Positions 1-64,000 of a stretch of DNA of 64,000 bases are shown one piece after another. Where the stretch lies: NCBI RefSeq assembly GCF_950100655.1, contig NZ_CATNLY010000012.1, forward strand, positions 62,001 to 126,000, written 5' to 3'. Both the position numbers and the translations under genes were made by a program. The stretch comes from Pleomorphomonas sp. T1.2MG-36 (lineage in GTDB: Bacteria > Pseudomonadota > Alphaproteobacteria > Rhizobiales > Pleomorphomonadaceae). Position 1 is the first letter of the stretch. The number at the start of each line of letters is the position of its first letter. A model generated the notes under the pieces. That model ran no database searches. It saw only the letters and a list, made by a program, of their open reading frames with translations, and was not told the DNA's origin.

Positions 1-1766
1 TCCGCAGCCTCTGTCTGCACCTTCAGATAGCTTTCGCCGTAGCCTTGCGTGACGAGGTTCTCCGGCGGGATGCCGTAGTGGTCGGTCAGCACGTTGGCCA
101 CGGCCTCGGCACGCCGATCGGACAGCGACAGATTGTCGACCACCGAGCCGACCGCGTCGGTATAGCCCTCGACGAGGAACACCTCGTTGGGGTTGCGGCG
201 CAGCGCCGCATCGATACCGCGGGCAACCGCTTCGATGCTCGGGACCTGATTGCCCTCGACCGCCCAGGCGCCGCTGGAGAAGGTGATGGAGTCGAGATCG
301 ACCGACCTGACCCTGTCTCGCAGGTCGGGGCTGTAGATCACCTGGTCAAGCGTATACCGCGGCTGCACTTCGACAAGTGGCGGGGCGGTCAAGGCCTCTT
401 CCACATAGCGCGGCGGCGCCGAACGCATCTCCACGCGGTAGCGTTCGCGCGGCAGATCGTACATGGGCGGCGGCGGCAGACGAACCACCGGCTGCCAGTC
501 GGGCTCATCGACGGGCCCGGGGCCGAATCCTCGATTGTCGAACAGAACGTAGGCGCGGCCATCGCTGTCCAGGCGTTCGCGCTGGATCATCATGCCGTTG
601 GCATCGTAGATGGTCCGGACTTCACCGCCGCGCCGCGTGGTCACGATGACCTCCCGGCCGCCGTCGCGGGTCCGCCGCTCGCGATAATCGCGGTCGTCTC
701 GGTCGAAACGGCCCCGGTCGTCATGGCGGATCACCGCCTGCTCGCCACTCTGTACGATGACGCGACCACCCGGCTCCACAGTCACGCGGACGCCGTCTTC
801 GTTGCTGATCACCCGGCGTTCGCGCTGGATGTCGCGAATATTGCCGGCCTTCTGACCGACACTCTGGTCGATGGCCTCGGTGGCGGCGGCACCAGGATTG
901 CCAAGCTTCTCGATAAGAGCCGGAGGGGGAGCCTGTTTTTCAGCGCTCTCGGGAGGTGCCGGCGGCTGATCGCCGGGAGCGGCAGGCGGCGGCGGTGTTC
1001 CAGCAGCGCCGGCATCCGGCACCGGTGGCTTCGGGGGCTCGGGAGTTGCTTCGGGCTGCGGCGGAGTTGGCGGCGTAGGCTGCGCTCCAGGCTCGGGCGT
1101 GGGGGCAGCCTTCGGCTGCGGAACGGCCGGTTCGGGTTGAGGCGGGGGTGACTCGGGCTGCGCTTCCGGCGCAGGCTCGGGCCGGACCTCAGGCTTGCGC
1201 GCGGGCGCAGCGGGGCCGGAATCGGGCCCGGCAGCCGGACGCTCGGCATCCGGCTTACGGCGATCAGGCCGAGCCTTCTGACTTGGAGCCGCCTCGGGCG
1301 CGGCTTCCGGCGCAGGCTTGGCGGGCTCCGCTTCCGGTCGCGGCGCGGGGGCCTCGGGCTGGACCTCAGGCTTGGGAGCAGGCTCCTGGGGCTGGGCCTC
1401 GGGCTCGGGCTGAGGAGCCGGTGGCTCTGCCTGCGGCTTGGGCTGTTCAGGCTGAGCTTCCGGAGCGGGCGCCTCGGGACGAGCCTCAGGCTCCAGCTGT
1501 GGAGCGGGGGGAGGAGTTGCTTCCGGCTGGGGACGTTCGGGCTCGGCCTGGGGCTGAGGTTGAGCCTCCGGCTGGGGCTGAGCCTCGGGCTGCTTGGGGG
1601 CAACTTGCTCGGGCGGCACGCAGTTGGGATCACCCGGCTGGCACGCCGGTTGTTCGGCCTGCGCCAAGAAGAGCTTCCCCTCTTCGGCACGAGCGGCTGA
1701 CTGCACCGCGATCTGGGACAACGGCACGATCGCACAGGCCAGCAACAGCTTTTTCAGTTGGTTCAT
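1..1766 (-). CDS. OmpA-family outer-membrane/peptidoglycan protein with long Pro/Glu/Gln-rich region (3' end cut by window)
   Basis: An open frame runs from an ATG at 1766 to the window edge (588 codons, no stop reached). Residues 1-27 look like a signal peptide ending SAARA. Residues from about 50 to about 270 are a low-complexity stretch built from repeated PEAQPQ/PEP/PAP units. A middle segment rich in Arg and Asp follows (about 300-440). The C-terminal part (from about residue 490) matches an OmpA-like peptidoglycan-binding domain: VEGYTDAVG followed by LSDRRAEAV, with the Asp and Arg that bind diaminopimelate in this family. The likely role is anchoring the envelope to peptidoglycan, with the Pro-rich part spanning the periplasm. 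The true frame is easy to miss because other frames are also open across the repeat. The last residues and the stop lie outside the window. Confidence 0.85.
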   Translation of the reverse strand, partial: MNQLKKLLLACAIVPLSQIAVQSAARAEEGKLFLAQAEQPACQPGDPNCVPPEQVAPKQPEAQPQPEAQPQPQAEPERPQPEATPPPAPQLEPEARPEAPAPEAQPEQPKPQAEPPAPQPEPEAQPQEPAPKPEVQPEAPAPRPEAEPAKPAPEAAPEAAPSQKARPDRRKPDAERPAAGPDSGPAAPARKPEVRPEPAPEAQPESPPPQPEPAVPQPKAAPTPEPGAQPTPPTPPQPEATPEPPKPPVPDAGAAGTPPPPAAPGDQPPAPPESAEKQAPPPALIEKLGNPGAAATEAIDQSVGQKAGNIRDIQRERRVISNEDGVRVTVEPGGRVIVQSGEQAVIRHDDRGRFDRDDRDYRERRTRDGGREVIVTTRRGGEVRTIYDANGMMIQRERLDSDGRAYVLFDNRGFGPGPVDEPDWQPVVRLPPPPMYDLPRERYRVEMRSAPPRYVEEALTAPPLVEVQPRYTLDQVIYSPDLRDRVRSVDLDSITFSSGAWAVEGNQVPSIEAVARGIDAALRRNPNEVFLVEGYTDAVGSVVDNLSLSDRRAEAVANVLTDHYGIPPENLVTQGYGESYLKVQTEAA

Positions 1767-1868
1767 GTAGTCCTCCAGCCTTCCTTATGCCGTCCAAAAA
1801 GGGCAGTCTGATCCGAGGTGCGACCCCAAGGCAGCGCTTCGGACAACATCCGCCGTAGAAACCGGTGG

Positions 1869-1894
1869 GGCAGCCTTCGGTTCCGAAGCTTGCC
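1869..1894. other. Short stem-loop between lpxL-like gene and ompA-like gene
   Basis: CTTCGG at 1875-1880 and CCGAAG at 1883-1888 are separated by TT, with an outer GGCA/TGCC pairing at 1869-1872 and 1891-1894. It lies about 80 bases downstream of the acyltransferase stop and about 100 bases upstream of the OmpA-family start. There is no T-run, so termination is only a possibility. Nothing else is recognised in 1767-1976. Confidence 0.3.
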
Positions 1895-1976
1895 TCGCCA
1901 ATGAGGCGTCAATCGGAAGGATGGAGGCGAAAGCGTGTCAATTCAAAGATTTGACATGAACGCTGGATGAACGGCG

Positions 1977-2888
1977 TCACTCCGCCGAAGGGGTGCGGAA
2001 CTCCAGCTTTGGCCATTTGCGGGTTGCCCACATCCATTGCCCCGGCGCATTCCGGATCCAGGTCTCGAACACGGCGTGCAGGGCAAGCGTGGCCTGTTCG
2101 ACATCTGCATCCGCATCCTCGGTATGCGGAAGTTCAATCCGCTCACCGTCGATTCGAAAATGCGCACCGTCGGTACGTTGGCAATGCGCCACCACGAGCG
2201 GCAGCCCCAGGCGTCTGGCGAGGGTAACGGGCAACTTAGACAGCAACGCGGAGTGGCCGAAGAAGGGAGCGACGATGCCGGTGCCATCCGGCAAGTCGGC
2301 CATCATGGCAATTGCCACGCCGCCACGGGCAAGCGAGCGCAAGTGAAGGACGGAGGAGGTTCCGGCAGCAACCAACCCGCCGGGATAGGCCTTTTCCCGC
2401 CGGGAGCGAAAATAAGCCTCGGAGAGGGGATTCTTAAGCGGGCGATAGACGCCGGCAACGGGCTTTCCCAGGCCGATGCTGCCAACGGCAAGGAGTTCCC
2501 AGTTACCCTGGTGAAGTGAGCAAAGTACCGCGCCCCCTGCCCCGATGGTCCGGATTTCCTCAGCTAGGGATTCGCCCATGACAATCCGGCCGGGGCTATC
2601 GACGATCTCGGGCAGGAGAAGCCCCTCGGCGAAGGTCCGGCCGAGATTTTCCCACATGTCCAGCAGGATGGCCGTCCGCTCGTCCGGCGTCAGCTCGGGC
2701 ATGGCAAGGGCAAGATGCTGGTCCGCCCGCGCATGACGTGGATTGAAACGGGCAAACCGCCGCCAAAGAAACCCCATGAAAGACGAGGCGCGATCGACCC
2801 CGAGCAAGCCAAGCAGGCCCACGACGGCGCGCAGCCCGGCATACTCGAGCCAAAATCCGGCTTGCGTTCTGGTCTGTCGAAAATCCAA
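1977..2888 (-). CDS. Lysophospholipid/lipid A acyltransferase (LpxL/HtrB family)
   Basis: 303 aa. The family transfers an acyl chain from acyl-ACP to a lipid A precursor at the inner leaflet of the inner membrane. The catalytic HX4E motif is visible as HQGNWE (about residue 145), preceded by a hydrophobic N-terminal segment (about 18-35) that would anchor the protein. The C-terminal QWMWATRKWP resembles the conserved WxxRRW region. The start at 2888 is a TTG with a purine-rich stretch (AGAGAGG) about 8 bases upstream; no in-frame ATG lies close by. Which acyl chain it adds cannot be told from the sequence. It is transcribed toward the OmpA-family gene and away from the AEC transporter. Confidence 0.85.
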   Translation of the reverse strand: MDFRQTRTQAGFWLEYAGLRAVVGLLGLLGVDRASSFMGFLWRRFARFNPRHARADQHLALAMPELTPDERTAILLDMWENLGRTFAEGLLLPEIVDSPGRIVMGESLAEEIRTIGAGGAVLCSLHQGNWELLAVGSIGLGKPVAGVYRPLKNPLSEAYFRSRREKAYPGGLVAAGTSSVLHLRSLARGGVAIAMMADLPDGTGIVAPFFGHSALLSKLPVTLARRLGLPLVVAHCQRTDGAHFRIDGERIELPHTEDADADVEQATLALHAVFETWIRNAPGQWMWATRKWPKLEFRTPSAE

Positions 2889-3038
2889 CGCGCCTAAGCC
2901 TCTCTACGGACCACATCAAGAAATCGGCGGCGCATCTACGTCCGCTGCCTGAATCGTGCGATGAGCTGTTACTCCATTTCGCGCGCTCCCTCCACCCCGT
3001 AGCCGCCCCACGGCGGATGTCCCGGCGATCGATCGTTC

Positions 3039-3998
3039 ATGACCAAGGTTCTGGCATTGGCCATGCCGTTTTTCGGCATCATTCTCATCGGCTTTCTGGC
3101 AGGGAAACTCGCTCGTCTGCCCCGCGCAGGCCTGGCGTGGCTGGACTTCTATCTGATTTATGTCGCTCTACCGGCGCTGTTCTTCGACATCCTGTCGCGG
3201 ACGCCCCTTGAGGAATTGGCCCGCGGCTCCTTCGCGCTTGCCACAACGACCTCCACATTCCTCACCTTCCTGATCGCCCTTCTTGTCGGTCGAATGCTGA
3301 CCGGAGCCGGCATGCGCGTTGCCGCGCTGCAGGGTCTTGTCGGCTCCTACGCCAACGTCGGCTACATGGGCCCGGCACTGACGCTATCGGCGCTCGGCAG
3401 CGCCGCCGCCGCGCCGACGGCGCTGATCTTCTGCTTCGATGTGGTTCTCATCTTCTCCCTGCTGCCGACGATGATGGCGGTCTTCGGCGAAGAGGAGCGG
3501 CCGATGGGGGCCACCGCGATGCTCATCCTGCGCAGGATTCTCACGCATCCCTTCATTCTCGGCAGCATAGCCGGCGTGTTGGGCTCCGCTTCCGGAGTCG
3601 ATATTCCGGATGCAGTCGGCACGACCGTTTCGATGTTGCGCGCTTCCGCTGCGCCGGCAGCGCTGTTCTCGATCGGAGTGACCGTCGCCCTGCAACCGGC
3701 CAGCCAGCCGCATCGCGAATTGCCGGCCCTGGTCGCCATCAAGCTTCTGGTCCATCCGTTGATGGCCTGGACCATGGTGACGCTCGTTGGCGGTTTTCCG
3801 CCAGTCTGGGTTTATGCGGCCGTGCTGATGGCCTGTTTGCCGCCGGCAGCGACCTGCTACGCCGCCGCGCAGCAGTACCGGCTCTATGTCGAGCAGTCAG
3901 CCAGCGGCATCCTGCTCGGCACCGCCGTCTCGGTGGTGACCGTTACGGCAACGCTCTATCTGGTGACCCACGATCTGGTGCCGGTCTTTGCCCCGTAA
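3039..3998 (+). CDS. AEC (auxin efflux carrier) family transporter
   Basis: 319 aa, almost entirely hydrophobic, with about ten predicted membrane segments. The two-half arrangement of the AEC family is visible: N-terminal FFGIILIGFLAGKL with the following LDFYLIYVALPALF, and a C-terminal half with ACLPPAATCYAAAQQY. Members export or import small organic acids such as malate, malonate or auxin-like compounds; the substrate here cannot be predicted. The gene is divergent from the acyltransferase, with 150 bases between them, and convergent with the TadG-like gene, with only 6 bases between stops. Confidence 0.85.
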   Translation: MTKVLALAMPFFGIILIGFLAGKLARLPRAGLAWLDFYLIYVALPALFFDILSRTPLEELARGSFALATTTSTFLTFLIALLVGRMLTGAGMRVAALQGLVGSYANVGYMGPALTLSALGSAAAAPTALIFCFDVVLIFSLLPTMMAVFGEEERPMGATAMLILRRILTHPFILGSIAGVLGSASGVDIPDAVGTTVSMLRASAAPAALFSIGVTVALQPASQPHRELPALVAIKLLVHPLMAWTMVTLVGGFPPVWVYAAVLMACLPPAATCYAAAQQYRLYVEQSASGILLGTAVSVVTVTATLYLVTHDLVPVFAP

Positions 3999-4004
3999 GC
4001 CAAG

Positions 4005-5273
4005 TCACTCGGCGATGCGAAGCGCCGACAACTTGTCACCGATGGCGCCAAAACTCGTGATGATCTCGTTCGCCGACGACGCGTTGAAGTAATTGTCGGC
4101 GGAGCTGGCGCAATTCTTGAGCACAGACTCGGTCCCCTCGATCACGAGAACCGTGTAGATGATGATATTGTCTGCCTTGGCGGCCGCGCAAACCCTCGAC
4201 ATGCGATCATCGACATCGATCGAATGGCTAGTTCCATCCCCGTTAAAGCGGTTCATGGTATTCTCGCCGTCCGACAAGAGGATGATCACATCCTGATAGT
4301 CGAAGTTCGCTTCCTTGTTCGGAGCGTTCAGCGGGGCGGTCGACTTGAGCGACTGCCAAGCCCAGACGAGACCGATCGTCTGGTTGGTTGCGCCGACGGG
4401 CGTCATCGCTTTCACGGCAGCGGTCAGTGTGTCCCAGTTATTGGTCATTGGAGTGAGCGGCCGGCCACAAGAGGCGTAATCCTCTGCAGCATAGCGCGTT
4501 GCCTCGCTGATCGGCACGGACACCGAGATATCGTCATTCTTCCGCCTGTCGGATACGCACCCCTGCCATTCCGACTTGTTCTTGGTTTGCGTCCACAAAT
4601 ATCCGTTCGAACAGTCGTAAGCCCTTTTCCAGGTGTTCCAGGTACATAGTCGCCCCGTCTCTTTCCAAGCCACGTAGGAAGACAGACCGGTGCCGATGTT
4701 CACGTCCTTGTTGAAGGGAATGATTGATACATAGACGTCGCCCGATGTGGTCGACTCACCTTTCAGCTTGTCCAGCAGGTTTTGGGTCGCCGTCTTGAGC
4801 GCATCCATCTTGCCGAGCTTTTCCATCGAACCGGTATTATCGAGGGCAAGAGCGACGCGCAGGCGCTTCGACGACCATGCGGACTTGGATTGGACAGCCA
4901 GCGTTTCGGAGGTGATGCCCGCGAGATTGAGGAAGGTCATCGGGACAGTGCCACTCGCCGACGCTGAGATCACGGCGCCATTGGCCTTGGTGAAGGTGGC
5001 CGAAACGGTGATACCTTCAGCCTTGCCTGACGGGAAGTTGACGTTGAAGATCTGCTCGGCCCGCTTGTCGAGCTCGGTCTGGGTCAGCTTGGGTGCCTCG
5101 GACGACAAGGCGAGAACCGTGGCATCGAGGGAGTGCTGCATCACCTCGCGCGCATCGGCCAGCCGCGCATAGTCGACGGCCGCCCCGATGCCGACCAGCA
5201 AAGGCACCAGACAAACGGCGAAGATGATCGCCACATTGCCGTCCCGACAGACCAAAAACCGACGAATACCCAT
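4005..5273 (-). CDS. Tad-pilus TadG-like protein with von Willebrand A domain
   Basis: 422 aa. The N-terminus has the alphaproteobacterial TadE/TadG signature: a short charged start ending CRDGNVAIIF, then a single membrane segment (about residues 13-32), then a long extracytoplasmic part. A von Willebrand A domain begins around residue 135 with the MIDAS motif DNTGS and has a downstream LLSDGEN strand. Such proteins act in Flp pilus assembly or as surface adhesins. The start at 5273 is chosen over one 45 bases upstream because GGAGGACCT lies directly before it. No other tad genes are nearby, so it is an orphan; orphan copies are common in this class. Confidence 0.82.
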   Translation of the reverse strand: MGIRRFLVCRDGNVAIIFAVCLVPLLVGIGAAVDYARLADAREVMQHSLDATVLALSSEAPKLTQTELDKRAEQIFNVNFPSGKAEGITVSATFTKANGAVISASASGTVPMTFLNLAGITSETLAVQSKSAWSSKRLRVALALDNTGSMEKLGKMDALKTATQNLLDKLKGESTTSGDVYVSIIPFNKDVNIGTGLSSYVAWKETGRLCTWNTWKRAYDCSNGYLWTQTKNKSEWQGCVSDRRKNDDISVSVPISEATRYAAEDYASCGRPLTPMTNNWDTLTAAVKAMTPVGATNQTIGLVWAWQSLKSTAPLNAPNKEANFDYQDVIILLSDGENTMNRFNGDGTSHSIDVDDRMSRVCAAAKADNIIIYTVLVIEGTESVLKNCASSADNYFNASSANEIITSFGAIGDKLSALRIAE

Positions 5274-5391
5274 AGGTCCTCCAGGACCGCAGGTTAACGC
5301 CGGTTGGCCTAACGACACATTGCGCGAATACCGTCAATTTAAGACGATGTGGCGATTTTTCCCGCCCAACACCAGCTTTTCTTGCTCAAGA

Positions 5392-5414
5392 GGACAGGCG
5401 CAGTGCGCCCGTCC
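5392..5414 (-). terminator. Hairpin downstream of rnj
   Basis: GGAC-A-GGCGC at 5392-5401 pairs with GCGCC-C-GTCC at 5405-5414 around a 3-base loop, with one mismatch. It starts 8 bases after the RNase J stop. Only a weak U-rich run follows on the minus strand, so termination is likely but not certain. Confidence 0.4.
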
Positions 5415-5421
5415 CTTCGCA

Positions 5422-7107
5422 TCAATCCACTCTCAACACCGTCACCTCGGTGATCGGCTTCTTGCCCCAGCGCTCGTTGGCGGCGGCGCGGATCGACCGG
5501 CGCACCGCTTCAGCGACGAGATCTTCGTCCTTGCGGCGGGCCTTGGGAATGGAGACGAGACAGCCATCGACGGCCGCAGCCAGCACATCCTCGAAGTCCT
5601 CGCCCTTGTTGTCGGTCTCCGGCAGGCCGAAACAGTTGAGGCCATACTCGCCGAGGATGTCGCCGCGTCCATTCATCAGCAGCGTGCAGACGACGACACC
5701 GGCGAAGCTCATCTTGCGCCGCTCGACGACACCCGAACCCTCGGGATCGCGAACCAGACTGCCGTCCTTGACCAGAATGCCGAAGGGAACGTGGCCGATC
5801 GCCTTCGGCTGATCGCCGGGCAGAAGGCGCAGCATCTCGCCATTTCTGGTGCGCGCCACGCTCGGTACGCCGGCTTCGCGGGCCAGCCTTTCGTGGGCGG
5901 CGAGATGGACGGCCTCGCCATGCACAGGCACGGCCACCTTCGGCTTGACGAGGCGGTAGAGCTCCATCATCTCGTCACGGCGAGGATGGCCTGACGTGTG
6001 GACCAGCGCATCGCCGTCGGAGACGATTTCGACGCCTTGCTCGACCAGCTTGTTCTTGATGGCGCCGACGGCCTTCTCGTTGCCCGGGATGGTGCGCGAG
6101 GAGAAGATCACCAAGTCGCCGCGGTCAAGCGTGATGTTGCGATGGTCGCCGGCCGCGATCTTGGCAAGGGCGGCGCGCGCCTCGCCCTGGCTGCCGGTCA
6201 CGATGGCCATCACCTTGTCGGGCGGCAGATAGCCATAAGCGTCCTCGTCGCGGAACGACGGTAGCCCCTCGAGCATGCCGAGTTCGCCCGCAACGTCGAG
6301 AACGCGCTTGATGGCCCGGCCCACCACCACGATCTCCCGGTCGTTCTTGGCGGCGGCCTCGGCGATGGAGCGGATACGGCCGAGGTTCGAGGCGAAAATG
6401 GTGACGGCGACGCGCTTCTTCGCCCTGGCAACCACCTCGGCCAGCCCATGGGCGACCTCTCCCTCCGACGGGCTACGCCCGGGCCGGACGGCATTGGTGG
6501 AATCGCAGATCATGGCGTCGACGCCTTCGGCGCTGATCTCGGCAAGGCGCTTCATGTCGATCGGCCGACCGACGCGCGGATCATGGTCGATCTTCCAGTC
6601 GCCGGTGTGCAGCACATTGCCCATGGCGGTGCGGATCAGCACTGCCGTCGGTTCGGGCAGCGAGTGCGACATGGCGATCAATTCGAGGTCGAAGGGACCG
6701 ATGGAAAAGCGCTGACCCTGTTCGACGACGCTGGTCGGCACGCGCGGCGCGTTGGGCTCCATCTCGCGCTTGGCGGCGTGCAGGGCTGCGGCGAAAGGCG
6801 TCATGTAGACCGGCGCGCCAAGGCGCGGCCAGAGGTCGTATATGGCGCCATAATGATCTTCGTGGGCATGGGTGATCAGAATGCCGACCAGATCGTCCTT
6901 GTAGGCTTCGATGAAGGAAATGTCGGGCAGCAGCAGATCGACGCCGGGCAAATCCGGGCCGGCGAAGGATATTCCGCAATCCACCATCAGCCACTTGCGG
7001 TCGGCTTCCGGTCCGAGGCCATAGAGCGCGAGGTTCATGCCGATTTCGCCAACGCCGCCCAGCGGCAGGAAAATGAGCTCGTCGGCCCCGCTCTTCTTTT
7101 TCGTCAC
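5422..7107 (-). CDS. rnj: Ribonuclease J
   Basis: 561 aa, the usual length for RNase J. It is a metallo-beta-lactamase/beta-CASP 5'-3' exo- and endoribonuclease acting in rRNA maturation and mRNA decay. Visible motifs: N-terminal PLGGVGEIGMN, the zinc motif HAHEDH (about residue 80), SHSLPEP, HTGDWKID, and the beta-CASP STNA and SSRTIPGNE segments, followed by HTSGH. The start is GTG at 7107 with GGAG about 7 bases upstream. It follows birA in the same direction after 147 bases, matching the nuoN-birA-(coaX)-rnj order of related genomes but without coaX. Confidence 0.95.
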   Translation of the reverse strand: MTKKKSGADELIFLPLGGVGEIGMNLALYGLGPEADRKWLMVDCGISFAGPDLPGVDLLLPDISFIEAYKDDLVGILITHAHEDHYGAIYDLWPRLGAPVYMTPFAAALHAAKREMEPNAPRVPTSVVEQGQRFSIGPFDLELIAMSHSLPEPTAVLIRTAMGNVLHTGDWKIDHDPRVGRPIDMKRLAEISAEGVDAMICDSTNAVRPGRSPSEGEVAHGLAEVVARAKKRVAVTIFASNLGRIRSIAEAAAKNDREIVVVGRAIKRVLDVAGELGMLEGLPSFRDEDAYGYLPPDKVMAIVTGSQGEARAALAKIAAGDHRNITLDRGDLVIFSSRTIPGNEKAVGAIKNKLVEQGVEIVSDGDALVHTSGHPRRDEMMELYRLVKPKVAVPVHGEAVHLAAHERLAREAGVPSVARTRNGEMLRLLPGDQPKAIGHVPFGILVKDGSLVRDPEGSGVVERRKMSFAGVVVCTLLMNGRGDILGEYGLNCFGLPETDNKGEDFEDVLAAAVDGCLVSIPKARRKDEDLVAEAVRRSIRAAANERWGKKPITEVTVLRVD

Positions 7108-7122
7108 AGAGTATCTCCAGTT

Positions 7123-7141
7123 CGCCGGCCCCTTGCCGGCG
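7123..7141 (-). other. Stem-loop in the rnj leader
   Basis: CGCCGGC (7123-7129) and GCCGGCG (7135-7141) form a perfect 7-bp stem with a 5-base loop, 15 bases upstream of the rnj GTG. On the minus strand it would sit directly before the ribosome binding site. It could affect translation or mark a processing site; this is inference. Confidence 0.4.
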
Positions 7142-7254
7142 CGCGTCAGTTCTTTCGCTTGTCGGTTCTACGTGGACGCGAAAGGCGGCCGCGTCAAGAA
7201 AACTCTCGAAAGGCCGCGCCCATACGAACTGGCATGACGGATGGACAAAAGACG

Positions 7255-8016
7255 TCAGGAACGGCCGAAGAACACGTCGCCGGCTGAAATCGCCTCCAGG
7301 CCGCCGTCGTGGCGAAGAAGCAGTCGCCCGTCCCTGTCGAGACCGGAGAAGATACCGGCGATCTCGCGTGTGGGCAGCCGGACCGTAATCGCCTCGCCAA
7401 CTCCCCGGGCGCGGCCAAGCCAGGCTTCTCGGATGGACGCGAAGTCGCCAGCCTGCCACTCGGCCAGTCGGCGGGCCATGGCCGCAGAGAGGAGCGCGAA
7501 AAGCGCCTCGGGCTCGGTGGGATAGCCGGCAGCGGCCAGATCCGTGGCGTTGTAGAGCGTGACGTCAGGATGGTGGGTGCAGTTCACGCCAATCCCGATC
7601 ACCACCACCCTGCCCTCTGGCGCAACTGCCGCCTCGATCAGGATGCCGCAGAGTTTGGCGCCGGCGTAGAGAACGTCGTTCGGCCACTTGATGGCAAGAT
7701 CGGCCCGAGCGAAGGGCGGAAGCGCCGCCGCGACGGCGTCATGGACGGCCAGGGCCACGACGAGCGGCAACTCGCCGAGCCGCGCCTCTACCATGGGATC
7801 GCGCAGCATCAGCGACGCGTAAAGATTGCCCGGCTCGGAGGTCCAGACACGCCCACGCCGACCACGTCCTTCCGTCTGGCGACGGGCGACGACCCAGAGA
7901 CCCGACGCCGCCCCCTGCCGCCCCCGCTCGAAGGCCTCGGCATTGGTGGAACCGACTGCGTCGAGGTAGACCGCCGCATAGCCTGCGGGGCAGACAAGTC
8001 CCGAACCCTCGGTCAT
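7255..8016 (-). CDS. birA: Biotin-[acetyl-CoA-carboxylase] ligase
   Basis: 253 aa; catalytic and C-terminal domains only, without the N-terminal winged-helix repressor domain of E. coli BirA, so it should be a ligase and not a regulator. Visible: DAVGSTNAEA at the N-terminus, the biotinoyl-AMP loop TEGRGRRGR, KWPNDVLY with the catalytic Lys, and GIGVNCTHHP. It attaches biotin to carboxylase carrier lysines. It follows nuoN by 13 bases and is likely cotranscribed with the end of the nuo operon, a conserved arrangement in Hyphomicrobiales. Confidence 0.93.
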   Translation of the reverse strand: MTEGSGLVCPAGYAAVYLDAVGSTNAEAFERGRQGAASGLWVVARRQTEGRGRRGRVWTSEPGNLYASLMLRDPMVEARLGELPLVVALAVHDAVAAALPPFARADLAIKWPNDVLYAGAKLCGILIEAAVAPEGRVVVIGIGVNCTHHPDVTLYNATDLAAAGYPTEPEALFALLSAAMARRLAEWQAGDFASIREAWLGRARGVGEAITVRLPTREIAGIFSGLDRDGRLLLRHDGGLEAISAGDVFFGRS

Positions 8017-8029
8017 CGTGCCGGTCGCC

Positions 8030-9460
8030 TCAGAACAACGTGCGGGCGGCCGCGAGAGCCAGATCGCCGAGCGGTCCGAGCACGAGCGCGAAGGCCCCGA
8101 CGAACAGACCCGAGACGCCGAGCACCGCTTTCATCTCGCCCCCCATCGGCTCGAAGGCGCCCTTCGGCTCGTCGAGGAACATGATCTTGACGATGCGGAG
8201 ATAGTAGTAGGCACCGACGACCGAGGAGAGGATGCCGATCACCGCCAGCCAGTAGAGGCCGGAGTTGATGGCAGCCGCAAAGACGAAGTACTTGCCGAAG
8301 AAGCCGGCGAAGGGCGGGATGCCGGCCAGCGAGAACATGATGATGCCCAAGAGGTAGGCCACCACCGGGTTGGTGCGCGACAGACCGGCGAGGCTGTCAA
8401 TGTCCTCGGTCATCACGCCATCCCGCCGCATGGACAGGATCACGGCAAAGGCGCCGGCCGTCATGGCGAGATAGGTGGCGAGATAGATCAGGATGCCGTA
8501 GACGCCGGCTTCCGATCCGGCCGCGAGGCCGACCAGCGCATAACCCATGTGACCGATGGAAGAATAGGCCATCAGCCGCTTGATGTTGCGCTGACCGATG
8601 GCGGCGAAGGCGCCGAGGATCATCGAGGCCAGAGACATGAAGGCAACGATCTGCTGCCATTCGGCCTTGACCGGCCCCAGCGCTTCCATCACGACCCGGA
8701 CGAACAGCGCCATGGCGGCGATCTTCGGAGCAGCGGCAAAGAAGGCGGTGACCGGCGTCGGCGCGCCTTCATAGACGTCCGGCGTCCACATATGAAACGG
8801 CACGGCCGATACCTTGAAGGCGATGCCGGTTGCGACGAAGACGATGCCGAAGGTGAGCCCGAGCGAGGACTGGCCGCTGGCTGCCGCGGTAGCGATACCG
8901 GCGAAATCGACGTGACCGGTGAAACCGTAGATCAGCGAGGCGCCGTAGAGCAGCATGCCCGAGGAGAGCGCGCCGAGAACGAAATACTTGAGGCCGGCCT
9001 CGGTCGAGCGGCTATCATCTCGATGGAAGGCGGCAACGACATAGAGCGCCAGCGACTGAAGCTCCAGGCCGAGATAGACGGCGATGAGATCGCCCGCCGA
9101 GATCATCAGCAGCATGCCGACGGTGGCGAGCACGATCAGCACCGGCAGCTCGAAATGGAAGAACTTCTCGGCAACGGCGAAACGCTGCGTCATGACCACA
9201 GCCAGCGCCGATCCGATCAGCACCAGAACCTTGAGGAACCGGCCGAAACCGTCCACCACGAAGGCGCCACCGAAGGTGGATCCATCGCGGCCGACGATCA
9301 CCGCCACCGCGGCAACGATCAGCAGCAAGGCCGACAGGCCGGAAACGAGGCTCGCTCGCTTCTCACCGCCATAAGCGCCGAGCAGGAGCAGGAGAAGAGC
9401 ACCGACGGCCAGGAGAAGCTCCGGTCCGGCGAGGGCAAAATCGGGAAGTGCGTTCATCAT
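8030..9460 (-). CDS. nuoN: NADH-quinone oxidoreductase subunit N
   Basis: 476 aa antiporter-like membrane subunit of complex I, with about 14 membrane segments. The conserved proton-channel elements are visible: a Glu in the [11 protein letters not shown] helix, Lys in the [18 protein letters not shown] region, and the broken-helix sequence [13 protein letters not shown]. It is the last nuo gene, 8 bases after nuoM and 13 before birA. Length and composition are normal. Confidence 0.95.
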
Positions 9461-9468
9461 CTATGCCC

Positions 9469-11001
9469 TCAGCGGATCAGCGGCAGCGGCCCGGCCGATG
9501 CGGTCTGGCCGGCGGCATCGATCGCCGCGTGGACGGAGCGGAGAAGCGCTTCCAGGGAAGCGGCCGTGGCGTCGAGCACCGGCAACGGATAGACGCCGAA
9601 CAAGATCACCAGCACGACGAGCGGCGCCAGAATGGCGACCTCGCGTGGACTGAGGTCCATCATCGCCTTGAGGTTCGCCTTGGTGAGCGAGCCCCAGACA
9701 ACCCGGCGGAACAGCCACAAAGCGTAGGCAGCCGACAGGATGACACCGAGCGCCGCGAAGGCAGCCACCCAGGTGTTGACCTGGAACGCGGCCGACAGCG
9801 TCAGGAACTCGCCGATGAACCCCGACGTGCCGGGCAGACCGACGTTGGCCATGGTCATGACCATGAACACCGTCGCATAGACCGGCATGCGGTTGACGAG
9901 GCCGCCATAGGCGGAAATCTCGCGGGTATGAAGGCGATCGTAGACGATGCCGACGCAGAGAAACAGCGCACCGGACACGAGGCCGTGGCTGAACATCTGG
10001 AACACGGCGCCCTGCAGCCCTTGCGTGTTCAGCGTGAAGATACCCATGGTCACGTAGCCCATGTGGGCGACCGACGAATAGGCGATCAGCTTCTTCATGT
10101 CCTCCTGCACCAGCGCCACCAGCGAGGTGTAGACGATGGCAACGACGGAGAGCGTGAAGATGAAGGGCGCGAGATCGGCCGAGGCCAGCGGGAACATCGG
10201 CAGCGAGAAGCGCAGGAAGCCGTAGCCGCCCATCTTCAGGAGAATGGCGGCGAGCAGAACCGAACCGGCCGTCGGCGCTTCGACGTGAGCGTCCGGCAGC
10301 CAGGTGTGGACCGGCCACATCGGCATTTTCACCGCGAAGGACGCGAAGAAGGCGAACCACAGCCACCACTGCATGGTTGCCGGGAACGGATGGTTGACCA
10401 GTTCGGTGATGTCGGTGGTACCGCTCTGCCAGTACATCGCCATGATCGCCAGCATCATCAGCACGGAGCCGGCCAGCGTGTAGAGGAAGAACTTGTAGGA
10501 AGCGTAGACGCGGCGCTGGCCGCCCCAGATGCCGATGATCAGGAACATCGGGATCAGGCCGCCTTCGAAGAACACGTAGAACAGCACGAGATCGGTGGCG
10601 CAGAACACGCCGACCATCAGCGTCTCGAGCACCAGGAAGGCGATCATGTATTCCTTGACGCGAACCTGCACCGACTCCCAGCTCGCCAGGATGCAGAAGG
10701 GCATCAGGAAGGTGGTGAGCAGCACGAACAAGATCGAGATGCCGTCGATGCCCATGCGATAGGCGAAGAAGCCGCCGGACCAGCCGGCCGTCTCGGTGAG
10801 CTGGAAGCCCGGGTTCTTCGGATCGAAGCCGGTCCAGATGCCGATCGACACCAGGAAGGTCGCGACCGTGGTGATCAGCGCCACGCGCCGGATGTTGAGG
10901 ATCGCAGCCTCGTCCTGCGCCCGGATCATGAGGATGAACAGGGCGCCCGCCAATGGCAGGAACGTGGTCAGCGTCAGAAGCGGCATTCCGCTCATACTCA
11001 T
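9469..11001 (-). CDS. nuoM: NADH-quinone oxidoreductase subunit M
   Basis: 510 aa antiporter-like subunit of the complex I membrane arm, with about 14 helices. Typical sequence is present: [20 protein letters not shown] with the conserved Glu, [20 protein letters not shown], and [15 protein letters not shown]. Its ATG overlaps the nuoL stop as ATGA, which suggests translational coupling. Confidence 0.96.
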
Positions 11002-13091
11002 TGTCCCCCGGCGAACATGGCCCAGGTGATCAGGGCGGCAACGCCGATCACCATGGCAAAGGCATAATGGTAGACATAACCGGTCTGCAGGCGCACGACG
11101 CGGGCGGTGACGTCCTGCACGCGAGCGGCAACTCCGTTGGGTCCGAGGCCATCGATGATGGCGCCGTCACCCGTCTTCCAGAACAGGCGGCCGATGGCAA
11201 ACGCCGGCCGCACGAAGATGAAGTCGTAGAGCTCGTCGAAGTACCACTTGTTGAGAAGGAACTTGTAGAGCCCCGGCAGCGCGGCGGCGAGCTTCTTGGG
11301 CAGCGCCGGGTTCAGAATGTAGAACCAGTAGGCGACGGCAAGACCGACCAACATGGCCAGGAAGGGCGAGACCTTCACCAGGAAGGAAACCTCGTGCATG
11401 GCATGCAGGATGTGGTTCTCAGGGCCGTAGAAGAGCGCGCCCTTCCAGAACTCGGCCTGCTCCTCGCCAACGTAATGGCCGTAGAAGACCATGCCGGCGA
11501 GCACCGCGCCAAGCGACAGCACGCCGAGCGGGATCAGCACCACCAGCGGGCTTTCATGGGCGTGGTCGTAAACGTCCTTGGGCGCGCGGCTGGCGCCGAA
11601 GAAGGTCAGGAACACCAGACGCCAGGAGTAGAAGCTGGTGAAGCCGGCGGCGATCACCAGGAGCACCGCGGCGAAACCCGACACCGGGTTATGGCCGGCG
11701 AAGGCGCTCTCGATGATGGCGTCCTTGGACAGGAAGCCGGCAAAGCCGATCTCCGTGCCGGGGATGCCGACACCGGTGATGGCGAGCGTGCCGAGCGTCA
11801 TCGCCCAGAAGGTGAGCGGGATCTTGTTCCTGAGGCCGCCCATGGAGCGCATGTCCTGCTCGTGGTGGCTGGCCATGATCACCGAACCGGCGCCAAGGAA
11901 CAGCAGCGCCTTGAAAAAGGCATGCGTGAACAGGTGGAACACGCCGGCGCCGTAAGCGCCGACACCGAGCGCCACGAACATGTAGCCGAGCTGCGAACAG
12001 GTCGAATAGGCGATGACGCGCTTGATGTCGTTCTGAACGAGGCCGACGGTCGCCGCAAAGAAGGCGGTAACGGCGCCGACCAGCGTGACGACGGTCAGCG
12101 CCGTCGGGCTGAGATCGAACAGCGGCGACAGCCGCGCCACCATGAACACGCCGGCGGTCACCATTGTGGCCGCATGGATCAGCGCGGACACCGGCGTCGG
12201 ACCCTCCATGGCGTCCGGAAGCCAGGTGTGCAGCAGGAACTGCGCGCTCTTGCCCATGGCACCCATGAACAGCAAGAGGCAGATCACAGTGATGGCGTCC
12301 CACTCACCCCAGAGGAAGTGGAGCGTCTTGCCTTCGACGGTGGCGACATTGGAGAAGATGTCGGTCAGGCTGATGGTGCCGAACATCATGAAGATGCCGA
12401 AGATGCCCAGCATGAAGCCGAAGTCGCCGACGCGGTTGACGACGAAGGCCTTGATGGCCGCCGCCGATGCCGACGGCTTCTTGTACCAGAAACCGATCAG
12501 AAGGTAGGAGGCGAGACCGACGCCCTCCCAGCCGAAGAACATCTGGACGAGGTTGTCGGCGGTCACCAGCATCAGCATGGCGAAGGTGAACAGGCTGAGG
12601 TAAGCGAAGAAGCGCGGCCGGTCCGGATCCTCGGCCATGTAGCCGATCGAGTAGAGGTGAACCAGCGACGAGACGGTGTTGACCACCACCAGCATGACGA
12701 CGGTCAGCGTGTCGATGCGGAACGCCCAGTCGATCTGCATGGCGCCGGAGGTAATCCAGGTCAGCACCTTGATCGACTGCGTCTCATGCTCGCCGAAGCC
12801 GACCGAGATGAAGGCCACCCAGGATAGGATCGCCGATACGAACAGCAGGCCGGTGGTCACAAGTTCGGCAACGCGCGAGCCGGGCGCAGCGGGCTCGACC
12901 GCGTGATGATGGTCGTCATGACCGCCGTGGGCGTGGTCGTCATGCTCGGCGTGAGCCGCATGATGATCGCCGTGGCCATGGGCATCGTGGCCGCCCTCGG
13001 GCGCCGGCACGGTAGCCGCCGCACCCCAGAGCGCGATGGCGCCGGCAATCAGGAAGCCGATGAGCGGAAGGAAGACGATGAGGGAATACAT
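10998..13091 (-). CDS. nuoL: NADH-quinone oxidoreductase subunit L, with His-rich insert
   Basis: 697 aa, longer than the roughly 610-670 usual for NuoL. It carries the antiporter core, with [38 protein letters not shown] and [15 protein letters not shown], and a C-terminal amphipathic lateral helix region ending in a last membrane segment. An insert between the first and second membrane segments (residues 35-63, bases 12903-12989) holds 13 histidines in 29 residues, mixed with Asp, Gly and Ala. The rest is ordinary. It lies between nuoK (8 bases upstream) and nuoM (4-base overlap). Confidence 0.96.
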
Positions 13092-13099
13092 CTCTTGCG

Positions 13100-13408
13100 T
13101 CAGCCCTTCATCACGTTGATGTCTTCGACCGCGATGGAGCCGCGGTTGCGGAAGAATGCGACCAGGATGGCAAGGCCGATGGCGGCCTCGGCGGCGGCGA
13201 CCGTCAGCACGAACAGGGCAAAGACCTGTCCGACGAGATCGCCGAGGAAGTGCGAGAAGGCGACGAGGTTGAGGTTGACCGCGAGTAGGATCAATTCGAC
13301 GCTCATCAGAATGACGATGACGTTCTTCCGGTTGAGGAAGATGCCGAGCACCCCGAGCGTGAACAGGATCGCCGCGACCGACAGATAGTGCGCAAGACCG
13401 AGCGTCAT
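13100..13408 (-). CDS. nuoK: NADH-quinone oxidoreductase subunit K
   Basis: 102 aa with three membrane segments, the standard size. The two conserved membrane glutamates are present, in [14 protein letters not shown] and [12 protein letters not shown]. NuoK links the quinone-site subunits to the antiporter subunits in proton transfer. The ATG at 13408 is 45 bases after the nuoJ stop. Confidence 0.96.
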
Positions 13409-13453
13409 GGGGTCAACCTTCCTTATCCGGCGTGGGGCGATGCAGTTGATAGG

Positions 13454-14065
13454 TCACAGTCCCCTCCCCGGCTCGACATGCTTGACTTCGATGGCCGTCG
13501 CACGGGTACGCGCCACCTGGACGGAGATGTTCTGGCGCCGGACGGAAGCGCGGTGGCGCAGCGTCAGCGTGATGGCGCCGATCATGGCAACGAGCAGCAC
13601 GAAACCGGCGACCTGGAAGAAGTAGACATAACGGGTGTAGAGCAGTTGCCCGAGCGCCAGCGTGTTGGAAACCTGCGCCGGGTCGGGGATCGGTGCCGTA
13701 GCCGTGGCTGTGGCTTCCGGAGCGAACACCCAGGCGCCCGCCACCATCAGAAGTTCTGCCAGGAAGATCAGGCCGACCAGAATGCCGATCGGCAGGTACT
13801 GCATGAAGCCCTGTCGAAGCTCGACGAAGTCGACGTCCAGCATCATCACCACGAACAGGAACAGCACCGCCACGGCGCCGACATAGACGACGATCAGCAG
13901 CAGGGCGAGGAACTCGGCGCCGGCCAGCATGAACAGGCCGGCCGCATTGACGAAGGCAAGGATCAGGAACAGCACCGAATGCACGGGATTGCGGGAAGAA
14001 ATCACCATGACCGCCGAAGCGATGGTGACCGCCGCAAACAGATAGAAGAACAAGGCCTGTATCAT
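13454..14065 (-). CDS. nuoJ: NADH-quinone oxidoreductase subunit J
   Basis: 203 aa with five membrane segments. It is recognised by the N-terminal FYLFAAVTIASAVMVI and the conserved VYVGAVAVLFLFVVMMLDV segment. It belongs to the membrane arm next to NuoK and NuoH. The gap from nuoI (114 bases) is the longest inside the operon and holds a hairpin. Confidence 0.96.
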   Translation of the reverse strand: MIQALFFYLFAAVTIASAVMVISSRNPVHSVLFLILAFVNAAGLFMLAGAEFLALLLIVVYVGAVAVLFLFVVMMLDVDFVELRQGFMQYLPIGILVGLIFLAELLMVAGAWVFAPEATATATAPIPDPAQVSNTLALGQLLYTRYVYFFQVAGFVLLVAMIGAITLTLRHRASVRRQNISVQVARTRATAIEVKHVEPGRGL

Positions 14066-14124
14066 CTCGCTTCGTCCCCGATGCGCCCGTCGGCGCGTCC
14101 AATCCCGTCAGTCTTCCCGTTCGA

Positions 14125-14148
14125 CAGCGCTTTCTTCGACAAGCGCTG
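14125..14148 (-). other. Stem-loop in the nuoI-nuoJ gap
   Basis: CAGCGCTT (14125-14132) and AAGCGCTG (14141-14148) form a perfect 8-bp stem with an 8-base loop. It lies inside the longest intercistronic gap of the nuo operon. No T-run follows, so it is more likely an mRNA-stability or processing element than a terminator. Confidence 0.45.
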
Positions 14149-14179
14149 CACACGTTTGGCGCGATACGCCCGGCCCCGA

Positions 14180-14668
14180 TCACCGATAAGGAGCGTCGGC
14201 CGCGATGTTGCGGGCGATCTCGCGCTCCCAGCGATCGCCGTTCGCGAGCAGCCTCTCCTTGGAGAAATAGAGCTCCTCGCGCGTCTCGGTGGCGAACTCG
14301 AAGTTCGGCCCTTCCACGATGGCATCCACCGGACAGGCTTCCTGGCAGAAGCCGCAGTAGATGCACTTCACCATGTCGATGTCGTAGCGCGTGGTGCGAC
14401 GGGTGCCGTCGTTGCCGCGCGGGCCGGCCTCGATGGTGATGGCCTGAGCCGGGCAGATCGCCTCGCACAGCTTGCAGGCGATGCAGCGCTCCTCGCCGGA
14501 AGGATACCGGCGCAACGCGTGCTCGCCGCGGAAGCGCGGGCTCACGGCCCCTTTCTCGAAGGGGTAGTTGATGGTCGGCTTCGCCTTGAAGAAGTAACGC
14601 ATGGCGAGGAAGAACCCCGACACGAACTCCTTGAGGAGGAAGGACTTTGCCACCTGGCTGAGTTTCAT
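14180..14668 (-). CDS. nuoI: NADH-quinone oxidoreductase subunit I (two 4Fe-4S clusters)
   Basis: 162 aa ferredoxin-like subunit of the peripheral arm carrying clusters N6a and N6b. Both CxxCxxCxxxCP motifs are intact: [12 protein letters not shown] and [12 protein letters not shown]. The start at 14668 ([10 protein letters not shown]) is chosen because it matches the family N-terminus; the frame stays open upstream, but that extension has no family character. A small membrane-protein gene precedes it. Confidence 0.96.
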
Positions 14669-14741
14669 CGTACCCGCTTCCCTCATTCCCGGCCCGACAT
14701 CGCCGCAAGACAATGCCGGCCGAAACCACGTTCCGTCGCCA

Positions 14742-14987
14742 TCAACCCGGCGCCGGAAGACCCGTTCCCGCCACCGACACGCCCAGCCACCAGCCGAGGG
14801 CGGCAAAGACGATGGCGTTGACGACGAACAGAACCTTCATCAGAAGGTCCGCCCGTCGCGGTTCGATCAATCCCGGCCGGCGCTCCAGCGCCCGCCTCAC
14901 GACCGATGCGATCAAGCCGTAGTCGACGAGACCGACACCGATCCCAACCGCCGCTCCCACCACGCCCGCGAGCGACAGGTCCATCAT
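14742..14987 (-). CDS. Small two-helix membrane protein encoded between nuoH and nuoI
   Basis: 81 aa, not a recognised Nuo subunit. There are two hydrophobic stretches, about residues 7-27 and 48-70, separated by a basic stretch with RRALERRPG and RRADLL. A GGGGAGG sequence lies just before the tandem ATGATG at 14982-14987; the second ATG has the better spacing. It begins 10 bases after the nuoH stop and ends about 70 bases before nuoI, so it should be cotranscribed with complex I. It could be an assembly or accessory factor; no homology could be tested. Confidence 0.65.
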
Positions 14988-14997
14988 ACCCTCCCCG

Positions 14998-16044
14998 TCA
15001 CGCCGCCCAGCCGGTCAGCTGCAGCACGCCGGCCACCAGCACGACGTAGACGAGCGACAACGGCAGGAACACCTTCCAACCAAGGCGCATCAGCTGGTCG
15101 TAGCGGTAGCGGGGAACCATCGCCTTGGCCATGGCGATGAAGAAGAACATCAGGACCGACTTGCCCAGGAACCAGACGATGCCCGGCACCCAGGTGAACG
15201 GCGCGACATCGATCGGCGGCATCCATCCGCCCATGAACAGCAGCGCCATCATGGCACACATGGTGCAGATGGCGACGTACTCGCCGAGCATGAACATCAT
15301 GTACGGCGTCGAGCCGTATTCGACCATGTAGCCCGCCACCAGTTCGGACTCGGCTTCGGCGAGGTCGAAAGGCGGACGGTTGGTTTCCGCCAAGGCCGAC
15401 ACGAAGAAGACCACGAACATCGGCAGCAGCGGCAGCCAGTACCAGTTCAGGAAGGAGAGCCAGGGCAGACCGATCATGTCGGCAAGGCCGGTTTCCTGCG
15501 ATCGGACGATGGCCGAGATGTTGAGCGAGCCGGCGCAGAGCAGCACCGTGATGATGACGAGGCCGATCGACACCTCGTAGGACACCATCTGAGCGGCGCA
15601 GCGCAACGCCGACAGGAAGGGATACTTCGAGTTCGACGCCCAGCCGCCCATGATGGCGCCATAGACGCTGAGCGAGGAGATGGCGAGGATGAACAGGATG
15701 CCGACGTTGATGTCGGCAATCACCCAGCCGTCGGCAACCGGCACCACCACCCAGGCCAGCAGCGCCAGCGTCGTGGTTACCAGCGGCGCCAGCAGGAACA
15801 GCCCCTTGGCCGAGCCCGAGGGGATGACCGGCTCCTTCAGGACGAACTTCAGAAGATCGGCGAACGACTGGAACAGGCCGAACGGTCCGACCACGTTGGG
15901 GCCGCGACGGATCTGCACCGCCGCCCAGATCTTGCGATCGGCCAACAGGATGAAGGCGACGATGACGAGCAACAGCACCAGAAGCAGCACGCTCTGAGCG
16001 GCGATCACCACGACGGGCCAGACGATATCGGACCAGAAGCTCAT
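14998..16044 (-). CDS. nuoH: NADH-quinone oxidoreductase subunit H
   Basis: 348 aa membrane subunit with about eight helices, forming the quinone-binding site with NuoB and NuoD. Conserved text is present: [14 protein letters not shown] near the N-terminus, [15 protein letters not shown], and [20 protein letters not shown], the charged quinone-cavity loop. It starts 10 bases downstream of nuoG. Confidence 0.96.
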
Positions 16045-16054
16045 GGGGCGTCTC

Positions 16055-18151
16055 TCATTCCGCTGCGATGGACTGCCCGGAGCGGGCGAGCGCCGAACAC
16101 TCGGCCATCACCTTGGAGGCGCGAGCGATCGGGTTGGTGAGGTAGAAGTCGGCAATCACCGGAACGAAGGGCTCCGGCCGAACGATGCCGCCAAGCGAGG
16201 CGAGCGAGGCGATGGCCTCAGGATCGGCCGCCGGGATGGTATCGATCGCGGCGAACTCCGGATGAGCGGCATAAAGCTTTGCCCGGAGCTGCGCCAGACT
16301 GTCGAACGGCAGTCGGCGACCAAGGGCCTCGGACAGGGCTCTCAGCACCGCCCAATCCTCGCGGGCCTCGCCCGGCGGGAAGGCGGCGCGATTGCCGACC
16401 TGGATGCGCCCCTCGGTATTGACGTAGGTGCCCGACTTCTCGGCATAGGTGGCGCCGGGCAGAATGACGTCGGCGCGATGGGCACCGGTATCGCCATGGC
16501 TGCCGATGTAGACGACGAAGGTATTCGGACCGAGATGCTGCGCACCGAACTCGTCGGCGCCGAGCAGGAACAGCACGTCGAGTTCGCCCTTGGCGGACGC
16601 ACCGATCATGCCGGCAACGTCGCGACCGCCCTCGCCCGGCACAAGGCCAAGATCGAGCGCGCCGACGCGCGAGGCGGCGGTATGCAGCACCGAGAAGCCG
16701 TTCCAGCCCTCGGCAATGGCGCCAACGTCGGTCGCCAGCTTGGCGGCGAGCGACAGCAGCGCCAGACCGTCGTGGCGGACCAGCGCGCCCTGCCCGACGA
16801 TGACGAGAGGCTTCGCCGCCGCCTTCAGCACGTCGAACGCACCAGTTTCGAGATGCTGCAGCGCGGCCGGGTCGTCGCCCAGGTGGACATGCGGATAGGT
16901 GAGATCGACGGGCGCGCCGATGGTATAGACCGGCAGCTTGCCGCCACTCGCCCGCCAACGCTTGCGGATGCGGGCATTCAGCACCGACGCCTCGTGCCGC
17001 GGATCGGCGCCGATCATCAGGATGGCGTCAGCTTCCTCAATGCCGGCGATGGTGGCGTTGAATACATAGCTGGCCCGGCCGAACTTCGGATGCAGGGCCG
17101 TGCCATCCTGGCGGCCATCGACCGACACGACGCCGAGCGCGGCCATCAGCTCACGCAGCGCGAACATTTCTTCGACGGACGCCAGATCGCCGACGATCGC
17201 GCCTATGCGCTCGGGCGCCGTCGAGGTAACGCGGGTGGCGATCGTCGCGAAGGCATCGCCCCACGAGGTCGCCCGGAACCGGCCATCCGCCTTCACGTAA
17301 GGCCGATCGAGCCGCTGGGTCCTGAGACCGTCCCAGATGAAGCGCGTCTTGTCGGAAATCCATTCCTCGTTCACCGCCTCGTTGAGGCGGGGCAGCACGC
17401 GCATCACCTCGCGGCCGCGCACATCTACGCGGATGGCCGAACCGACGGCGTCCATCACATCGACGGACTCCGTCTTGGACAACTCCCAGGGACGGGCATG
17501 GAAGGCGTAGGGCTTGGAGGTGAGAGCTCCGACCGGGCAGAGATCGATGACGTTGCCTTGCAGCTCCGACGACAGCGCCTTCTCGAGATAACTGGTGATC
17601 TCGGCATCCTCACCGCGGGAAATGAGGCCCATCTCGGCGATGCCGGCCACTTCCGTGGTGAAACGCACGCAGCGTGTGCAATGGATGCAGCGGTTCATCG
17701 ACGTCTTGATGAGCGGCCCGAGGTACTTGTCCTCGACAGCGCGCTTGTTCTCGATAAAACGGGAACCGGAGACGCCATAGGCCATCGCCTGATCCTGCAG
17801 ATCGCACTCGCCGCCCTGATCGCAGATCGGGCAATCGAGCGGATGGTTGATCAGCAGGAACTCCATCACGCCCTCGCGGGCCTTCTTGACCATGGGCGAG
17901 TTGGTCAGCACCACCGGCGGCTCGCCATTGGGGCCGGGCCGGAGGTCGCGAACGTTCATGCCGCAGGAGGCGGTCGGCTTCGGCGGGCCGCCCTTCACCT
18001 CGACGAGGCACATGCGGCAGTTTCCGGCGACCGACAGGCGCTCGTGGTAACAGAAGCGCGGGATCTCGGCGCCCGCCGCCTCGCATGCCTGCAGCAGCGT
18101 CAGCTCCGGAGCCACATCGATCTCGATCCCGTCGACGATCAGTTTTGCCAT
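16055..18151 (-). CDS. nuoG: NADH-quinone oxidoreductase subunit G
   Basis: 698 aa peripheral-arm iron-sulfur subunit. An N-terminal 2Fe-2S domain is seen in [16 protein letters not shown] His/Cys ligand set for the N5-type cluster is seen in [18 protein letters not shown] 4Fe-4S domain is seen in [10 protein letters not shown] with the later DLCPVGAL. The remainder is a molybdopterin-oxidoreductase-like domain without the cofactor. The length is normal for alphaproteobacteria. Confidence 0.96.
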
Positions 18152-18226
18152 GTCGACCCAACCCTCGCTGGAGCCGCGCCGCCCATAGCCGGCGGCCGCC
18201 CTTCAAACTCGATCAAACCCGTCCGC

Positions 18227-19516
18227 TCACTCGGCTGCCATGCCGTGCTGGGACACGTAGTCGTCGATCCGCGCCTCGATCACCGGCCGGAAGTTCCGGA
18301 TCAGCGCCTGCACCGGCCAGGCGGCGGCATCGCCGAGGGCGCAGATGGTATGCCCTTCGATCTGCTTGCTGACCTGGAACAGCATGTCGATTTCTTCACG
18401 CGCCGCGTTGCCCTGACGCATGCGCTCCATCACGCGCCACATCCAGCCCGTGCCCTCGCGGCAGGGCGTGCACTGGCCGCAGCTCTCGTGGCGGAAGAAG
18501 TAGGAGATACGCGAGATCGCCGCGATCACGTCGGTGGACTTGTCCATGACGATCAGGCCGCCGGTACCGAAGCTGGATCCGATGGCGCGCATGCCGTCGA
18601 AGTCCATTTGCGCGTCCATGATCTGGTCGGCGCGAACCACCGGGCACGATGCACCGCCGGGGATCACCGCAAGGAGATTGTCCCAGCCGCCGCGCACGCC
18701 ACCGGCATGCTTCTCGATAAGATCCTTGAAGGGAATGCCAAGTTCCTCCTCCACCACGCACGGCGTGTTGACGTGGCCGGAGATCATGAACAGCTTGGTG
18801 CCCTTGTTGTTGTCGCGACCGAAGCTCGAGAACCAGGCGGCGCCACGCCGCATGATGGTCGGCGTCACCGCGATGGACTCGACGTTGTTCACCGTCGTCG
18901 GGCAACCGTAGAGGCCGACGTTGGCCGGGAACGGCGGCTTCATGCGCGGCTGGCCCTTCTTGCCTTCGAGGCTTTCGAGCAGCGCGGTCTCTTCGCCGCA
19001 GATGTAGGCGCCAGCGCCGTGGTGGACGAAGACGTCCATGTCCCAGCCCGAACCGCAGGCGTTCTTGCCGAGCAGTCCAGCATCATAGGCCTGATCGACG
19101 GCGGCCTGCAGCCGCTCGCGTTCGCGAATGAACTCGCCGCGCACATAGATGTAGGCGGCATGCGCACCCATGGCGAAGCCGGCGAGAAGGCATCCCTCGA
19201 CGAGGGTGTGCGGATCATGCCGCAGGATCTCCCGGTCCTTGCAGGTGCCGGGTTCGGACTCGTCGGCGTTGACCACTAGATAATGCGGTCGGCCGTCCGA
19301 CTGCTTGGGCATGAACGACCACTTGAGGCCGGTCGGAAAACCGGCGCCGCCGCGCCCGCGCAGGCCGGACGCCTGGATCTCCTTGATGATGAAATCCCGC
19401 CCCTTGGCCAGGATATCCTTGGTGCCATCCCACTGGCCGCGCTTCAACGCGCCCTGCAGGCCCCAATCGTGGCGCCCGTAGATATTGGTGAAGATGCGGT
19501 CCTTGTCCTGCAGCAT
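18227..19516 (-). CDS. nuoF: NADH-quinone oxidoreductase subunit F (NADH/FMN-binding)
   Basis: 429 aa from the ATG at 19516 ([11 protein letters not shown]), which matches the family start; the frame is open 75 bases further upstream without family character. It holds the NADH site ([13 protein letters not shown]), the FMN site ([19 protein letters not shown]) and the N3 cluster ligands ([15 protein letters not shown], with the last Cys further on). It accepts electrons from NADH and passes them to the NuoE and NuoG clusters. Confidence 0.96.
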
Positions 19517-19547
19517 GACTGAGGTTCCCAGGGTCTTCGGTTCGATC

Positions 19548-20609
19548 TCAGACGGGCTTGTCGCCGTCCTTGTTGGACGGACGCCAGCCACCTGCCAGCT
19601 TTGACGATTGCTCGATCCACTTGTCGCGGAAAGCCCGGCCGCGGAAGCTACCGAGGTGCTGGTCGATCCATCTGAGGTTCATTTCATTCCAGCCGGCGAT
19701 CTGGTCGTAATGATAGACGCCGAGTTTATGCAGCATCTCCTCGAGCTTGGGCCCGACGCCGTAGATCAACTTGAGATCGTCGGCCTTGCCCTCGCGCGCC
19801 ACCTCGAACAGTTCCGGCTTGTGCTGGTCCGGCACCTTCTCGCCGTCGGCCTGCCCCTGCGCCTCAACCACCTTGGGGATGGGCTTCTCGGCTGCCGGCT
19901 TGGCAGTGACGGCCGGAGCCGGAACCGAAGGCGCCGGAGCGGCCGGAGGCGGCGCCAGTTCCTCGCGATCGAAGGCGCGGTACTTGCCGATGACCGAGCC
20001 GTCGTAGAGCGCCGGGTCCGTCAGCGCCGTGTCCCCACCCTCGGGCGCGGAATAGAAGCGGCCGTTCTGCGGCCCGGGCGCCGGCGGATTGCCGGTTGCA
20101 AGGCCGTCGATCAAGGCGTTGAACGTCTCGGGGGTCAGGTCCTCGTAGGTGTCCTGTCCGACGGTGACCATCGGCGCATTGACGCAGGCACCCGCGCACT
20201 CGACCTCTTCCCAGGAAAAATCGCCGTCGGCCGAAAGCTCGAACGGATGGGCGGCAAGCCGGTTCTTGCAGATCGCAATGATATCGTCCGCGCCGCGAAG
20301 GCGGCACGGCGTGGTGCCGCAGACCTGGACATGGGCCTTGCGGCCGACCGGCGACAGCTGGAACTGCGTGTAGAAGGTGGCGACCTCCAGAACGCGGATG
20401 TCCGGCATGTCGAGCAGCTTGGCGACCGTCTCGATGGCGGGTCGGCTGATCCAGCCCTCCTGGCTCTGCGCGACCATCAGCGCCGGGATCACCGCCGAAG
20501 CCTGACGCCCCTCGGGATAGCGGGCAATCACCTTCTGGAGATAGGCGGCATTCTCGTCGGTGAAGGCGAAGCTCTCAGGCTGTTCGGGATGAAGACGACG
20601 GACGGACAT
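19548..20609 (-). CDS. nuoE: NADH-quinone oxidoreductase subunit E with C-terminal helix-hairpin-helix-like tail
   Basis: 353 aa, about twice the length of E. coli NuoE. The N-terminal half is the thioredoxin-like 2Fe-2S subunit; its ligands are in [11 protein letters not shown] and [12 protein letters not shown] Pro/Ala-rich linker (about 215-275) joins a C-terminal segment [19 protein letters not shown], resembling a helix-hairpin-helix fold. This tail is common in Rhizobiales NuoE. The gene overlaps the nuoD stop by one base (TGATG). Confidence 0.95.
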
Positions 20610-21793
20610 CAGCGATCCACCTCACCAAACACGATGTCGATCGAGCCGAGCACGGCCGACACGTCGGCCAGGAGATGGCCGCGACAGAGAAAATCCATGG
20701 CCTGAAGATGGGCAAACCCGGGGGCGCGGATCTTGACGCGATAGGGCTTGTTGGTGCCGTCCGACACCAGATAGACGCCGAACTCGCCCTTCGGCGCCTC
20801 GACGGCGGTGTAAACCTCGCCCTCCGGCACCCGGAAGCCCTCGGTGTAGAGCTTGAAGTGGTGGATCAGCGCTTCCATCGAACGCTTCATTTCGCCCCGG
20901 CGCGGCGGCGCGAACTTGCCCTGAGGGGTCAGGACAGGGCCCTTCTCCACCTTCAGGAGGGCGATGCACTGCTTCATGATGCGCACCGACTGCCGCATCT
21001 CTTCCATGCGGATGTGGTAGCGGTCGTAGCAGTCGCCGTTCTTGCCGATGGGGATATCGAAGTCGAGCTCGCCGTAAATCTCGTAGGGCTGCGACTTGCG
21101 GAGATCCCAGGCGGCGCCCGAGCCGCGCACCATCACGCCCGAGAAGCCCCACTTCCAGGCATCCTCAAGGCTGACGACGCCAATGTCGACGTTGCGCTGC
21201 TTGAAGATGCGGTTCTCCGACAGGAGCGCGTCGAGATCGTCGACCGTCCCCAGGAAGGGATCACACCACGCTTCGATATCGGACACGAGCTCTTCCGGCA
21301 GGTCCTGATGGACGCCACCCGGACGGAAATAGGCGGCGTGCATGCGCGAACCTGATGCACGCTCGTAGAAGATCATCAGCTTCTCGCGTTCCTCGAAGCC
21401 CCAGAGCGGCGGCGTCAGGGCGCCGACGTCCATCGCCTGGGTCGTGACGTTGAGAAGGTGCGACAGGATGCGGCCGATTTCGCAGTAGAGAACGCGAATG
21501 ATCTGGGCCCGGCGCGGCACGAGAATGCCGGCGAGCCGCTCCACTGCCAGACAATAGGCGTGCTCCTGATTCATCGGGGCGACGTAGTCGAGCCGATCGA
21601 AGTACGGCAGGCCCTGCAAGTAGGTGCGAGCCTCGATCAGCTTCTCGGTACCGCGATGAAGGAGACCGATATGCGGGTCGACGCGCTCGACCACCTCGCC
21701 GTCCAGCTCCAGCACCAGACGCAACACGCCGTGGGCCGCCGGATGCTGCGGGCCGAAGTTGATATTGAAATTTCTGACCTGGGCTTCAGCCAT
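20609..21793 (-). CDS. nuoD: NADH-quinone oxidoreductase subunit D
   Basis: 394 aa, 49-kDa subunit related to the large subunit of NiFe hydrogenases but without the nickel ligands. Recognised by [21 protein letters not shown], which opens the quinone pocket, by [14 protein letters not shown] and by the C-terminal DIVFGEVDR. It shapes the quinone-reduction site with NuoB. NuoC is 12 bases upstream, as a separate gene and not the NuoCD fusion of E. coli. Confidence 0.96.
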
Positions 21794-21805
21794 CGATCGC
21801 GCGCC

Positions 21806-22423
21806 TCAGTTCGTCCTGACCTTCTCGTCGCCCGGCAGCACGTAGGTCGTGCCTTCCCAGGGTGACAGGAAGTCGAAATTGCGGAATTCCTGGTTGAGCC
21901 GGACCGGCTCGTAGACGACGCGCTTCTGGGCATCGTCGTAGCGGACCTCGACATAGCCGGTCATCGGGAAGTCCTTGCGGAGCGGATGCCCGTCGAAACC
22001 GTAGTCGGTCAGAAGGCGCCGCAATTCCGGATGATCGGAAAACAAGATGCCGAGGAGGTCGTATGCCTCGCGCTCGAACCACAGGGCGCCCGGAAACACC
22101 GACGTGATCGAGGGCACCGGCGTCACTTCGTCGGTGGTCACCTTCAGTCGAAGGCGAGCGTTCCGGGTCGGCGACAGCAGGTGGTAGACCACGTCGAAGC
22201 GATCGGTACGCTCCGGATAATCGACGCCGCAGATGTCGACGATATTGACGAAGCCGAGATCCGGCGCGTCACGCAGCCGTGTCACGACCTCGACAATGCG
22301 CTCGCGCTGCACAACGGCCGTTACCTCGCCATAGGCGACGTTGACCGACAGCGCATCGGTCCCAAGGGCGTTGCCAACGGCCAGCGCCAGTTCGCCGATC
22401 AGATCGTTCGGGGCTTCGCTCAT
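21806..22423 (-). CDS. nuoC: NADH-quinone oxidoreductase subunit C
   Basis: 205 aa, 30-kDa subunit. The family signature region [20 protein letters not shown] and the following [19 protein letters not shown] are intact. It is a structural part of the peripheral arm beside NuoD. It starts 23 bases after the nuoB stop. Confidence 0.96.
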
Positions 22424-22446
22424 GTTTCACCCAGCCTCGTTGTCGC

Positions 22447-23025
22447 TCAGCGCTCGATGGTTCCGGTGCGCCGGATCTTCTTCTGAAGCAGCAGCACACC
22501 GTAGAGCAGAGCCTCGGCGGTCGGCGGACAGCCAGGCACGTAGATGTCGACCGGCACGACGCGGTCGCAGCCGCGCACTACCGAATAGGAATAGTGGTAA
22601 TAGCCGCCGCCATTGGCGCAGGAGCCCATGGAAATGACGTAGCGCGGCTCCGGCATCTGATCGTAGACCTTGCGGAGCGCCGGAGCCATCTTGTTGGTCA
22701 GCGTCCCGGCAACGATCATCACGTCCGACTGGCGCGGCGAACCGCGCGGCGCGAAGCCGAAGCGCTCGACGTCGTAGCGCGGCATCGACACCTGCATCAT
22801 CTCGACGGCGCAACAGGCAAGACCGAAGGTCATCCACATCAGCGAGCCGGTGCGCGCCCAGTGGATCAGCTCTTCGGTGGAGGTGACGAGCCAGCCCTTG
22901 TCGGCCAGTTCGTCGTTGATGCCAGTGAAGAAACCGTCATCGGCGCCGATCGGCTTGCCGGTACGGGGATCGATGATGCCCTTGGGGGCGGGCGACACCA
23001 GCGTTTCTCTCGGGCTCAGTCCCAT
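22447..23025 (-). CDS. nuoB: NADH-quinone oxidoreductase subunit B (cluster N2)
   Basis: 192 aa from the ATG at 23025 ([10 protein letters not shown]). The frame is open 21 bases further, but that extension lies inside nuoA. Ligands of the terminal N2 4Fe-4S cluster are visible: the tandem cysteines in [10 protein letters not shown], a Cys in [15 protein letters not shown], and one in [12 protein letters not shown]. It donates electrons to quinone. The start overlaps the nuoA end by 10 bases. Confidence 0.95.
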
Positions 23026-23381
23026 TCCAGCGCCCCCTTCTTCCACTCATAGGCAAAGCCGATGGTCAGCACCCCGAGGAAGGCCATCATCGACCAGAAG
23101 CCGAACAGCCCGACGTCCTTGAAGGCAACAGCCCAGGGGAACAGGAAGGCAACTTCCAGATCGAAAATGACGAAGAGGATCGACACCAGGTAGAAACGAA
23201 CGTCGAACTTCATGCGGGCGTCATCGAAGGCGTTGAAGCCGCACTCGTAGGCCGACAGCTTTTCCGGATCGGGATTCTTGAAAGCCAGCAGGAATGGCGA
23301 GACCAGAAGCGCCAGACCGATGGCCAACGCCACACCGAGAAAAATGATCACCGGCAGGTAGTCCCGAAGGAGTTCGTCCAT
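23016..23381 (-). CDS. nuoA: NADH-quinone oxidoreductase subunit A
   Basis: 121 aa with three membrane segments, first gene of the nuo operon. The start at 23381 ([10 protein letters not shown]) is preferred over an in-frame ATG 117 bases upstream because the extension is hydrophilic and unlike the family. The conserved loop [20 protein letters not shown] is intact. The nuo promoter should lie in 23382-23560. Confidence 0.95.
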
Positions 23382-23482
23382 TGTGACCTCATTGGTTCGG
23401 ACGCAACCCATTTGCGCATCGCAACAATTTGGTGAGGAGTCGCGTGGGGTCGCCGAATTGCTTGTCGCACGGTTAGCGGATA

Positions 23483-23512
23483 GACCTTCACTTCGCAAGG
23501 GCGTCGAAGGTC
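23483..23512. other. Inverted repeat upstream of nuoA
   Basis: GACCTTC (23483-23489) and GAAGGTC (23506-23512) are separated by 16 bases, about 100 bases upstream of the nuoA start. It could be an operator or a leader hairpin. No known regulator consensus is recognised, and no clear nuo promoter could be picked by eye. Confidence 0.35.
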
Positions 23513-23564
23513 CGTTTCTAAGGTTTATTACGCTCAGGGGTACCCCGGAGACAATCCGTGAAAC

Positions 23565-23592
23565 TTGACTAAAAGACGCTTGTTTTTATCCC
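23565..23592 (+). promoter_or_regulatory. Possible sigma70-type promoter for the threonine ammonia-lyase gene
   Basis: TTGACT (23565-23570) and TATCCC (23587-23592) are separated by 16 bases, ending about 58 bases upstream of the ATG at 23651. The -35 is good and the -10 is weak. This is pattern matching only. Confidence 0.35.
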
Positions 23593-23650
23593 GACATTCC
23601 ACCACTCCTCATCGCCACGCGCATCGAGGGGAAAAAGCGTTTGAAAACAA

Positions 23651-24877
23651 ATGGTCGACATCGATAAGCCGATCACGATCGACGGCATCCGCGCCGCCCG
23701 GGATGCCATTTCAGGTCAGGTGATGCATACCCCTTTCCTGCCGGCGCCTCGCCTCGGTCGGCTGACCGGAGCGGAGGTGTTCGTCAAGTACGAGAACCTT
23801 CAGGTGACCTCGGCATTCAAGGAAAGGGGAGCGCTGAACCGGCTCCTGGCACTCTCGACCGACGAGCGGCGGCGCGGGGTGATTGCCATGTCGGCCGGCA
23901 ACCACGCCCAGGCGGTCGCCTATCATGCGGTTCGGCTCGGCATCGAGGCGACCATCGTCATGCCGGTGACCACGCCGCACGTGAAGGTGTCGGCGACGGC
24001 GGGCTATGGCGCCCGCGTCTTGCTCGAAGGCGAGACTGTCGCCGAGGCCGCGGTGGCCGCCGAACGCGTTGGCGCGAACGAGAATCTCGTCTTCATCCAC
24101 CCCTACGACGACGCTCACGTGATCGCCGGCCAGGGCACGCTGGCGCTCGAAATGCTTGAGGAGAGGCCGGACCTCGATGTGATTGCCGTCCCGGTCGGGG
24201 GCGGCGGCCTCATCGCCGGCATGGCAACCGCGGCCAAAGCGTTCAAACCCGATATTCGCATGATTGGCGTCGAAACGCGCATGTATCCGTCCATGTGGGC
24301 GGCGCTGAAGGGTATCGACGCCATGGCCGGCGGGGCGACGCTGGCCGAGGGCATCGCCGTCAAGGTGGCCGGGAGCAAGACGCTGCCGATCGTGCGCGAC
24401 CTCGTCGATACCATCGTGCTCGTCGACGAGAGCCATCTCGAACGGGCGGTCAACGCCTATCTCACGCTGCAAAAGACCATGGCCGAGGGTGCCGGCGCAG
24501 CGGGCCTCGCGGCAATGTTCGCCGAGCCGGACCTATTTCGCGGCAGGAAGGTCGGGTTGGTGCTGTCGGGCGGCAACATCGATCCGCGCATTCTCGCCTC
24601 GATCATGATGCGGGAGCTGGCTCGCGAGGAGAAGATCGTCGCCATCCGCCTCGCCATACCGGACCGCCCCGGCACGCTTGGCGCCATCACCACCTTGATC
24701 GGCGATGCCGGCGGCAACATCCTGGAGGTATCGCACCGCCGGACGGTGCTTGAGATCCCCGCCAAGGGCGCGTCGCTCGACATCACGCTCGAAGCGCGCG
24801 ACGGCCATCATGCCGAGGAGATCATCGCCGCCCTCAGGGCCAAGGGCTATGGCGTGGAACGAAAATCGGCGGAATAG
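23651..24877 (+). CDS. ilvA: Threonine ammonia-lyase (threonine dehydratase) with ACT domain
   Basis: 408 aa. This PLP enzyme converts threonine to 2-oxobutanoate and ammonia, the entry to isoleucine synthesis or a step in threonine catabolism. The PLP lysine sits in SAFKERGA (about residue 59); the phosphate-binding glycine loop is PVGGGGLIAG and the cofactor-ring serine lies in LSGGNID. A C-terminal ACT-type domain (from about residue 325, VAIRLAIPDRPGTLG) implies amino-acid feedback. The single short ACT domain is closer to the catabolic/short biosynthetic type than to E. coli IlvA. Divergent from nuoA. Confidence 0.9.
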   Translation: MVDIDKPITIDGIRAARDAISGQVMHTPFLPAPRLGRLTGAEVFVKYENLQVTSAFKERGALNRLLALSTDERRRGVIAMSAGNHAQAVAYHAVRLGIEATIVMPVTTPHVKVSATAGYGARVLLEGETVAEAAVAAERVGANENLVFIHPYDDAHVIAGQGTLALEMLEERPDLDVIAVPVGGGGLIAGMATAAKAFKPDIRMIGVETRMYPSMWAALKGIDAMAGGATLAEGIAVKVAGSKTLPIVRDLVDTIVLVDESHLERAVNAYLTLQKTMAEGAGAAGLAAMFAEPDLFRGRKVGLVLSGGNIDPRILASIMMRELAREEKIVAIRLAIPDRPGTLGAITTLIGDAGGNILEVSHRRTVLEIPAKGASLDITLEARDGHHAEEIIAALRAKGYGVERKSAE

Positions 24878-24913
24878 ACGGCCATTCGCGTTGGCGGCGG
24901 ATTGAAGTCGCGG

Positions 24914-24933
24914 GCCGCATTCCCATATGCGGC
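24914..24933. other. Small stem-loop between ilvA and the RDD gene
   Basis: GCCGCAT (24914-24920) and ATGCGGC (24927-24933) flank a 6-base loop. It lies 37 bases after the ilvA stop without a T-run, so it is a weak terminator candidate or an element in the leader of the next gene. Confidence 0.35.
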
Positions 24934-24956
24934 TCATTGTTGCCCAGGAGACTTCC

Positions 24957-25430
24957 ATGTCCAACCGGACCTATGACGCCGCCGACTACATCATCGACGA
25001 AGGCCGGCCCGGCCCCGGCGCCGTCAGCGGTATCCGCACGCGCCGTGTCATCGCCTTCCTGATCGATGCGGTCATCATCGCCGTGCTTACGTTCGCGGTC
25101 GGCGTGGTGGTGTTCTTCCTCGGCATCGTGACACTCGGCCTCGGCTGGCTGCTCTACCCGATCCTCTGGCCGGCGGTGGCGCTGGTCTACTGCGCCTTCT
25201 CGCTCGGCGGACCCAACTCCGCGACGGTAGGCATGCGGACCCAGGGCATCGAAGCCCGCTTCATGGACGGCAGCCGTCTCAATCCCGGCATTGCCGCCAT
25301 CCACGCCGTGCTGTTCTACTTCTCGGTATCGGTCCTGACCCCGCTCGTGCTGCTGGTGTCGCTGTTCACCGAAAGCAAGCGCCTGCTGCACGACATCGTG
25401 CTCGGCGTCGTCTTCGTCAATCGCTATTGA
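24957..25430 (+). CDS. RDD family membrane protein
   Basis: 157 aa. The start at 24957 (MSNRTYDAADYI) is favoured by AGGAG seven bases upstream; the frame is open 30 bases earlier. The RDD pattern is visible as RTRRVIAFLIDAVII, where Arg and Asp flank the first membrane helix. There are three hydrophobic segments (about 28-70 as a pair and 100-130) and the closing LLHDIVLGVVFV. RDD proteins are poorly defined; some act in ion or osmotic homeostasis. No function is proposed here. Confidence 0.8.
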   Translation: MSNRTYDAADYIIDEGRPGPGAVSGIRTRRVIAFLIDAVIIAVLTFAVGVVVFFLGIVTLGLGWLLYPILWPAVALVYCAFSLGGPNSATVGMRTQGIEARFMDGSRLNPGIAAIHAVLFYFSVSVLTPLVLLVSLFTESKRLLHDIVLGVVFVNRY

Positions 25431-25587
25431 TGATCGGTCTCAAGCGCCGGCGGGCCTCCGGCCCCTAGGCTTCCGCTCCGCTTCCCGTCTTTCGAGGTGT
25501 CGTCCCGAAAGACTGGTTGCGCGCGGCGGCGCTTGGCGCCGGTAGCCGCTTTGCGGCGGCGAGCATGCCAGGGCAACCACTTCCGTT

Positions 25588-25629
25588 GATCTTGGTATCT
25601 CGCCACAGCCGGCGAAAGATGCCAAGATC
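25588..25629. other. Long stem-loop upstream of bpt
   Basis: A 42-base interrupted palindrome. GATCTTGG (25588-25595) pairs with CCAAGATC (25622-25629), ATCT (25597-25600) with AGAT (25617-25620), and CGCC (25601-25604) with GGCG (25611-25614), around a 6-base loop with a T/G mismatch and an AA bulge. It ends 26 bases before the bpt ATG and would be a 16-bp stem in a leader RNA. The rest of 25431-25655 shows only GC-rich sequence with small repeats. Confidence 0.55.
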
Positions 25630-25655
25630 GCCGAAGCAGACCGACGCAAGAACCG

Positions 25656-26429
25656 ATGACGCAACACCCGACCGACGCGCCTCAATTCTTTCTGACTGCG
25701 CCGTCCGCCTGTCCCTATCTGCCGGGCAAGACGGAACGGAAGGTGTTTACCCATATGGTGGGCGAGCGTGCGGCGGCGATGAACTCCATCCTGAGCCATG
25801 GCGGGTTCCGCCGCAGCCAGAATATCGCCTATCGGCCGGCCTGCGAGGAGTGCCGCTCCTGCGTGTCGGTGCGCGTGCGCGTCGACGACTTTCGCCCCGA
25901 CAAGAGCCAGCGGCGCAACTACACGCGCAACAGCCGCCTGGTCGGCGCCGAACTGCCGCCGGCGGCGACCGGCGAGCAATACTCGCTTTTCCGTTCCTAT
26001 CTCGATGAGCGCCATGCCGACGGCGGCATGGTGGACATGACGGTGGGCGACTATGCCGCCATGGTGGAAGAGACGCACGTATCGACCATGATGATCGAGT
26101 ACCGTCGGCGCGGCATCAACACCTTCCTGAGCGGCATGGGCGACGGGCCGCTGATCGGCGCCGCGCTGACCGACGTCCTGATCGACGGCCTGTCCATGGT
26201 CTATTCATTCTACGAGCCGGACATGCAAAGCGATGGGCTCGGCACATTCATGATTCTCGATCACATTGAACGAGCGCGGCGGCGGGGCCTGCCCTATCTC
26301 TACCTGGGTTACTGGGTGCAAGGCTCGCGCAAGATGGACTATAAGCGTCGCTACAAACCTCTTGAGTATCTGACCTCCAGCGGTTGGGCGATTCTGCCCG
26401 ACGAGCCGGTGGAGGCGGAGTTCGCGTAA
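25656..26429 (+). CDS. bpt: Aspartate/glutamate leucyltransferase (Bpt, ATE family)
   Basis: 257 aa. It transfers leucine from Leu-tRNA to proteins with N-terminal Asp or Glu, marking them for ClpS/ClpAP degradation in the bacterial N-degron pathway. The ATE N-domain Cys set is visible, CPYLPGK at about residue 19 and CEECRSC at about residue 63. The C-domain has [20 protein letters not shown] and [18 protein letters not shown]. Length and motifs fit the bacterial transferase. A strong stem-loop lies directly upstream. Confidence 0.93.
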
Positions 26430-26590
26430 AGGGTTCCACCCGTTGCCCGAAGCGAAGACCGCCGGTTTGGGGCGGCGCTCGCCCGGCATGTGTTTTCGCC
26501 TCCTACGTTCGCCGGAGAGCGTGCGTTTCGGGTGAGTGCGCGCAATTCTTCGGCCGGTGTTCGACCGACAGTCCCCATGGAGACGCCCCA

Positions 26591-27622
26591 GTGACCGGCA
26601 GCATTCTCGACACCATCGGCAACACGCCGCTGATCCGTCTTCGCCGTGCTTCCGAGATGACGGGCTGCGAGATTCTCGGCAAGGCGGAGTTCATGAATCC
26701 CGGCCAATCGGTCAAAGACCGGGCCGCCCTCTATATCGTTCGCGACGCCCTGAAGACCGGCCGCCTGCAACCGGGCGGCACCGTCGTCGAGGGAACCGCC
26801 GGCAACACCGGCATCGGCCTGGCCTTGGTCGGCAGCGCCCTCGGCCTCAAGACGGTGATCGTCATTCCGGATACGCAGTCGCAGGAGAAGAAGGATTACC
26901 TTCGCATGGTCGGCGCCGAGTTGGTGGAAGTGCCGGCCGTTCCCTATCGCAATCCAAACAACTACGTGAAGCTTTCCGGCCGCCTCGCCGACCAGCTTGC
27001 GAAGACCGAGCCGCATGGCGCGATCTGGGCCAACCAGTTCGACAATGTCGCCAACAGGCAGGCCCACATCGAAACCACGGCGCGTGAGATCTTCCAGCAA
27101 ACCGACGGCAAGATCGACGGATTCATCTGCGCCGTCGGCTCGGGCGGCACCCTGGCGGGGGTCGGCATCGGCCTCAAGGAGCTGCGGCCCGGCGTGAAGA
27201 TCGGCCTGGCCGACCCGCACGGAGCGGCGCTGCATTCGTGGTATACGGCCGGCGTGCTGAAAGCCGAGGGATCATCGATCACGGAAGGCATCGGTCAGGG
27301 CCGCATCACCGCCAACCTCGAGGGTGCCCCCGTCGATTTCTCCTACCGCATCGGGGACGAAACCGCGCTTGGCGTGTTGTTCGATCTCGTGGAGCATGAG
27401 GGCCTCTTCCTTGGCGGCTCCTCGGGCATCAACGTTGCCGGCACCATGGCTCTGGCGCGCGAGCTCGGCCCGGGACACACCATCGTCACCGTGCTTTGCG
27501 ACGGTGGCGCACGTTACGCGTCGAAGCTCTACAACCCGGCATTCCTGCGGAGCAAAAACCTGACGGTACCCAAGTGGCTCGATGCTCCCAGGAAGTTCAG
27601 GCCGCCGTTCGAGGCGGCGTGA
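26591..27622 (+). CDS. cysK: Cysteine synthase A-type PLP enzyme
   Basis: 343 aa from a GTG at 26591 with GGAG seven bases before it; the frame is open further upstream but without family character. The family makes cysteine from O-acetylserine and sulfide. Visible: DTIGNTPLIRL at the N-terminus, the PLP lysine in NPGQSVKDRAA, the substrate loop EGTAGNTGIGLA, and GSGGTLAGVG for the phosphate. A C-terminal Tyr/Trp-containing tail (PKWLDAPRKF) is longer than in E. coli CysK. It lies 13 bases before alaX and close to a sulfurtransferase gene, suggesting a sulfur amino-acid cluster. Confidence 0.9.
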   Translation: MTGSILDTIGNTPLIRLRRASEMTGCEILGKAEFMNPGQSVKDRAALYIVRDALKTGRLQPGGTVVEGTAGNTGIGLALVGSALGLKTVIVIPDTQSQEKKDYLRMVGAELVEVPAVPYRNPNNYVKLSGRLADQLAKTEPHGAIWANQFDNVANRQAHIETTAREIFQQTDGKIDGFICAVGSGGTLAGVGIGLKELRPGVKIGLADPHGAALHSWYTAGVLKAEGSSITEGIGQGRITANLEGAPVDFSYRIGDETALGVLFDLVEHEGLFLGGSSGINVAGTMALARELGPGHTIVTVLCDGGARYASKLYNPAFLRSKNLTVPKWLDAPRKFRPPFEAA

Positions 27623-27635
27623 CGGAGGATAAGCA

Positions 27636-28370
27636 ATGACCGAGGCCCTGTACCTCGAAAACCCCTATCTGGAACTCGCCGAGGCCACGGTGACCGCCGT
27701 CGGCACGGATGGAGGTCTCTACGTCGACCGTTCGATATTCTACCCGCAAGGCGGCGGCCAACCCGGCGATCGCGGGTCGATCGAATGGGGAACCGGCTTC
27801 AGAACCAGCATCAAGAATGCTGTCTATAGTCCTGACAGGTCTTCGATTGTTCTCATTCCGGACGAGGGACAGGAGCTGCCCCAGCTCGGCCAGACAATCA
27901 TTCAGCACGTCGATTGGGCACGCCGCCACGCCCTGATGCGGATGCATACGGCGATGCACCTTCTTTCGGTGGTGCTGCCCTATCCCGTGACCGGAGGACA
28001 GGTCGGCACCGAGGAAGGTCGACTCGATTTCGATCTTCCGGAAGGCGAGACGGTGGAAAAGGTCTCCGCCACCAACGCCCTCAACGCTCTGATCCAGGCC
28101 GATCACGCCGTCATCACCGAATGGATCACCGACGACGAATTGGCGGCCAATCCGGCCCTCGTCAAAACGATGAAGGTGAAGCCGCCAACGGGCGCGGGCC
28201 GAGTGCGTCTCGTCCGCATCGGGACCGACATCGACCTGCAGCCTTGCGGGGGAACGCACGTCAAATCGACGGGCGAGATCGGCGAGATGCACATCGCAAA
28301 GATCGAGAGCAAGGGCCGCATCAACCGCCGCGTTCGCCTGCACTTCGGCCCACCAGCAGACGCCGCTTAA
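27636..28370 (+). CDS. Alanyl-tRNA editing protein AlaX
   Basis: 244 aa, a free-standing homologue of the AlaRS editing domain that hydrolyses Ser-tRNA(Ala) or Gly-tRNA(Ala). The zinc ligands are intact: HTAMH (about residue 105) and CGGTH (about residue 205). The GGG-rich motif FYPQGGGQPGD near residue 45 is the family N-terminal signature. It is cotranscribed with the cysteine synthase gene (13 bases upstream) and the sulfurtransferase gene (20 bases downstream), a grouping often seen in rhizobial relatives. Confidence 0.9.
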   Translation: MTEALYLENPYLELAEATVTAVGTDGGLYVDRSIFYPQGGGQPGDRGSIEWGTGFRTSIKNAVYSPDRSSIVLIPDEGQELPQLGQTIIQHVDWARRHALMRMHTAMHLLSVVLPYPVTGGQVGTEEGRLDFDLPEGETVEKVSATNALNALIQADHAVITEWITDDELAANPALVKTMKVKPPTGAGRVRLVRIGTDIDLQPCGGTHVKSTGEIGEMHIAKIESKGRINRRVRLHFGPPADAA

Positions 28371-28390
28371 GCCAACTTCCGGAGGCCTTG

Positions 28391-29221
28391 ATGCCCGTGC
28401 ATCCCGATCGTCATTTCGTCACCCCCGACTGGCTCCTGCGCCACATAGACGACCCCGACGTGGTCGTCGTCGACGGCTCCTGGCATATGCCGGCGGCCGG
28501 CCGCAGCGGCCGGTCCGAGTATCTCGCGAGCCACATTCCGGGAGCGGTGTTCTTCGACCTCGACGCCGTAACCGATACCACGTCGCCCCTGCCCCACATG
28601 CTGCCGACGCCCGATGCCTTTGCCGCCGCCGTCGGCGCGCTCGGTATCGGAGACACCCAGACCATCGTCGTCTACGACAGCGTCGGCCTGTTCTCGGCGG
28701 CGCGTGTCTGGTGGAGCTTCCGGATCATGGGCGCACGGGACGTCGTGTTGCTCGATGGCGGCCTCCCCGCCTGGGTCGCCGCCGAGCTTCCACTCGAAGC
28801 CGGCGAAACGCCCAGGGCGCCGGCAACCTTCAAACCGCACTTCGACCCGGCAGCGGTTCGAAGCTTCGACGAGGTGAAGGCCGCGCTCGGCGGCAACGTC
28901 CAGATTGTCGACGCCCGTTCGGCCGGCCGCTTTCATGGACGCGACCCCGAACCGCGCGCCGGCCTCCGGTCCGGTCACATGCCCGGCGCCATCAATCTGC
29001 CGTTCGGCGAGGCGATCGAAGGTGGTCGGTTGAAGTCAGCCAACGATCTCCGGGCCTTGTTCGCGGCGCGCGGCATCGACCCAAACAAGCCGGTCATCGC
29101 CAGCTGCGGCTCGGGCGTGTCGGCAGCAGTCATCGCGCTCGCCCTCGACGTGCTCGGGGCGCGAGAGGTCGCAATCTATGATGGCTCCTGGACCGAGTGG
29201 GGTGGCCGCTCCGATGCCTAG
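28391..29221 (+). CDS. sseA: 3-Mercaptopyruvate/thiosulfate sulfurtransferase
   Basis: 276 aa, two rhodanese domains. The first (about 1-135) is inactive, as usual; the second holds the catalytic loop CGSGVSAA. That loop is close to the CGSGVTA type of mercaptopyruvate sulfurtransferases, unlike the CRKGVT loop of thiosulfate enzymes. It moves sulfur from 3-mercaptopyruvate to thiophilic acceptors. The start at 28391 has GGAGG upstream; the open frame upstream of it lies inside alaX. Its stop overlaps the convergent DUF502 gene by four bases. Confidence 0.9.
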   Translation: MPVHPDRHFVTPDWLLRHIDDPDVVVVDGSWHMPAAGRSGRSEYLASHIPGAVFFDLDAVTDTTSPLPHMLPTPDAFAAAVGALGIGDTQTIVVYDSVGLFSAARVWWSFRIMGARDVVLLDGGLPAWVAAELPLEAGETPRAPATFKPHFDPAAVRSFDEVKAALGGNVQIVDARSAGRFHGRDPEPRAGLRSGHMPGAINLPFGEAIEGGRLKSANDLRALFAARGIDPNKPVIASCGSGVSAAVIALALDVLGAREVAIYDGSWTEWGGRSDA

Positions 29222-29892
29222 GTGGTGACCGACTGACGGGGACCGCCCCTCGACAGGGTGTGGATGAGGCTTTCGGCCGCATCGGCCGACTGTGCCGTGA
29301 CGAGACCGAAGGAAATGACGAACTTGGCGGCATCCTCGACCGTCATGTCGAGAATGACCACATCCTCGCGCGGGATGAACACGAGGTATCCGCCGGTCGG
29401 GTTGGGCGTCGTCGGCACGTAGACCGTAAGCATGTCGTCGCCGCCCTCCAGCCGGTCGGCGACCTCGCCGCGCGTCGTGCCGGCCACGAAGCCTATGGTC
29501 CAGATACCGGGATGCGGAAAGCGGACCAGTGCCGCCTGCTTGAAGGCGTTACCCTTGTCGGCGAGCACCGAGGAGAAGATCTGCTTCAACCCCTTGTAGA
29601 GGTTGCGCACCAGCGGCATGCGATCCACGAGCTCCTCCGAATAGGAGAAGATCGAGGCGCCGACGATATTGGCCGTCAGAAAACCGATGAGCGTGATGAC
29701 GATGAGGGCGACCACCAGGCCATAGCCCGGAACGCGAAATGGCAGATAGGTGTCAGGGTTGTAGGCGAGCGGCAAATAGGGCTTCACCCAGCTGTCGATC
29801 CACGACACCATCGACCAGGTGATGTAGATGGTGATGCCGGCCGGCCCGGCCACCAGCAATCCGGTCAGGAAATAGTTCCTAAGTTTCGTCAC
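29218..29892 (-). CDS. DUF502 family membrane protein
   Basis: 224 aa with a GTG start at 29892 behind AGGGGG. It has two N-terminal membrane segments (about 6-28 and 55-78) and a cytoplasmic C-terminal part with VYVPTTPNPTGGYLVFIPR, the typical DUF502 signature. The function of the family is not established; related plant proteins are called COV-like. It is convergent with sseA and divergent from the SPOR-like gene. Confidence 0.85.
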   Translation of the reverse strand: MTKLRNYFLTGLLVAGPAGITIYITWSMVSWIDSWVKPYLPLAYNPDTYLPFRVPGYGLVVALIVITLIGFLTANIVGASIFSYSEELVDRMPLVRNLYKGLKQIFSSVLADKGNAFKQAALVRFPHPGIWTIGFVAGTTRGEVADRLEGGDDMLTVYVPTTPNPTGGYLVFIPREDVVILDMTVEDAAKFVISFGLVTAQSADAAESLIHTLSRGGPRQSVTT

Positions 29893-30106
29893 GCCCCCTG
29901 TCCTTCCGATTCATCGTCCTGTCACACCATATTGCCCATCCATGGGGAACAAGTGAAGTTTTCGCTGTCGCCGGGCTAGCCTTGCCAGGCCCTGAATGAC
30001 GCAATCGTGAAACACTCGTGGGTAAGCACGACAACCGGGGCCGGCAGCGACTCATTGCCCTTGAGTGAATCGGCTTCCTCATCCTTTATGAAAGAGACTG
30101 GCCGAA

Positions 30107-30952
30107 ATGCGGCCTTTCGGCGTTTGGGGTGCTCTCGTGAACGGCGAGCGTGACGACAGATATGGCGGCGGAAGCGGGTTGCCCGGTTCCGGCTCCTTTG
30201 CGTTGTCGGTGTGGTTCGCCATCGCGGCCCTGGCACTGCTGTTCGCCGTCGTCGCTCTCGTCTACGGCAATCCAACCCGGGAAGCCGCTGCCCAGCCGCC
30301 GCGCCCGGTTGCGTCGGGAGGCGGGGCGACCCTGCTGCGAGGAACGGCAGCATCGGAGGCGGGTTCGGTGGCAACGCCGTCGAGTGGGCGCAGCGACATG
30401 GTTGGCGCCCCGACCCGTGATGGCGATATCGCCACGGAACTTGCCAAAGTACGGATCGAAAACGCGGCGCTCCGGCAGACGACCGAGCTCCTGCGCGGTC
30501 AGATCGATGCCTTGTCGGAACGGCTCGGCAAGATCGAGGGGCGATTTTCGGAGATGACCGGCAGCATCGGCGCGCCGACGGCACCGGCGCTCGGGACGAA
30601 AAGCGGCCTGCCGTCGTCGTCGACACGCAACTTCGACGATCTCGTGCCGCCGGACGGCAGCTCGCAAAGCGAGGCGGCCTATACCCAATTCGGCATGGAG
30701 CTGGGTACTTACGGCGACCTGACCTCGCTGAAGACGGCGTGGTCGGACCTCGTGAGGCAATATCCGGCGCTGTTCGAAGGACTGGATGGCCTCGCCACCA
30801 TCCGCGACCGTGGCGGACGCACCGAACTGCTGCTGATCGCCGGGCCGTTCCGCAACGCTGCAGAAGCCGCGGAGCGGTGTGGCAAGGCGGAAGCGTCAGG
30901 CATCAAGTGCCTGCCGGCCTTTTATCTGGGACAACAGCTGTCAATGCATTGA
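30107..30952 (+). CDS. Membrane-anchored protein with coiled coil and SPOR-like C-terminal domain
   Basis: 281 aa. Residues about 30-55 form a membrane segment (WFAIAALALLFAVVALVYG). About 110-150 is a likely coiled coil (ELAKVRIENAALRQTTELL). The C-terminal 80 residues (FGMELGTYGDLTSLKTAWSD to LLIAGPFRNAAEAAERCGK) have the pattern of a SPOR domain, which binds denuded glycan at division sites. A GTG ten codons in (30137) is an alternative start. The exact function is not known; an envelope or division role is inferred from the domain pattern. Confidence 0.7.
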   Translation: MRPFGVWGALVNGERDDRYGGGSGLPGSGSFALSVWFAIAALALLFAVVALVYGNPTREAAAQPPRPVASGGGATLLRGTAASEAGSVATPSSGRSDMVGAPTRDGDIATELAKVRIENAALRQTTELLRGQIDALSERLGKIEGRFSEMTGSIGAPTAPALGTKSGLPSSSTRNFDDLVPPDGSSQSEAAYTQFGMELGTYGDLTSLKTAWSDLVRQYPALFEGLDGLATIRDRGGRTELLLIAGPFRNAAEAAERCGKAEASGIKCLPAFYLGQQLSMH

Positions 30953-30973
30953 GGCCGGTTAGGACACCGGCCT
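30952..30973. terminator. Bidirectional hairpin between convergent SPOR-like and lipoprotein genes
   Basis: AGGCCGGT (30952-30959) and ACCGGCCT (30966-30973) form a perfect 8-bp stem with a 6-base loop, followed by TGCGTTTG. It sits exactly between two convergent stops. Confidence 0.6.
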
Positions 30974-30981
30974 TGCGTTTG

Positions 30982-31368
30982 TCAGGGAGTCTTGACCGGG
31001 CAGGCAGTTGCCGGATCGACCGAATAGGGATCGCAGATCGACGGCTCGGCGGGCTTGAAGGCGGACTCGGTTTCCTGAATCAGCGCCTGGGCCTCTTCGT
31101 TCTGCTGCTGACGGGCAACCGAAAGGGCCATCACCGCCGACGTGTTGTCGGACGGCATCCGGTAACCCCGGCTCTGGGCTTCCAGCGCCGCAGCCAACGC
31201 CGCCTGCTGGTTGGCATCGCGAACGATAGGCTTCTCTGCCTTGGGCTCGCTGGAAGCCACCGAGAGAAAATCTGAGGGTCCGCTTGCACATCCCCCAAGG
31301 GTGAGAACGGCAAAAACGGCGGTGGCGGCCGCAAGCGGCCATGAAGAACGGGACGTCGGGAAGCGCAT
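30982..31368 (-). CDS. Small hypothetical lipoprotein
   Basis: 128 aa from the ATG at 31368; an upstream in-frame ATG adds 26 residues that would disrupt the signal. The signal peptide ends in a lipobox, LTLGGC followed by AS, giving a lipidated Cys around residue 26. The mature part is hydrophilic, helical in character (QQAALAAALEAQSRGYRMP) and ends with two further cysteines in SICDPYSVDPATACP. No family is recognised. Ser after Ala at the +2 position suggests outer-membrane sorting, as an inference from the Lol rules. Confidence 0.7.
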   Translation of the reverse strand: MRFPTSRSSWPLAAATAVFAVLTLGGCASGPSDFLSVASSEPKAEKPIVRDANQQAALAAALEAQSRGYRMPSDNTSAVMALSVARQQQNEEAQALIQETESAFKPAEPSICDPYSVDPATACPVKTP

Positions 31369-31581
31369 GAAGCCTCGATACTCGTTATTGTCCGGAACAT
31401 ACACTAGCGCCAAAGTCTTTGCGATTTCCTTTTTAGCGCGCCGCAAAAGGTGATCGACGCGTGAAGATCCACGTTACCAATCGGACCGCCGGTTTCCGCC
31501 GAAATCTCCGCCTCCCATCTTGACGGCACGGCAAAAGCTCTCCATGCATCTCGGCCTCAAAAGCTCAGGATTTCGCCGCAA

Positions 31582-32916
31582 ATGACCACCGATCCCCGCT
31601 CCGAAACCGCTCCGAAGATTTCCTTCGTCAGCCTCGGCTGCCCGAAGGCCCTGGTCGACAGCGAGCGGATCGTCACGCATTTGAGGTCGGAGGGTTACGA
31701 GATCGCCCGACGACATGACGGCGCCGACGTGGTCATCGTCAACACCTGCGGCTTCCTCGACAGCGCCAAGGCCGAGAGCCTCGACGCCATCGGCAAGGCG
31801 ATGGCCGAAAACGGCAAGGTCATCGTCACCGGCTGCATGGGCGCCGAGCCCGAGCAGATCCGCGACGCCTTCCCCGATGTCCTGGCGATCACCGGCCCAC
31901 AGGCCTACGAAAGCGTGATGAGCGCCGTTCATGAGGCCATTCCGCCGGCCCACGACCCCTATGTCGATCTGGTACCGCCGCAGGGCGTCAAGCTGACGCC
32001 GCGTCACTACGCCTATCTCAAGATCTCCGAGGGCTGCCACAACCGCTGCAGCTTCTGCATCATTCCGAAGCTACGCGGCGATCTCGTCTCGCGGCCGGTG
32101 GTCGACGTGCTGAAAGAAGCCGAGAAGCTGGCCAACGCCGGCGTCAAGGAGCTGCTGGTCATCTCGCAGGACACCTCCGCCTACGGAGTCGACATCATGT
32201 ACCAGACCGGTATCTGGAAGGATCGGGAGATCCGCGCCCGCTTCTACGACCTTGCCGATGCGCTCTCGGAATTCGGCATCTGGGTGCGCCTGCACTACGT
32301 CTACCCCTACCCGCACGTGGACGAGGTCATCTCGCTGATGGCCGACGGCAAGGTGCTGCCCTACCTGGACATCCCCTTCCAGCACGCCTCCCCCAACGTG
32401 CTCCGCGCCATGCGCCGGCCGGCTCACCAGGAGAAGACGGCCGAGCGCATCGCCAAATGGCGCGACATCTGTCCCGATCTCGCAATACGCTCCACCTTCA
32501 TCGTCGGCTTCCCCGGTGAGACGGAAGAGGACTTCGAGATGCTGCTCGATTGGCTCTCCGAGGTGAAGCTGGAGCGCGTCGGCTGTTTCAAATACGAGCC
32601 CGTCAAGGGCGCCGCAGCCAACGATCTCGGCCTGCCGCTGGTGCCGCCGGAAGAGCAGGAGCGCCGCTGGCATCGCTTCATGGCCCATCAGCAGGGCATT
32701 TCGGCCAAGCTCCTGCAGCGCCGCGTCGGCAAGCGCATTCCGGTCATCATCGATGAGGCAAACGGCACGGTCGCCAAGGGCCGTTCCAAGTGGGACGCGC
32801 CGGAAATCGACGGCTCCGTTCACCTTACGAGCCGCCGCCCGATGCGCGTCGGCGACATCGTCACGGCCAAGATCGAGCGGGCCGACGCCTATGATCTCTG
32901 GGGCACGGTGGGCTGA
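31582..32916 (+). CDS. rimO: Ribosomal protein S12 methylthiotransferase RimO
   Basis: 444 aa radical-SAM enzyme that adds a methylthio group to an aspartate of ribosomal protein S12. The N-terminal UPF0004 domain has its own cluster cysteines ([27 protein letters not shown]). The radical-SAM motif is [13 protein letters not shown] domain closes the protein. Conserved [17 protein letters not shown] supports RimO over MiaB. A monocistronic unit; its stop is 9 bases from the convergent M20 gene. Confidence 0.95.
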
Positions 32917-32925
32917 TCACCCTCC

Positions 32926-34140
32926 TCACGGCGTGAGAAGGTCTTTCAGCGTCAGCGCGATGACCTCGGTGGCCGCCTTCAGATCCGAAAGCTGGACGTG
33001 CTCGTCGGCCGCGTGGGCGTTGGCCTCCAAAATGGAACGCGGACCGGCGCCGTAGAGAACCGTCGGGATGCCGGCCGCCGAGTAATGGCGGGCGTCGGTG
33101 TAGAGCGGCACGCCGGTCGGCTCGACGGCAACGCCGAGCACCGTCTCGGCATGTGCCGAGATGGACGCCACGAGCCGGTCGGCGCCGGGCAGTTCGCGCA
33201 AGGGCTCGGCCAGCATGATGCGGCGGCACTCCACCTCAAGACCGTCGACCTTGGGCGTCGCCGCCTCGATCAGCGCCACCAGCTTCTTCTCGACCTCGGT
33301 GCCGACCTCTTCGGGGATCAGACGGCGATCGAGACGCAGCGCGACGCGGTCGGGCACGACGTTGGTGTTGATGCCGCCGGAAATCAGTCCGACGGTGAGC
33401 TTGGGCGAACCGATGCCCTTCTGGGCCGAAACGGTGCTGCCGAGGCGGTGCCGCTCATCGTAGAGCGCCTTCAGGATCGGAACGGCATGCTCCAACGCGT
33501 CGACGCCGGTTTCCGGCATGGCCGCGTGGGCCTGCTTGCCACGGATGATGATCTCCATGTGCAGCACGCCGTTGTGAGCGGTGGTGATGGCATAGGAGAA
33601 GCCGGCGGAAATGGCGTAATCGGGCTTCGACAGGCCCTGCTCGATCAGGAACGCCGGGCCGACGAAGCCACCGGCCTCCTCATCGAAGGTGAGATGCAGT
33701 TCCACCGTACCGTCGAGGGGCAGCCCGGAGGCGATCAGCGCTTTCAGCGCAAAGGCATAGGTTGCGAAATCCGACTTCGAAACGGCGGCGCCGCGGCCGT
33801 AGATCGCGCCACCTTTCTCTTCCGCCCCATAGGGCTGCATCGTCCAGCCCGAGCCGGGCGGCACCACGTCGCCGTGGGCATTGAGGGCGATAACCGGCCC
33901 CTTCCCTTCCCCGAAGACATGGCGGACGATCAGATTGGTCACCGAGCGCATGCCATTCTGGCGAACGAAGGGTTCCGGCACCGGATGACGCTCGACACGG
34001 AAGCCAAGGGCTTCGAGGCGCTCGGCAGCCGTTTCGGCGATGGGCGCGCAATCGCCGGGCGGATTGTCGCTCGGTACCCTGACCAACGCTTTCAGGAAGT
34101 CGACCTCGGCGGCAAAGGCGGCTTCGATGATGGCTTTCAT
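32926..34140 (-). CDS. M20-family metallohydrolase (ArgE/DapE-like) with altered metal motif
   Basis: 404 aa, with the M20 catalytic domain split by a dimerisation domain (about 185-295). Visible: ALNAHGDVVPPG with the metal His and Asp, the catalytic/metal pair FDEEAGG, and DARHY near the C-terminus. The usual bridging-metal motif GRGxxDMKGG reads GRGAAVSKSD here: the Asp position is Val and an Asp occurs four residues later. The substrate is not known. Its ATG overlaps the allC stop (ATGA), placing it in the ureide operon, where an N-carbamoyl or ureido amide substrate would be sensible. Confidence 0.8.
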   Translation of the reverse strand: MKAIIEAAFAAEVDFLKALVRVPSDNPPGDCAPIAETAAERLEALGFRVERHPVPEPFVRQNGMRSVTNLIVRHVFGEGKGPVIALNAHGDVVPPGSGWTMQPYGAEEKGGAIYGRGAAVSKSDFATYAFALKALIASGLPLDGTVELHLTFDEEAGGFVGPAFLIEQGLSKPDYAISAGFSYAITTAHNGVLHMEIIIRGKQAHAAMPETGVDALEHAVPILKALYDERHRLGSTVSAQKGIGSPKLTVGLISGGINTNVVPDRVALRLDRRLIPEEVGTEVEKKLVALIEAATPKVDGLEVECRRIMLAEPLRELPGADRLVASISAHAETVLGVAVEPTGVPLYTDARHYSAAGIPTVLYGAGPRSILEANAHAADEHVQLSDLKAATEVIALTLKDLLTP

Positions 34141-35411
34141 ATCAGGTCCCCTGAAGATTCGGCGTCTATCGCCAGCCGCTCGACGGCCTTGATCAAGGCT
34201 TCCACGGCGAGGCCCATGTCGTCAATGGCGGTGAACTCGGCCGGATTGTGGCTGATGCCGCCACGGCAGCGCACGAACAGCATTCCGACGTCGGTAAGGT
34301 GGTGCATGGCGTGGCCATCATGGCCGGCGCCCGAGGCAAGCTGCCGTTGCGGGAGACCGAGATCGCGGGCGGCGGCGGCAAAAGCCTCCTGGAGGCGCGG
34401 AGCGCACGGCGTGGTCGGGCTTTCGTAGAACTTATCCATGGCGACGGACACGCCACGACGGTCGGCGATCGCCTGGAAACGCGCGTCCAACTCGGCGATG
34501 GCGGACAGACGCGGCGCATCGGCGTCGGCGCGAATGTCGAGAGTGAAGACCACTTCGGCCGGAATGACGTTGACGGCTCCCGGCTTGGCGACGAGGCGTC
34601 CGACGGTTGCGACCATCTGATGGGCTTGGCCGGCGCGAGCCACCTCCTCGATGGCCAGCATCAATTCCGCGCTGGCGGCGAGCGCATCGCGGCGCAAGGG
34701 CATCGGCACGGTACCGGCGTGGCCGGCCTCGCCGGTGACGGTCACCGAAAAGCGCGACTGGCCGGCAATGGAGGTCACGATGCCGATCGGCAGGCCTTCG
34801 GCCTCCAGCACCGGTCCCTGTTCGATGTGCACTTCTAGGTAAGCGAGCGCTTCCTCGCGGGCGTAGGCGGCAGAGGCCGCCGCGTTCGGGTCGCCGCCAA
34901 AGGCGAGGAGAGCGTCGCGCAGGAGCACGCCATCGGCGTCCCGCGCATCGAGATCGGACGGCACGAGGCAACCGGCAACAGCCGAACTGGACACCAGCGT
35001 CGTCGGGAACCGGACGCCCTCCTCGTCACCGAAGGCCAGCACGTCGACCCCGAACGGCAGTTCGATGCCCCGCGCCCGGATTTCCTCCACGGCGAGGATC
35101 CCGGCGACGACGCCCAGCATGCCGTCGTACCGACCGGCGTTGACCACCGTGTCGATGTGCGAGCCGATCAGAACGCGCCGGTTGCCTGCCCTTCCCGGCG
35201 CGGTCGGCTTCAGGCGGCCGCGTACCGTACCAAGCGCGTCGGACCCGACGTCGAGGCCGGCGCCATGCATCCACTCGGCAACCCGGCCGGCTGCCGCGCG
35301 GTGGGCGGGCGATAGATAGAGGCGGGTCAGGTTGGCGTCGTCGTCGGTGAAGGCGGCGAGTTCGGCGAGCATCGCCTCGGCACGAGCGCCGAGTTCGGTC
35401 GGTGTCCTCAC
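34137..35411 (-). CDS. allC: Allantoate amidohydrolase-type M20 enzyme
   Basis: 424 aa. The family hydrolyses allantoate or other N-carbamoyl substrates using two metals. Visible: GSHIDTVVNAGRYDG, FGDEEGVRF, the metal Glu and Gln set in EVHIEQGPVLE, the GHAGTVPM loop in the lid domain, and GHDGHAMHH near the end. Members of this family also act on N-carbamoyl amino acids; the neighbouring uraD makes allantoate the best guess. The GTG start overlaps the uraD stop as GTGA. Confidence 0.8.
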   Translation of the reverse strand: MRTPTELGARAEAMLAELAAFTDDDANLTRLYLSPAHRAAAGRVAEWMHGAGLDVGSDALGTVRGRLKPTAPGRAGNRRVLIGSHIDTVVNAGRYDGMLGVVAGILAVEEIRARGIELPFGVDVLAFGDEEGVRFPTTLVSSSAVAGCLVPSDLDARDADGVLLRDALLAFGGDPNAAASAAYAREEALAYLEVHIEQGPVLEAEGLPIGIVTSIAGQSRFSVTVTGEAGHAGTVPMPLRRDALAASAELMLAIEEVARAGQAHQMVATVGRLVAKPGAVNVIPAEVVFTLDIRADADAPRLSAIAELDARFQAIADRRGVSVAMDKFYESPTTPCAPRLQEAFAAAARDLGLPQRQLASGAGHDGHAMHHLTDVGMLFVRCRGGISHNPAEFTAIDDMGLAVEALIKAVERLAIDAESSGDLI

Positions 35412-35917
35412 GATGCGACCCGGTCTTCGATCCGGAAACGGAAGATGCGCGCGATCTCGTCGAGCGCCCGCTCGAACTCCGTGTCGGGGCTGTTGCCGAG
35501 CCGCTCCTCGAAGGACGCAAGAATGTCGGCCTTCGTTGCTCCGCGCACGGCGAGGATGAACGGAAAGCCAAACCGCTCCCGGTAGGTTTTGTTGAGCGCC
35601 TCGAAGCGGCCGAACTCCTCCGGCGACAACGCATCGAGCCCGGCGCCGGCCTGCTCGCGGCGGGAATCGTCGGCGATCGACTTGGCCTTGGTGGCGAGAT
35701 CGGGGTGGGCACGGATGAGCGCGAGCTTGGCGGCGCGGCCTGCGGCACGCAACACCTGCTCGAAGGCGGCGACGATGGCGTCGCGGTCCTGGAAGGGGCG
35801 CATTTCCTCGGCGGCCTCGGCCACCCAGGGCGAATGTTCGGCAACATCGCCGAAGGTGGCCATGAAGGCCTTGGCACCCAGGCTGTTCACATCCTGGACA
35901 GTTGTCGGAAGGGTCAT
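35408..35917 (-). CDS. uraD: OHCU decarboxylase
   Basis: 169 aa. It decarboxylates 2-oxo-4-hydroxy-4-carboxy-5-ureidoimidazoline to S-allantoin, the last step of urate oxidation. The catalytic His lies in VAEHSPWVAEAA, a hallmark of the family, and the substrate-binding KLALIRAHPDLA is present. No urate oxidase or hydroxyisourate hydrolase gene is in the window, so the rest of the pathway must be elsewhere. It sits 51 bases downstream of ribD on the same strand and overlaps allC. Confidence 0.9.
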   Translation of the reverse strand: MTLPTTVQDVNSLGAKAFMATFGDVAEHSPWVAEAAEEMRPFQDRDAIVAAFEQVLRAAGRAAKLALIRAHPDLATKAKSIADDSRREQAGAGLDALSPEEFGRFEALNKTYRERFGFPFILAVRGATKADILASFEERLGNSPDTEFERALDEIARIFRFRIEDRVAS

Positions 35918-35968
35918 CGCGGTCCCCGCTCGGGCTTACAAATCATTAACCGCAAGAGGTTGGCAAAA

Positions 35969-37174
35969 TCACAGAGGTTCCGCAATAGGCCGACGGATAG
36001 GCCTTACGGGTAGCCGAATGTCGTGGATCGACGTCCGGCCGTCGATACGGGCGAGATGCAGCAACCGGTCCTTTCCGAACGACCTGCCGGAGACGATGTG
36101 GAAGGCGTTTGGGTCGGACAACTCGGTCAACGGCAGCTCGGGAACCTCGCCGCCGGCGGTATCCTCGGAGACGATGATCGTCGCTTCGTCGACCATGCCG
36201 GCTTCGAGCAGAGACCGCGACAGCCGGACCCCGCCCTCGGCCAGCACCGAGCTTATGCCGAGACCTCCCATCTGAAACAATACGTCGGCAAGATCGAGGC
36301 GGCCCGAGGCCTCGCGCTCGGCGGTAAGCACCAGCACGCCGCGCTGGAACAGGGCCTTCACCCGCTCCTCGGGCGCGTCGGGCGCCACGAAAACCCAGGT
36401 CGGCGACGTCCGGGCCAGCGTGACGACATTGGAGTTTACCGGCGTGCGCGCCTCGGCATCGACGATCACGCGGACCGGGGAACGGGCTTCGCAGCCCGGC
36501 AGGCGGGCCGTGAGGCGCGGATCGTCGGCAACGATGGTGCCGCTACCGACCATGACGGCGTCATGCTGGAGGCGGAGGCCGAAACCATGGGCGCGCGCGG
36601 CGGTGGACGCGATCGGCCGCATGCCCTCGCCCGTGCACTCGATGCAACCGTCGGCGCTGAGCATGAGGCGAAGGTGAACGTGCGGACGGTCGAGACGCGA
36701 CCGGGCGATATGTCCGGCATGCAGCAGCGCCGCCTCGCTGGCATGGACGCCGCTCGTCACCCTGATGCCGTTGCGCTCGAGAACGACCAGACTGCGGCCG
36801 GAATAGCGAGGATCTGGATCCTCGATGCCCACGACGACATGAGCGACGCCGGCATTGACCAGCGCGGTGACGCAGGATGGAGCAGGACCGCCGTTGAGAC
36901 AGGGCTCCAGCGTCACGTAGAGCGTGGCGCCACGCGCCCGAGCACCGGCCGCCGCCAGCACCAGCGCCTCGGCATGCGGCCGCCCGCCGGGCGCCGAGAC
37001 GGCGCGGGCAATTACTTCGAAGCCGTCGGGCGCCTTCCGCACGAGAATGGCGCCGACGGACGGATGCGGCCGGGCAACGCCGGCATTCCGCCAGCCAAGG
37101 GCGATGGCGGCGGCCATGAAACGACGGTCAAGTTCGGTCGGTTGCCCTCGGGCCACCGTCATCGCCGCCCTCAC
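35969..37174 (-). CDS. ribD: Bifunctional riboflavin deaminase/reductase RibD
   Basis: 401 aa. The N-terminal deaminase domain has the zinc motif HAE (in RPHAEALVL) and [12 protein letters not shown]. The spacing of both zinc cysteines equals the usual PCxHxGxxPPC form, but His, Thr/Pro and Pro positions differ. The C-terminal reductase domain has [18 protein letters not shown] and [16 protein letters not shown]. It catalyses two steps in riboflavin synthesis. It overlaps nrdR by four bases (ATGA). The ribE, ribH and nusB genes that often follow are not here; uraD follows. Confidence 0.92.
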
Positions 37175-37629
37175 TCGCTGTCGGCGTTGAGCTCGCCCAG
37201 CACGCTCTCGAAATCCTTGGCCTCGCGGAAGTCGCGATAGACGGATGCAAAGCGCACATAGGCAACGTCATCGAGCGTTTTCAGGCCTTCCATGACCAGC
37301 CGGCCGATCAAGCCGGCCTCGATCTCGCTCTCTCCCATGCTTTCAAGCTGACGAACGATGCCATTGACCATGCGCTCGACCCGCTCGCTCTCCACAGGAC
37401 GCTTGCGAAGGGCGATCTGCACCGATCGCATCAGCTTGTCCCGATCGAACGGCACGCGTCGGCCGGACCGTTTGATGACGGTAAGCTCGCGCAGCTGCAC
37501 GCGCTCGAAGGTGGTGAAGCGCCCGCCGCAAGCAATGCAGACACGCCGACGACGGATTGCGGTTCCGTCTTCGGTGGGGCGGCTGTCCTTCACCTGGCTG
37601 TCTTCGTTGCCGCAATAAGGACACCGCAT
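37171..37629 (-). CDS. nrdR: Transcriptional repressor NrdR
   Basis: 152 aa from the ATG at 37629 ([11 protein letters not shown]). The N-terminal zinc ribbon CPYC...CIAC is followed by an ATP-cone domain ([20 protein letters not shown]). NrdR senses (d)ATP and represses ribonucleotide reductase genes by binding paired NrdR boxes. The length is typical. The nrdR-ribD order is conserved in many bacteria. Confidence 0.96.
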
Positions 37630-37686
37630 GGGGCTCACTCTCCGTCGAATCTGATAAAGCGGCACTATATCGATCAGGGGTGGGCG

Positions 37687-38256
37687 ATGCCACAGAGCCG
37701 AAGGACACGAGCGCCGGAGATTGAGACGGACCGGCTGATTCTGCGCGGACACAGGCGCGACGATTTTCCGGCGCTGGCCGCCATGTGGGCCGATCCGGAG
37801 GTGACGCGCTTCATCTCAGGCCGGCCGGCGACCGAGCACGAGAGCTGGATGCGCTACCTGCGCTATGCCGGCCACTGGATCGTCATGGGCTATGGTTTCT
37901 GGGCGGCGACACGCAAGGACACCGGCGCCTTCATCGGCGAGATCGGGTTCTCCGACTTCAAGCGTCCCATCGACCTGCCGGTGAGAGGCTTGCCGGAGGC
38001 CGGCTGGGCTTTCGTGCGGTCCGCCCATGGCCAAGGACTTGCCAGCGAGGCACTTGCGGCCTGCCTCGCCTGGGCGGACAAGGCGGCACGCTTTCCCCTC
38101 ACCACCTGCATCATCGAACCGCAAAATGCGCCGTCGATCCGACTGGCAGAACGAGCCGGCTACAAGCAAGCCGCCGTCATCGCCGGAACGGAAGGCACTC
38201 CGATCGGCCTTTACGAACGCGTACGCCCCAAGAACAGACAAGCCCCGGAATCCTGA
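37687..38256 (+). CDS. GNAT-family N-acetyltransferase (RimJ/RimL type)
   Basis: 189 aa. The N-terminal [18 protein letters not shown] and later [20 protein letters not shown] (the acetyl-CoA-binding pyrophosphate loop) place it in the RimJ/RimL-like branch. The substrate is unknown. Divergent from nrdR with 57 bases between starts. A strong hairpin overlaps its last codons. Confidence 0.85.
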
Positions 38257-38268
38257 GATTCCGGGGCT
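38241..38268. terminator. Bidirectional terminator hairpin between GNAT and wrbA genes
   Basis: A perfect 12-bp stem: AGCCCCGGAATC (38241-38252) with GATTCCGGGGCT (38257-38268) around a CTGA loop, which contains part of the GNAT stop codon. It lies between convergent genes. No long T-run, but the stem is very stable. Confidence 0.65.
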
Positions 38269-38292
38269 CGCATCGGTCAGCGATCCGGCCGA

Positions 38293-38892
38293 TCAGCCGA
38301 ACAGCTTGGTCGCGATCTTGGCGACGTGGGCACCCTGATAGCGAGCGGCCTCAAGTTCGATCTCGGACGGCTGACGCGAGCCGTCACCGTCGGTGATGGT
38401 GGAGGCGCCGTAGGGCGAGCCGCCCTTGACGGCCTCGACGCCCATCTGCCCCTGGAAGGCATAGGGCAGACCGACGTAGGCCATGCCGTGATGCAGGAAG
38501 GTGGGGATCAGGCCAAGGATGGTCGATTCCTGGCCGCCGTGCTGGGTGGCCGACGAGGTGAAGGCCGACGCGACCTTGCCAACGAGCTTGCCCTGGGCCC
38601 AGAGAGCGCCGGTCTGGTCGAGGAAGTTGCGCATCTGCGAGGCAACGGTGCCATAGCGCGTGCCGGCGCCGACGATGATGGCGTCGTAGTCGGCCAGCTC
38701 ATCCGGCTTGGCGATCGGAGCGGCCTGATCGACCTTGTAGTAGGAAGCCTTGGCGACATCCTCGGGGACCAGTTCCGGAACGCGCTTCACATCGACCGTC
38801 GCGCCGGCCGAACGAGCACCTTCGGCGACGGCGTTGGCCATCGTCTCGATATGTCCGTAAGCAGAATAGTAGAGCACAAGCACCTTGGCCAT
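38293..38892 (-). CDS. wrbA: NAD(P)H:quinone oxidoreductase WrbA
   Basis: 199 aa flavodoxin-like FMN protein. The phosphate loop [19 protein letters not shown] and the FMN-ring loop [19 protein letters not shown] are both present, as in WrbA. It reduces quinones by two electrons and protects against redox cycling. Length and motifs are typical. Confidence 0.94.
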
Positions 38893-39114
38893 ATTATGAA
38901 GTCCCCAATGAATGCCGGTCCTGCCGGCGAAAGCGGTGCCTTGAACTTAGCCCTTCGAACGGCTACGCAAAGCCACGTAATGGGCGACACATCTTCCACC
39001 CAGGGTGAACGATCAACCCCTTTCAGGGGGGCATTTAGGCGTCCACATTGATCGAAACCCGTCGCCTGCGGCTACGCAGCGTGCGCCTTTCCTGCTCTCA
39101 CTTGGGAACCGACC

Positions 39115-40143
39115 ATGGAATTCGGCATCGACAGCTTCGTTTCGACCACCTGGACTCCGGCCAGCAAAACCGGCGACGCCGAGCGCATGGCGCGTCTTCT
39201 CGAGGAAATCGAGACGGCCGATGCGGCCGGACTCGATGTTTTCGCCATCGGTGAGCATCATCGCGAGGAATATCTCGCCTCAGCTCCCGCCGTCATTCTG
39301 GCCGCCGCGGCGGCACGGACGAAAAACATCCGGCTGGCCAGCGCCGTGACGGTGCTGAGCTCCGACGAGCCGGTGCGCGTGTTCCAGCAGTTTGCCACGC
39401 TGGATCTGATCTCCAACGGCCGAGCCGAGATCATTGTCGGGCGCGGCTCGTTCATCGAATCCTATCCGCTGTTCGGCTTCGACCTCAGAAACTACGACGA
39501 ACTGTTCACCGAGAAGCTCGACCTGCTGCTGACCATCCGCGACAACATCAATGTGACCTGGTCGGGCAAGCACCGGGCGGCTCTGACCGGACAGGGCGTC
39601 TACCCCCGGCCGGTACAGAAGCAGTTGCCCATTCGCATCGGCGTCGGCGGCACGCCGGCATCCTTCGCCCGCGCCGGGTTCCTTGGTCTGCCGTTGGTCG
39701 TCGCCATCATCGGCGGCGAACCTCACCGCTTCCGGCCGCTGATTGATCTCTATCGCCGAGCGGGCGCCGAAGCCGGTCATCCGCCCGAGAAGCTCAGTGT
39801 CGGCGTTCATGCGGTGGGCTTCCTCGCCGACACCACCGAAGAAGCCGCCGACATCTACTGGCCGGGCTATGAGCGAACCTTCTCGAAGATCGGACGGGAA
39901 CGCGGCTGGGGACCGACGACGCGTGCCCAGTATGATGCGCTACGCGGGCCGACCGGCGCGCTGATGATCGGCGGCCCCGACGAGATCATCGCCAAGGTCC
40001 GCCACGTCAACGAGTCGCTCGGCGGCATCGACCGCCTCACCCTGCTGCTGCAAGGTCAGGAGTTGCCGCATGCCGCGGCTCTCCATTCGATCGAGCTGCT
40101 CGGCAACAAGGTGAAACCGGCGGTCAATGGCGGGACCGCCTGA
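39115..40143 (+). CDS. LLM-class (luciferase-like) flavin-dependent oxidoreductase
   Basis: 342 aa with the bacterial luciferase-like TIM-barrel pattern: N-terminal EFGIDSFVSTTW, then DVFAIGEHHREEYLASAP, where the HH pair is typical, and GRAEIIVGRGSFIESYPLFG. It is a probable FMN-dependent monooxygenase or reductase; the substrate is unknown. No flavin reductase gene lies beside it. The 222 bases upstream, divergent from wrbA, show no recognisable element. Confidence 0.87.
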   Translation: MEFGIDSFVSTTWTPASKTGDAERMARLLEEIETADAAGLDVFAIGEHHREEYLASAPAVILAAAAARTKNIRLASAVTVLSSDEPVRVFQQFATLDLISNGRAEIIVGRGSFIESYPLFGFDLRNYDELFTEKLDLLLTIRDNINVTWSGKHRAALTGQGVYPRPVQKQLPIRIGVGGTPASFARAGFLGLPLVVAIIGGEPHRFRPLIDLYRRAGAEAGHPPEKLSVGVHAVGFLADTTEEAADIYWPGYERTFSKIGRERGWGPTTRAQYDALRGPTGALMIGGPDEIIAKVRHVNESLGGIDRLTLLLQGQELPHAAALHSIELLGNKVKPAVNGGTA

Positions 40144-40289
40144 TACCTGCCGCTCGAGACGGTCCGTCGTCCTGATGGCGGACCGACCTTGGCAATCGTT
40201 CAGTTCTGAATGATGGTCTACGAAATCGGGCAATATGAATCGTTTTTTCTGGCGTCTATATGCTTCTCCGGCAATCACCGGAGGCGACC

Positions 40290-40478
40290 ATGCAAGACAT
40301 ATTGACCTTCATCATGACCCGCGAAGGTTTCCGCCGGCCCAGGCAGACGCACACCGCAGAAGCCGACCGGGAGTTCTACGATACGGCGGCACCGCTCGCC
40401 GCCAAGATACATGCCGCACGCCAGCAGCTCGCTCGCTGGAGGCACTGCCTGCCTCGGCGCGAAGCGGTTGACGGTTGA
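40290..40478 (+). CDS. Small hypothetical protein (62 aa)
   Basis: 62 aa starting at the ATG 40290, preceded by GGAGG at a spacing of 6. The product is basic and amphipathic (DILTFIMTREGFRRPRQ at the N-terminus, an Ala/Arg-rich helix and RRE near the end), without membrane segments. No family is recognised. A terminator hairpin lies 54 bases after the stop, which together with the ribosome binding site suggests a real, independent unit. Confidence 0.55.
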   Translation: MQDILTFIMTREGFRRPRQTHTAEADREFYDTAAPLAAKIHAARQQLARWRHCLPRREAVDG

Positions 40479-40531
40479 TCGGAGATCGAGTCCGCCCGGC
40501 GCGGCCGTTGGACCGATCGAAGGGCGGAACG

Positions 40532-40562
40532 AAGGCCGGCGGGATCAAGCCGCCGGCCTTTT
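40532..40562. terminator. Rho-independent terminator between small gene and FAD oxidoreductase
   Basis: AAGGCCGGCGG (40532-40542) pairs with CCGCCGGCCTT (40550-40560) around a 7-base loop, followed by TT. It serves the small plus-strand gene and possibly the convergent FAD gene. Confidence 0.65.
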
Positions 40563-40565
40563 CAC

Positions 40566-41744
40566 TCACACTATGTTCTTTTCCCTGACCTGCCGCCCGT
40601 CGCGGATGCGAACCGGTGAAAGCTCCGAGAGATCGAGACTGCGGTAGGCGCCGTGGACGACCAGTTCGCTGAGCCCCCGGCCGACGGCTGGTGCCTGTTG
40701 CAATCCGTGGCCGGAAAAGCCGTTGGCCAGCAGCAGGTTCGGCACCTCCGGCATGGCGCCGAGCAGCACGTTGTCGTCGTAGGCGCACATGTCGTAATAG
40801 CCGGCCCAGGCGGCGCCCGGCTTGATGCGCTCGAAGGCGGGAACCCGCGTAGCGATCGTCGGCCAGATGTGATCCTCGAACAGGTTCCAATCGACGTCGA
40901 AGTCTTCGTCCACCTCCGGATCGTCCTCGCCGGCTGGCGCCCAGCCGCAGATGAAGCCGTCGCTGTCGCCGCGTACGTAGGTACCGTTGGGATCGATCAA
41001 GAGCGGACAGCGTTCGATCCGGTCTTCCGCCTTGAAGGTGAAGATCATCCGCTTCTTCACTTCGATGGGGATGTCGATGCCGGCCGTGGCCGCGAGCTTG
41101 CGACCGTCGGCGCCGGAGGCATTGATCACCGTATCGGCGGAAATCACCTCGCCGTCCTCAAGACGAACACCGGTGGCCCTGCCGCTGTCGACCTCGATGG
41201 CGGTGGCGCGTGCCGGACGGTAGTCCACGCCAAGCGAGCGCGCCTTGCGGCGAAAGGCCTGCATCATGCCGTAGCCGTCGAACCATCCCTCGCCGCTCCG
41301 GCCATAGCAACCGGCAGAGAGATCGTCGATACTGAGCCAGGGGAAGGTGGCGACCAGACGGTCCGGCTCCAGAAAGGCAATGTCGGCACCGAGCTCGACT
41401 TGCAGCCGGTGATTTTCGGCGAGCGTGTCCCGCCCGGCGTCGGTGGCGAGAAAAAGATAGCCATCCTCGTGAAAGCCGATATCGGGCCTGTCGCCATCGA
41501 CCTCCAGCAGATCGCCTATATTACGAATGAATTCAATACCGTACAGGGAAATCTTGATGTTCACCGCCGTCGAAAACTGCTGACGGATCGAGGCGGCCGA
41601 CAAGGCGGACGCGCATTTGCGGTAGGACGGGTCCTTTTCGAGCACCAGAACCTTGCCGGAGAAATCGGGGTTGGTGGCAATATGATAGGCAGCCGACGAC
41701 CCGGTCACGGCGCCGCCGACGATCACGACATCATAGTGAGGCAT
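40566..41744 (-). CDS. FAD-dependent oxidoreductase (D-amino acid/sarcosine oxidase-like)
   Basis: 392 aa. The N-terminal Rossmann motif DVVIVGGAVTGSSAAYHIA binds FAD (with GGAVTG in place of the strict GxGxxG); ASGADGRKLA fits the second FAD contact. The C-terminal GFSGHGLQQAPAVGRGLSEL is typical of DAO-family enzymes that oxidise amino or imino acids. The substrate cannot be assigned. It lies downstream of metG in the same direction, separated by a hairpin. Confidence 0.85.
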   Translation of the reverse strand: MPHYDVVIVGGAVTGSSAAYHIATNPDFSGKVLVLEKDPSYRKCASALSAASIRQQFSTAVNIKISLYGIEFIRNIGDLLEVDGDRPDIGFHEDGYLFLATDAGRDTLAENHRLQVELGADIAFLEPDRLVATFPWLSIDDLSAGCYGRSGEGWFDGYGMMQAFRRKARSLGVDYRPARATAIEVDSGRATGVRLEDGEVISADTVINASGADGRKLAATAGIDIPIEVKKRMIFTFKAEDRIERCPLLIDPNGTYVRGDSDGFICGWAPAGEDDPEVDEDFDVDWNLFEDHIWPTIATRVPAFERIKPGAAWAGYYDMCAYDDNVLLGAMPEVPNLLLANGFSGHGLQQAPAVGRGLSELVVHGAYRSLDLSELSPVRIRDGRQVREKNIV

Positions 41745-41904
41745 TTGAGAACCTGAGATTGCCTTCGGGTGCTGAACCGCCCGGTAAGGCCATCAGAGAT
41801 TCTGCTCAGCGCACTGTCAAGCGGACGGCCGCCCAACCCGCCGGCAGGCGCTGCACAAACAATGCGCCAATGCCTTCATAGGCGGCTTCGCCTCGTCCTG
41901 CGGG

Positions 41905-41933
41905 GTTCCCGGGCGACGAGCGCGCCCGGGAAC
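41905..41933. terminator. Stem-loop downstream of metG
   Basis: GTTCCCGGGCG (41905-41915) and CGCCCGGGAAC (41923-41933) form a perfect 11-bp stem with a 7-base loop, 17 bases after the metG stop. There is no T-run, so it may be an inefficient terminator or a 3'-end stabiliser. Confidence 0.5.
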
Positions 41934-41949
41934 TCTCTTGGATCGCCCG

Positions 41950-43494
41950 TCAGTCGGCCGCCTTCTCTACATAGCGCGGGAAGATGCCGACCGGCGCCGG
42001 CAGAGTGACGCCCCCCACAAGAGCCCCACCTTCGCCAAGGCTGTCGAAGGCCCGACGATCGGCGGGCACGGCCAGGAGGTCGAGCAGCTTTTCCATCGAT
42101 GCCGGCATCACCGGCTGGATCAGGATGGCGACGTTTCTGAGCAGTTCCGCCGTCACCCACATGATGGTGGCGAAGCGTGCCTCGTCGGTCTTGCGAACCG
42201 TCCACGGCGCCTCGGCATCGAAGTAGCGGTTGGCCTCGCCGAGAACGGCCCAGATGGCATTGAGCATCTGGTGGATCTGCTGCCCCTCGATCGCCTCGCG
42301 GCAAGCCGGCAGCAGACCGTAGACGCTCTGGAGGATCGTCCGGTCGGCGTCGGTGAGCGGTCCGGGCGTCGGCAGCACGCCGCCAAGGTTCTTGGCAATC
42401 ATCGACAGCGACCGCTGCGCGAGGTTGCCGAGATTGTTGGCGAGATCGGCATTCATGCGGCCGACGATCGCCTCGTGGCTGTAGTTGCCATCCTGGCCGA
42501 AGGAGACCTCGCGCAGGAAGAAGTAGCGGACGGGATCGAGACCGTAGGTATCGACCATCTCCTGCGGCCCGACGACGTTGCCGAGCGATTTCGACATCTT
42601 CTCGCCGCGGTTGAACAGAAAGCCGTGGGCGAAGACGCGCTTGGGCAGCGGCACACCGGCGCTCATCAGGAAAGCCGGCCAATAGACGGTGTGGAAGCGG
42701 ACGATATCCTTGCCGATGATGTGCAGGGCCGGCCAGTATTTCCGGAACATCTCGCTATTGGTGTCGGGATAGCCGAGCGCCGTGATGTAGTTGGTCAGCG
42801 CATCGACCCACACGTACATGACGTGCTTGTCGTTGCCTGGCACCGGAATGCCCCAGTCGAAGGTGGTACGCGAGATCGAGAGGTCCTTGAGCCCGCCCTT
42901 GACGAAGCTCGTCACCTCGTTCCGGCGCTCGTCGGGACCGATGAAGTCCGGCTGCTCCTCGTAGAGCTTCAGGAGCCTGTCCTGATAGGCGCTCAGGCGG
43001 AAGAAGTAGCTCTCCTCCTCCACCCACTCAACGGGGGTTCCCTGCGGACCGAAGCGGATGCCGTCGTCGGAGACGATGGTTTCCTCTTCGCCGTAATAGG
43101 CTTCGTCGCGGACCGAGTACCAGCCGGCATACTTGTTCAGGTAGATGTCGCCGTTGGCTTCCATCGCCTTCCAGATCGCCTGGCAGGCAACGCGGTGACG
43201 CTCCTCGCTGGTGCGGATGAAGTCGTCGTTGGAGAGGTTCAGGAGCGTGGCCATCTCCAGGAACCGGGCCGAGTTGCGATCGGCGAGCTCGCGGGCGGTG
43301 ATGCCCTCCTTGCGCGCCGTCTGCAGCATCTTGATGCCGTGTTCGTCGGTGCCCGTCAGGAAGCGAACGTCATGGCCGTCGAGCCGCATGAACCGCGCCA
43401 TCACGTCGGTCGCCATCGCCTCGTAGGCGTGGCCGATGTGAGGAGCCCCGTTGGGGTAGCTGATCGCGGTCGTGATGTAGAACGTCGGTTTCAT
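41950..43494 (-). CDS. metG: Methionyl-tRNA synthetase
   Basis: 514 aa class I synthetase. The HIGH motif is PHIGHAYEA (about residue 20) and the KMSKS motif is [10 protein letters not shown] (about residue 300). It lacks the C-terminal tRNA-binding/dimerisation domain found in E. coli, as is usual for alphaproteobacterial MetRS. It charges initiator and elongator tRNA(Met). It is the last gene of the rlpA-to-metG block; the tatD-like gene that often follows it in related genomes is not seen. Confidence 0.96.
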
Positions 43495-43581
43495 GAGTTC
43501 GCTTCAGGGTTTCGATGGTGCCGGACGGAAGGTCAAAAGGCGCATCCGAACGGAACGCCGGCGGCACGATCTTTTGAATAG

Positions 43582-44634
43582 CTACTTAGCGACGCATCCC
43601 GCAAGGCTTTGCATCATCGAAATCACCGCCTGCCGCCGATCGAGGTTGATCCCATCGGTTTCAGCGACGATGCGATTGACCGTCTCCCAGGCAACGGCAT
43701 AGCCGTTGAGACGGTCGACGCCGCTCCTCAGCGTCAGGCGCATATGTTCGGACAGCCAGCCACGGGCGAGATCGGCACAAAGGTCGAAACTATCGGCGCC
43801 CTTGCGCCCGGCCACGGCATCGGCGAAGCGATAGAGGCGCGGCCGGTCGAGACGCGGGAAGCCGTCGGCGAGGGACCGGAACTGGCGAAAGACCTCCAGG
43901 CCGTTGTTTTCGATGCACTCGATGGCCCGGCGCACCGACCCTTCGGCAAGAGCCGTGAGCGACGGCTTGTCGCCTTCGGCCACCGTCAGGCCGAGGGACG
44001 TCAGCGCCGCATCCAGGTCGTCCGGGGCAAGCGGATCGAGCGCCAGCCGGCGACACCGCGACCGGATGGTCGGCAGGAGCCGACCTGGCGCGTGGGAGAG
44101 AACCAGAAACAGCGACCGTTTCGGCGGCTCCTCCAGCATCTTGAGCAGTGCGTTGGCCGCGGAGACGTTCATGTCGTCGGCGGCATCGACGATGGCGATA
44201 CGATAGCCATCGACACCGGCGGCATTGCCGAAGAACGTCACCGTCTTGCGGATCTCGTCGACGGTGAGCTGCGTCTTGACCTTCTTCGCCTTCTCGTCCC
44301 AGGGGCGACGAAGATGCAGGAGGTTGGGATGGGCGCCCGTCGATACCATCGCGGCAACGCGATCGTCGGCCGGCAACAAGCCGGAAGCCGTCGGCGGCGC
44401 TTTTGTGGGGTCTGGGTGGCTCAGCACGAAGCGGGCGAAGCGAAAGGCCAGCGTCGCCTTGCCGATGCCCTTGGGTCCGGTCAGCAGAATGGCGTGGTGC
44501 AGCCGCCCGCCGGCGTAACCGTCGTGCAACTCGGCGGCGGCGACGGAATGGCCGATCAGCTCGGTCTGTTCGCGCGGCAGCGGAAACCCTTCCAGCCAAT
44601 CGGCCTCGGCGGCGCGATCGTCCTCAATCGCCAC
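43582..44634 (-). CDS. holB: DNA polymerase III subunit delta'
   Basis: 350 aa clamp-loader subunit. A nucleotide-binding loop is seen in LTGPKGIGKATLAFRFARF, and SANALLKMLEEPPKRSLFLVLSH is the typical delta'/gamma segment with sensor residues. The four-Cys zinc module is not obvious, as in other alphaproteobacterial HolB. The GTG start overlaps the tmk stop by 11 bases behind GGGGAGGG. Confidence 0.93.
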   Translation of the reverse strand: MAIEDDRAAEADWLEGFPLPREQTELIGHSVAAAELHDGYAGGRLHHAILLTGPKGIGKATLAFRFARFVLSHPDPTKAPPTASGLLPADDRVAAMVSTGAHPNLLHLRRPWDEKAKKVKTQLTVDEIRKTVTFFGNAAGVDGYRIAIVDAADDMNVSAANALLKMLEEPPKRSLFLVLSHAPGRLLPTIRSRCRRLALDPLAPDDLDAALTSLGLTVAEGDKPSLTALAEGSVRRAIECIENNGLEVFRQFRSLADGFPRLDRPRLYRFADAVAGRKGADSFDLCADLARGWLSEHMRLTLRSGVDRLNGYAVAWETVNRIVAETDGINLDRRQAVISMMQSLAGCVAK

Positions 44635-45283
44635 GGGCGCCCTCCCCGTCGAGCCGGAATCGGCTTGTCACCAGCTCAAGGATCTCAGCGGACACCACAT
44701 CCTTTTCGCGACTGCCGTCGACGACGACGCAGCGCTCGGGAAACCGATCGGCCAAGGCGAGGAACCCCCGTCGGCGCGCTTCGTGGACGGCGACGGCGTC
44801 GCTCTCGAAGCGGTCGGCGCCTTCCGAACGATGGCCGACGCGGGCGAGTCCGACCGAGACGGGCACGTCGATGATGACGGTGAGATCGGGAATGGTGGAG
44901 CCGATGGCCGCGTCGACGAGGCCATCGACGACATCGGCGGGCAGCCCGCCGGCCGTGCCCTGATAGACGCGACTTGAATCGGCAAAGCGATCGCAGACGA
45001 CGAAGGCACCTCGCCCGAGCGCCGGCTCGATCAGTTCGGCGACGTGATCGATACGGGCGGCCGCAAAAAGATAAGCTTCGCCCAGAACGCCGAGCGGCTT
45101 GGCCCGGCCGGACAGGAGAAGGCCGCGAATGGTCTCGGCCGCGGGCGAGCCACCGGGCTCGCGCGTCAGCACCACGTCGAGGCCGCGCGCCTCAAGCGCC
45201 GCCGTCAGGCGTTTCGACTGCGTCGACTTGCCGGTGCCCTCACCGCCCTCGAAGGTGATGAACCTACCCCTGGTGCCGCCCAC
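44624..45283 (-). CDS. tmk: Thymidylate kinase
   Basis: 219 aa. It phosphorylates dTMP to dTDP. The P-loop is FEGGEGTGKSTQ, the DR motif is seen in CDRFADSSRVYQG, and a lid region follows around LARVGHRSEGADRFE. The GTG start at 45283 lies inside the preceding gene (20-base overlap) with GGGAG upstream. Length and motifs are standard. Confidence 0.95.
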   Translation of the reverse strand: MGGTRGRFITFEGGEGTGKSTQSKRLTAALEARGLDVVLTREPGGSPAAETIRGLLLSGRAKPLGVLGEAYLFAAARIDHVAELIEPALGRGAFVVCDRFADSSRVYQGTAGGLPADVVDGLVDAAIGSTIPDLTVIIDVPVSVGLARVGHRSEGADRFESDAVAVHEARRRGFLALADRFPERCVVVDGSREKDVVSAEILELVTSRFRLDGEGARGD

Positions 45284-46481
45284 GCAATGCTCCCAAATTC
45301 ACGATATCCTCGATCGATATAGACCCGATCGTCCTATACCACCAGCCGGCGAACATCTCGGCAAAGCCGTCGAGCGCCCGGTCGCGGATCTCGCCGCGTT
45401 CGACGTCTGCGGCGGCTTCGAGCGTCACGGACTGGTAAAGGCGGTCGCCGACCCTGACTTCGAGGCGGGCGACCGGCGCACCGCGCCGGATCGGCGCTGG
45501 CACCGGACCATCGTAGACCACGGCAAGGCGAAACTGCGAGCGATCGCCGGTCGGCAGGGTCAAATTCACCGGTGCGCCACCGGTGGAGACAACCGCCACG
45601 TCCGGCGCATTGCCGCCGAACACCTTCACGCGACCGATCTCGGCCCCGGACGGGTAGATCTCGAACCGTCCGTACTCCGAGAACGCGCCCTCAACCAAGG
45701 CCTTGAGATCCTTGTCGCGATCGGCGAGCGAAGCATAGCCACTCGCCGCGAGAGTGACACGGCGATCGCCGCGCCCCGCCGTCAGCAGAGCGCCCAAGCC
45801 AGCCGCCTCATCGAAAGCCAGCATCATGCCGTCGACACCCGGGAGCTCCTTGATGAAACGCGTCTTGTTGGTCTGGTTGATCTTGTTCCAGAGAAACTCC
45901 GGCTGGCTGTAAAGCGCGTAGCGGTCGGGATAGGTCGTCCTGATATGGCCGGCCAACGCCAGCATGTCGGAAAGCGTGGTCTTGGCCTGGGGATCGGGGT
46001 AGCCGGTCGGATTGGCGAACCGGCTATCCTTGAGGCCGATGCGCGCGACATAGGCGTTCATGCGCGCCGTGAAGGCCGCCTCCGAACCGGAAAGCCCCTC
46101 GGCCAGGGCGATGGCAGCGTCATTGGCGTAGTCGACGACGAGGCCGCGCAACAGATCGCTCACCGGCACGAAGGACTTCACGGCCGCGAACATGGTGGTT
46201 ACGCGGGCAGGTGCGCCACCGGTGCGCCAAGCGTGTTCGCTGATGGGATATAGCGTCGCGTCGGTCACTTCGCCGGTCTTCAACGCCTCGAAAACGACGG
46301 CGGCGGTGACCAGCTTGGCGAAATTGGCCGGCGCGAAAGGCTTGTCCTCGTCCCTGGCTATCAGCAGCGAACCGGTGGTCTCGTCATGCAAAGCCACGCG
46401 CGGCGCGACGCTTTCGAGCGCAACAACAGGGCTGGATACCAGGGCGGCAACCAGAAGGAACGGCAGAACGAACCCACGCAT
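45264..46481 (-). CDS. D-alanyl-D-alanine carboxypeptidase-family protein with all three catalytic motifs altered
   Basis: 405 aa with a signal peptide (about 1-21, ending VVA) and the PBP5/DacA fold pattern throughout. The serine-nucleophile motif SxxK reads N53-F-A-K56; the codon at 46323-46325 is AAT. The SxN motif reads Y118-A-N120, inside the conserved LLRGLVVDYANDAAIALAEG context. The KTG motif reads M220-L-A222, in GVDGMMLAFDEAAG where active members have GVDGIKTG. The neighbouring family residues are well kept, so this is not a decayed frame. A transpeptidase reaction is not expected; a scaffold or regulatory role in septal peptidoglycan work next to RlpA is plausible. A PBP5-type C-terminal domain follows from about residue 265. 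Confidence 0.88.
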   Translation of the reverse strand: MRGFVLPFLLVAALVSSPVVALESVAPRVALHDETTGSLLIARDEDKPFAPANFAKLVTAAVVFEALKTGEVTDATLYPISEHAWRTGGAPARVTTMFAAVKSFVPVSDLLRGLVVDYANDAAIALAEGLSGSEAAFTARMNAYVARIGLKDSRFANPTGYPDPQAKTTLSDMLALAGHIRTTYPDRYALYSQPEFLWNKINQTNKTRFIKELPGVDGMMLAFDEAAGLGALLTAGRGDRRVTLAASGYASLADRDKDLKALVEGAFSEYGRFEIYPSGAEIGRVKVFGGNAPDVAVVSTGGAPVNLTLPTGDRSQFRLAVVYDGPVPAPIRRGAPVARLEVRVGDRLYQSVTLEAAADVERGEIRDRALDGFAEMFAGWWYRTIGSISIEDIVNLGALRGRHQG

Positions 46482-46552
46482 GACGACGAAACCGGGCCTC
46501 GTGCTCCCGGCGTCGAGACGCCGGACATTCCCCTCGCCGCGCGGCAGGCCGG

Positions 46553-47953
46553 TCAGCGCAGGAGACGGGCTCCGTCGATGCCGGCCGCCTGGGCAGCGGC
46601 GATCGCCTGATCCGGCGTAACCGTCAGAGCCGTAAGGCGCATCAGCTTCATGTCGCGTCCGCCAACCGAAATGTCGGTCACGACGGGCGTTCCATAAGCG
46701 GACAACACAGCGCTCACCTTCAAGACATTGTCCGGATTGCCGAATACGCCAAGCTGGACCACCGGTCCGGACGGTTCGCGAGTGACGGCCGGCTTCGGTC
46801 CGGCCATTCCTTCAAGCTTGCTGACCAACTCGGACATGCCAGTGCCGCCCTCAAACCCATCGACGGCCTGATAGGCCTGCGACACGCGATCGGCGGCGTA
46901 GCCCGACGCATTGGGCGGCAGCGGCGGCAGCGCCACGTCGCCGAACATGACGGTCGGCTGATAGGTGTTGGCGTTGGTATCGGCGTAGCTCAAGCGCGGC
47001 TGCGGCAGCGGAACGGTCGAATTGAACGTGGCCGGGGCAAGGGCAGCGACTTGCGATTGAGCGACAAAATCAGCCGGATCGGCGGACGCGATGGTCACAT
47101 AGTCAAAGGTTTCGACCGGACGGGGCAACGGCACCACGTCGATGGCCGGCGCAGGGGTGCCGGCGACATCGGCCGGAGCCGCGGCGGCCATGACGGCAGG
47201 AGCGGCAGCCGGCGCGGGTTTCGGCGAATCCGAGCTGTCGAAGACATGCATCATGGTCTTCACGCCCGGCAGCGCCTCGACGGCGGCGAGCATGACGTTC
47301 GGCTTGTCAGCCTGCGGCTCCCCGAGCGCCGGACCACGATAGGAGGCGAGCAAGAAAGCGCTGTCGTCGCCCTCGGTCGACGCCGGGCCGACATACTCGA
47401 CGCGAATCTTGGCGACGCCGGCGCGCTTGACGCCGAGCATGTCGGCGGCGCGCTGCGACATGTCGAGCACACGGTTGGAATGGAACGGGCCGCGATCGTT
47501 GACGCGGACAATGACCGAGCGGCCGGTGGCCAGACTGGTCAGCCGCGCATAGGACGGCAGCGGCATGGTCGGATGGGCGGCGGAAATCGAAGAGCTATCG
47601 AACACTTCGCCATTGGCGGTACGGCGACCATGGAAATCGGTACCGTACCAGCTGGCGAGACCGACCACCTTGTAGTCGGGATCGACCCTTGGAACATAGG
47701 TCTTGCCGGCGATCTGGTAGGGCTTGCCAACCATGGAGCGGCCGCCGCCTTTCGGCACCGCCTCGCCCATGGCAACCACGCGCGGGCTGGGCGCGACGCC
47801 GTACTTGGGATCGACCTTCGCCTTGGCGGACTTGAGAGGGCCCTGTTCGGTAGTTCCGCAGCCCGCTACACCGATCGCCAGAACAAGTGATGTGGACATC
47901 ACCGTCAACAGCGTTTTCGTCGTCGAGCGCGTGCCGTTTCGCCCTGCAGTCAT
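46553..47953 (-). CDS. rlpA: RlpA septal-ring lytic transglycosylase-type lipoprotein
   Basis: 466 aa. The signal peptide ends with the lipobox GVAGC (about residue 32). The double-psi beta-barrel domain is clear: VGLASWYGTDFHGRRTANGE and VRVNDRGPFHSNRVLDMS, with the catalytic Asp in the NDRGPF segment and an upstream Glu in NGEVFD. A long Ala/Pro linker (about 240-350) leads to a C-terminal SPOR domain (VVQLGVFGNPDNVLKVSAVL). RlpA cleaves denuded glycan strands at the septum. Followed by the DacA-like gene after 71 bases. Confidence 0.92.
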   Translation of the reverse strand: MTAGRNGTRSTTKTLLTVMSTSLVLAIGVAGCGTTEQGPLKSAKAKVDPKYGVAPSPRVVAMGEAVPKGGGRSMVGKPYQIAGKTYVPRVDPDYKVVGLASWYGTDFHGRRTANGEVFDSSSISAAHPTMPLPSYARLTSLATGRSVIVRVNDRGPFHSNRVLDMSQRAADMLGVKRAGVAKIRVEYVGPASTEGDDSAFLLASYRGPALGEPQADKPNVMLAAVEALPGVKTMMHVFDSSDSPKPAPAAAPAVMAAAAPADVAGTPAPAIDVVPLPRPVETFDYVTIASADPADFVAQSQVAALAPATFNSTVPLPQPRLSYADTNANTYQPTVMFGDVALPPLPPNASGYAADRVSQAYQAVDGFEGGTGMSELVSKLEGMAGPKPAVTREPSGPVVQLGVFGNPDNVLKVSAVLSAYGTPVVTDISVGGRDMKLMRLTALTVTPDQAIAAAQAAGIDGARLLR

Positions 47954-48275
47954 TCCGTACGCCTTGCCGTTCGAGCACTCATCACCATCGCAGCTTCGGC
48001 CGGCAGTCGCCTTCCGGAGCCTTCCAAGACGGAGCGTCGCACCAAAGTGCGTTCACTCACTTTAGAACGCCATCCCTAACCTCTTGTTAAAGATGAGACG
48101 GCGGCTCGATGATAAATCCCCTGGTCAATCCCTAGCGCCCGGCCCCGCGAAGGAAACCGGCAGCGTGCAATTTGTACATTCGTTCGACAGGCCCGTAAAG
48201 GCAGCAAAGGCTGTGGGCGACCGATTTCATACACACCAAATGTAGTATTTAATCGTTATAGCCTGGGACGACTCG
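47954..48275 (-). promoter_or_regulatory. 322-base region upstream of rlpA with a CtrA-like site
   Basis: No gene is recognised in this stretch. On the minus strand, TTAA-N7-TTAG (48076-48090) resembles the CtrA box TTAA-N7-TTAA with one mismatch, about 125 bases upstream of the rlpA ATG. A small hairpin AAAGTG/CACTTT follows nearer the gene. The part next to parC is locally AT-rich (48230-48262). No tRNA could be folded by eye. Confidence 0.35.
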
Positions 48276-50537
<2,262 letters not shown>

Positions 50538-50626
50538 GGCACGATGGGTAGAATCGCCCCCGCCCAAGTGCAACAGAATGGCAAGCGGTTATCCGCCAAC
50601 GTGCACGTTTTGTCCCCGGATTAGTG

Positions 50627-51103
50627 TCAATCCGCCACGAGCGGCACCGCCTTGGCATCCAGCGCCTTCACCGCGTCGGCCGGCTTCAGGTGAACCTGAA
50701 GGCCGCGCTGACCGCCGTTCATGTAGACCGTTTCGTGGGCGAGCGCCGCTTCCTCGAAGGCGGTCGGCACTCGTTTCTTCTGGCCGAAGGGCGAGATGCC
50801 GCCGACGTGGTAGCCGGTAACCCGCTCGGCCTCGGCCGGCTTCATCATCTGGGCCGACTTGCCGCCGAAGGCGGCTGCGAGCCTTTTCATGCTGACTTCG
50901 TGGTCGGACGGCACGACGACGCAGACCGGCTTGCCGTCCACCTCCGCCATCAGCGTCTTGAGCACACGGAACGGCTCGGCGCCGATCGCTTCGGCCGCCT
51001 GCATGCCGATGCGGTCGGCGTCGGGATCATAGTCGTAGGTGACCGTCTCATAGGCGACGCGCGCCTTGTCGAGGAACTGGGTGGCGCGAGTGGTGCGGGA
51101 CAT
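50627..51103 (-). CDS. ybaK: Cys-tRNA(Pro) deacylase YbaK/EbsC
   Basis: 158 aa. It trans-edits Cys-tRNA(Pro). The family signature KSAQMMKPAEAERVTGYHVG and the following GISPFGQKKRVPTAFEE are intact, including the conserved Lys of the active site. It lies 29 bases downstream of the alpha/beta hydrolase gene on the same strand and upstream of parC. Confidence 0.93.
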   Translation of the reverse strand: MSRTTRATQFLDKARVAYETVTYDYDPDADRIGMQAAEAIGAEPFRVLKTLMAEVDGKPVCVVVPSDHEVSMKRLAAAFGGKSAQMMKPAEAERVTGYHVGGISPFGQKKRVPTAFEEAALAHETVYMNGGQRGLQVHLKPADAVKALDAKAVPLVAD

Positions 51104-51132
51104 CGGAAAGACCCTGTTGCGTCCAGAAAAGG

Positions 51133-51930
51133 TCAGGCGGCGAGCCCGGCCAGAAAAGCGGGGAGCCGGCGGTTGACGGCGACGGCCGCTTCGACGTGCG
51201 GCAAATGACCGACTTCCGGAATGACGAAGCGCTCGCCGCCGACGGCGACCAGACGATCCTCGTCAAGCGGGTTGACGGCGTCGCCTGCGCCCCAGATGAC
51301 CAGACGCGGCAGGCCGGCCTCGGCCACCTTGTGGAATGCGGCATCCGCCTCGGCGGAGATCGCCGTCATTTCCGAGGCAATGCGCGACAGCGCGGCCCGG
51401 CGGCCGGGCTTTTCGAGTTCGTCGAGCATGTAGAGCGCCAGGCGCCGGTTGGCGAGGCTCTTCCTGACGAACAGGCGCTGAAGCAGATGTTCGGTGGCTT
51501 CGACGTCGGTCAGGGTCGGCAAGGTCTCCACGAAGACGCGCGGAACCGGCCGGCCAAGGCCCGAAGCGGCCAGCGCCGTCAGCGACCTCACACGGTCGGG
51601 ATGGCGTGCGGCGAAAACACCGGACACCGCACCTCCGAGCGAATGTCCGACCATGTCGACGCGACCGACGCCGGCCTCATCGAGCGCGCTGCGGATGGCA
51701 TCGGCGAAAGCGACGGCCGACGGCGCCATCCCTTCCGTCCAGGGCGATGCCCCGTGCCCCGGCAGATCGAGCGACCAGACGTCGGCGACCGCCGACAGCG
51801 CCGGCTGGTTGGCCGTGAACGTGCGACGATCGGCGCCGAAGCCGTGGACGAGCAAGAGCGGAGCTCCGTTGCCTCCGGAATGATGGAGACGGACCTCGAA
51901 AGCGGCTGGAGACAATGTGGACAATCGCAA
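51133..51930 (-). CDS. Alpha/beta-fold hydrolase
   Basis: 265 aa. The oxyanion segment LLVHGFGADRRTF, nucleophile elbow GHSLGGAVSG with Ser, acid Asp near VIWGAGDAVNP and His in VGHLPHVEAA give a complete catalytic triad. It resembles the lipase-like/acetoin-dehydrogenase-E2-like hydrolases; the substrate is unknown. The start is uncertain: TTG at 51930 sits directly on GGAG, and a second in-frame TTG six bases on is better spaced. Divergent from the Cys-rich cassette. Confidence 0.8.
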   Translation of the reverse strand: MRLSTLSPAAFEVRLHHSGGNGAPLLLVHGFGADRRTFTANQPALSAVADVWSLDLPGHGASPWTEGMAPSAVAFADAIRSALDEAGVGRVDMVGHSLGGAVSGVFAARHPDRVRSLTALAASGLGRPVPRVFVETLPTLTDVEATEHLLQRLFVRKSLANRRLALYMLDELEKPGRRAALSRIASEMTAISAEADAAFHKVAEAGLPRLVIWGAGDAVNPLDEDRLVAVGGERFVIPEVGHLPHVEAAVAVNRRLPAFLAGLAA

Positions 51931-52020
51931 CTCCGGACGGACGCGCGGGCCGTCGCAGATTGGCGGTTCACAGGTTGAAGGGCAAGGGCAATCCGCATCG
52001 CCGTAGTCACTTTCACTTAT

Positions 52021-52041
52021 ACTTGACTAATTAACTCAAGT
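52021..52041. promoter_or_regulatory. Palindrome between the hydrolase and the Cys-rich cassette
   Basis: ACTTGA (52021-52026) and TCAAGT (52036-52041) are separated by the AT-rich CTAATTAAC, 41 bases upstream of the ATG at 52082. The arm spacing (9) is too wide for the FNR box (TTGA-N6-TCAA). It is the most AT-rich spot in the region and a good operator candidate; the regulator is unknown. Confidence 0.45.
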
Positions 52042-52081
52042 TATGCTCCCTATCGGCACATCCTATCGTCGGAAGCCGATC

Positions 52082-52585
52082 ATGAACGCGCCCTACCTTC
52101 CGCCTGAAAGCTGGCACCCCCAGGACGTCGAGGACCTCCTCGTCCTCGTGCGGTTCATTGGCGGGGAGAAACGGCGCAAATCCGGTGACTCCTTCGTCGA
52201 TCATCGGCCCGACGCCCTGGCCTGCCGCCGGCTGACCGAACGCTGCGCTCTCGTACCCCGTCCACACGCGCCGGGCGGCCACGCGGCCAGCCTCGTCGGC
52301 ATGTCACGCCTCTATCGTTTCGTCCATGCGCCGGTGGGCATCGCTCCGGACATGCCCGTCGACCGGGAAGTCGCGGTGCGCCGCGCCGTTCTGGAGGCGC
52401 TCGACCCGCCAGACCGCAGCGAGGTGGAAGCCCGAATGTGCGCCGATCTCGTGGAGATGCGGGCCGGCATCTTCCGCTGCGCACACGCCGACCTCTGCGC
52501 CGGGCGCGGCTGCCCGTTCGAGCTGGAGGTGTCGGCCGATGCGATCGATCGCGCCCTCTGCGTCCTGTTGCCCAAGGGAAACTGA
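52082..52585 (+). CDS. Hypothetical Cys-rich protein, partner of DUF2325 protein
   Basis: 167 aa from the ATG at 52082 (MNAPYLPPESW); the frame is open 39 bases earlier. No domain family is recognised. It holds several Cys/His residues, the most striking being FRCAHADLCAGRGCPFELE near residue 140, a Cx5Cx4C set followed by PFELE. The downstream DUF2325 protein has a closely similar CPVGACAEDCPFNLE. The stop (TGA) directly touches the next ATG region (1 base between). The shared motif and tight spacing suggest the two products act together, perhaps on a metal or iron-sulfur cluster; this is inference. Confidence 0.72.
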   Translation: MNAPYLPPESWHPQDVEDLLVLVRFIGGEKRRKSGDSFVDHRPDALACRRLTERCALVPRPHAPGGHAASLVGMSRLYRFVHAPVGIAPDMPVDREVAVRRAVLEALDPPDRSEVEARMCADLVEMRAGIFRCAHADLCAGRGCPFELEVSADAIDRALCVLLPKGN

Positions 52586-52586
52586 C

Positions 52587-53816
52587 ATGTTGGGCAAGCC
52601 CGTCTTCTCGCTTCCGGGGCCTGTCGAGGCTGCGACGTCACTATCCTCCCTCTCGATCGACAGGCCCTCTCTCCGCCCCGTTCGTCACGAACGGCCGAAG
52701 ATCTGGGACCTGCCCAAGAGTTGCCACTGCGTGACGCTCGGCACCTGCCTGACCCTGGCGGAGTTGCGCAAGACCGCGAAACGGCTCGGCCTCTTCCACG
52801 GCGTCGAACTGATGACGGACTACGAGTTGCACGGGGCTTTCGTGCACTCCATGTCGAACCGCAACCGCGCCTCCGGGGCCGTCCAGAAGCTTCTCGACGC
52901 CAACCACGCCGGAGCGGTGCGCAAGGCGTCTCGCTGCCGCTCGGAAGAGGAGCTATCGGCCTTCTGGGATCGCGAAGTCGCCGAGGGACAGATCGCGGGC
53001 GCCTTCTGGGCCGTGATGAGCCACGTTCATCTCGGCGGAGCGCTGGAAGTCCGCGTCTTCGGCGAGGTGCACATGATGTCGCACCTCTGCGGCGCCTCGC
53101 ACCGTGGCGACGCCCGCGCCCGCTCGCTGGCCGAGCAACAGTGCGCCACCCTCGCCCGCCGGCTTGAGCAGGCCAATGCCGGCCATCTGGAAGCGCTGGC
53201 CGGCCGCGACCGGGAGATTGGACGCCTGACCCGTCTGGTGTCTGGCATCGAGCCCTTCGTGCGGGAGGCGGCAACGTTGCGCGCCCGTGTCGCCGAGTTG
53301 GAAGGCGGGGAGCAAACGGCACGCCTTGCCGGCAAAGCCGACGACCTTGCCCGCCGGCTCGATCTCGCCCTTCGCCGCAACGACCGGCTCGTCGCCGAAG
53401 TGGAGGCCCTGACTGGCCGCCTCGCCGCCGCGGAGGCGCGAGCCGAGGACCTGTCCGACCGATTGGCCGAGGCTTCGCCCTGCCCAGTCGGCGCCTGCGC
53501 CGAAGACTGCCCGTTCAACCTCGAAGGACGGTGCATCGCCTATATCGGCGGGCGACCACGCACCGTGTCGCGCATGCGCGATCTCGTCGAACGCTGTCGC
53601 GGTTCCCTGATCCACCATGACGGCGGCGCCGAACAATCGGCCGAAGCGCTGGACGGCGTACTCGGCCGTGCCGACGTGGTGATGTTCCCGGTCGACTGCG
53701 TCAGCCACACCGCCGTCGAGAAACTGAAGACGATCTGCGGCCGCATGAACAAGACCTACCTGCCGCTGTCCTCGGCGAGCTACTCGTCCTTCGCCAGCGA
53801 ACTCGCCCGAGTGTAG
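52587..53816 (+). CDS. DUF2325 domain protein with N-terminal Cys/His cluster and coiled coil
   Basis: 409 aa. An N-terminal module (about 35-175) is rich in potential ligands: C46-H-C48, C54, and FGEVHMMSHLCGASH at 158-172. Residues about 175-295 are a long coiled coil. Then comes the Cys set C299, C304, C308, C316 (CPVGACAEDCPFNLEGRC), running into a C-terminal DUF2325 domain (about 316-409; AYIGGRPRTVSRM, LIHHDGGAEQSAEAL, DCVSHTAVEKLK). DUF2325 has no settled function. Its position beside nikR and the nickel importer may mean a role in metal or redox sensing. The start at 52587 follows the preceding stop; the open frame upstream overlaps the preceding gene. Confidence 0.82.
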   Translation: MLGKPVFSLPGPVEAATSLSSLSIDRPSLRPVRHERPKIWDLPKSCHCVTLGTCLTLAELRKTAKRLGLFHGVELMTDYELHGAFVHSMSNRNRASGAVQKLLDANHAGAVRKASRCRSEEELSAFWDREVAEGQIAGAFWAVMSHVHLGGALEVRVFGEVHMMSHLCGASHRGDARARSLAEQQCATLARRLEQANAGHLEALAGRDREIGRLTRLVSGIEPFVREAATLRARVAELEGGEQTARLAGKADDLARRLDLALRRNDRLVAEVEALTGRLAAAEARAEDLSDRLAEASPCPVGACAEDCPFNLEGRCIAYIGGRPRTVSRMRDLVERCRGSLIHHDGGAEQSAEALDGVLGRADVVMFPVDCVSHTAVEKLKTICGRMNKTYLPLSSASYSSFASELARV

Positions 53817-53901
53817 GGGGACGACCGGCTATCCCTACCCGGCCCGCTCCTGCTACCTTCCCGACGACGGACACCTGCCGGTCCGAAATCAGGAGAGCGC
53901 C

Positions 53902-54354
53902 TTGCAGCGGGTAACCATCACACTGGACGACGACCTCGTCGAGGAAATCGATGCCTTCATCGCCCGGCGTGGCTATCAGAATCGCTCCGAGGCGATCCGC
54001 GACCTGGCGCGCGCCGGGCTCGGGGAACTGGCGACGACCGTCGATCCCGAGCGCGATTGCGTCGCCGCCGTCGTCTACACCTTCGATCACGAAAAGCGCG
54101 AGCTGGCGCGACGGCTCGCGGCGGTCCACCACCACCATCATGACCTGTCGCTCGCCACGACCCACGTCCACCTCGACGAGGCCAACTGCCTGGAGGTGAC
54201 GCTGCTCAGGGGGCGGGCGGGCGAGATCAGCCATTTTGCCGAGCACCTCACCGCCGAGCGCGGCGTCCGTTACGGTCGCCTCGTGGTCGTGCCGCTCGAA
54301 GGAAAGGGTGAACGCGCCGCGCCGCATGGCCACACGCACGACGCATCCGGCTGA
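53902..54354 (+). CDS. nikR: Nickel-responsive transcriptional regulator NikR
   Basis: 150 aa from a TTG at 53902 with AGGAG six bases before it. The ribbon-helix-helix DNA-binding domain is residues 1-45 (VTITLDDDLVEEIDAF, YQNRSEAIRDL). The ACT-like nickel domain keeps the high-affinity ligands as H77, H88, H90 and C96 (in HHHHH and THVHLDEANC), one position after E. coli H76, H87, H89, C95. A short His tail (HGHTH) ends the protein. Ni-bound NikR represses nickel uptake; the operator lies 48 bases downstream of this gene. A putative gene of the Cys-rich cassette precedes it by 85 bases. Confidence 0.95.
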   Translation: MQRVTITLDDDLVEEIDAFIARRGYQNRSEAIRDLARAGLGELATTVDPERDCVAAVVYTFDHEKRELARRLAAVHHHHHDLSLATTHVHLDEANCLEVTLLRGRAGEISHFAEHLTAERGVRYGRLVVVPLEGKGERAAPHGHTHDASG

Positions 54355-54401
54355 GCGAAGCGTCGAACAGGGCGACCTTAGCCTTTTACCGTATTGCGCA
54401 A

Positions 54402-54429
54402 GTATGATGATTTTGTATTTTCGTCATAC
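54402..54429. promoter_or_regulatory. NikR operator upstream of nikK
   Basis: GTATGA (54402-54407) and TCATAC (54424-54429) are separated by exactly 16 bases. This is a perfect match to the E. coli nik operator GTATGA-N16-TCATAC. It ends 21 bases before the nikK ATG, so it would cover the promoter or early transcript of nikKMLQO. The AT-rich spacer supports a promoter overlap. Confidence 0.85.
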
Positions 54430-54450
54430 CAACACAAGACGGAAAGACCA

Positions 54451-55212
54451 ATGCGCATCTTCATCGCCGCTGCCACTCTGATCGCCCTCACAGCCCCGGC
54501 GCTAGCCCACTTCCAGGAAATCCTGCCATCGGAAGATGTGTTGCCCGATGGTGGCAAGGTCACGGTCGATCTCGTCTTCACCCACCCGATGGAACGTGGC
54601 CCGACCATGGACATGGCCAAGCCGACGCGCGTCGGCGTCGCCACGGAAAATGGCATCGAGGATCTTTCGGGAACCCTTGTCGAAACCCCGATCGACGGCA
54701 AGCAGGCGTGGCGCTTTGCGCGCGACATCGCCGAGCCGGGTGCCCAGGTGCTGTTCGTCGAACCCAAGCCCTACTGGGAGCCGGCCGAGAACAAGTACAT
54801 CGTCCACTATGCCAAGGTCGTGGTGGATGGCTACGCCTCCGGTGACGGCTGGGACCGCCTTGTCGGTTTGCCGGTGGAGATCGAGCCGCTCGTTCGGCCG
54901 ACCGGTATCTGGACCGGAAACCTGTTCCGGGGCGTCGTCCTCAAGGACGGCCAGCCGGTGCCGGGAGCGGAGGTCGAGGTGGAGTGGGTGAACGACGGCT
55001 CTGTGACGCCCCCCAACGAGGCCTTCATCACTCAAGTCATCAAGGCCGACGACATGGGCGTCTTTTCCTACGCGATGCCGAGGGCGGGATGGTGGGGATT
55101 CGCCGCGTTGATCGATGGTCCCGAGGCTCAATCCCCGGACGGCAAGCCGGCCTCCACCGAACTCGGCGCGCTGATGTGGGTGAAGGCGACCGACATGGGC
55201 GGGACGAAATGA
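54451..55212 (+). CDS. nikK: Nickel ECF transporter periplasmic component NikK (DUF4198)
   Basis: 253 aa from the ATG at 54451. A signal peptide (MRIFIAAATLIALTAPALA) would leave a mature protein starting His-Phe-Gln. The rest is a DUF4198-type beta-sandwich (VDLVFTHPMERGPTMDMAKP, AAENKYIVHY-like AENKYIVHYAKVVVDGY, GVVLKDGQPVPGAEVEVEW). NikK proteins are extra periplasmic parts of nickel ECF systems, thought to capture metal. First gene of nikKMLQO, directly behind the NikR operator. Confidence 0.87.
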   Translation: MRIFIAAATLIALTAPALAHFQEILPSEDVLPDGGKVTVDLVFTHPMERGPTMDMAKPTRVGVATENGIEDLSGTLVETPIDGKQAWRFARDIAEPGAQVLFVEPKPYWEPAENKYIVHYAKVVVDGYASGDGWDRLVGLPVEIEPLVRPTGIWTGNLFRGVVLKDGQPVPGAEVEVEWVNDGSVTPPNEAFITQVIKADDMGVFSYAMPRAGWWGFAALIDGPEAQSPDGKPASTELGALMWVKATDMGGTK

Positions 55213-55233
55213 CGACCGGACGCGAGGCCTGAC

Positions 55234-55860
55234 ATGGCGCATATCCCCGACGGTGTCCTGTCGCTGCCGGTTCTCGCCGTCGGCACGCTGGCCGGCGCGG
55301 GCGGCCTCTGGCTTGGCGTTCGCCAGCTCGGCGATCGCGACATCCCGCGAACGGCCTTGCTTGCCGCCGTGTTTTTCATCGCCTCGTCCCTGGCCTTCCC
55401 GCTCGGGCCAACCTCCGTTCACCTGCTGCTCGGCGGGCTGATGGGACTCATGCTCGGCTGGAAGGCGTTTGCGGCCATCTTCGTCGGCCTGCTGCTTCAG
55501 GCTCTGCTGTTCGGCTTCGGCGGGCTGACCGTGCTCGGCGTGGATCTCCTCAACATGGCCTTGCCGGGTGTCCTGCTCGCCATGGCCGTCCGTCCGTTCA
55601 TCGGTGTCGGTCACCCTGCCCGCTCGGCAGCTCTCGCCGGCCTCGCGGCCGCGCTTTCGGTTCTCGTCACCGCCAGTCTGGTCGGTATGGAAATCGCCGT
55701 GTCGGAACCGGCATTCGCACCCGCCATCGGCGTGATGGCGGTGGCGTATCTGCCGCTTTCCGCCATCGAAGCCTTGGTGACGGCTTTTGTGACGCTCTAT
55801 CTTCTCAAGGTGAAACCGGAGATGATCGGAGCATCCCCCCTCATCGGAACCAGCCCGTGA
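55234..55860 (+). CDS. nikM: Nickel ECF transporter substrate-binding membrane protein NikM
   Basis: 208 aa of the CbiM/NikM family with about six or seven membrane helices. The N-terminus reads MAHIPDG, where the family usually has MHIPDG. Since Met before Ala is normally removed, the mature protein would start Ala-His, keeping His at position 2 as in the known nickel site. The second ligand His is in GPTSVHLLLGGLMG. NikM binds Ni(II) and carries it across with NikQ and NikO. It starts 21 bases after nikK and overlaps nikL by four bases. Confidence 0.9.
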   Translation: MAHIPDGVLSLPVLAVGTLAGAGGLWLGVRQLGDRDIPRTALLAAVFFIASSLAFPLGPTSVHLLLGGLMGLMLGWKAFAAIFVGLLLQALLFGFGGLTVLGVDLLNMALPGVLLAMAVRPFIGVGHPARSAALAGLAAALSVLVTASLVGMEIAVSEPAFAPAIGVMAVAYLPLSAIEALVTAFVTLYLLKVKPEMIGASPLIGTSP

Positions 55861-56417
55861 TCCGCAGCCTCGCTACCGCTCTCGTCGCCCTTGCCTGCCT
55901 CGCTTCGCCGGCCGAAGCGCATCGCCTCAAGCTGTTCGCCCAGGTGACCGGTGAAACCATTGCCGGCTACGGCTTCTATATCGGCGGTGGGCGCCCGGAG
56001 GGCGCCGATCTGGTGGTGGCGACGCCGGACGGCAAGGAGGTGAGTCGCCTCAAGACCGGAGTGGACGGTGGGTTCAGCTTCACGCCGCCAACGCCCGGTC
56101 GTTATAAATTGACCCTGGCCGGCGGCGACGGCCACCTGGCCAGTGTCGACATTTCGACCGACGGAACGCCAGCCGCCGGACGGGAGGTCAAAGCGCCTTC
56201 ATCGGCGACAACCGCTCTTCCGGACGACATTGATGCCCGGATCGCCAAAGCGGTCGATGCGGCGGTCGCGCGGCAGATCCGCCCGCTCATGGAGGCCTAT
56301 GACGCCGCCGACGGACGCGTCCGCTTCAACGACCTGATCGGCGGCCTTGGCTGGATCGTCGGTCTCGCCGGTCTTTGGGCGTGGTTCCGTTCGCGCCGGA
56401 GCGGCCATGGCAGTTGA
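55857..56417 (+). CDS. nikL: Nickel ECF transporter accessory component NikL
   Basis: 186 aa with a GTG start overlapping the nikM stop (GTGA). A signal peptide (ending SPAEA) would give a mature protein beginning His-Arg-Leu. A carboxypeptidase-regulatory-like beta domain (DGKEVSRLKTGVDGGFSF, PGRYKLTLAGGDGH) is followed by a helical stretch (DIDARIAKAVDAAVARQIRP) and one C-terminal membrane segment (GGLGWIVGLAGLWAWF). NikL is the additional component of Nik(K)MLQO systems replacing NikN. Confidence 0.85.
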   Translation: MIRSLATALVALACLASPAEAHRLKLFAQVTGETIAGYGFYIGGGRPEGADLVVATPDGKEVSRLKTGVDGGFSFTPPTPGRYKLTLAGGDGHLASVDISTDGTPAAGREVKAPSSATTALPDDIDARIAKAVDAAVARQIRPLMEAYDAADGRVRFNDLIGGLGWIVGLAGLWAWFRSRRSGHGS

Positions 56418-57162
56418 TGCGGCTGACGCCACCGCCCACGCTTCATGTCTGGACCGGCTCGACACGCGGACACGCGTCGTTGTCGCCGTGATCCTCGTTC
56501 TGGCGCTCGTCAACCTCAAGTCATGGACGCTGCTCGGCCTGGCGCTCCTTCTCGGCCTGGGGCTGACCGGACTTGCCGGCGTTTCGGCGCGGCAGACGGC
56601 CCGCCGCCTGCTGCACATCGAAGGCTTTCTGCTGATCCTGTTCATCGCGTTGCCGCTGCTGACACGGCTCCCTCCGTTCATCGAGATCGGCCCGCTCAGC
56701 CTGTCCCTGCCCGGTCTCGAACGGGCGATCACGCTGGTTCTTCGCATCAGCGCGGCCGCGCTGGTCGTGTTGCCGCTGGTTTCGGGCCTGACGCCCATCC
56801 GTCTTGGGCATGCTCTCGGCCGCCTCGGTCTTCCGGCGCGTCTCGTCCAGGTCTTCCTGTTTGCCATCCGCTACATCGAGCTTCTGCGCGCCGAGGCACG
56901 GCGCCTTCACGACGCCATGCGTCTGCGCGGCTTCGTACCGGGGACCAACGTCCACACCATGAGAAGTTACGGCCATTTCATCGGCCAGTTGCTGGTCCGG
57001 GCCGTCGAGCGCGCCGAGCGGGTGAACGAGGCGATGCGCTGCCGGGGCTTCGCAGGGCGGTTTCCGCTTGTTACGCTGGAACGCTTCGGGATCGTCGACC
57101 TGGGGACGGCCGGACTGGCCGGCCTTCTCGTCGTCGGCGCCCTTCTCGTGGATCGGCTTTGA
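56407..57162 (+). CDS. nikQ: Nickel ECF transporter transmembrane component NikQ
   Basis: 251 aa EcfT-type protein with about five membrane segments. The two Ala-Arg-Gly coupling motifs are visible in their usual place: DAMRLRGF and EAMRCRGF, about 65 residues apart. They contact the ATPase grooves. The start at 56407 lies inside the end of nikL (11-base overlap); the open frame upstream belongs to nikL DNA. Confidence 0.9.
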   Translation: MAVDAADATAHASCLDRLDTRTRVVVAVILVLALVNLKSWTLLGLALLLGLGLTGLAGVSARQTARRLLHIEGFLLILFIALPLLTRLPPFIEIGPLSLSLPGLERAITLVLRISAAALVVLPLVSGLTPIRLGHALGRLGLPARLVQVFLFAIRYIELLRAEARRLHDAMRLRGFVPGTNVHTMRSYGHFIGQLLVRAVERAERVNEAMRCRGFAGRFPLVTLERFGIVDLGTAGLAGLLVVGALLVDRL

Positions 57163-57872
57163 TGACCATACCTCTCGATCTCTCCGGCGTCAGTGTCCGG
57201 CGCAACGGCCGGCTGGTGCTCGACCGGGTCGATCTGCGTCTCGAAAGCGGCGAACGGCTGGCGCTGGCCGGTGCCAATGGAGCCGGCAAGACCACACTGC
57301 TGCGTGCCATCGTCGGGCTGGAAGCGCTGCATGCCGGCGAACTGGTGGCCTTCGGCCGCCCTCGACGCGAAGAGAATGATTTCCGCGACCTGCGCCAGCG
57401 GATCGGTTTCCTGTTTCAGGATTCGGACGACCAGCTGTTCGCACCCACCGTCATCGAGGATGTGGCCTTCGGCCCGCTCAATCTCGGATTCACGCCGGCT
57501 CAGGCACTCGAGCGTGCCAGGGCCGTGCTGGCCGACCTCGACCTCATGTCGCTCGAAAGGCGCGTCACCCATCATCTGTCCGGCGGCGAGAAGCGGCTGG
57601 TGGCGCTGGCGGGTGTGCTCGCCATGGATCCGGACGTGCTGCTGCTCGACGAGCCGACCAACGCGCTCGACGAGGCCCACCTCGATCGCCTCACCGCCAT
57701 CCTCGCCGACCTGCCGGTGGCGATGATCCTGGTGTCGCACGACGCGCACTTCCTATCGACGCTGTCGACGCGGGTAGTGCTGCTCGAAGACGGCCGACTG
57801 AAGCCGGCGGTGGCACACAGACACCAGCACCGGCACGACCACGTGCACTTCCATCCGGTCGACGAGGACTGA
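57162..57872 (+). CDS. nikO: Nickel ECF transporter ATPase NikO with His-rich tail
   Basis: 236 aa ABC ATPase of the CbiO/EcfA group. Walker A is GANGAGKTT (residues 37-45); Q-loop FLFQDSDDQLF; signature LSGGEKRLVALAG; Walker B LLLDEPTNALD; switch His in VSHDAHF. The last 20 residues are His-rich (HRHQHRHDHVHFHP), unusual for the core domain. A single ATPase gene implies a homodimer. The ATG shares one base with the nikQ stop (TGATG). Confidence 0.93.
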   Translation: MTIPLDLSGVSVRRNGRLVLDRVDLRLESGERLALAGANGAGKTTLLRAIVGLEALHAGELVAFGRPRREENDFRDLRQRIGFLFQDSDDQLFAPTVIEDVAFGPLNLGFTPAQALERARAVLADLDLMSLERRVTHHLSGGEKRLVALAGVLAMDPDVLLLDEPTNALDEAHLDRLTAILADLPVAMILVSHDAHFLSTLSTRVVLLEDGRLKPAVAHRHQHRHDHVHFHPVDED

Positions 57873-57873
57873 A

Positions 57874-57918
57874 GCATCGGACCGAAAATTGGGAACCGGT
57901 TTTCGGGAGTTCCGATGC
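57874..57918. repeat. REP-like intergenic palindrome
   Basis: A 45-base nested palindrome directly after the nikO stop: outer arms GCATCGGA (57874-57881) and TCCGATGC (57911-57918), inner arms CCGAAAA (57882-57888) and TTTTCGG (57900-57906), with GGGAACC near the centre. This core layout is widespread between genes of Hyphomicrobiales (recalled from family knowledge; not searched here). Only one copy was seen in the window. It may also end nikO transcription. Confidence 0.7.
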
Positions 57919-57932
57919 GCCAACAAGAAACC

Positions 57933-57968
57933 AAATCGCCGTACGTCCTGAAGGACGCGAGGCGATTT
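57933..57968 (-). terminator. Bidirectional hairpin terminator for the LacI-family gene
   Basis: AAATCGCC (57933-57940) pairs with GGCGATTT (57961-57968), and inside CGTCC (57944-57948) pairs with GGACG (57953-57957) around a 4-base loop, with a 3 by 3 internal loop. It overlaps the stop codon of the regulator. On the minus strand GGTTTCTT follows. Confidence 0.65.
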
Positions 57969-58977
57969 AGTCCACCGGCTCGTCGACGAGGCCGGTCACC
58001 GGCGCCGTCGAGCCGCGCACAATCAGCCGGCCGGACAGCATCACCTTGCGCGCCGGAGCCTTGGGCGTCTTCAGCCGATCGAACAGCAAGGTCATCGCCA
58101 TGCGGCCGATGTCGCCAACCGGCTGCTCGATCACCGTGAGGCCCGGCCCGACCAACTCAGACCAGGTTTCGTTGTCGAAACCGGCGATGGCAACGTCGTC
58201 GGGCGTTCTCAGATCCAGCCGCCGCATCGCCTTGACGACGCCCAGCAGCATCAGGTTGCTGGAGGCGATGACGCCGTCCGGCCTGTCGGGGCGGGAGAAC
58301 ACCTTGAGGATCTCGCGCTCGGCGGCATCGGCATTGGGAGCCACGAAGAAGGCTTCCGACGACAGGCCGAGCGACGCGGTCGTCGAAATATAGCCGAGGT
58401 GGCGGTCGACGGCGGTCGACGAAGTGTTGCCGAACAGACCGACGACGCGGCTGCGCCCGATGGCATGCAGGTGGCGAACCAGAGTCGCCGTCGCCTGATG
58501 ATTGTCGAGAACGACGCTGTCATGGCGGCCGATCGGCCCGCCGCGATCGACCAGGACCACCGGAAACGGCAGATCATCGTCGGCCAGGCGCTCCAGGCTG
58601 CCGCGAGTCGGAGCCCAGATCAGGCCGGTGACGCGCTCCTCCTCCATGAGGCGCAGATACATCGCCTCGCGGTCGGCGCTCTCGTCGGTGTTGCACAGGA
58701 TCACCCGCATGCCCGAGCGATAGGCTTCGTCCTCGACCACCCGGCTCAATGCCGTGAAGAACGGACTGCGGATATCGGCCACCATCAGACCAATGGTCTG
58801 GGAATGCTGGGAGCGCAATCGGCGAGCCGAGAGGTTGGGACGATAGCCGGTCGCCGCGATAGCTTTTTCCACCCGCTCGCGCAGTTCCGGGCTGACCGGG
58901 CCGTTGCCGAAGACGCGCGAGACGGTGGCTACCGACACTCCCGCCCGCTGCGCCACGTCCTTGATACTAGTTGCCAT
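57967..58977 (-). CDS. LacI-family transcriptional regulator
   Basis: 336 aa. The LacI helix-turn-helix is at the N-terminus (IKDVAQRAGVSVATVSRVF), with the hinge helix LSARRLRSQHSQTIGLM and the periplasmic-binding-like sugar domain to the end. The effector is unknown. It is divergent from adhE with 462 bases between, so it may control its own gene, adhE, or both. Confidence 0.9.
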   Translation of the reverse strand: MATSIKDVAQRAGVSVATVSRVFGNGPVSPELRERVEKAIAATGYRPNLSARRLRSQHSQTIGLMVADIRSPFFTALSRVVEDEAYRSGMRVILCNTDESADREAMYLRLMEEERVTGLIWAPTRGSLERLADDDLPFPVVLVDRGGPIGRHDSVVLDNHQATATLVRHLHAIGRSRVVGLFGNTSSTAVDRHLGYISTTASLGLSSEAFFVAPNADAAEREILKVFSRPDRPDGVIASSNLMLLGVVKAMRRLDLRTPDDVAIAGFDNETWSELVGPGLTVIEQPVGDIGRMAMTLLFDRLKTPKAPARKVMLSGRLIVRGSTAPVTGLVDEPVD

Positions 58978-59439
58978 TTTTCAAAGGTCCCACGACCTCG
59001 CCCGCACTTTCCGATGGCGTCCTCCCCGCCCTGAAAGCCACTGAAAAGGATTACATGAAGCTTGCTCAGCGGCACCAATTTGAAATCAGTAGTTTTTCTG
59101 ATAGGATTCTCGAACGGTTTAGCAGCCCCGGGGAACAGCGTGGCCAAACGCCCCGGAACTCGTCGATTTCACCTTTTCTATCAACGCCTTTTAGAAGAAT
59201 TTTGGCCGGTCTGTAGTACCACTACGCACAGAGGACTTAATCGGTTCAAGACTTGACCACCGGACTGAAAACGATCCCATATGCAACGGGACAAAACAAA
59301 GCGGACTGCCGAAAGGCCTCCGCACCCGCCTCGCCCTAAGGGTCAGACAGCCCGGCCGGCCCAACGCCAGACGATGGCGTCCGCCGGCAGAACGAACAAA
59401 ATGCCTTCGGGACGAATGCTTGGAAGACAGGAGAAGAAC
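58978..59439. promoter_or_regulatory. 462-base divergent control region between the LacI-family gene and adhE
   Basis: No gene is recognised. A possible plus-strand promoter is TTGAAA (59080-59085), 16 bases, TAGGAT (59102-59107), which would give a leader of over 300 bases. An inverted repeat ATCAG-N8-CTGAT (59085-59102) fills its spacer, an operator-like placement. A second inverted repeat GTAGT-ACC-ACTAC is at 59213-59225 and a third, TCAAG-A-CTTGA, at 59246-59256. In-frame sequence upstream of the adhE ATG (59281-59439) is open but does not look coding. Confidence 0.4.
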
Positions 59440-62115
59440 ATGCCCATCAACAGCCCGGCAGACCTCGACGCGCTGGTTTCCCGCGTCAAGCGCGCCCAGC
59501 AGATCTATGCGACGTTCTCCCAGGAGCAGGTCGATCTGATCTTCCGTCAGGCAGCCTTCGCCGCCGCCTCGGCCCGAATCCCGCTCGCCATGCAGGCGGC
59601 CGAGGAGACCGGCATGGGCGTGGTGGAAGACAAGGTCATCAAGAACCACTTCGCTTCCGAATACATCTACAACAAGTACAAGGACGAGAAGACCTGCGGC
59701 GTGCTCGAGGAAGACGAGCTCGGCGGCACGATCACCATCGCCGAGCCGATCGGCCTCATCTGCGGCATCGTCCCGACCACCAACCCGACGTCGACCGCCA
59801 TCTTCAAGGCGCTGATCTCGCTCAAGACCCGCAACGGCATCGTCTTCTCCCCCCACCCGCGCGCCAAGAAGTCGACCTGCGCCGCCGCCAAGCTGGTGCT
59901 TGACGCCGCCGTCGCCGCAGGCGCCCCGGCCGACATCATCGGCTGGATCGACACTCCGTCCGTCGAACTCTCCAACGCCCTGATGCGTCACCCCGACGTC
60001 AACCTGATCCTGGCCACCGGTGGCCCGGCCATGGTCAAGGCGGCCTACTCCTCCGGCAAGCCCGCCATCGGCGTCGGCGCCGGCAATGCGCCGGTGGTCA
60101 TCGACGAGTACGGCGACATCAAGCGCGCCGTTGCCTCGATCCTGATGTCCAAGACCTTCGACAACGGCATGATCTGCGCCTCCGAGCAGGCGGTGATCGC
60201 CGTCGACAGCGTCTATGACGCGGTGCGCGAGCGCTTCCAGAGCCATGGCGGCTACATCCTGAGCGGCAACGAACTCGGCGCCGTTCGCAACGTGGTGTTC
60301 CCCGGCGGCCACCTGTCTCCGGACGTCGTCGGCCAGTCGGCCGTCAAGATCGCCGCGTCCGCAGGCATCGCCGTTCCCGCCGACACCAAGATCCTTATCG
60401 GCGAAGTGGACAGCGTCGAGGAGAGCGAGCCCTTCGCTCACGAGAAGCTGTCGCCGACGCTGGCTCTCTATCGTCGGCCTGACTTCGAGGCTGCCGTCGA
60501 CGCCGCCGCCGCGCTGGTCGCGCTTGGTGGCATCGGCCATACCTCGGTGCTCTACACCGACCAGGACGGCCACAAGGAGCGCGTCGCCGCCTTCGGCGAC
60601 AAGATGAAGACGGCCCGTATCCTCATCAACTCCCCGTCCGCCCTCGGCGGCATCGGCGATCTCTACAACTTCAACCTGGCGCCCTCTCTGACGCTCGGTT
60701 GCGGCAGCTGGGGTGGCAACTCGATCTCCGACAACGTCGGTCCGAAGCACCTCATCAACCGCAAGACCGTCGCGAAGCGAGCCGAAAACATGCTCTGGCA
60801 CAAGCTCCCCAAGTCCATCTACTTCCGCCGCGGCGCCATCGCCGAAGCGTTCAAGGACCTCGAGGGCAAGAAGCGCGCGCTGGTGGTCACCGATCGCTTC
60901 CTGTTCCTGAACGGCTATGCCGATGGCGTCATCGAACTCTTGAAGACCCATGGCATGGACGTCGAGACCTACTATGACGTCGAGGCCGATCCGACGCTCA
61001 CCGCCGTCCGCAAGGGCACCGAGCGCGCCATGTCCTTCAAGCCGGACGTCATCGTCGCCTTTGGCGGTGGTTCGGCCATGGACGCGGCCAAGATCATGTG
61101 GGTGATGTACGAGCATCCGGAAGTTCACTTCGAGGATCTCGCGCTGCGCTTCATGGACATCCGCAAGCGCATCTACAAGTTCCCCAAGCTGGGCATCAAG
61201 GCCGAGCTGGTCGCCATTCCGACCACCTCCGGCACGGGCTCGGAAGTGACGCCGTTCGCCGTCGTCACCGACGACTCCACCGGCATGAAGTATCCGCTGG
61301 CCGACTACGAGCTGACGCCGAACATGGCGATCATCGACGCCAACTTCGTCATGCACATGCCGAAGTCGCTGACCGCCTTCGGTGGTATCGACGCCGTCAC
61401 GCATGCTCTCGAAGCCTATGCCTCGGTGCTGGCCAACGAGTACTCCGACGGGCAGGCCCTGCAGGCCCTGAAGCTGCTCAAGGAGTATCTGCCGGCCGCC
61501 TACAAGGAAGGCGCCAACGACCCGATCGCTCGCGAAAAGGTGCATAACGGCGCCACCATCGCCGGCATCGCCTTCGCCAACGCGTTCCTGGGCGTCTGCC
61601 ACTCCATGGCCCACAAGCTCGGCGCGGCCTTCCACCTGCCGCACGGCCTGTCCAACGCGCTGCTGATCTCCAACGTGATCCGCTACAACGCCAACAACAA
61701 CCCGACCAAGCAGACGGCCTTCTCGCAGTATGATCGTCCGAAGGCCCGGGCTCGTTATGGCGAAGTCGCCCAGCACCTGGACCTGGGTGGCGAGCGGACG
61801 CAGCAGCGCGTCGACAACCTGATCGCCTGGGTTGAAGACCTGAAGAAGCAGCTCGACATTCCCGCGTCCATCCAGGCCGCTGGCGTGTCGGAGACCGACT
61901 TCCTCGCCAAGGTCGACAAGATCGCCGTCGAGGCCTTCGACGATCAGTGCACGGGCGCCAATCCGCGCTTCCCGCTGATCTCGGAGCTGAAGCAGATCCT
62001 GCTCGACAGCTTCTACGGCCGGCCCTACGTCGAATCCACCGAACGGGCGGAAACGGCTGAGGCCCAACCCGCCGAGGCCGCCAAGCCTGCCAAGGGCAAG
62101 AAGGCAGCCGAATAA
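59440..62115 (+). CDS. adhE: Bifunctional aldehyde-alcohol dehydrogenase AdhE
   Basis: 891 aa. The N-terminal acetylating aldehyde dehydrogenase domain (about 1-440) has the catalytic Cys in MICASEQAV. The C-terminal iron-dependent alcohol dehydrogenase domain (about 455-865) has the NAD-binding AFGGGSAMDAAK and iron ligands in HALEAYAS and FHLPHGLSNALL segments. It reduces acetyl-CoA to ethanol, regenerating NAD in fermentation. Its length matches fused AdhE, with an extra Ala/Lys/Glu-rich tail of about 25 residues. The start at 59440 has GGAG seven bases upstream. A fused AdhE is uncommon in alphaproteobacteria. Confidence 0.95.
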   Translation: MPINSPADLDALVSRVKRAQQIYATFSQEQVDLIFRQAAFAAASARIPLAMQAAEETGMGVVEDKVIKNHFASEYIYNKYKDEKTCGVLEEDELGGTITIAEPIGLICGIVPTTNPTSTAIFKALISLKTRNGIVFSPHPRAKKSTCAAAKLVLDAAVAAGAPADIIGWIDTPSVELSNALMRHPDVNLILATGGPAMVKAAYSSGKPAIGVGAGNAPVVIDEYGDIKRAVASILMSKTFDNGMICASEQAVIAVDSVYDAVRERFQSHGGYILSGNELGAVRNVVFPGGHLSPDVVGQSAVKIAASAGIAVPADTKILIGEVDSVEESEPFAHEKLSPTLALYRRPDFEAAVDAAAALVALGGIGHTSVLYTDQDGHKERVAAFGDKMKTARILINSPSALGGIGDLYNFNLAPSLTLGCGSWGGNSISDNVGPKHLINRKTVAKRAENMLWHKLPKSIYFRRGAIAEAFKDLEGKKRALVVTDRFLFLNGYADGVIELLKTHGMDVETYYDVEADPTLTAVRKGTERAMSFKPDVIVAFGGGSAMDAAKIMWVMYEHPEVHFEDLALRFMDIRKRIYKFPKLGIKAELVAIPTTSGTGSEVTPFAVVTDDSTGMKYPLADYELTPNMAIIDANFVMHMPKSLTAFGGIDAVTHALEAYASVLANEYSDGQALQALKLLKEYLPAAYKEGANDPIAREKVHNGATIAGIAFANAFLGVCHSMAHKLGAAFHLPHGLSNALLISNVIRYNANNNPTKQTAFSQYDRPKARARYGEVAQHLDLGGERTQQRVDNLIAWVEDLKKQLDIPASIQAAGVSETDFLAKVDKIAVEAFDDQCTGANPRFPLISELKQILLDSFYGRPYVESTERAETAEAQPAEAAKPAKGKKAAE

Positions 62116-62131
62116 GGGCCGGTTATCAGCG

Positions 62132-62160
62132 AACGGAGGCGGGGCAACCTGCCTCCGTTT
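62132..62160 (+). terminator. Rho-independent terminator after adhE
   Basis: AACGGAGGC (62132-62140) pairs with GCCTCCGTT (62151-62159) around a 10-base loop and is followed by TTGCTTT. It starts 17 bases after the adhE stop. The rest of the gap to gap (62161-62315) shows no clear element. Confidence 0.75.
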
Positions 62161-62315
62161 TGCTTTGGGAGGCCTTCAAACCTTCTGAAGTGACAACCGG
62201 AGGTCATCGGCGTACACGGGAGCCATCCGGCTTTCCGGAGCGATTTTTGTGAAGACCGCAAGCTTCTTAGCGAAGAGACTCCGGCTTCTCGAAATATAAA
62301 CAGCCCAACTGGGAG

Positions 62316-63332
<1,017 letters not shown>

Positions 63333-63357
63333 GACAACCGGATTTCCCGGCATCCCG

Positions 63358-63387
63358 GACCCCGCCCGCAAAGGCGGGGTCTTTTTT
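63358..63387 (+). terminator. Rho-independent terminator after gap
   Basis: GACCCCGCC (63358-63366) and GGCGGGGTC (63373-63381) form a perfect 9-bp stem with a 6-base loop, followed by six T (63382-63387). A textbook terminator, so pyruvate kinase should have its own promoter in 63388-63564, where none is obvious by eye. Confidence 0.9.
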
Positions 63388-63564
63388 CTTTCCGCGTATG
63401 GCCGCAAGGCTGCCTTGCGACGGCACGACGGAAGCGGCGCTTCCCCTCGAAGCACCCTTGCGTGTATACGAAGGCAACGCTGGCGAGGACTTTCCCTTAA
63501 GGGCCAAACCGAAGGGGATCGTCCGGCCAGACGATTCACGGTCGACAGACGTCAAGGAGCAGAC

Positions 63565-64000
63565 ATGAGCGCGCCGGCAACCTCTCGAACGGGCAGCAAC
63601 CCCAAGATCCGCCAGCGCCAGACCAAAGTGGTCGCCACGCTCGGTCCCGCCTCCGGGACCATCGACGTGATCCGCGACCTGGTGGCGGCCGGCGCCGATG
63701 TGTTCCGGCTCAACTTCAGCCACGGCGCCCATGAGGAACATCGCGCCCGCTTCGACATGCTTCGGCAGGTCGAGACCGAAACCGGTCGACCGATCGCGGT
63801 GATGGCCGATCTCCAGGGGCCGAAGCTGCGCATCTCCACCTTTGCCGAAGGCCCGGTCGACCTTGTCGAAGGGCAGACCTTCCGTCTCGACCTGTCGACC
63901 GAGCCCGGCGACGCCAATCGCGTCGGCCTGCCCCATCCGGAAATCTTCGCCGCCCTCAAGCCGGACACCGACATACTGCTCGACGACGGCCGCGTCCGTC
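63565..64000 (+). CDS. pyk: Pyruvate kinase (3' part outside window)
   Basis: The first 145 codons are present. It starts at the ATG 63565 (MSAPATSRTG) with AAGGAG upstream. The N-terminal TKVVATLGPAS, VFRLNFSHG and MADLQGPKLRI match the catalytic barrel of pyruvate kinase and its substrate-binding residues. It makes pyruvate and ATP from phosphoenolpyruvate. The window cuts it within the B domain region, so the effector domain cannot be seen. Confidence 0.95.
   Translation, partial: MSAPATSRTGSNPKIRQRQTKVVATLGPASGTIDVIRDLVAAGADVFRLNFSHGAHEEHRARFDMLRQVETETGRPIAVMADLQGPKLRISTFAEGPVDLVEGQTFRLDLSTEPGDANRVGLPHPEIFAALKPDTDILLDDGRVR

Follow-up and report, generated by a model that had tools for sequence, protein, structure and literature searches.

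Altered catalytic motifs in a DacA-family protein encoded beside rlpA in the Pleomorphomonas family, a very likely pseudoenzyme, and evidence for repeated motif loss within the Hyphomicrobiales

Introduction

The protein described here, referred to below as pseudo-DacA, is closest in architecture to PBP5/DacA, which combines Peptidase_S11 and PBP5_C domains and whose structure has been solved (4k91, 1nzo), but differs from it in that the nucleophile Ser, the Ser of SxN and the whole of KTG are replaced. Closer in gene order are the rlpA-linked DacA orthologs of other families of the Hyphomicrobiales, which share 29-40% identity with pseudo-DacA and, in most loci, the order rlpA-dacA-tmk; unlike pseudo-DacA, many of them (71 of the 157 orthologs read here) keep SxxK, SxN and KTG. 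A likeness of another kind is found in Caulobacter DipM, whose dead peptidoglycan-hydrolase domain docks autolysins and stimulates some of them; dead LytM proteins such as DipM are described as regulating autolysins, lytic transglycosylases included (PMC10336132). DipM, however, is a LytM metallopeptidase of unrelated fold, whereas the Pfam and fold matches of pseudo-DacA are to S11/PBP5, and its role rests on experiment, whereas that of pseudo-DacA is proposed from sequence and a model. The likeness is thus in the way of working only.

Published genetics on DacA-type proteins and RlpA come from several bacteria. The ftsK44 mutation of Escherichia coli is suppressed largely by deletion of dacA and partially by deletion of rlpA (PMC6113214). 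In Agrobacterium tumefaciens, Atu1499 (a "DD-carboxypeptidase") and Atu1500 (RlpA) are each synthetically detrimental with loss of yejABEF (PMC9790009); the adjacent locus numbers and the family suggest that Atu1499 is the pseudo-DacA ortholog. A DD-carboxypeptidase of the same species, named dac, becomes synthetically essential once the LD-transpeptidases are removed (PMC11527210), and Sinorhizobium meliloti has four putative DD-carboxypeptidases (PMC7327166). We found no prior report of a DD-carboxypeptidase or PBP pseudoenzyme in an open-access library, where absence proves little.

Here, we describe such a locus in the window, the 64,000-nucleotide stretch of Pleomorphomonas sp. T1.2MG-36 DNA that was analysed, and follow its orthologs through the order.

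Results

The pseudo-dacA gene lies on the minus strand, as do all window features given below (45264..46481), and has an ATG start and an open frame of 405 amino acids. Pfam matches to Peptidase_S11 (E 6.5e-44) and PBP5_C (E 9.2e-9) place the product in the PBP5 fold family. Residues 1-21 (46419..46481) form a likely signal peptide, judging from the hydrophobic N-terminus that runs up to the invariant Ala21, and the PBP5_C stalk domain occupies residues 272-362 (45396..45668). The structure prediction returned a PBP5 fold with a pLDDT of 90.7 from an input alignment that includes intact relatives, which favours this fold, and the fold matches of the model were to S11/PBP5. The model also contains a C-terminal helix (residues 365-386; 45324..45389) with the invariant G379-W380-W381, which may serve as a membrane anchor of the PBP5 type; its hydrophobic moment showed no excess over shuffled sequences (p 0.52; best 18-residue frame 368-385, 0.48).

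Alignment to motif-complete relatives placed Asn53 (codon AAT, 46323..46325) at the position of the former nucleophile Ser of SxxK, which thus reads NFAK; Tyr118-Ala-Asn120 (YAN, 46122..46130) where SxN is expected; and Met220-Leu-Ala222 (MLA, 45816..45824) where KTG is expected. Pseudo-DacA therefore has none of the three elements that define an active S11 DD-carboxypeptidase, a Ser-type SxxK, SxN and KTG. The first-pass annotation, made from this stretch alone, had described the protein as having lost all three motifs. The residues and positions it gave were correct and each motif is indeed changed; however, the motifs are altered rather than erased, because all 20 proteins examined from the source family keep Lys56 in SxxK and Asn120 in SxN. 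Four of the seven former catalytic positions are invariant (P 0.038). With all three motifs altered, the prediction for pseudo-DacA is that it cannot trim peptidoglycan stems.

The ortholog was present in 20 out of 20 genomes examined from the source family, which comprises Pleomorphomonas, Oryzibacter, Chthonobacter and Methylobrevis, with Hartmannibacter among the database proteins. Besides Lys56 and Asn120, three residues were found in all 20 proteins: Asn at position 53, Ala at position 222, and a new Asp at position 224. Position 118 was Tyr in 19 and His in one, and the former Lys of KTG was replaced by Met, Val, Ile or Ser. Among the best 120 database proteins, Asn occupied the nucleophile position in 70 of the nearest 71, the other one ending short there; the other 49 had a Ser nucleophile but had lost different motif residues.

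The dN/dS ratio of dac within the family was 0.098, as compared with 0.101 for rlpA and 0.077 for tmk, and the dac value of about 0.10 was far below 1 over 66 pairs. Catalytic residues are thus gone, while the reading frame and the predicted fold are kept under purifying selection, the pattern of a selected pseudoenzyme, and on this sequence evidence pseudo-DacA of the Pleomorphomonas family is very likely one. The first-pass annotation had favoured selection over error or drift and had named, as a finding that would overturn its view, close relatives that all carry SxxK, SxN and KTG. All 20 family members carry Asn53, and the fixation, the dN/dS, the predicted PBP5 fold and the motif-complete paralogs of the same genome agree with its view.

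These paralogs, for which a search had also been proposed, are two other S11 genes of the source genome with intact motifs (SLTK/SAN/KTG and SITK/SAN/KTG). Across 14 genomes from lineages with a degenerate DacA, 32 of 33 non-ortholog S11 matches keep the three motifs. The exception, L224 (G114:C14:28637-30290), has KSG and no clear SxN, and is possibly another degenerating copy. Such paralogs may have made catalysis by pseudo-DacA dispensable.

To describe the order as a whole, we searched 397 genomes, of which 355 gave a match at E 1e-40. The remaining 42 gave no match at this threshold; among the 20 of them listed, families f4, f17 and f45 recur, and none of the three was seen among the matched rows. 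Identical proteins, the truncated row L184 and two paralogs were removed, which left 157 distinct orthologs from 44 families to be read; they form a non-random sample of chosen and named loci that favours relatives of the source. An ortholog was termed degenerate when at least one of the nucleophile Ser, the SxxK Lys, SxN and KTG was lost. By this definition 86 of the 157 orthologs, in 12 of the 44 families, were degenerate and 71 were intact. Among the degenerate rows, KTG was lost in 81, SxN in 71, the SxxK Lys in 8 and the nucleophile in 43 (Asn in 32, Ala in 11). The nucleophile Ser was kept in 43 of the 86, so that residual activity is conceivable in these rows elsewhere in the order. All three motifs were hit in 35 of the 86, 20 of these being from the Pleomorphomonas family, and family f41 (Stappia, Pseudovibrio) was degenerate in all 31 rows.

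The changes themselves varied. Ala replaced the nucleophile Ser in L086-L088, L070 and L150 (f15), L112, L113 and L157 (f50), L071 (f24), and L083 and L084 (f41). Family f34 (L114-L117, L148) kept Ser and KTG, had Thr for the SxxK Lys, and showed SxG or SxA in place of SxN in four of its five rows; read from these residues, it is an independent lineage with a different order of loss.

Degenerate orthologs were also found in rhizobia. Family f23 includes proteins with 99% identity to those of named Rhizobium, and the best 120 matches there were all degenerate, as were 107 out of 107 further proteins from a third search, which included named Sinorhizobium, Ensifer, Ciceribacter, Neorhizobium and Agrobacterium sp. 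The Mesorhizobium australicum ortholog was degenerate as well, and the degenerate proteins of Rhizobium, Sinorhizobium and Mesorhizobium bear a carboxypeptidase annotation. When the three best-match lists were pooled, 346 of 347 proteins were degenerate and the remaining one was truncated in SxxK; because these are best hits only, the figure reflects those lineages and not the average of the order. Inactivity is less certain for the Rhizobium-type proteins than for those of Pleomorphomonas, because nearly all of the former retain the Ser and Lys of SxxK. Outside the order, 69 of 69 orthologs were intact, in a set of 70 from 104 matching genomes of the class that was mostly better-scoring and, since the query was an intact protein, biased to intact; the seventieth row (L226), also intact, belongs to the order itself.

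A careful tree was then built from 45 degenerate and 34 intact rows (79 in total), with the motif columns excluded. On it, the motif state requires eight changes (5-95% range over 200 bootstrap trees, six to eight); not one of the 200 bootstrap trees allowed a single change, and the well-supported branches alone force four. A larger, quick tree gave six changes, at least four of them forced. A repeated origin of motif loss within the Hyphomicrobiales is therefore well supported by these sequences. The counts are blind to loss versus regain, although regain of catalytic motifs seems less likely than repeated loss. This recurrence is not visible from a single sequence and is new beyond the first-pass annotation.

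The Pleomorphomonas family forms a clade (100/99), sister to f41 (100/93). It had been proposed to test whether the NxxK form defines a clade, and this holds within the family, whose members are all NxxK; it fails for NxxK overall, because Pseudovibrio carries NxxK inside another family, nested with Ser-bearing Stappia relatives. The Asn nucleophile would have arisen either by two gains or by one gain and a reversal.

Sequence identity over between-family pairs, given here as plain values, was lower in degenerate than in intact orthologs in the KTG segment (0.42 versus 0.70), the SxN segment (0.52 versus 0.69) and the SxxK helix (0.53 versus 0.64). It was 0.36 in both groups for PBP5_C, and higher in degenerate orthologs for residues 81-99 (0.73 versus 0.68) and residues 100-113 (0.50 versus 0.41); the C-terminal helix gave 0.34 versus 0.32. 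W85, R86, G88 and G89 were at least as conserved in degenerate as in intact rows. Residues 81-113 (46143..46241), a rim segment made up of the SEHAWRTGGAP loop, a strand and the start of the next helix, may thus be the surviving functional surface, and we propose them as a docking surface.

Immediately upstream of pseudo-dacA lies rlpA (46553..47953), which has a DPBB_1 domain and is of the lytic transglycosylase family. On the other side is tmk (Thymidylate_kin; 44624..45283), followed on the same strand by a DNA polymerase III delta-type gene and a methionyl-tRNA synthetase gene. The tmk start lies inside the 3' end of dac, an overlap of 20 bases that takes in the dac stop (within window positions 44624-46481) and suggests translational coupling. 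With L184 included, and with some flanks ending early, 81 of 87 degenerate loci and 60 of 71 intact loci had rlpA upstream; for tmk on the downstream side, the counts were 85 of 87 and 70 of 71. Since the order is also kept with an intact DacA, it is by itself no proof of a non-catalytic link.

A mirror-tree comparison of DacA and RlpA, controlled by Tmk over 135 loci, gave no RlpA-specific signal: the partial correlation of dac with rlpA given tmk was 0.07 to 0.16, against 0.29 to 0.41 for dac with tmk given rlpA. Three possible correlates of motif loss were rejected. RlpA does not appear to be losing its own active site, as the aligned DPBB core looks preserved in 15 of the 16 loci read, the flank of L162 having given no RlpA. 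Loss of the SPOR domain was set aside; the source RlpA has only DPBB_1 by Pfam, and by visual comparison the C-terminal tails of the remaining RlpA proteins differ within the degenerate and the intact group alike. Finally, loss of MreB as a permissive event is not claimed because the hand-counted states (MreB in 0 of 38 degenerate versus 4 of 42 intact) gave a Fisher P of 0.12. The four genomes with MreB, out of 80 examined from the order, belong to families f2, f18, f25 and f39, and all have an intact DacA.

Discussion

The altered motifs together with strong selection indicate that pseudo-DacA probably assists another cell-wall enzyme without being catalytic itself. We put at roughly 0.6 the probability that it is held at the membrane and docks a cell-wall hydrolase, which it would position or regulate; the neighbouring RlpA is the likeliest one. 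The signal peptide would direct export, and the C-terminal helix, carried on the PBP5_C stalk, would fix the protein to the inner membrane. The former active-site face, where N53, F54 and Y118 alter the pocket, would be presented as a binding surface. For this probable docking role RlpA is the first candidate partner; gene linkage and the published genetics speak for it, and the co-evolution test speaks against it. Pseudomonas aeruginosa RlpA binds PBP7 and PBP4 (PMC9712689), which lends the mechanism some outside support; on the other side, these, and not the PBP5 encoded near rlpA, are the partners named in the available text of that study.

Several other readings were weighed. The old cleft might hold pentapeptide stems uncut, thereby shielding or reporting them. 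The intact predicted fold, the retention of Lys56 and Asn120 in all 20 family members and the conservation of Asp121 and the cleft rim suit such a decoy or sensor; yet KTG and Arg206 (Lys in pseudo-DacA), which in PBP5 presumably hold the terminal carboxylate, are both changed, and two bulky residues, F54 and Y118, take the places of what is mostly Met and Ser in intact orthologs, so that we regard it as unlikely. The same two kept residues, with Tyr118 (19 of 20), could instead support a different reaction, since YAN is a motif of class C beta-lactamases and Asp224 is new in 20 of 20. This reading must contend with Asn53 in every family member, where a Ser, Cys or Thr nucleophile is wanting, and with the loss of other elements in related lineages (Ser to Ala, Lys to Leu or Thr), a pattern more in keeping with lost constraint than with a single new chemistry; a changed enzyme is thus highly improbable.

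Another reading is neutral decay. The gene can be lost, as the 42 of 397 genomes without a match at E 1e-40 indicate, and mean between-family identity is lower in degenerate (0.43) than in intact (0.49) orthologs. Against this, dN/dS is about 0.10, the frame is open in 20 of 20 genomes and the same new residues recur at the old catalytic positions, leaving decay toward gene loss with very little credence. A sequencing or assembly error is refuted, since 20 genome assemblies agree with one another and with 70 database proteins, part of which come from the same genomes.

Beyond the docking role of pseudo-DacA itself, we tentatively put forward a wider and more doubtful reading, in which PBP5/DacA would have, besides trimming, a non-catalytic job of ancient origin that is linked to lytic transglycosylases. 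In the Hyphomicrobiales only this job might have been kept after paralogs took over trimming, and the protein may have turned repeatedly and independently into a PBP-based activator or scaffold of cell-wall hydrolases, including in Rhizobium, Sinorhizobium and Mesorhizobium.

The Pleomorphomonas gene bears a DD-carboxypeptidase annotation that is very probably wrong, and this doubt about annotation extends to the rhizobia, where SxN and KTG are lost and SxxK is kept. If the rhizobial annotation is wrong, the reading of their cell-wall mutants changes. Motif loss that recurs while gene order, fold and selection persist provides a natural way to tell apart the catalytic and non-catalytic roles of PBP5, and the reason why bacteria keep many such proteins becomes directly testable within one order.
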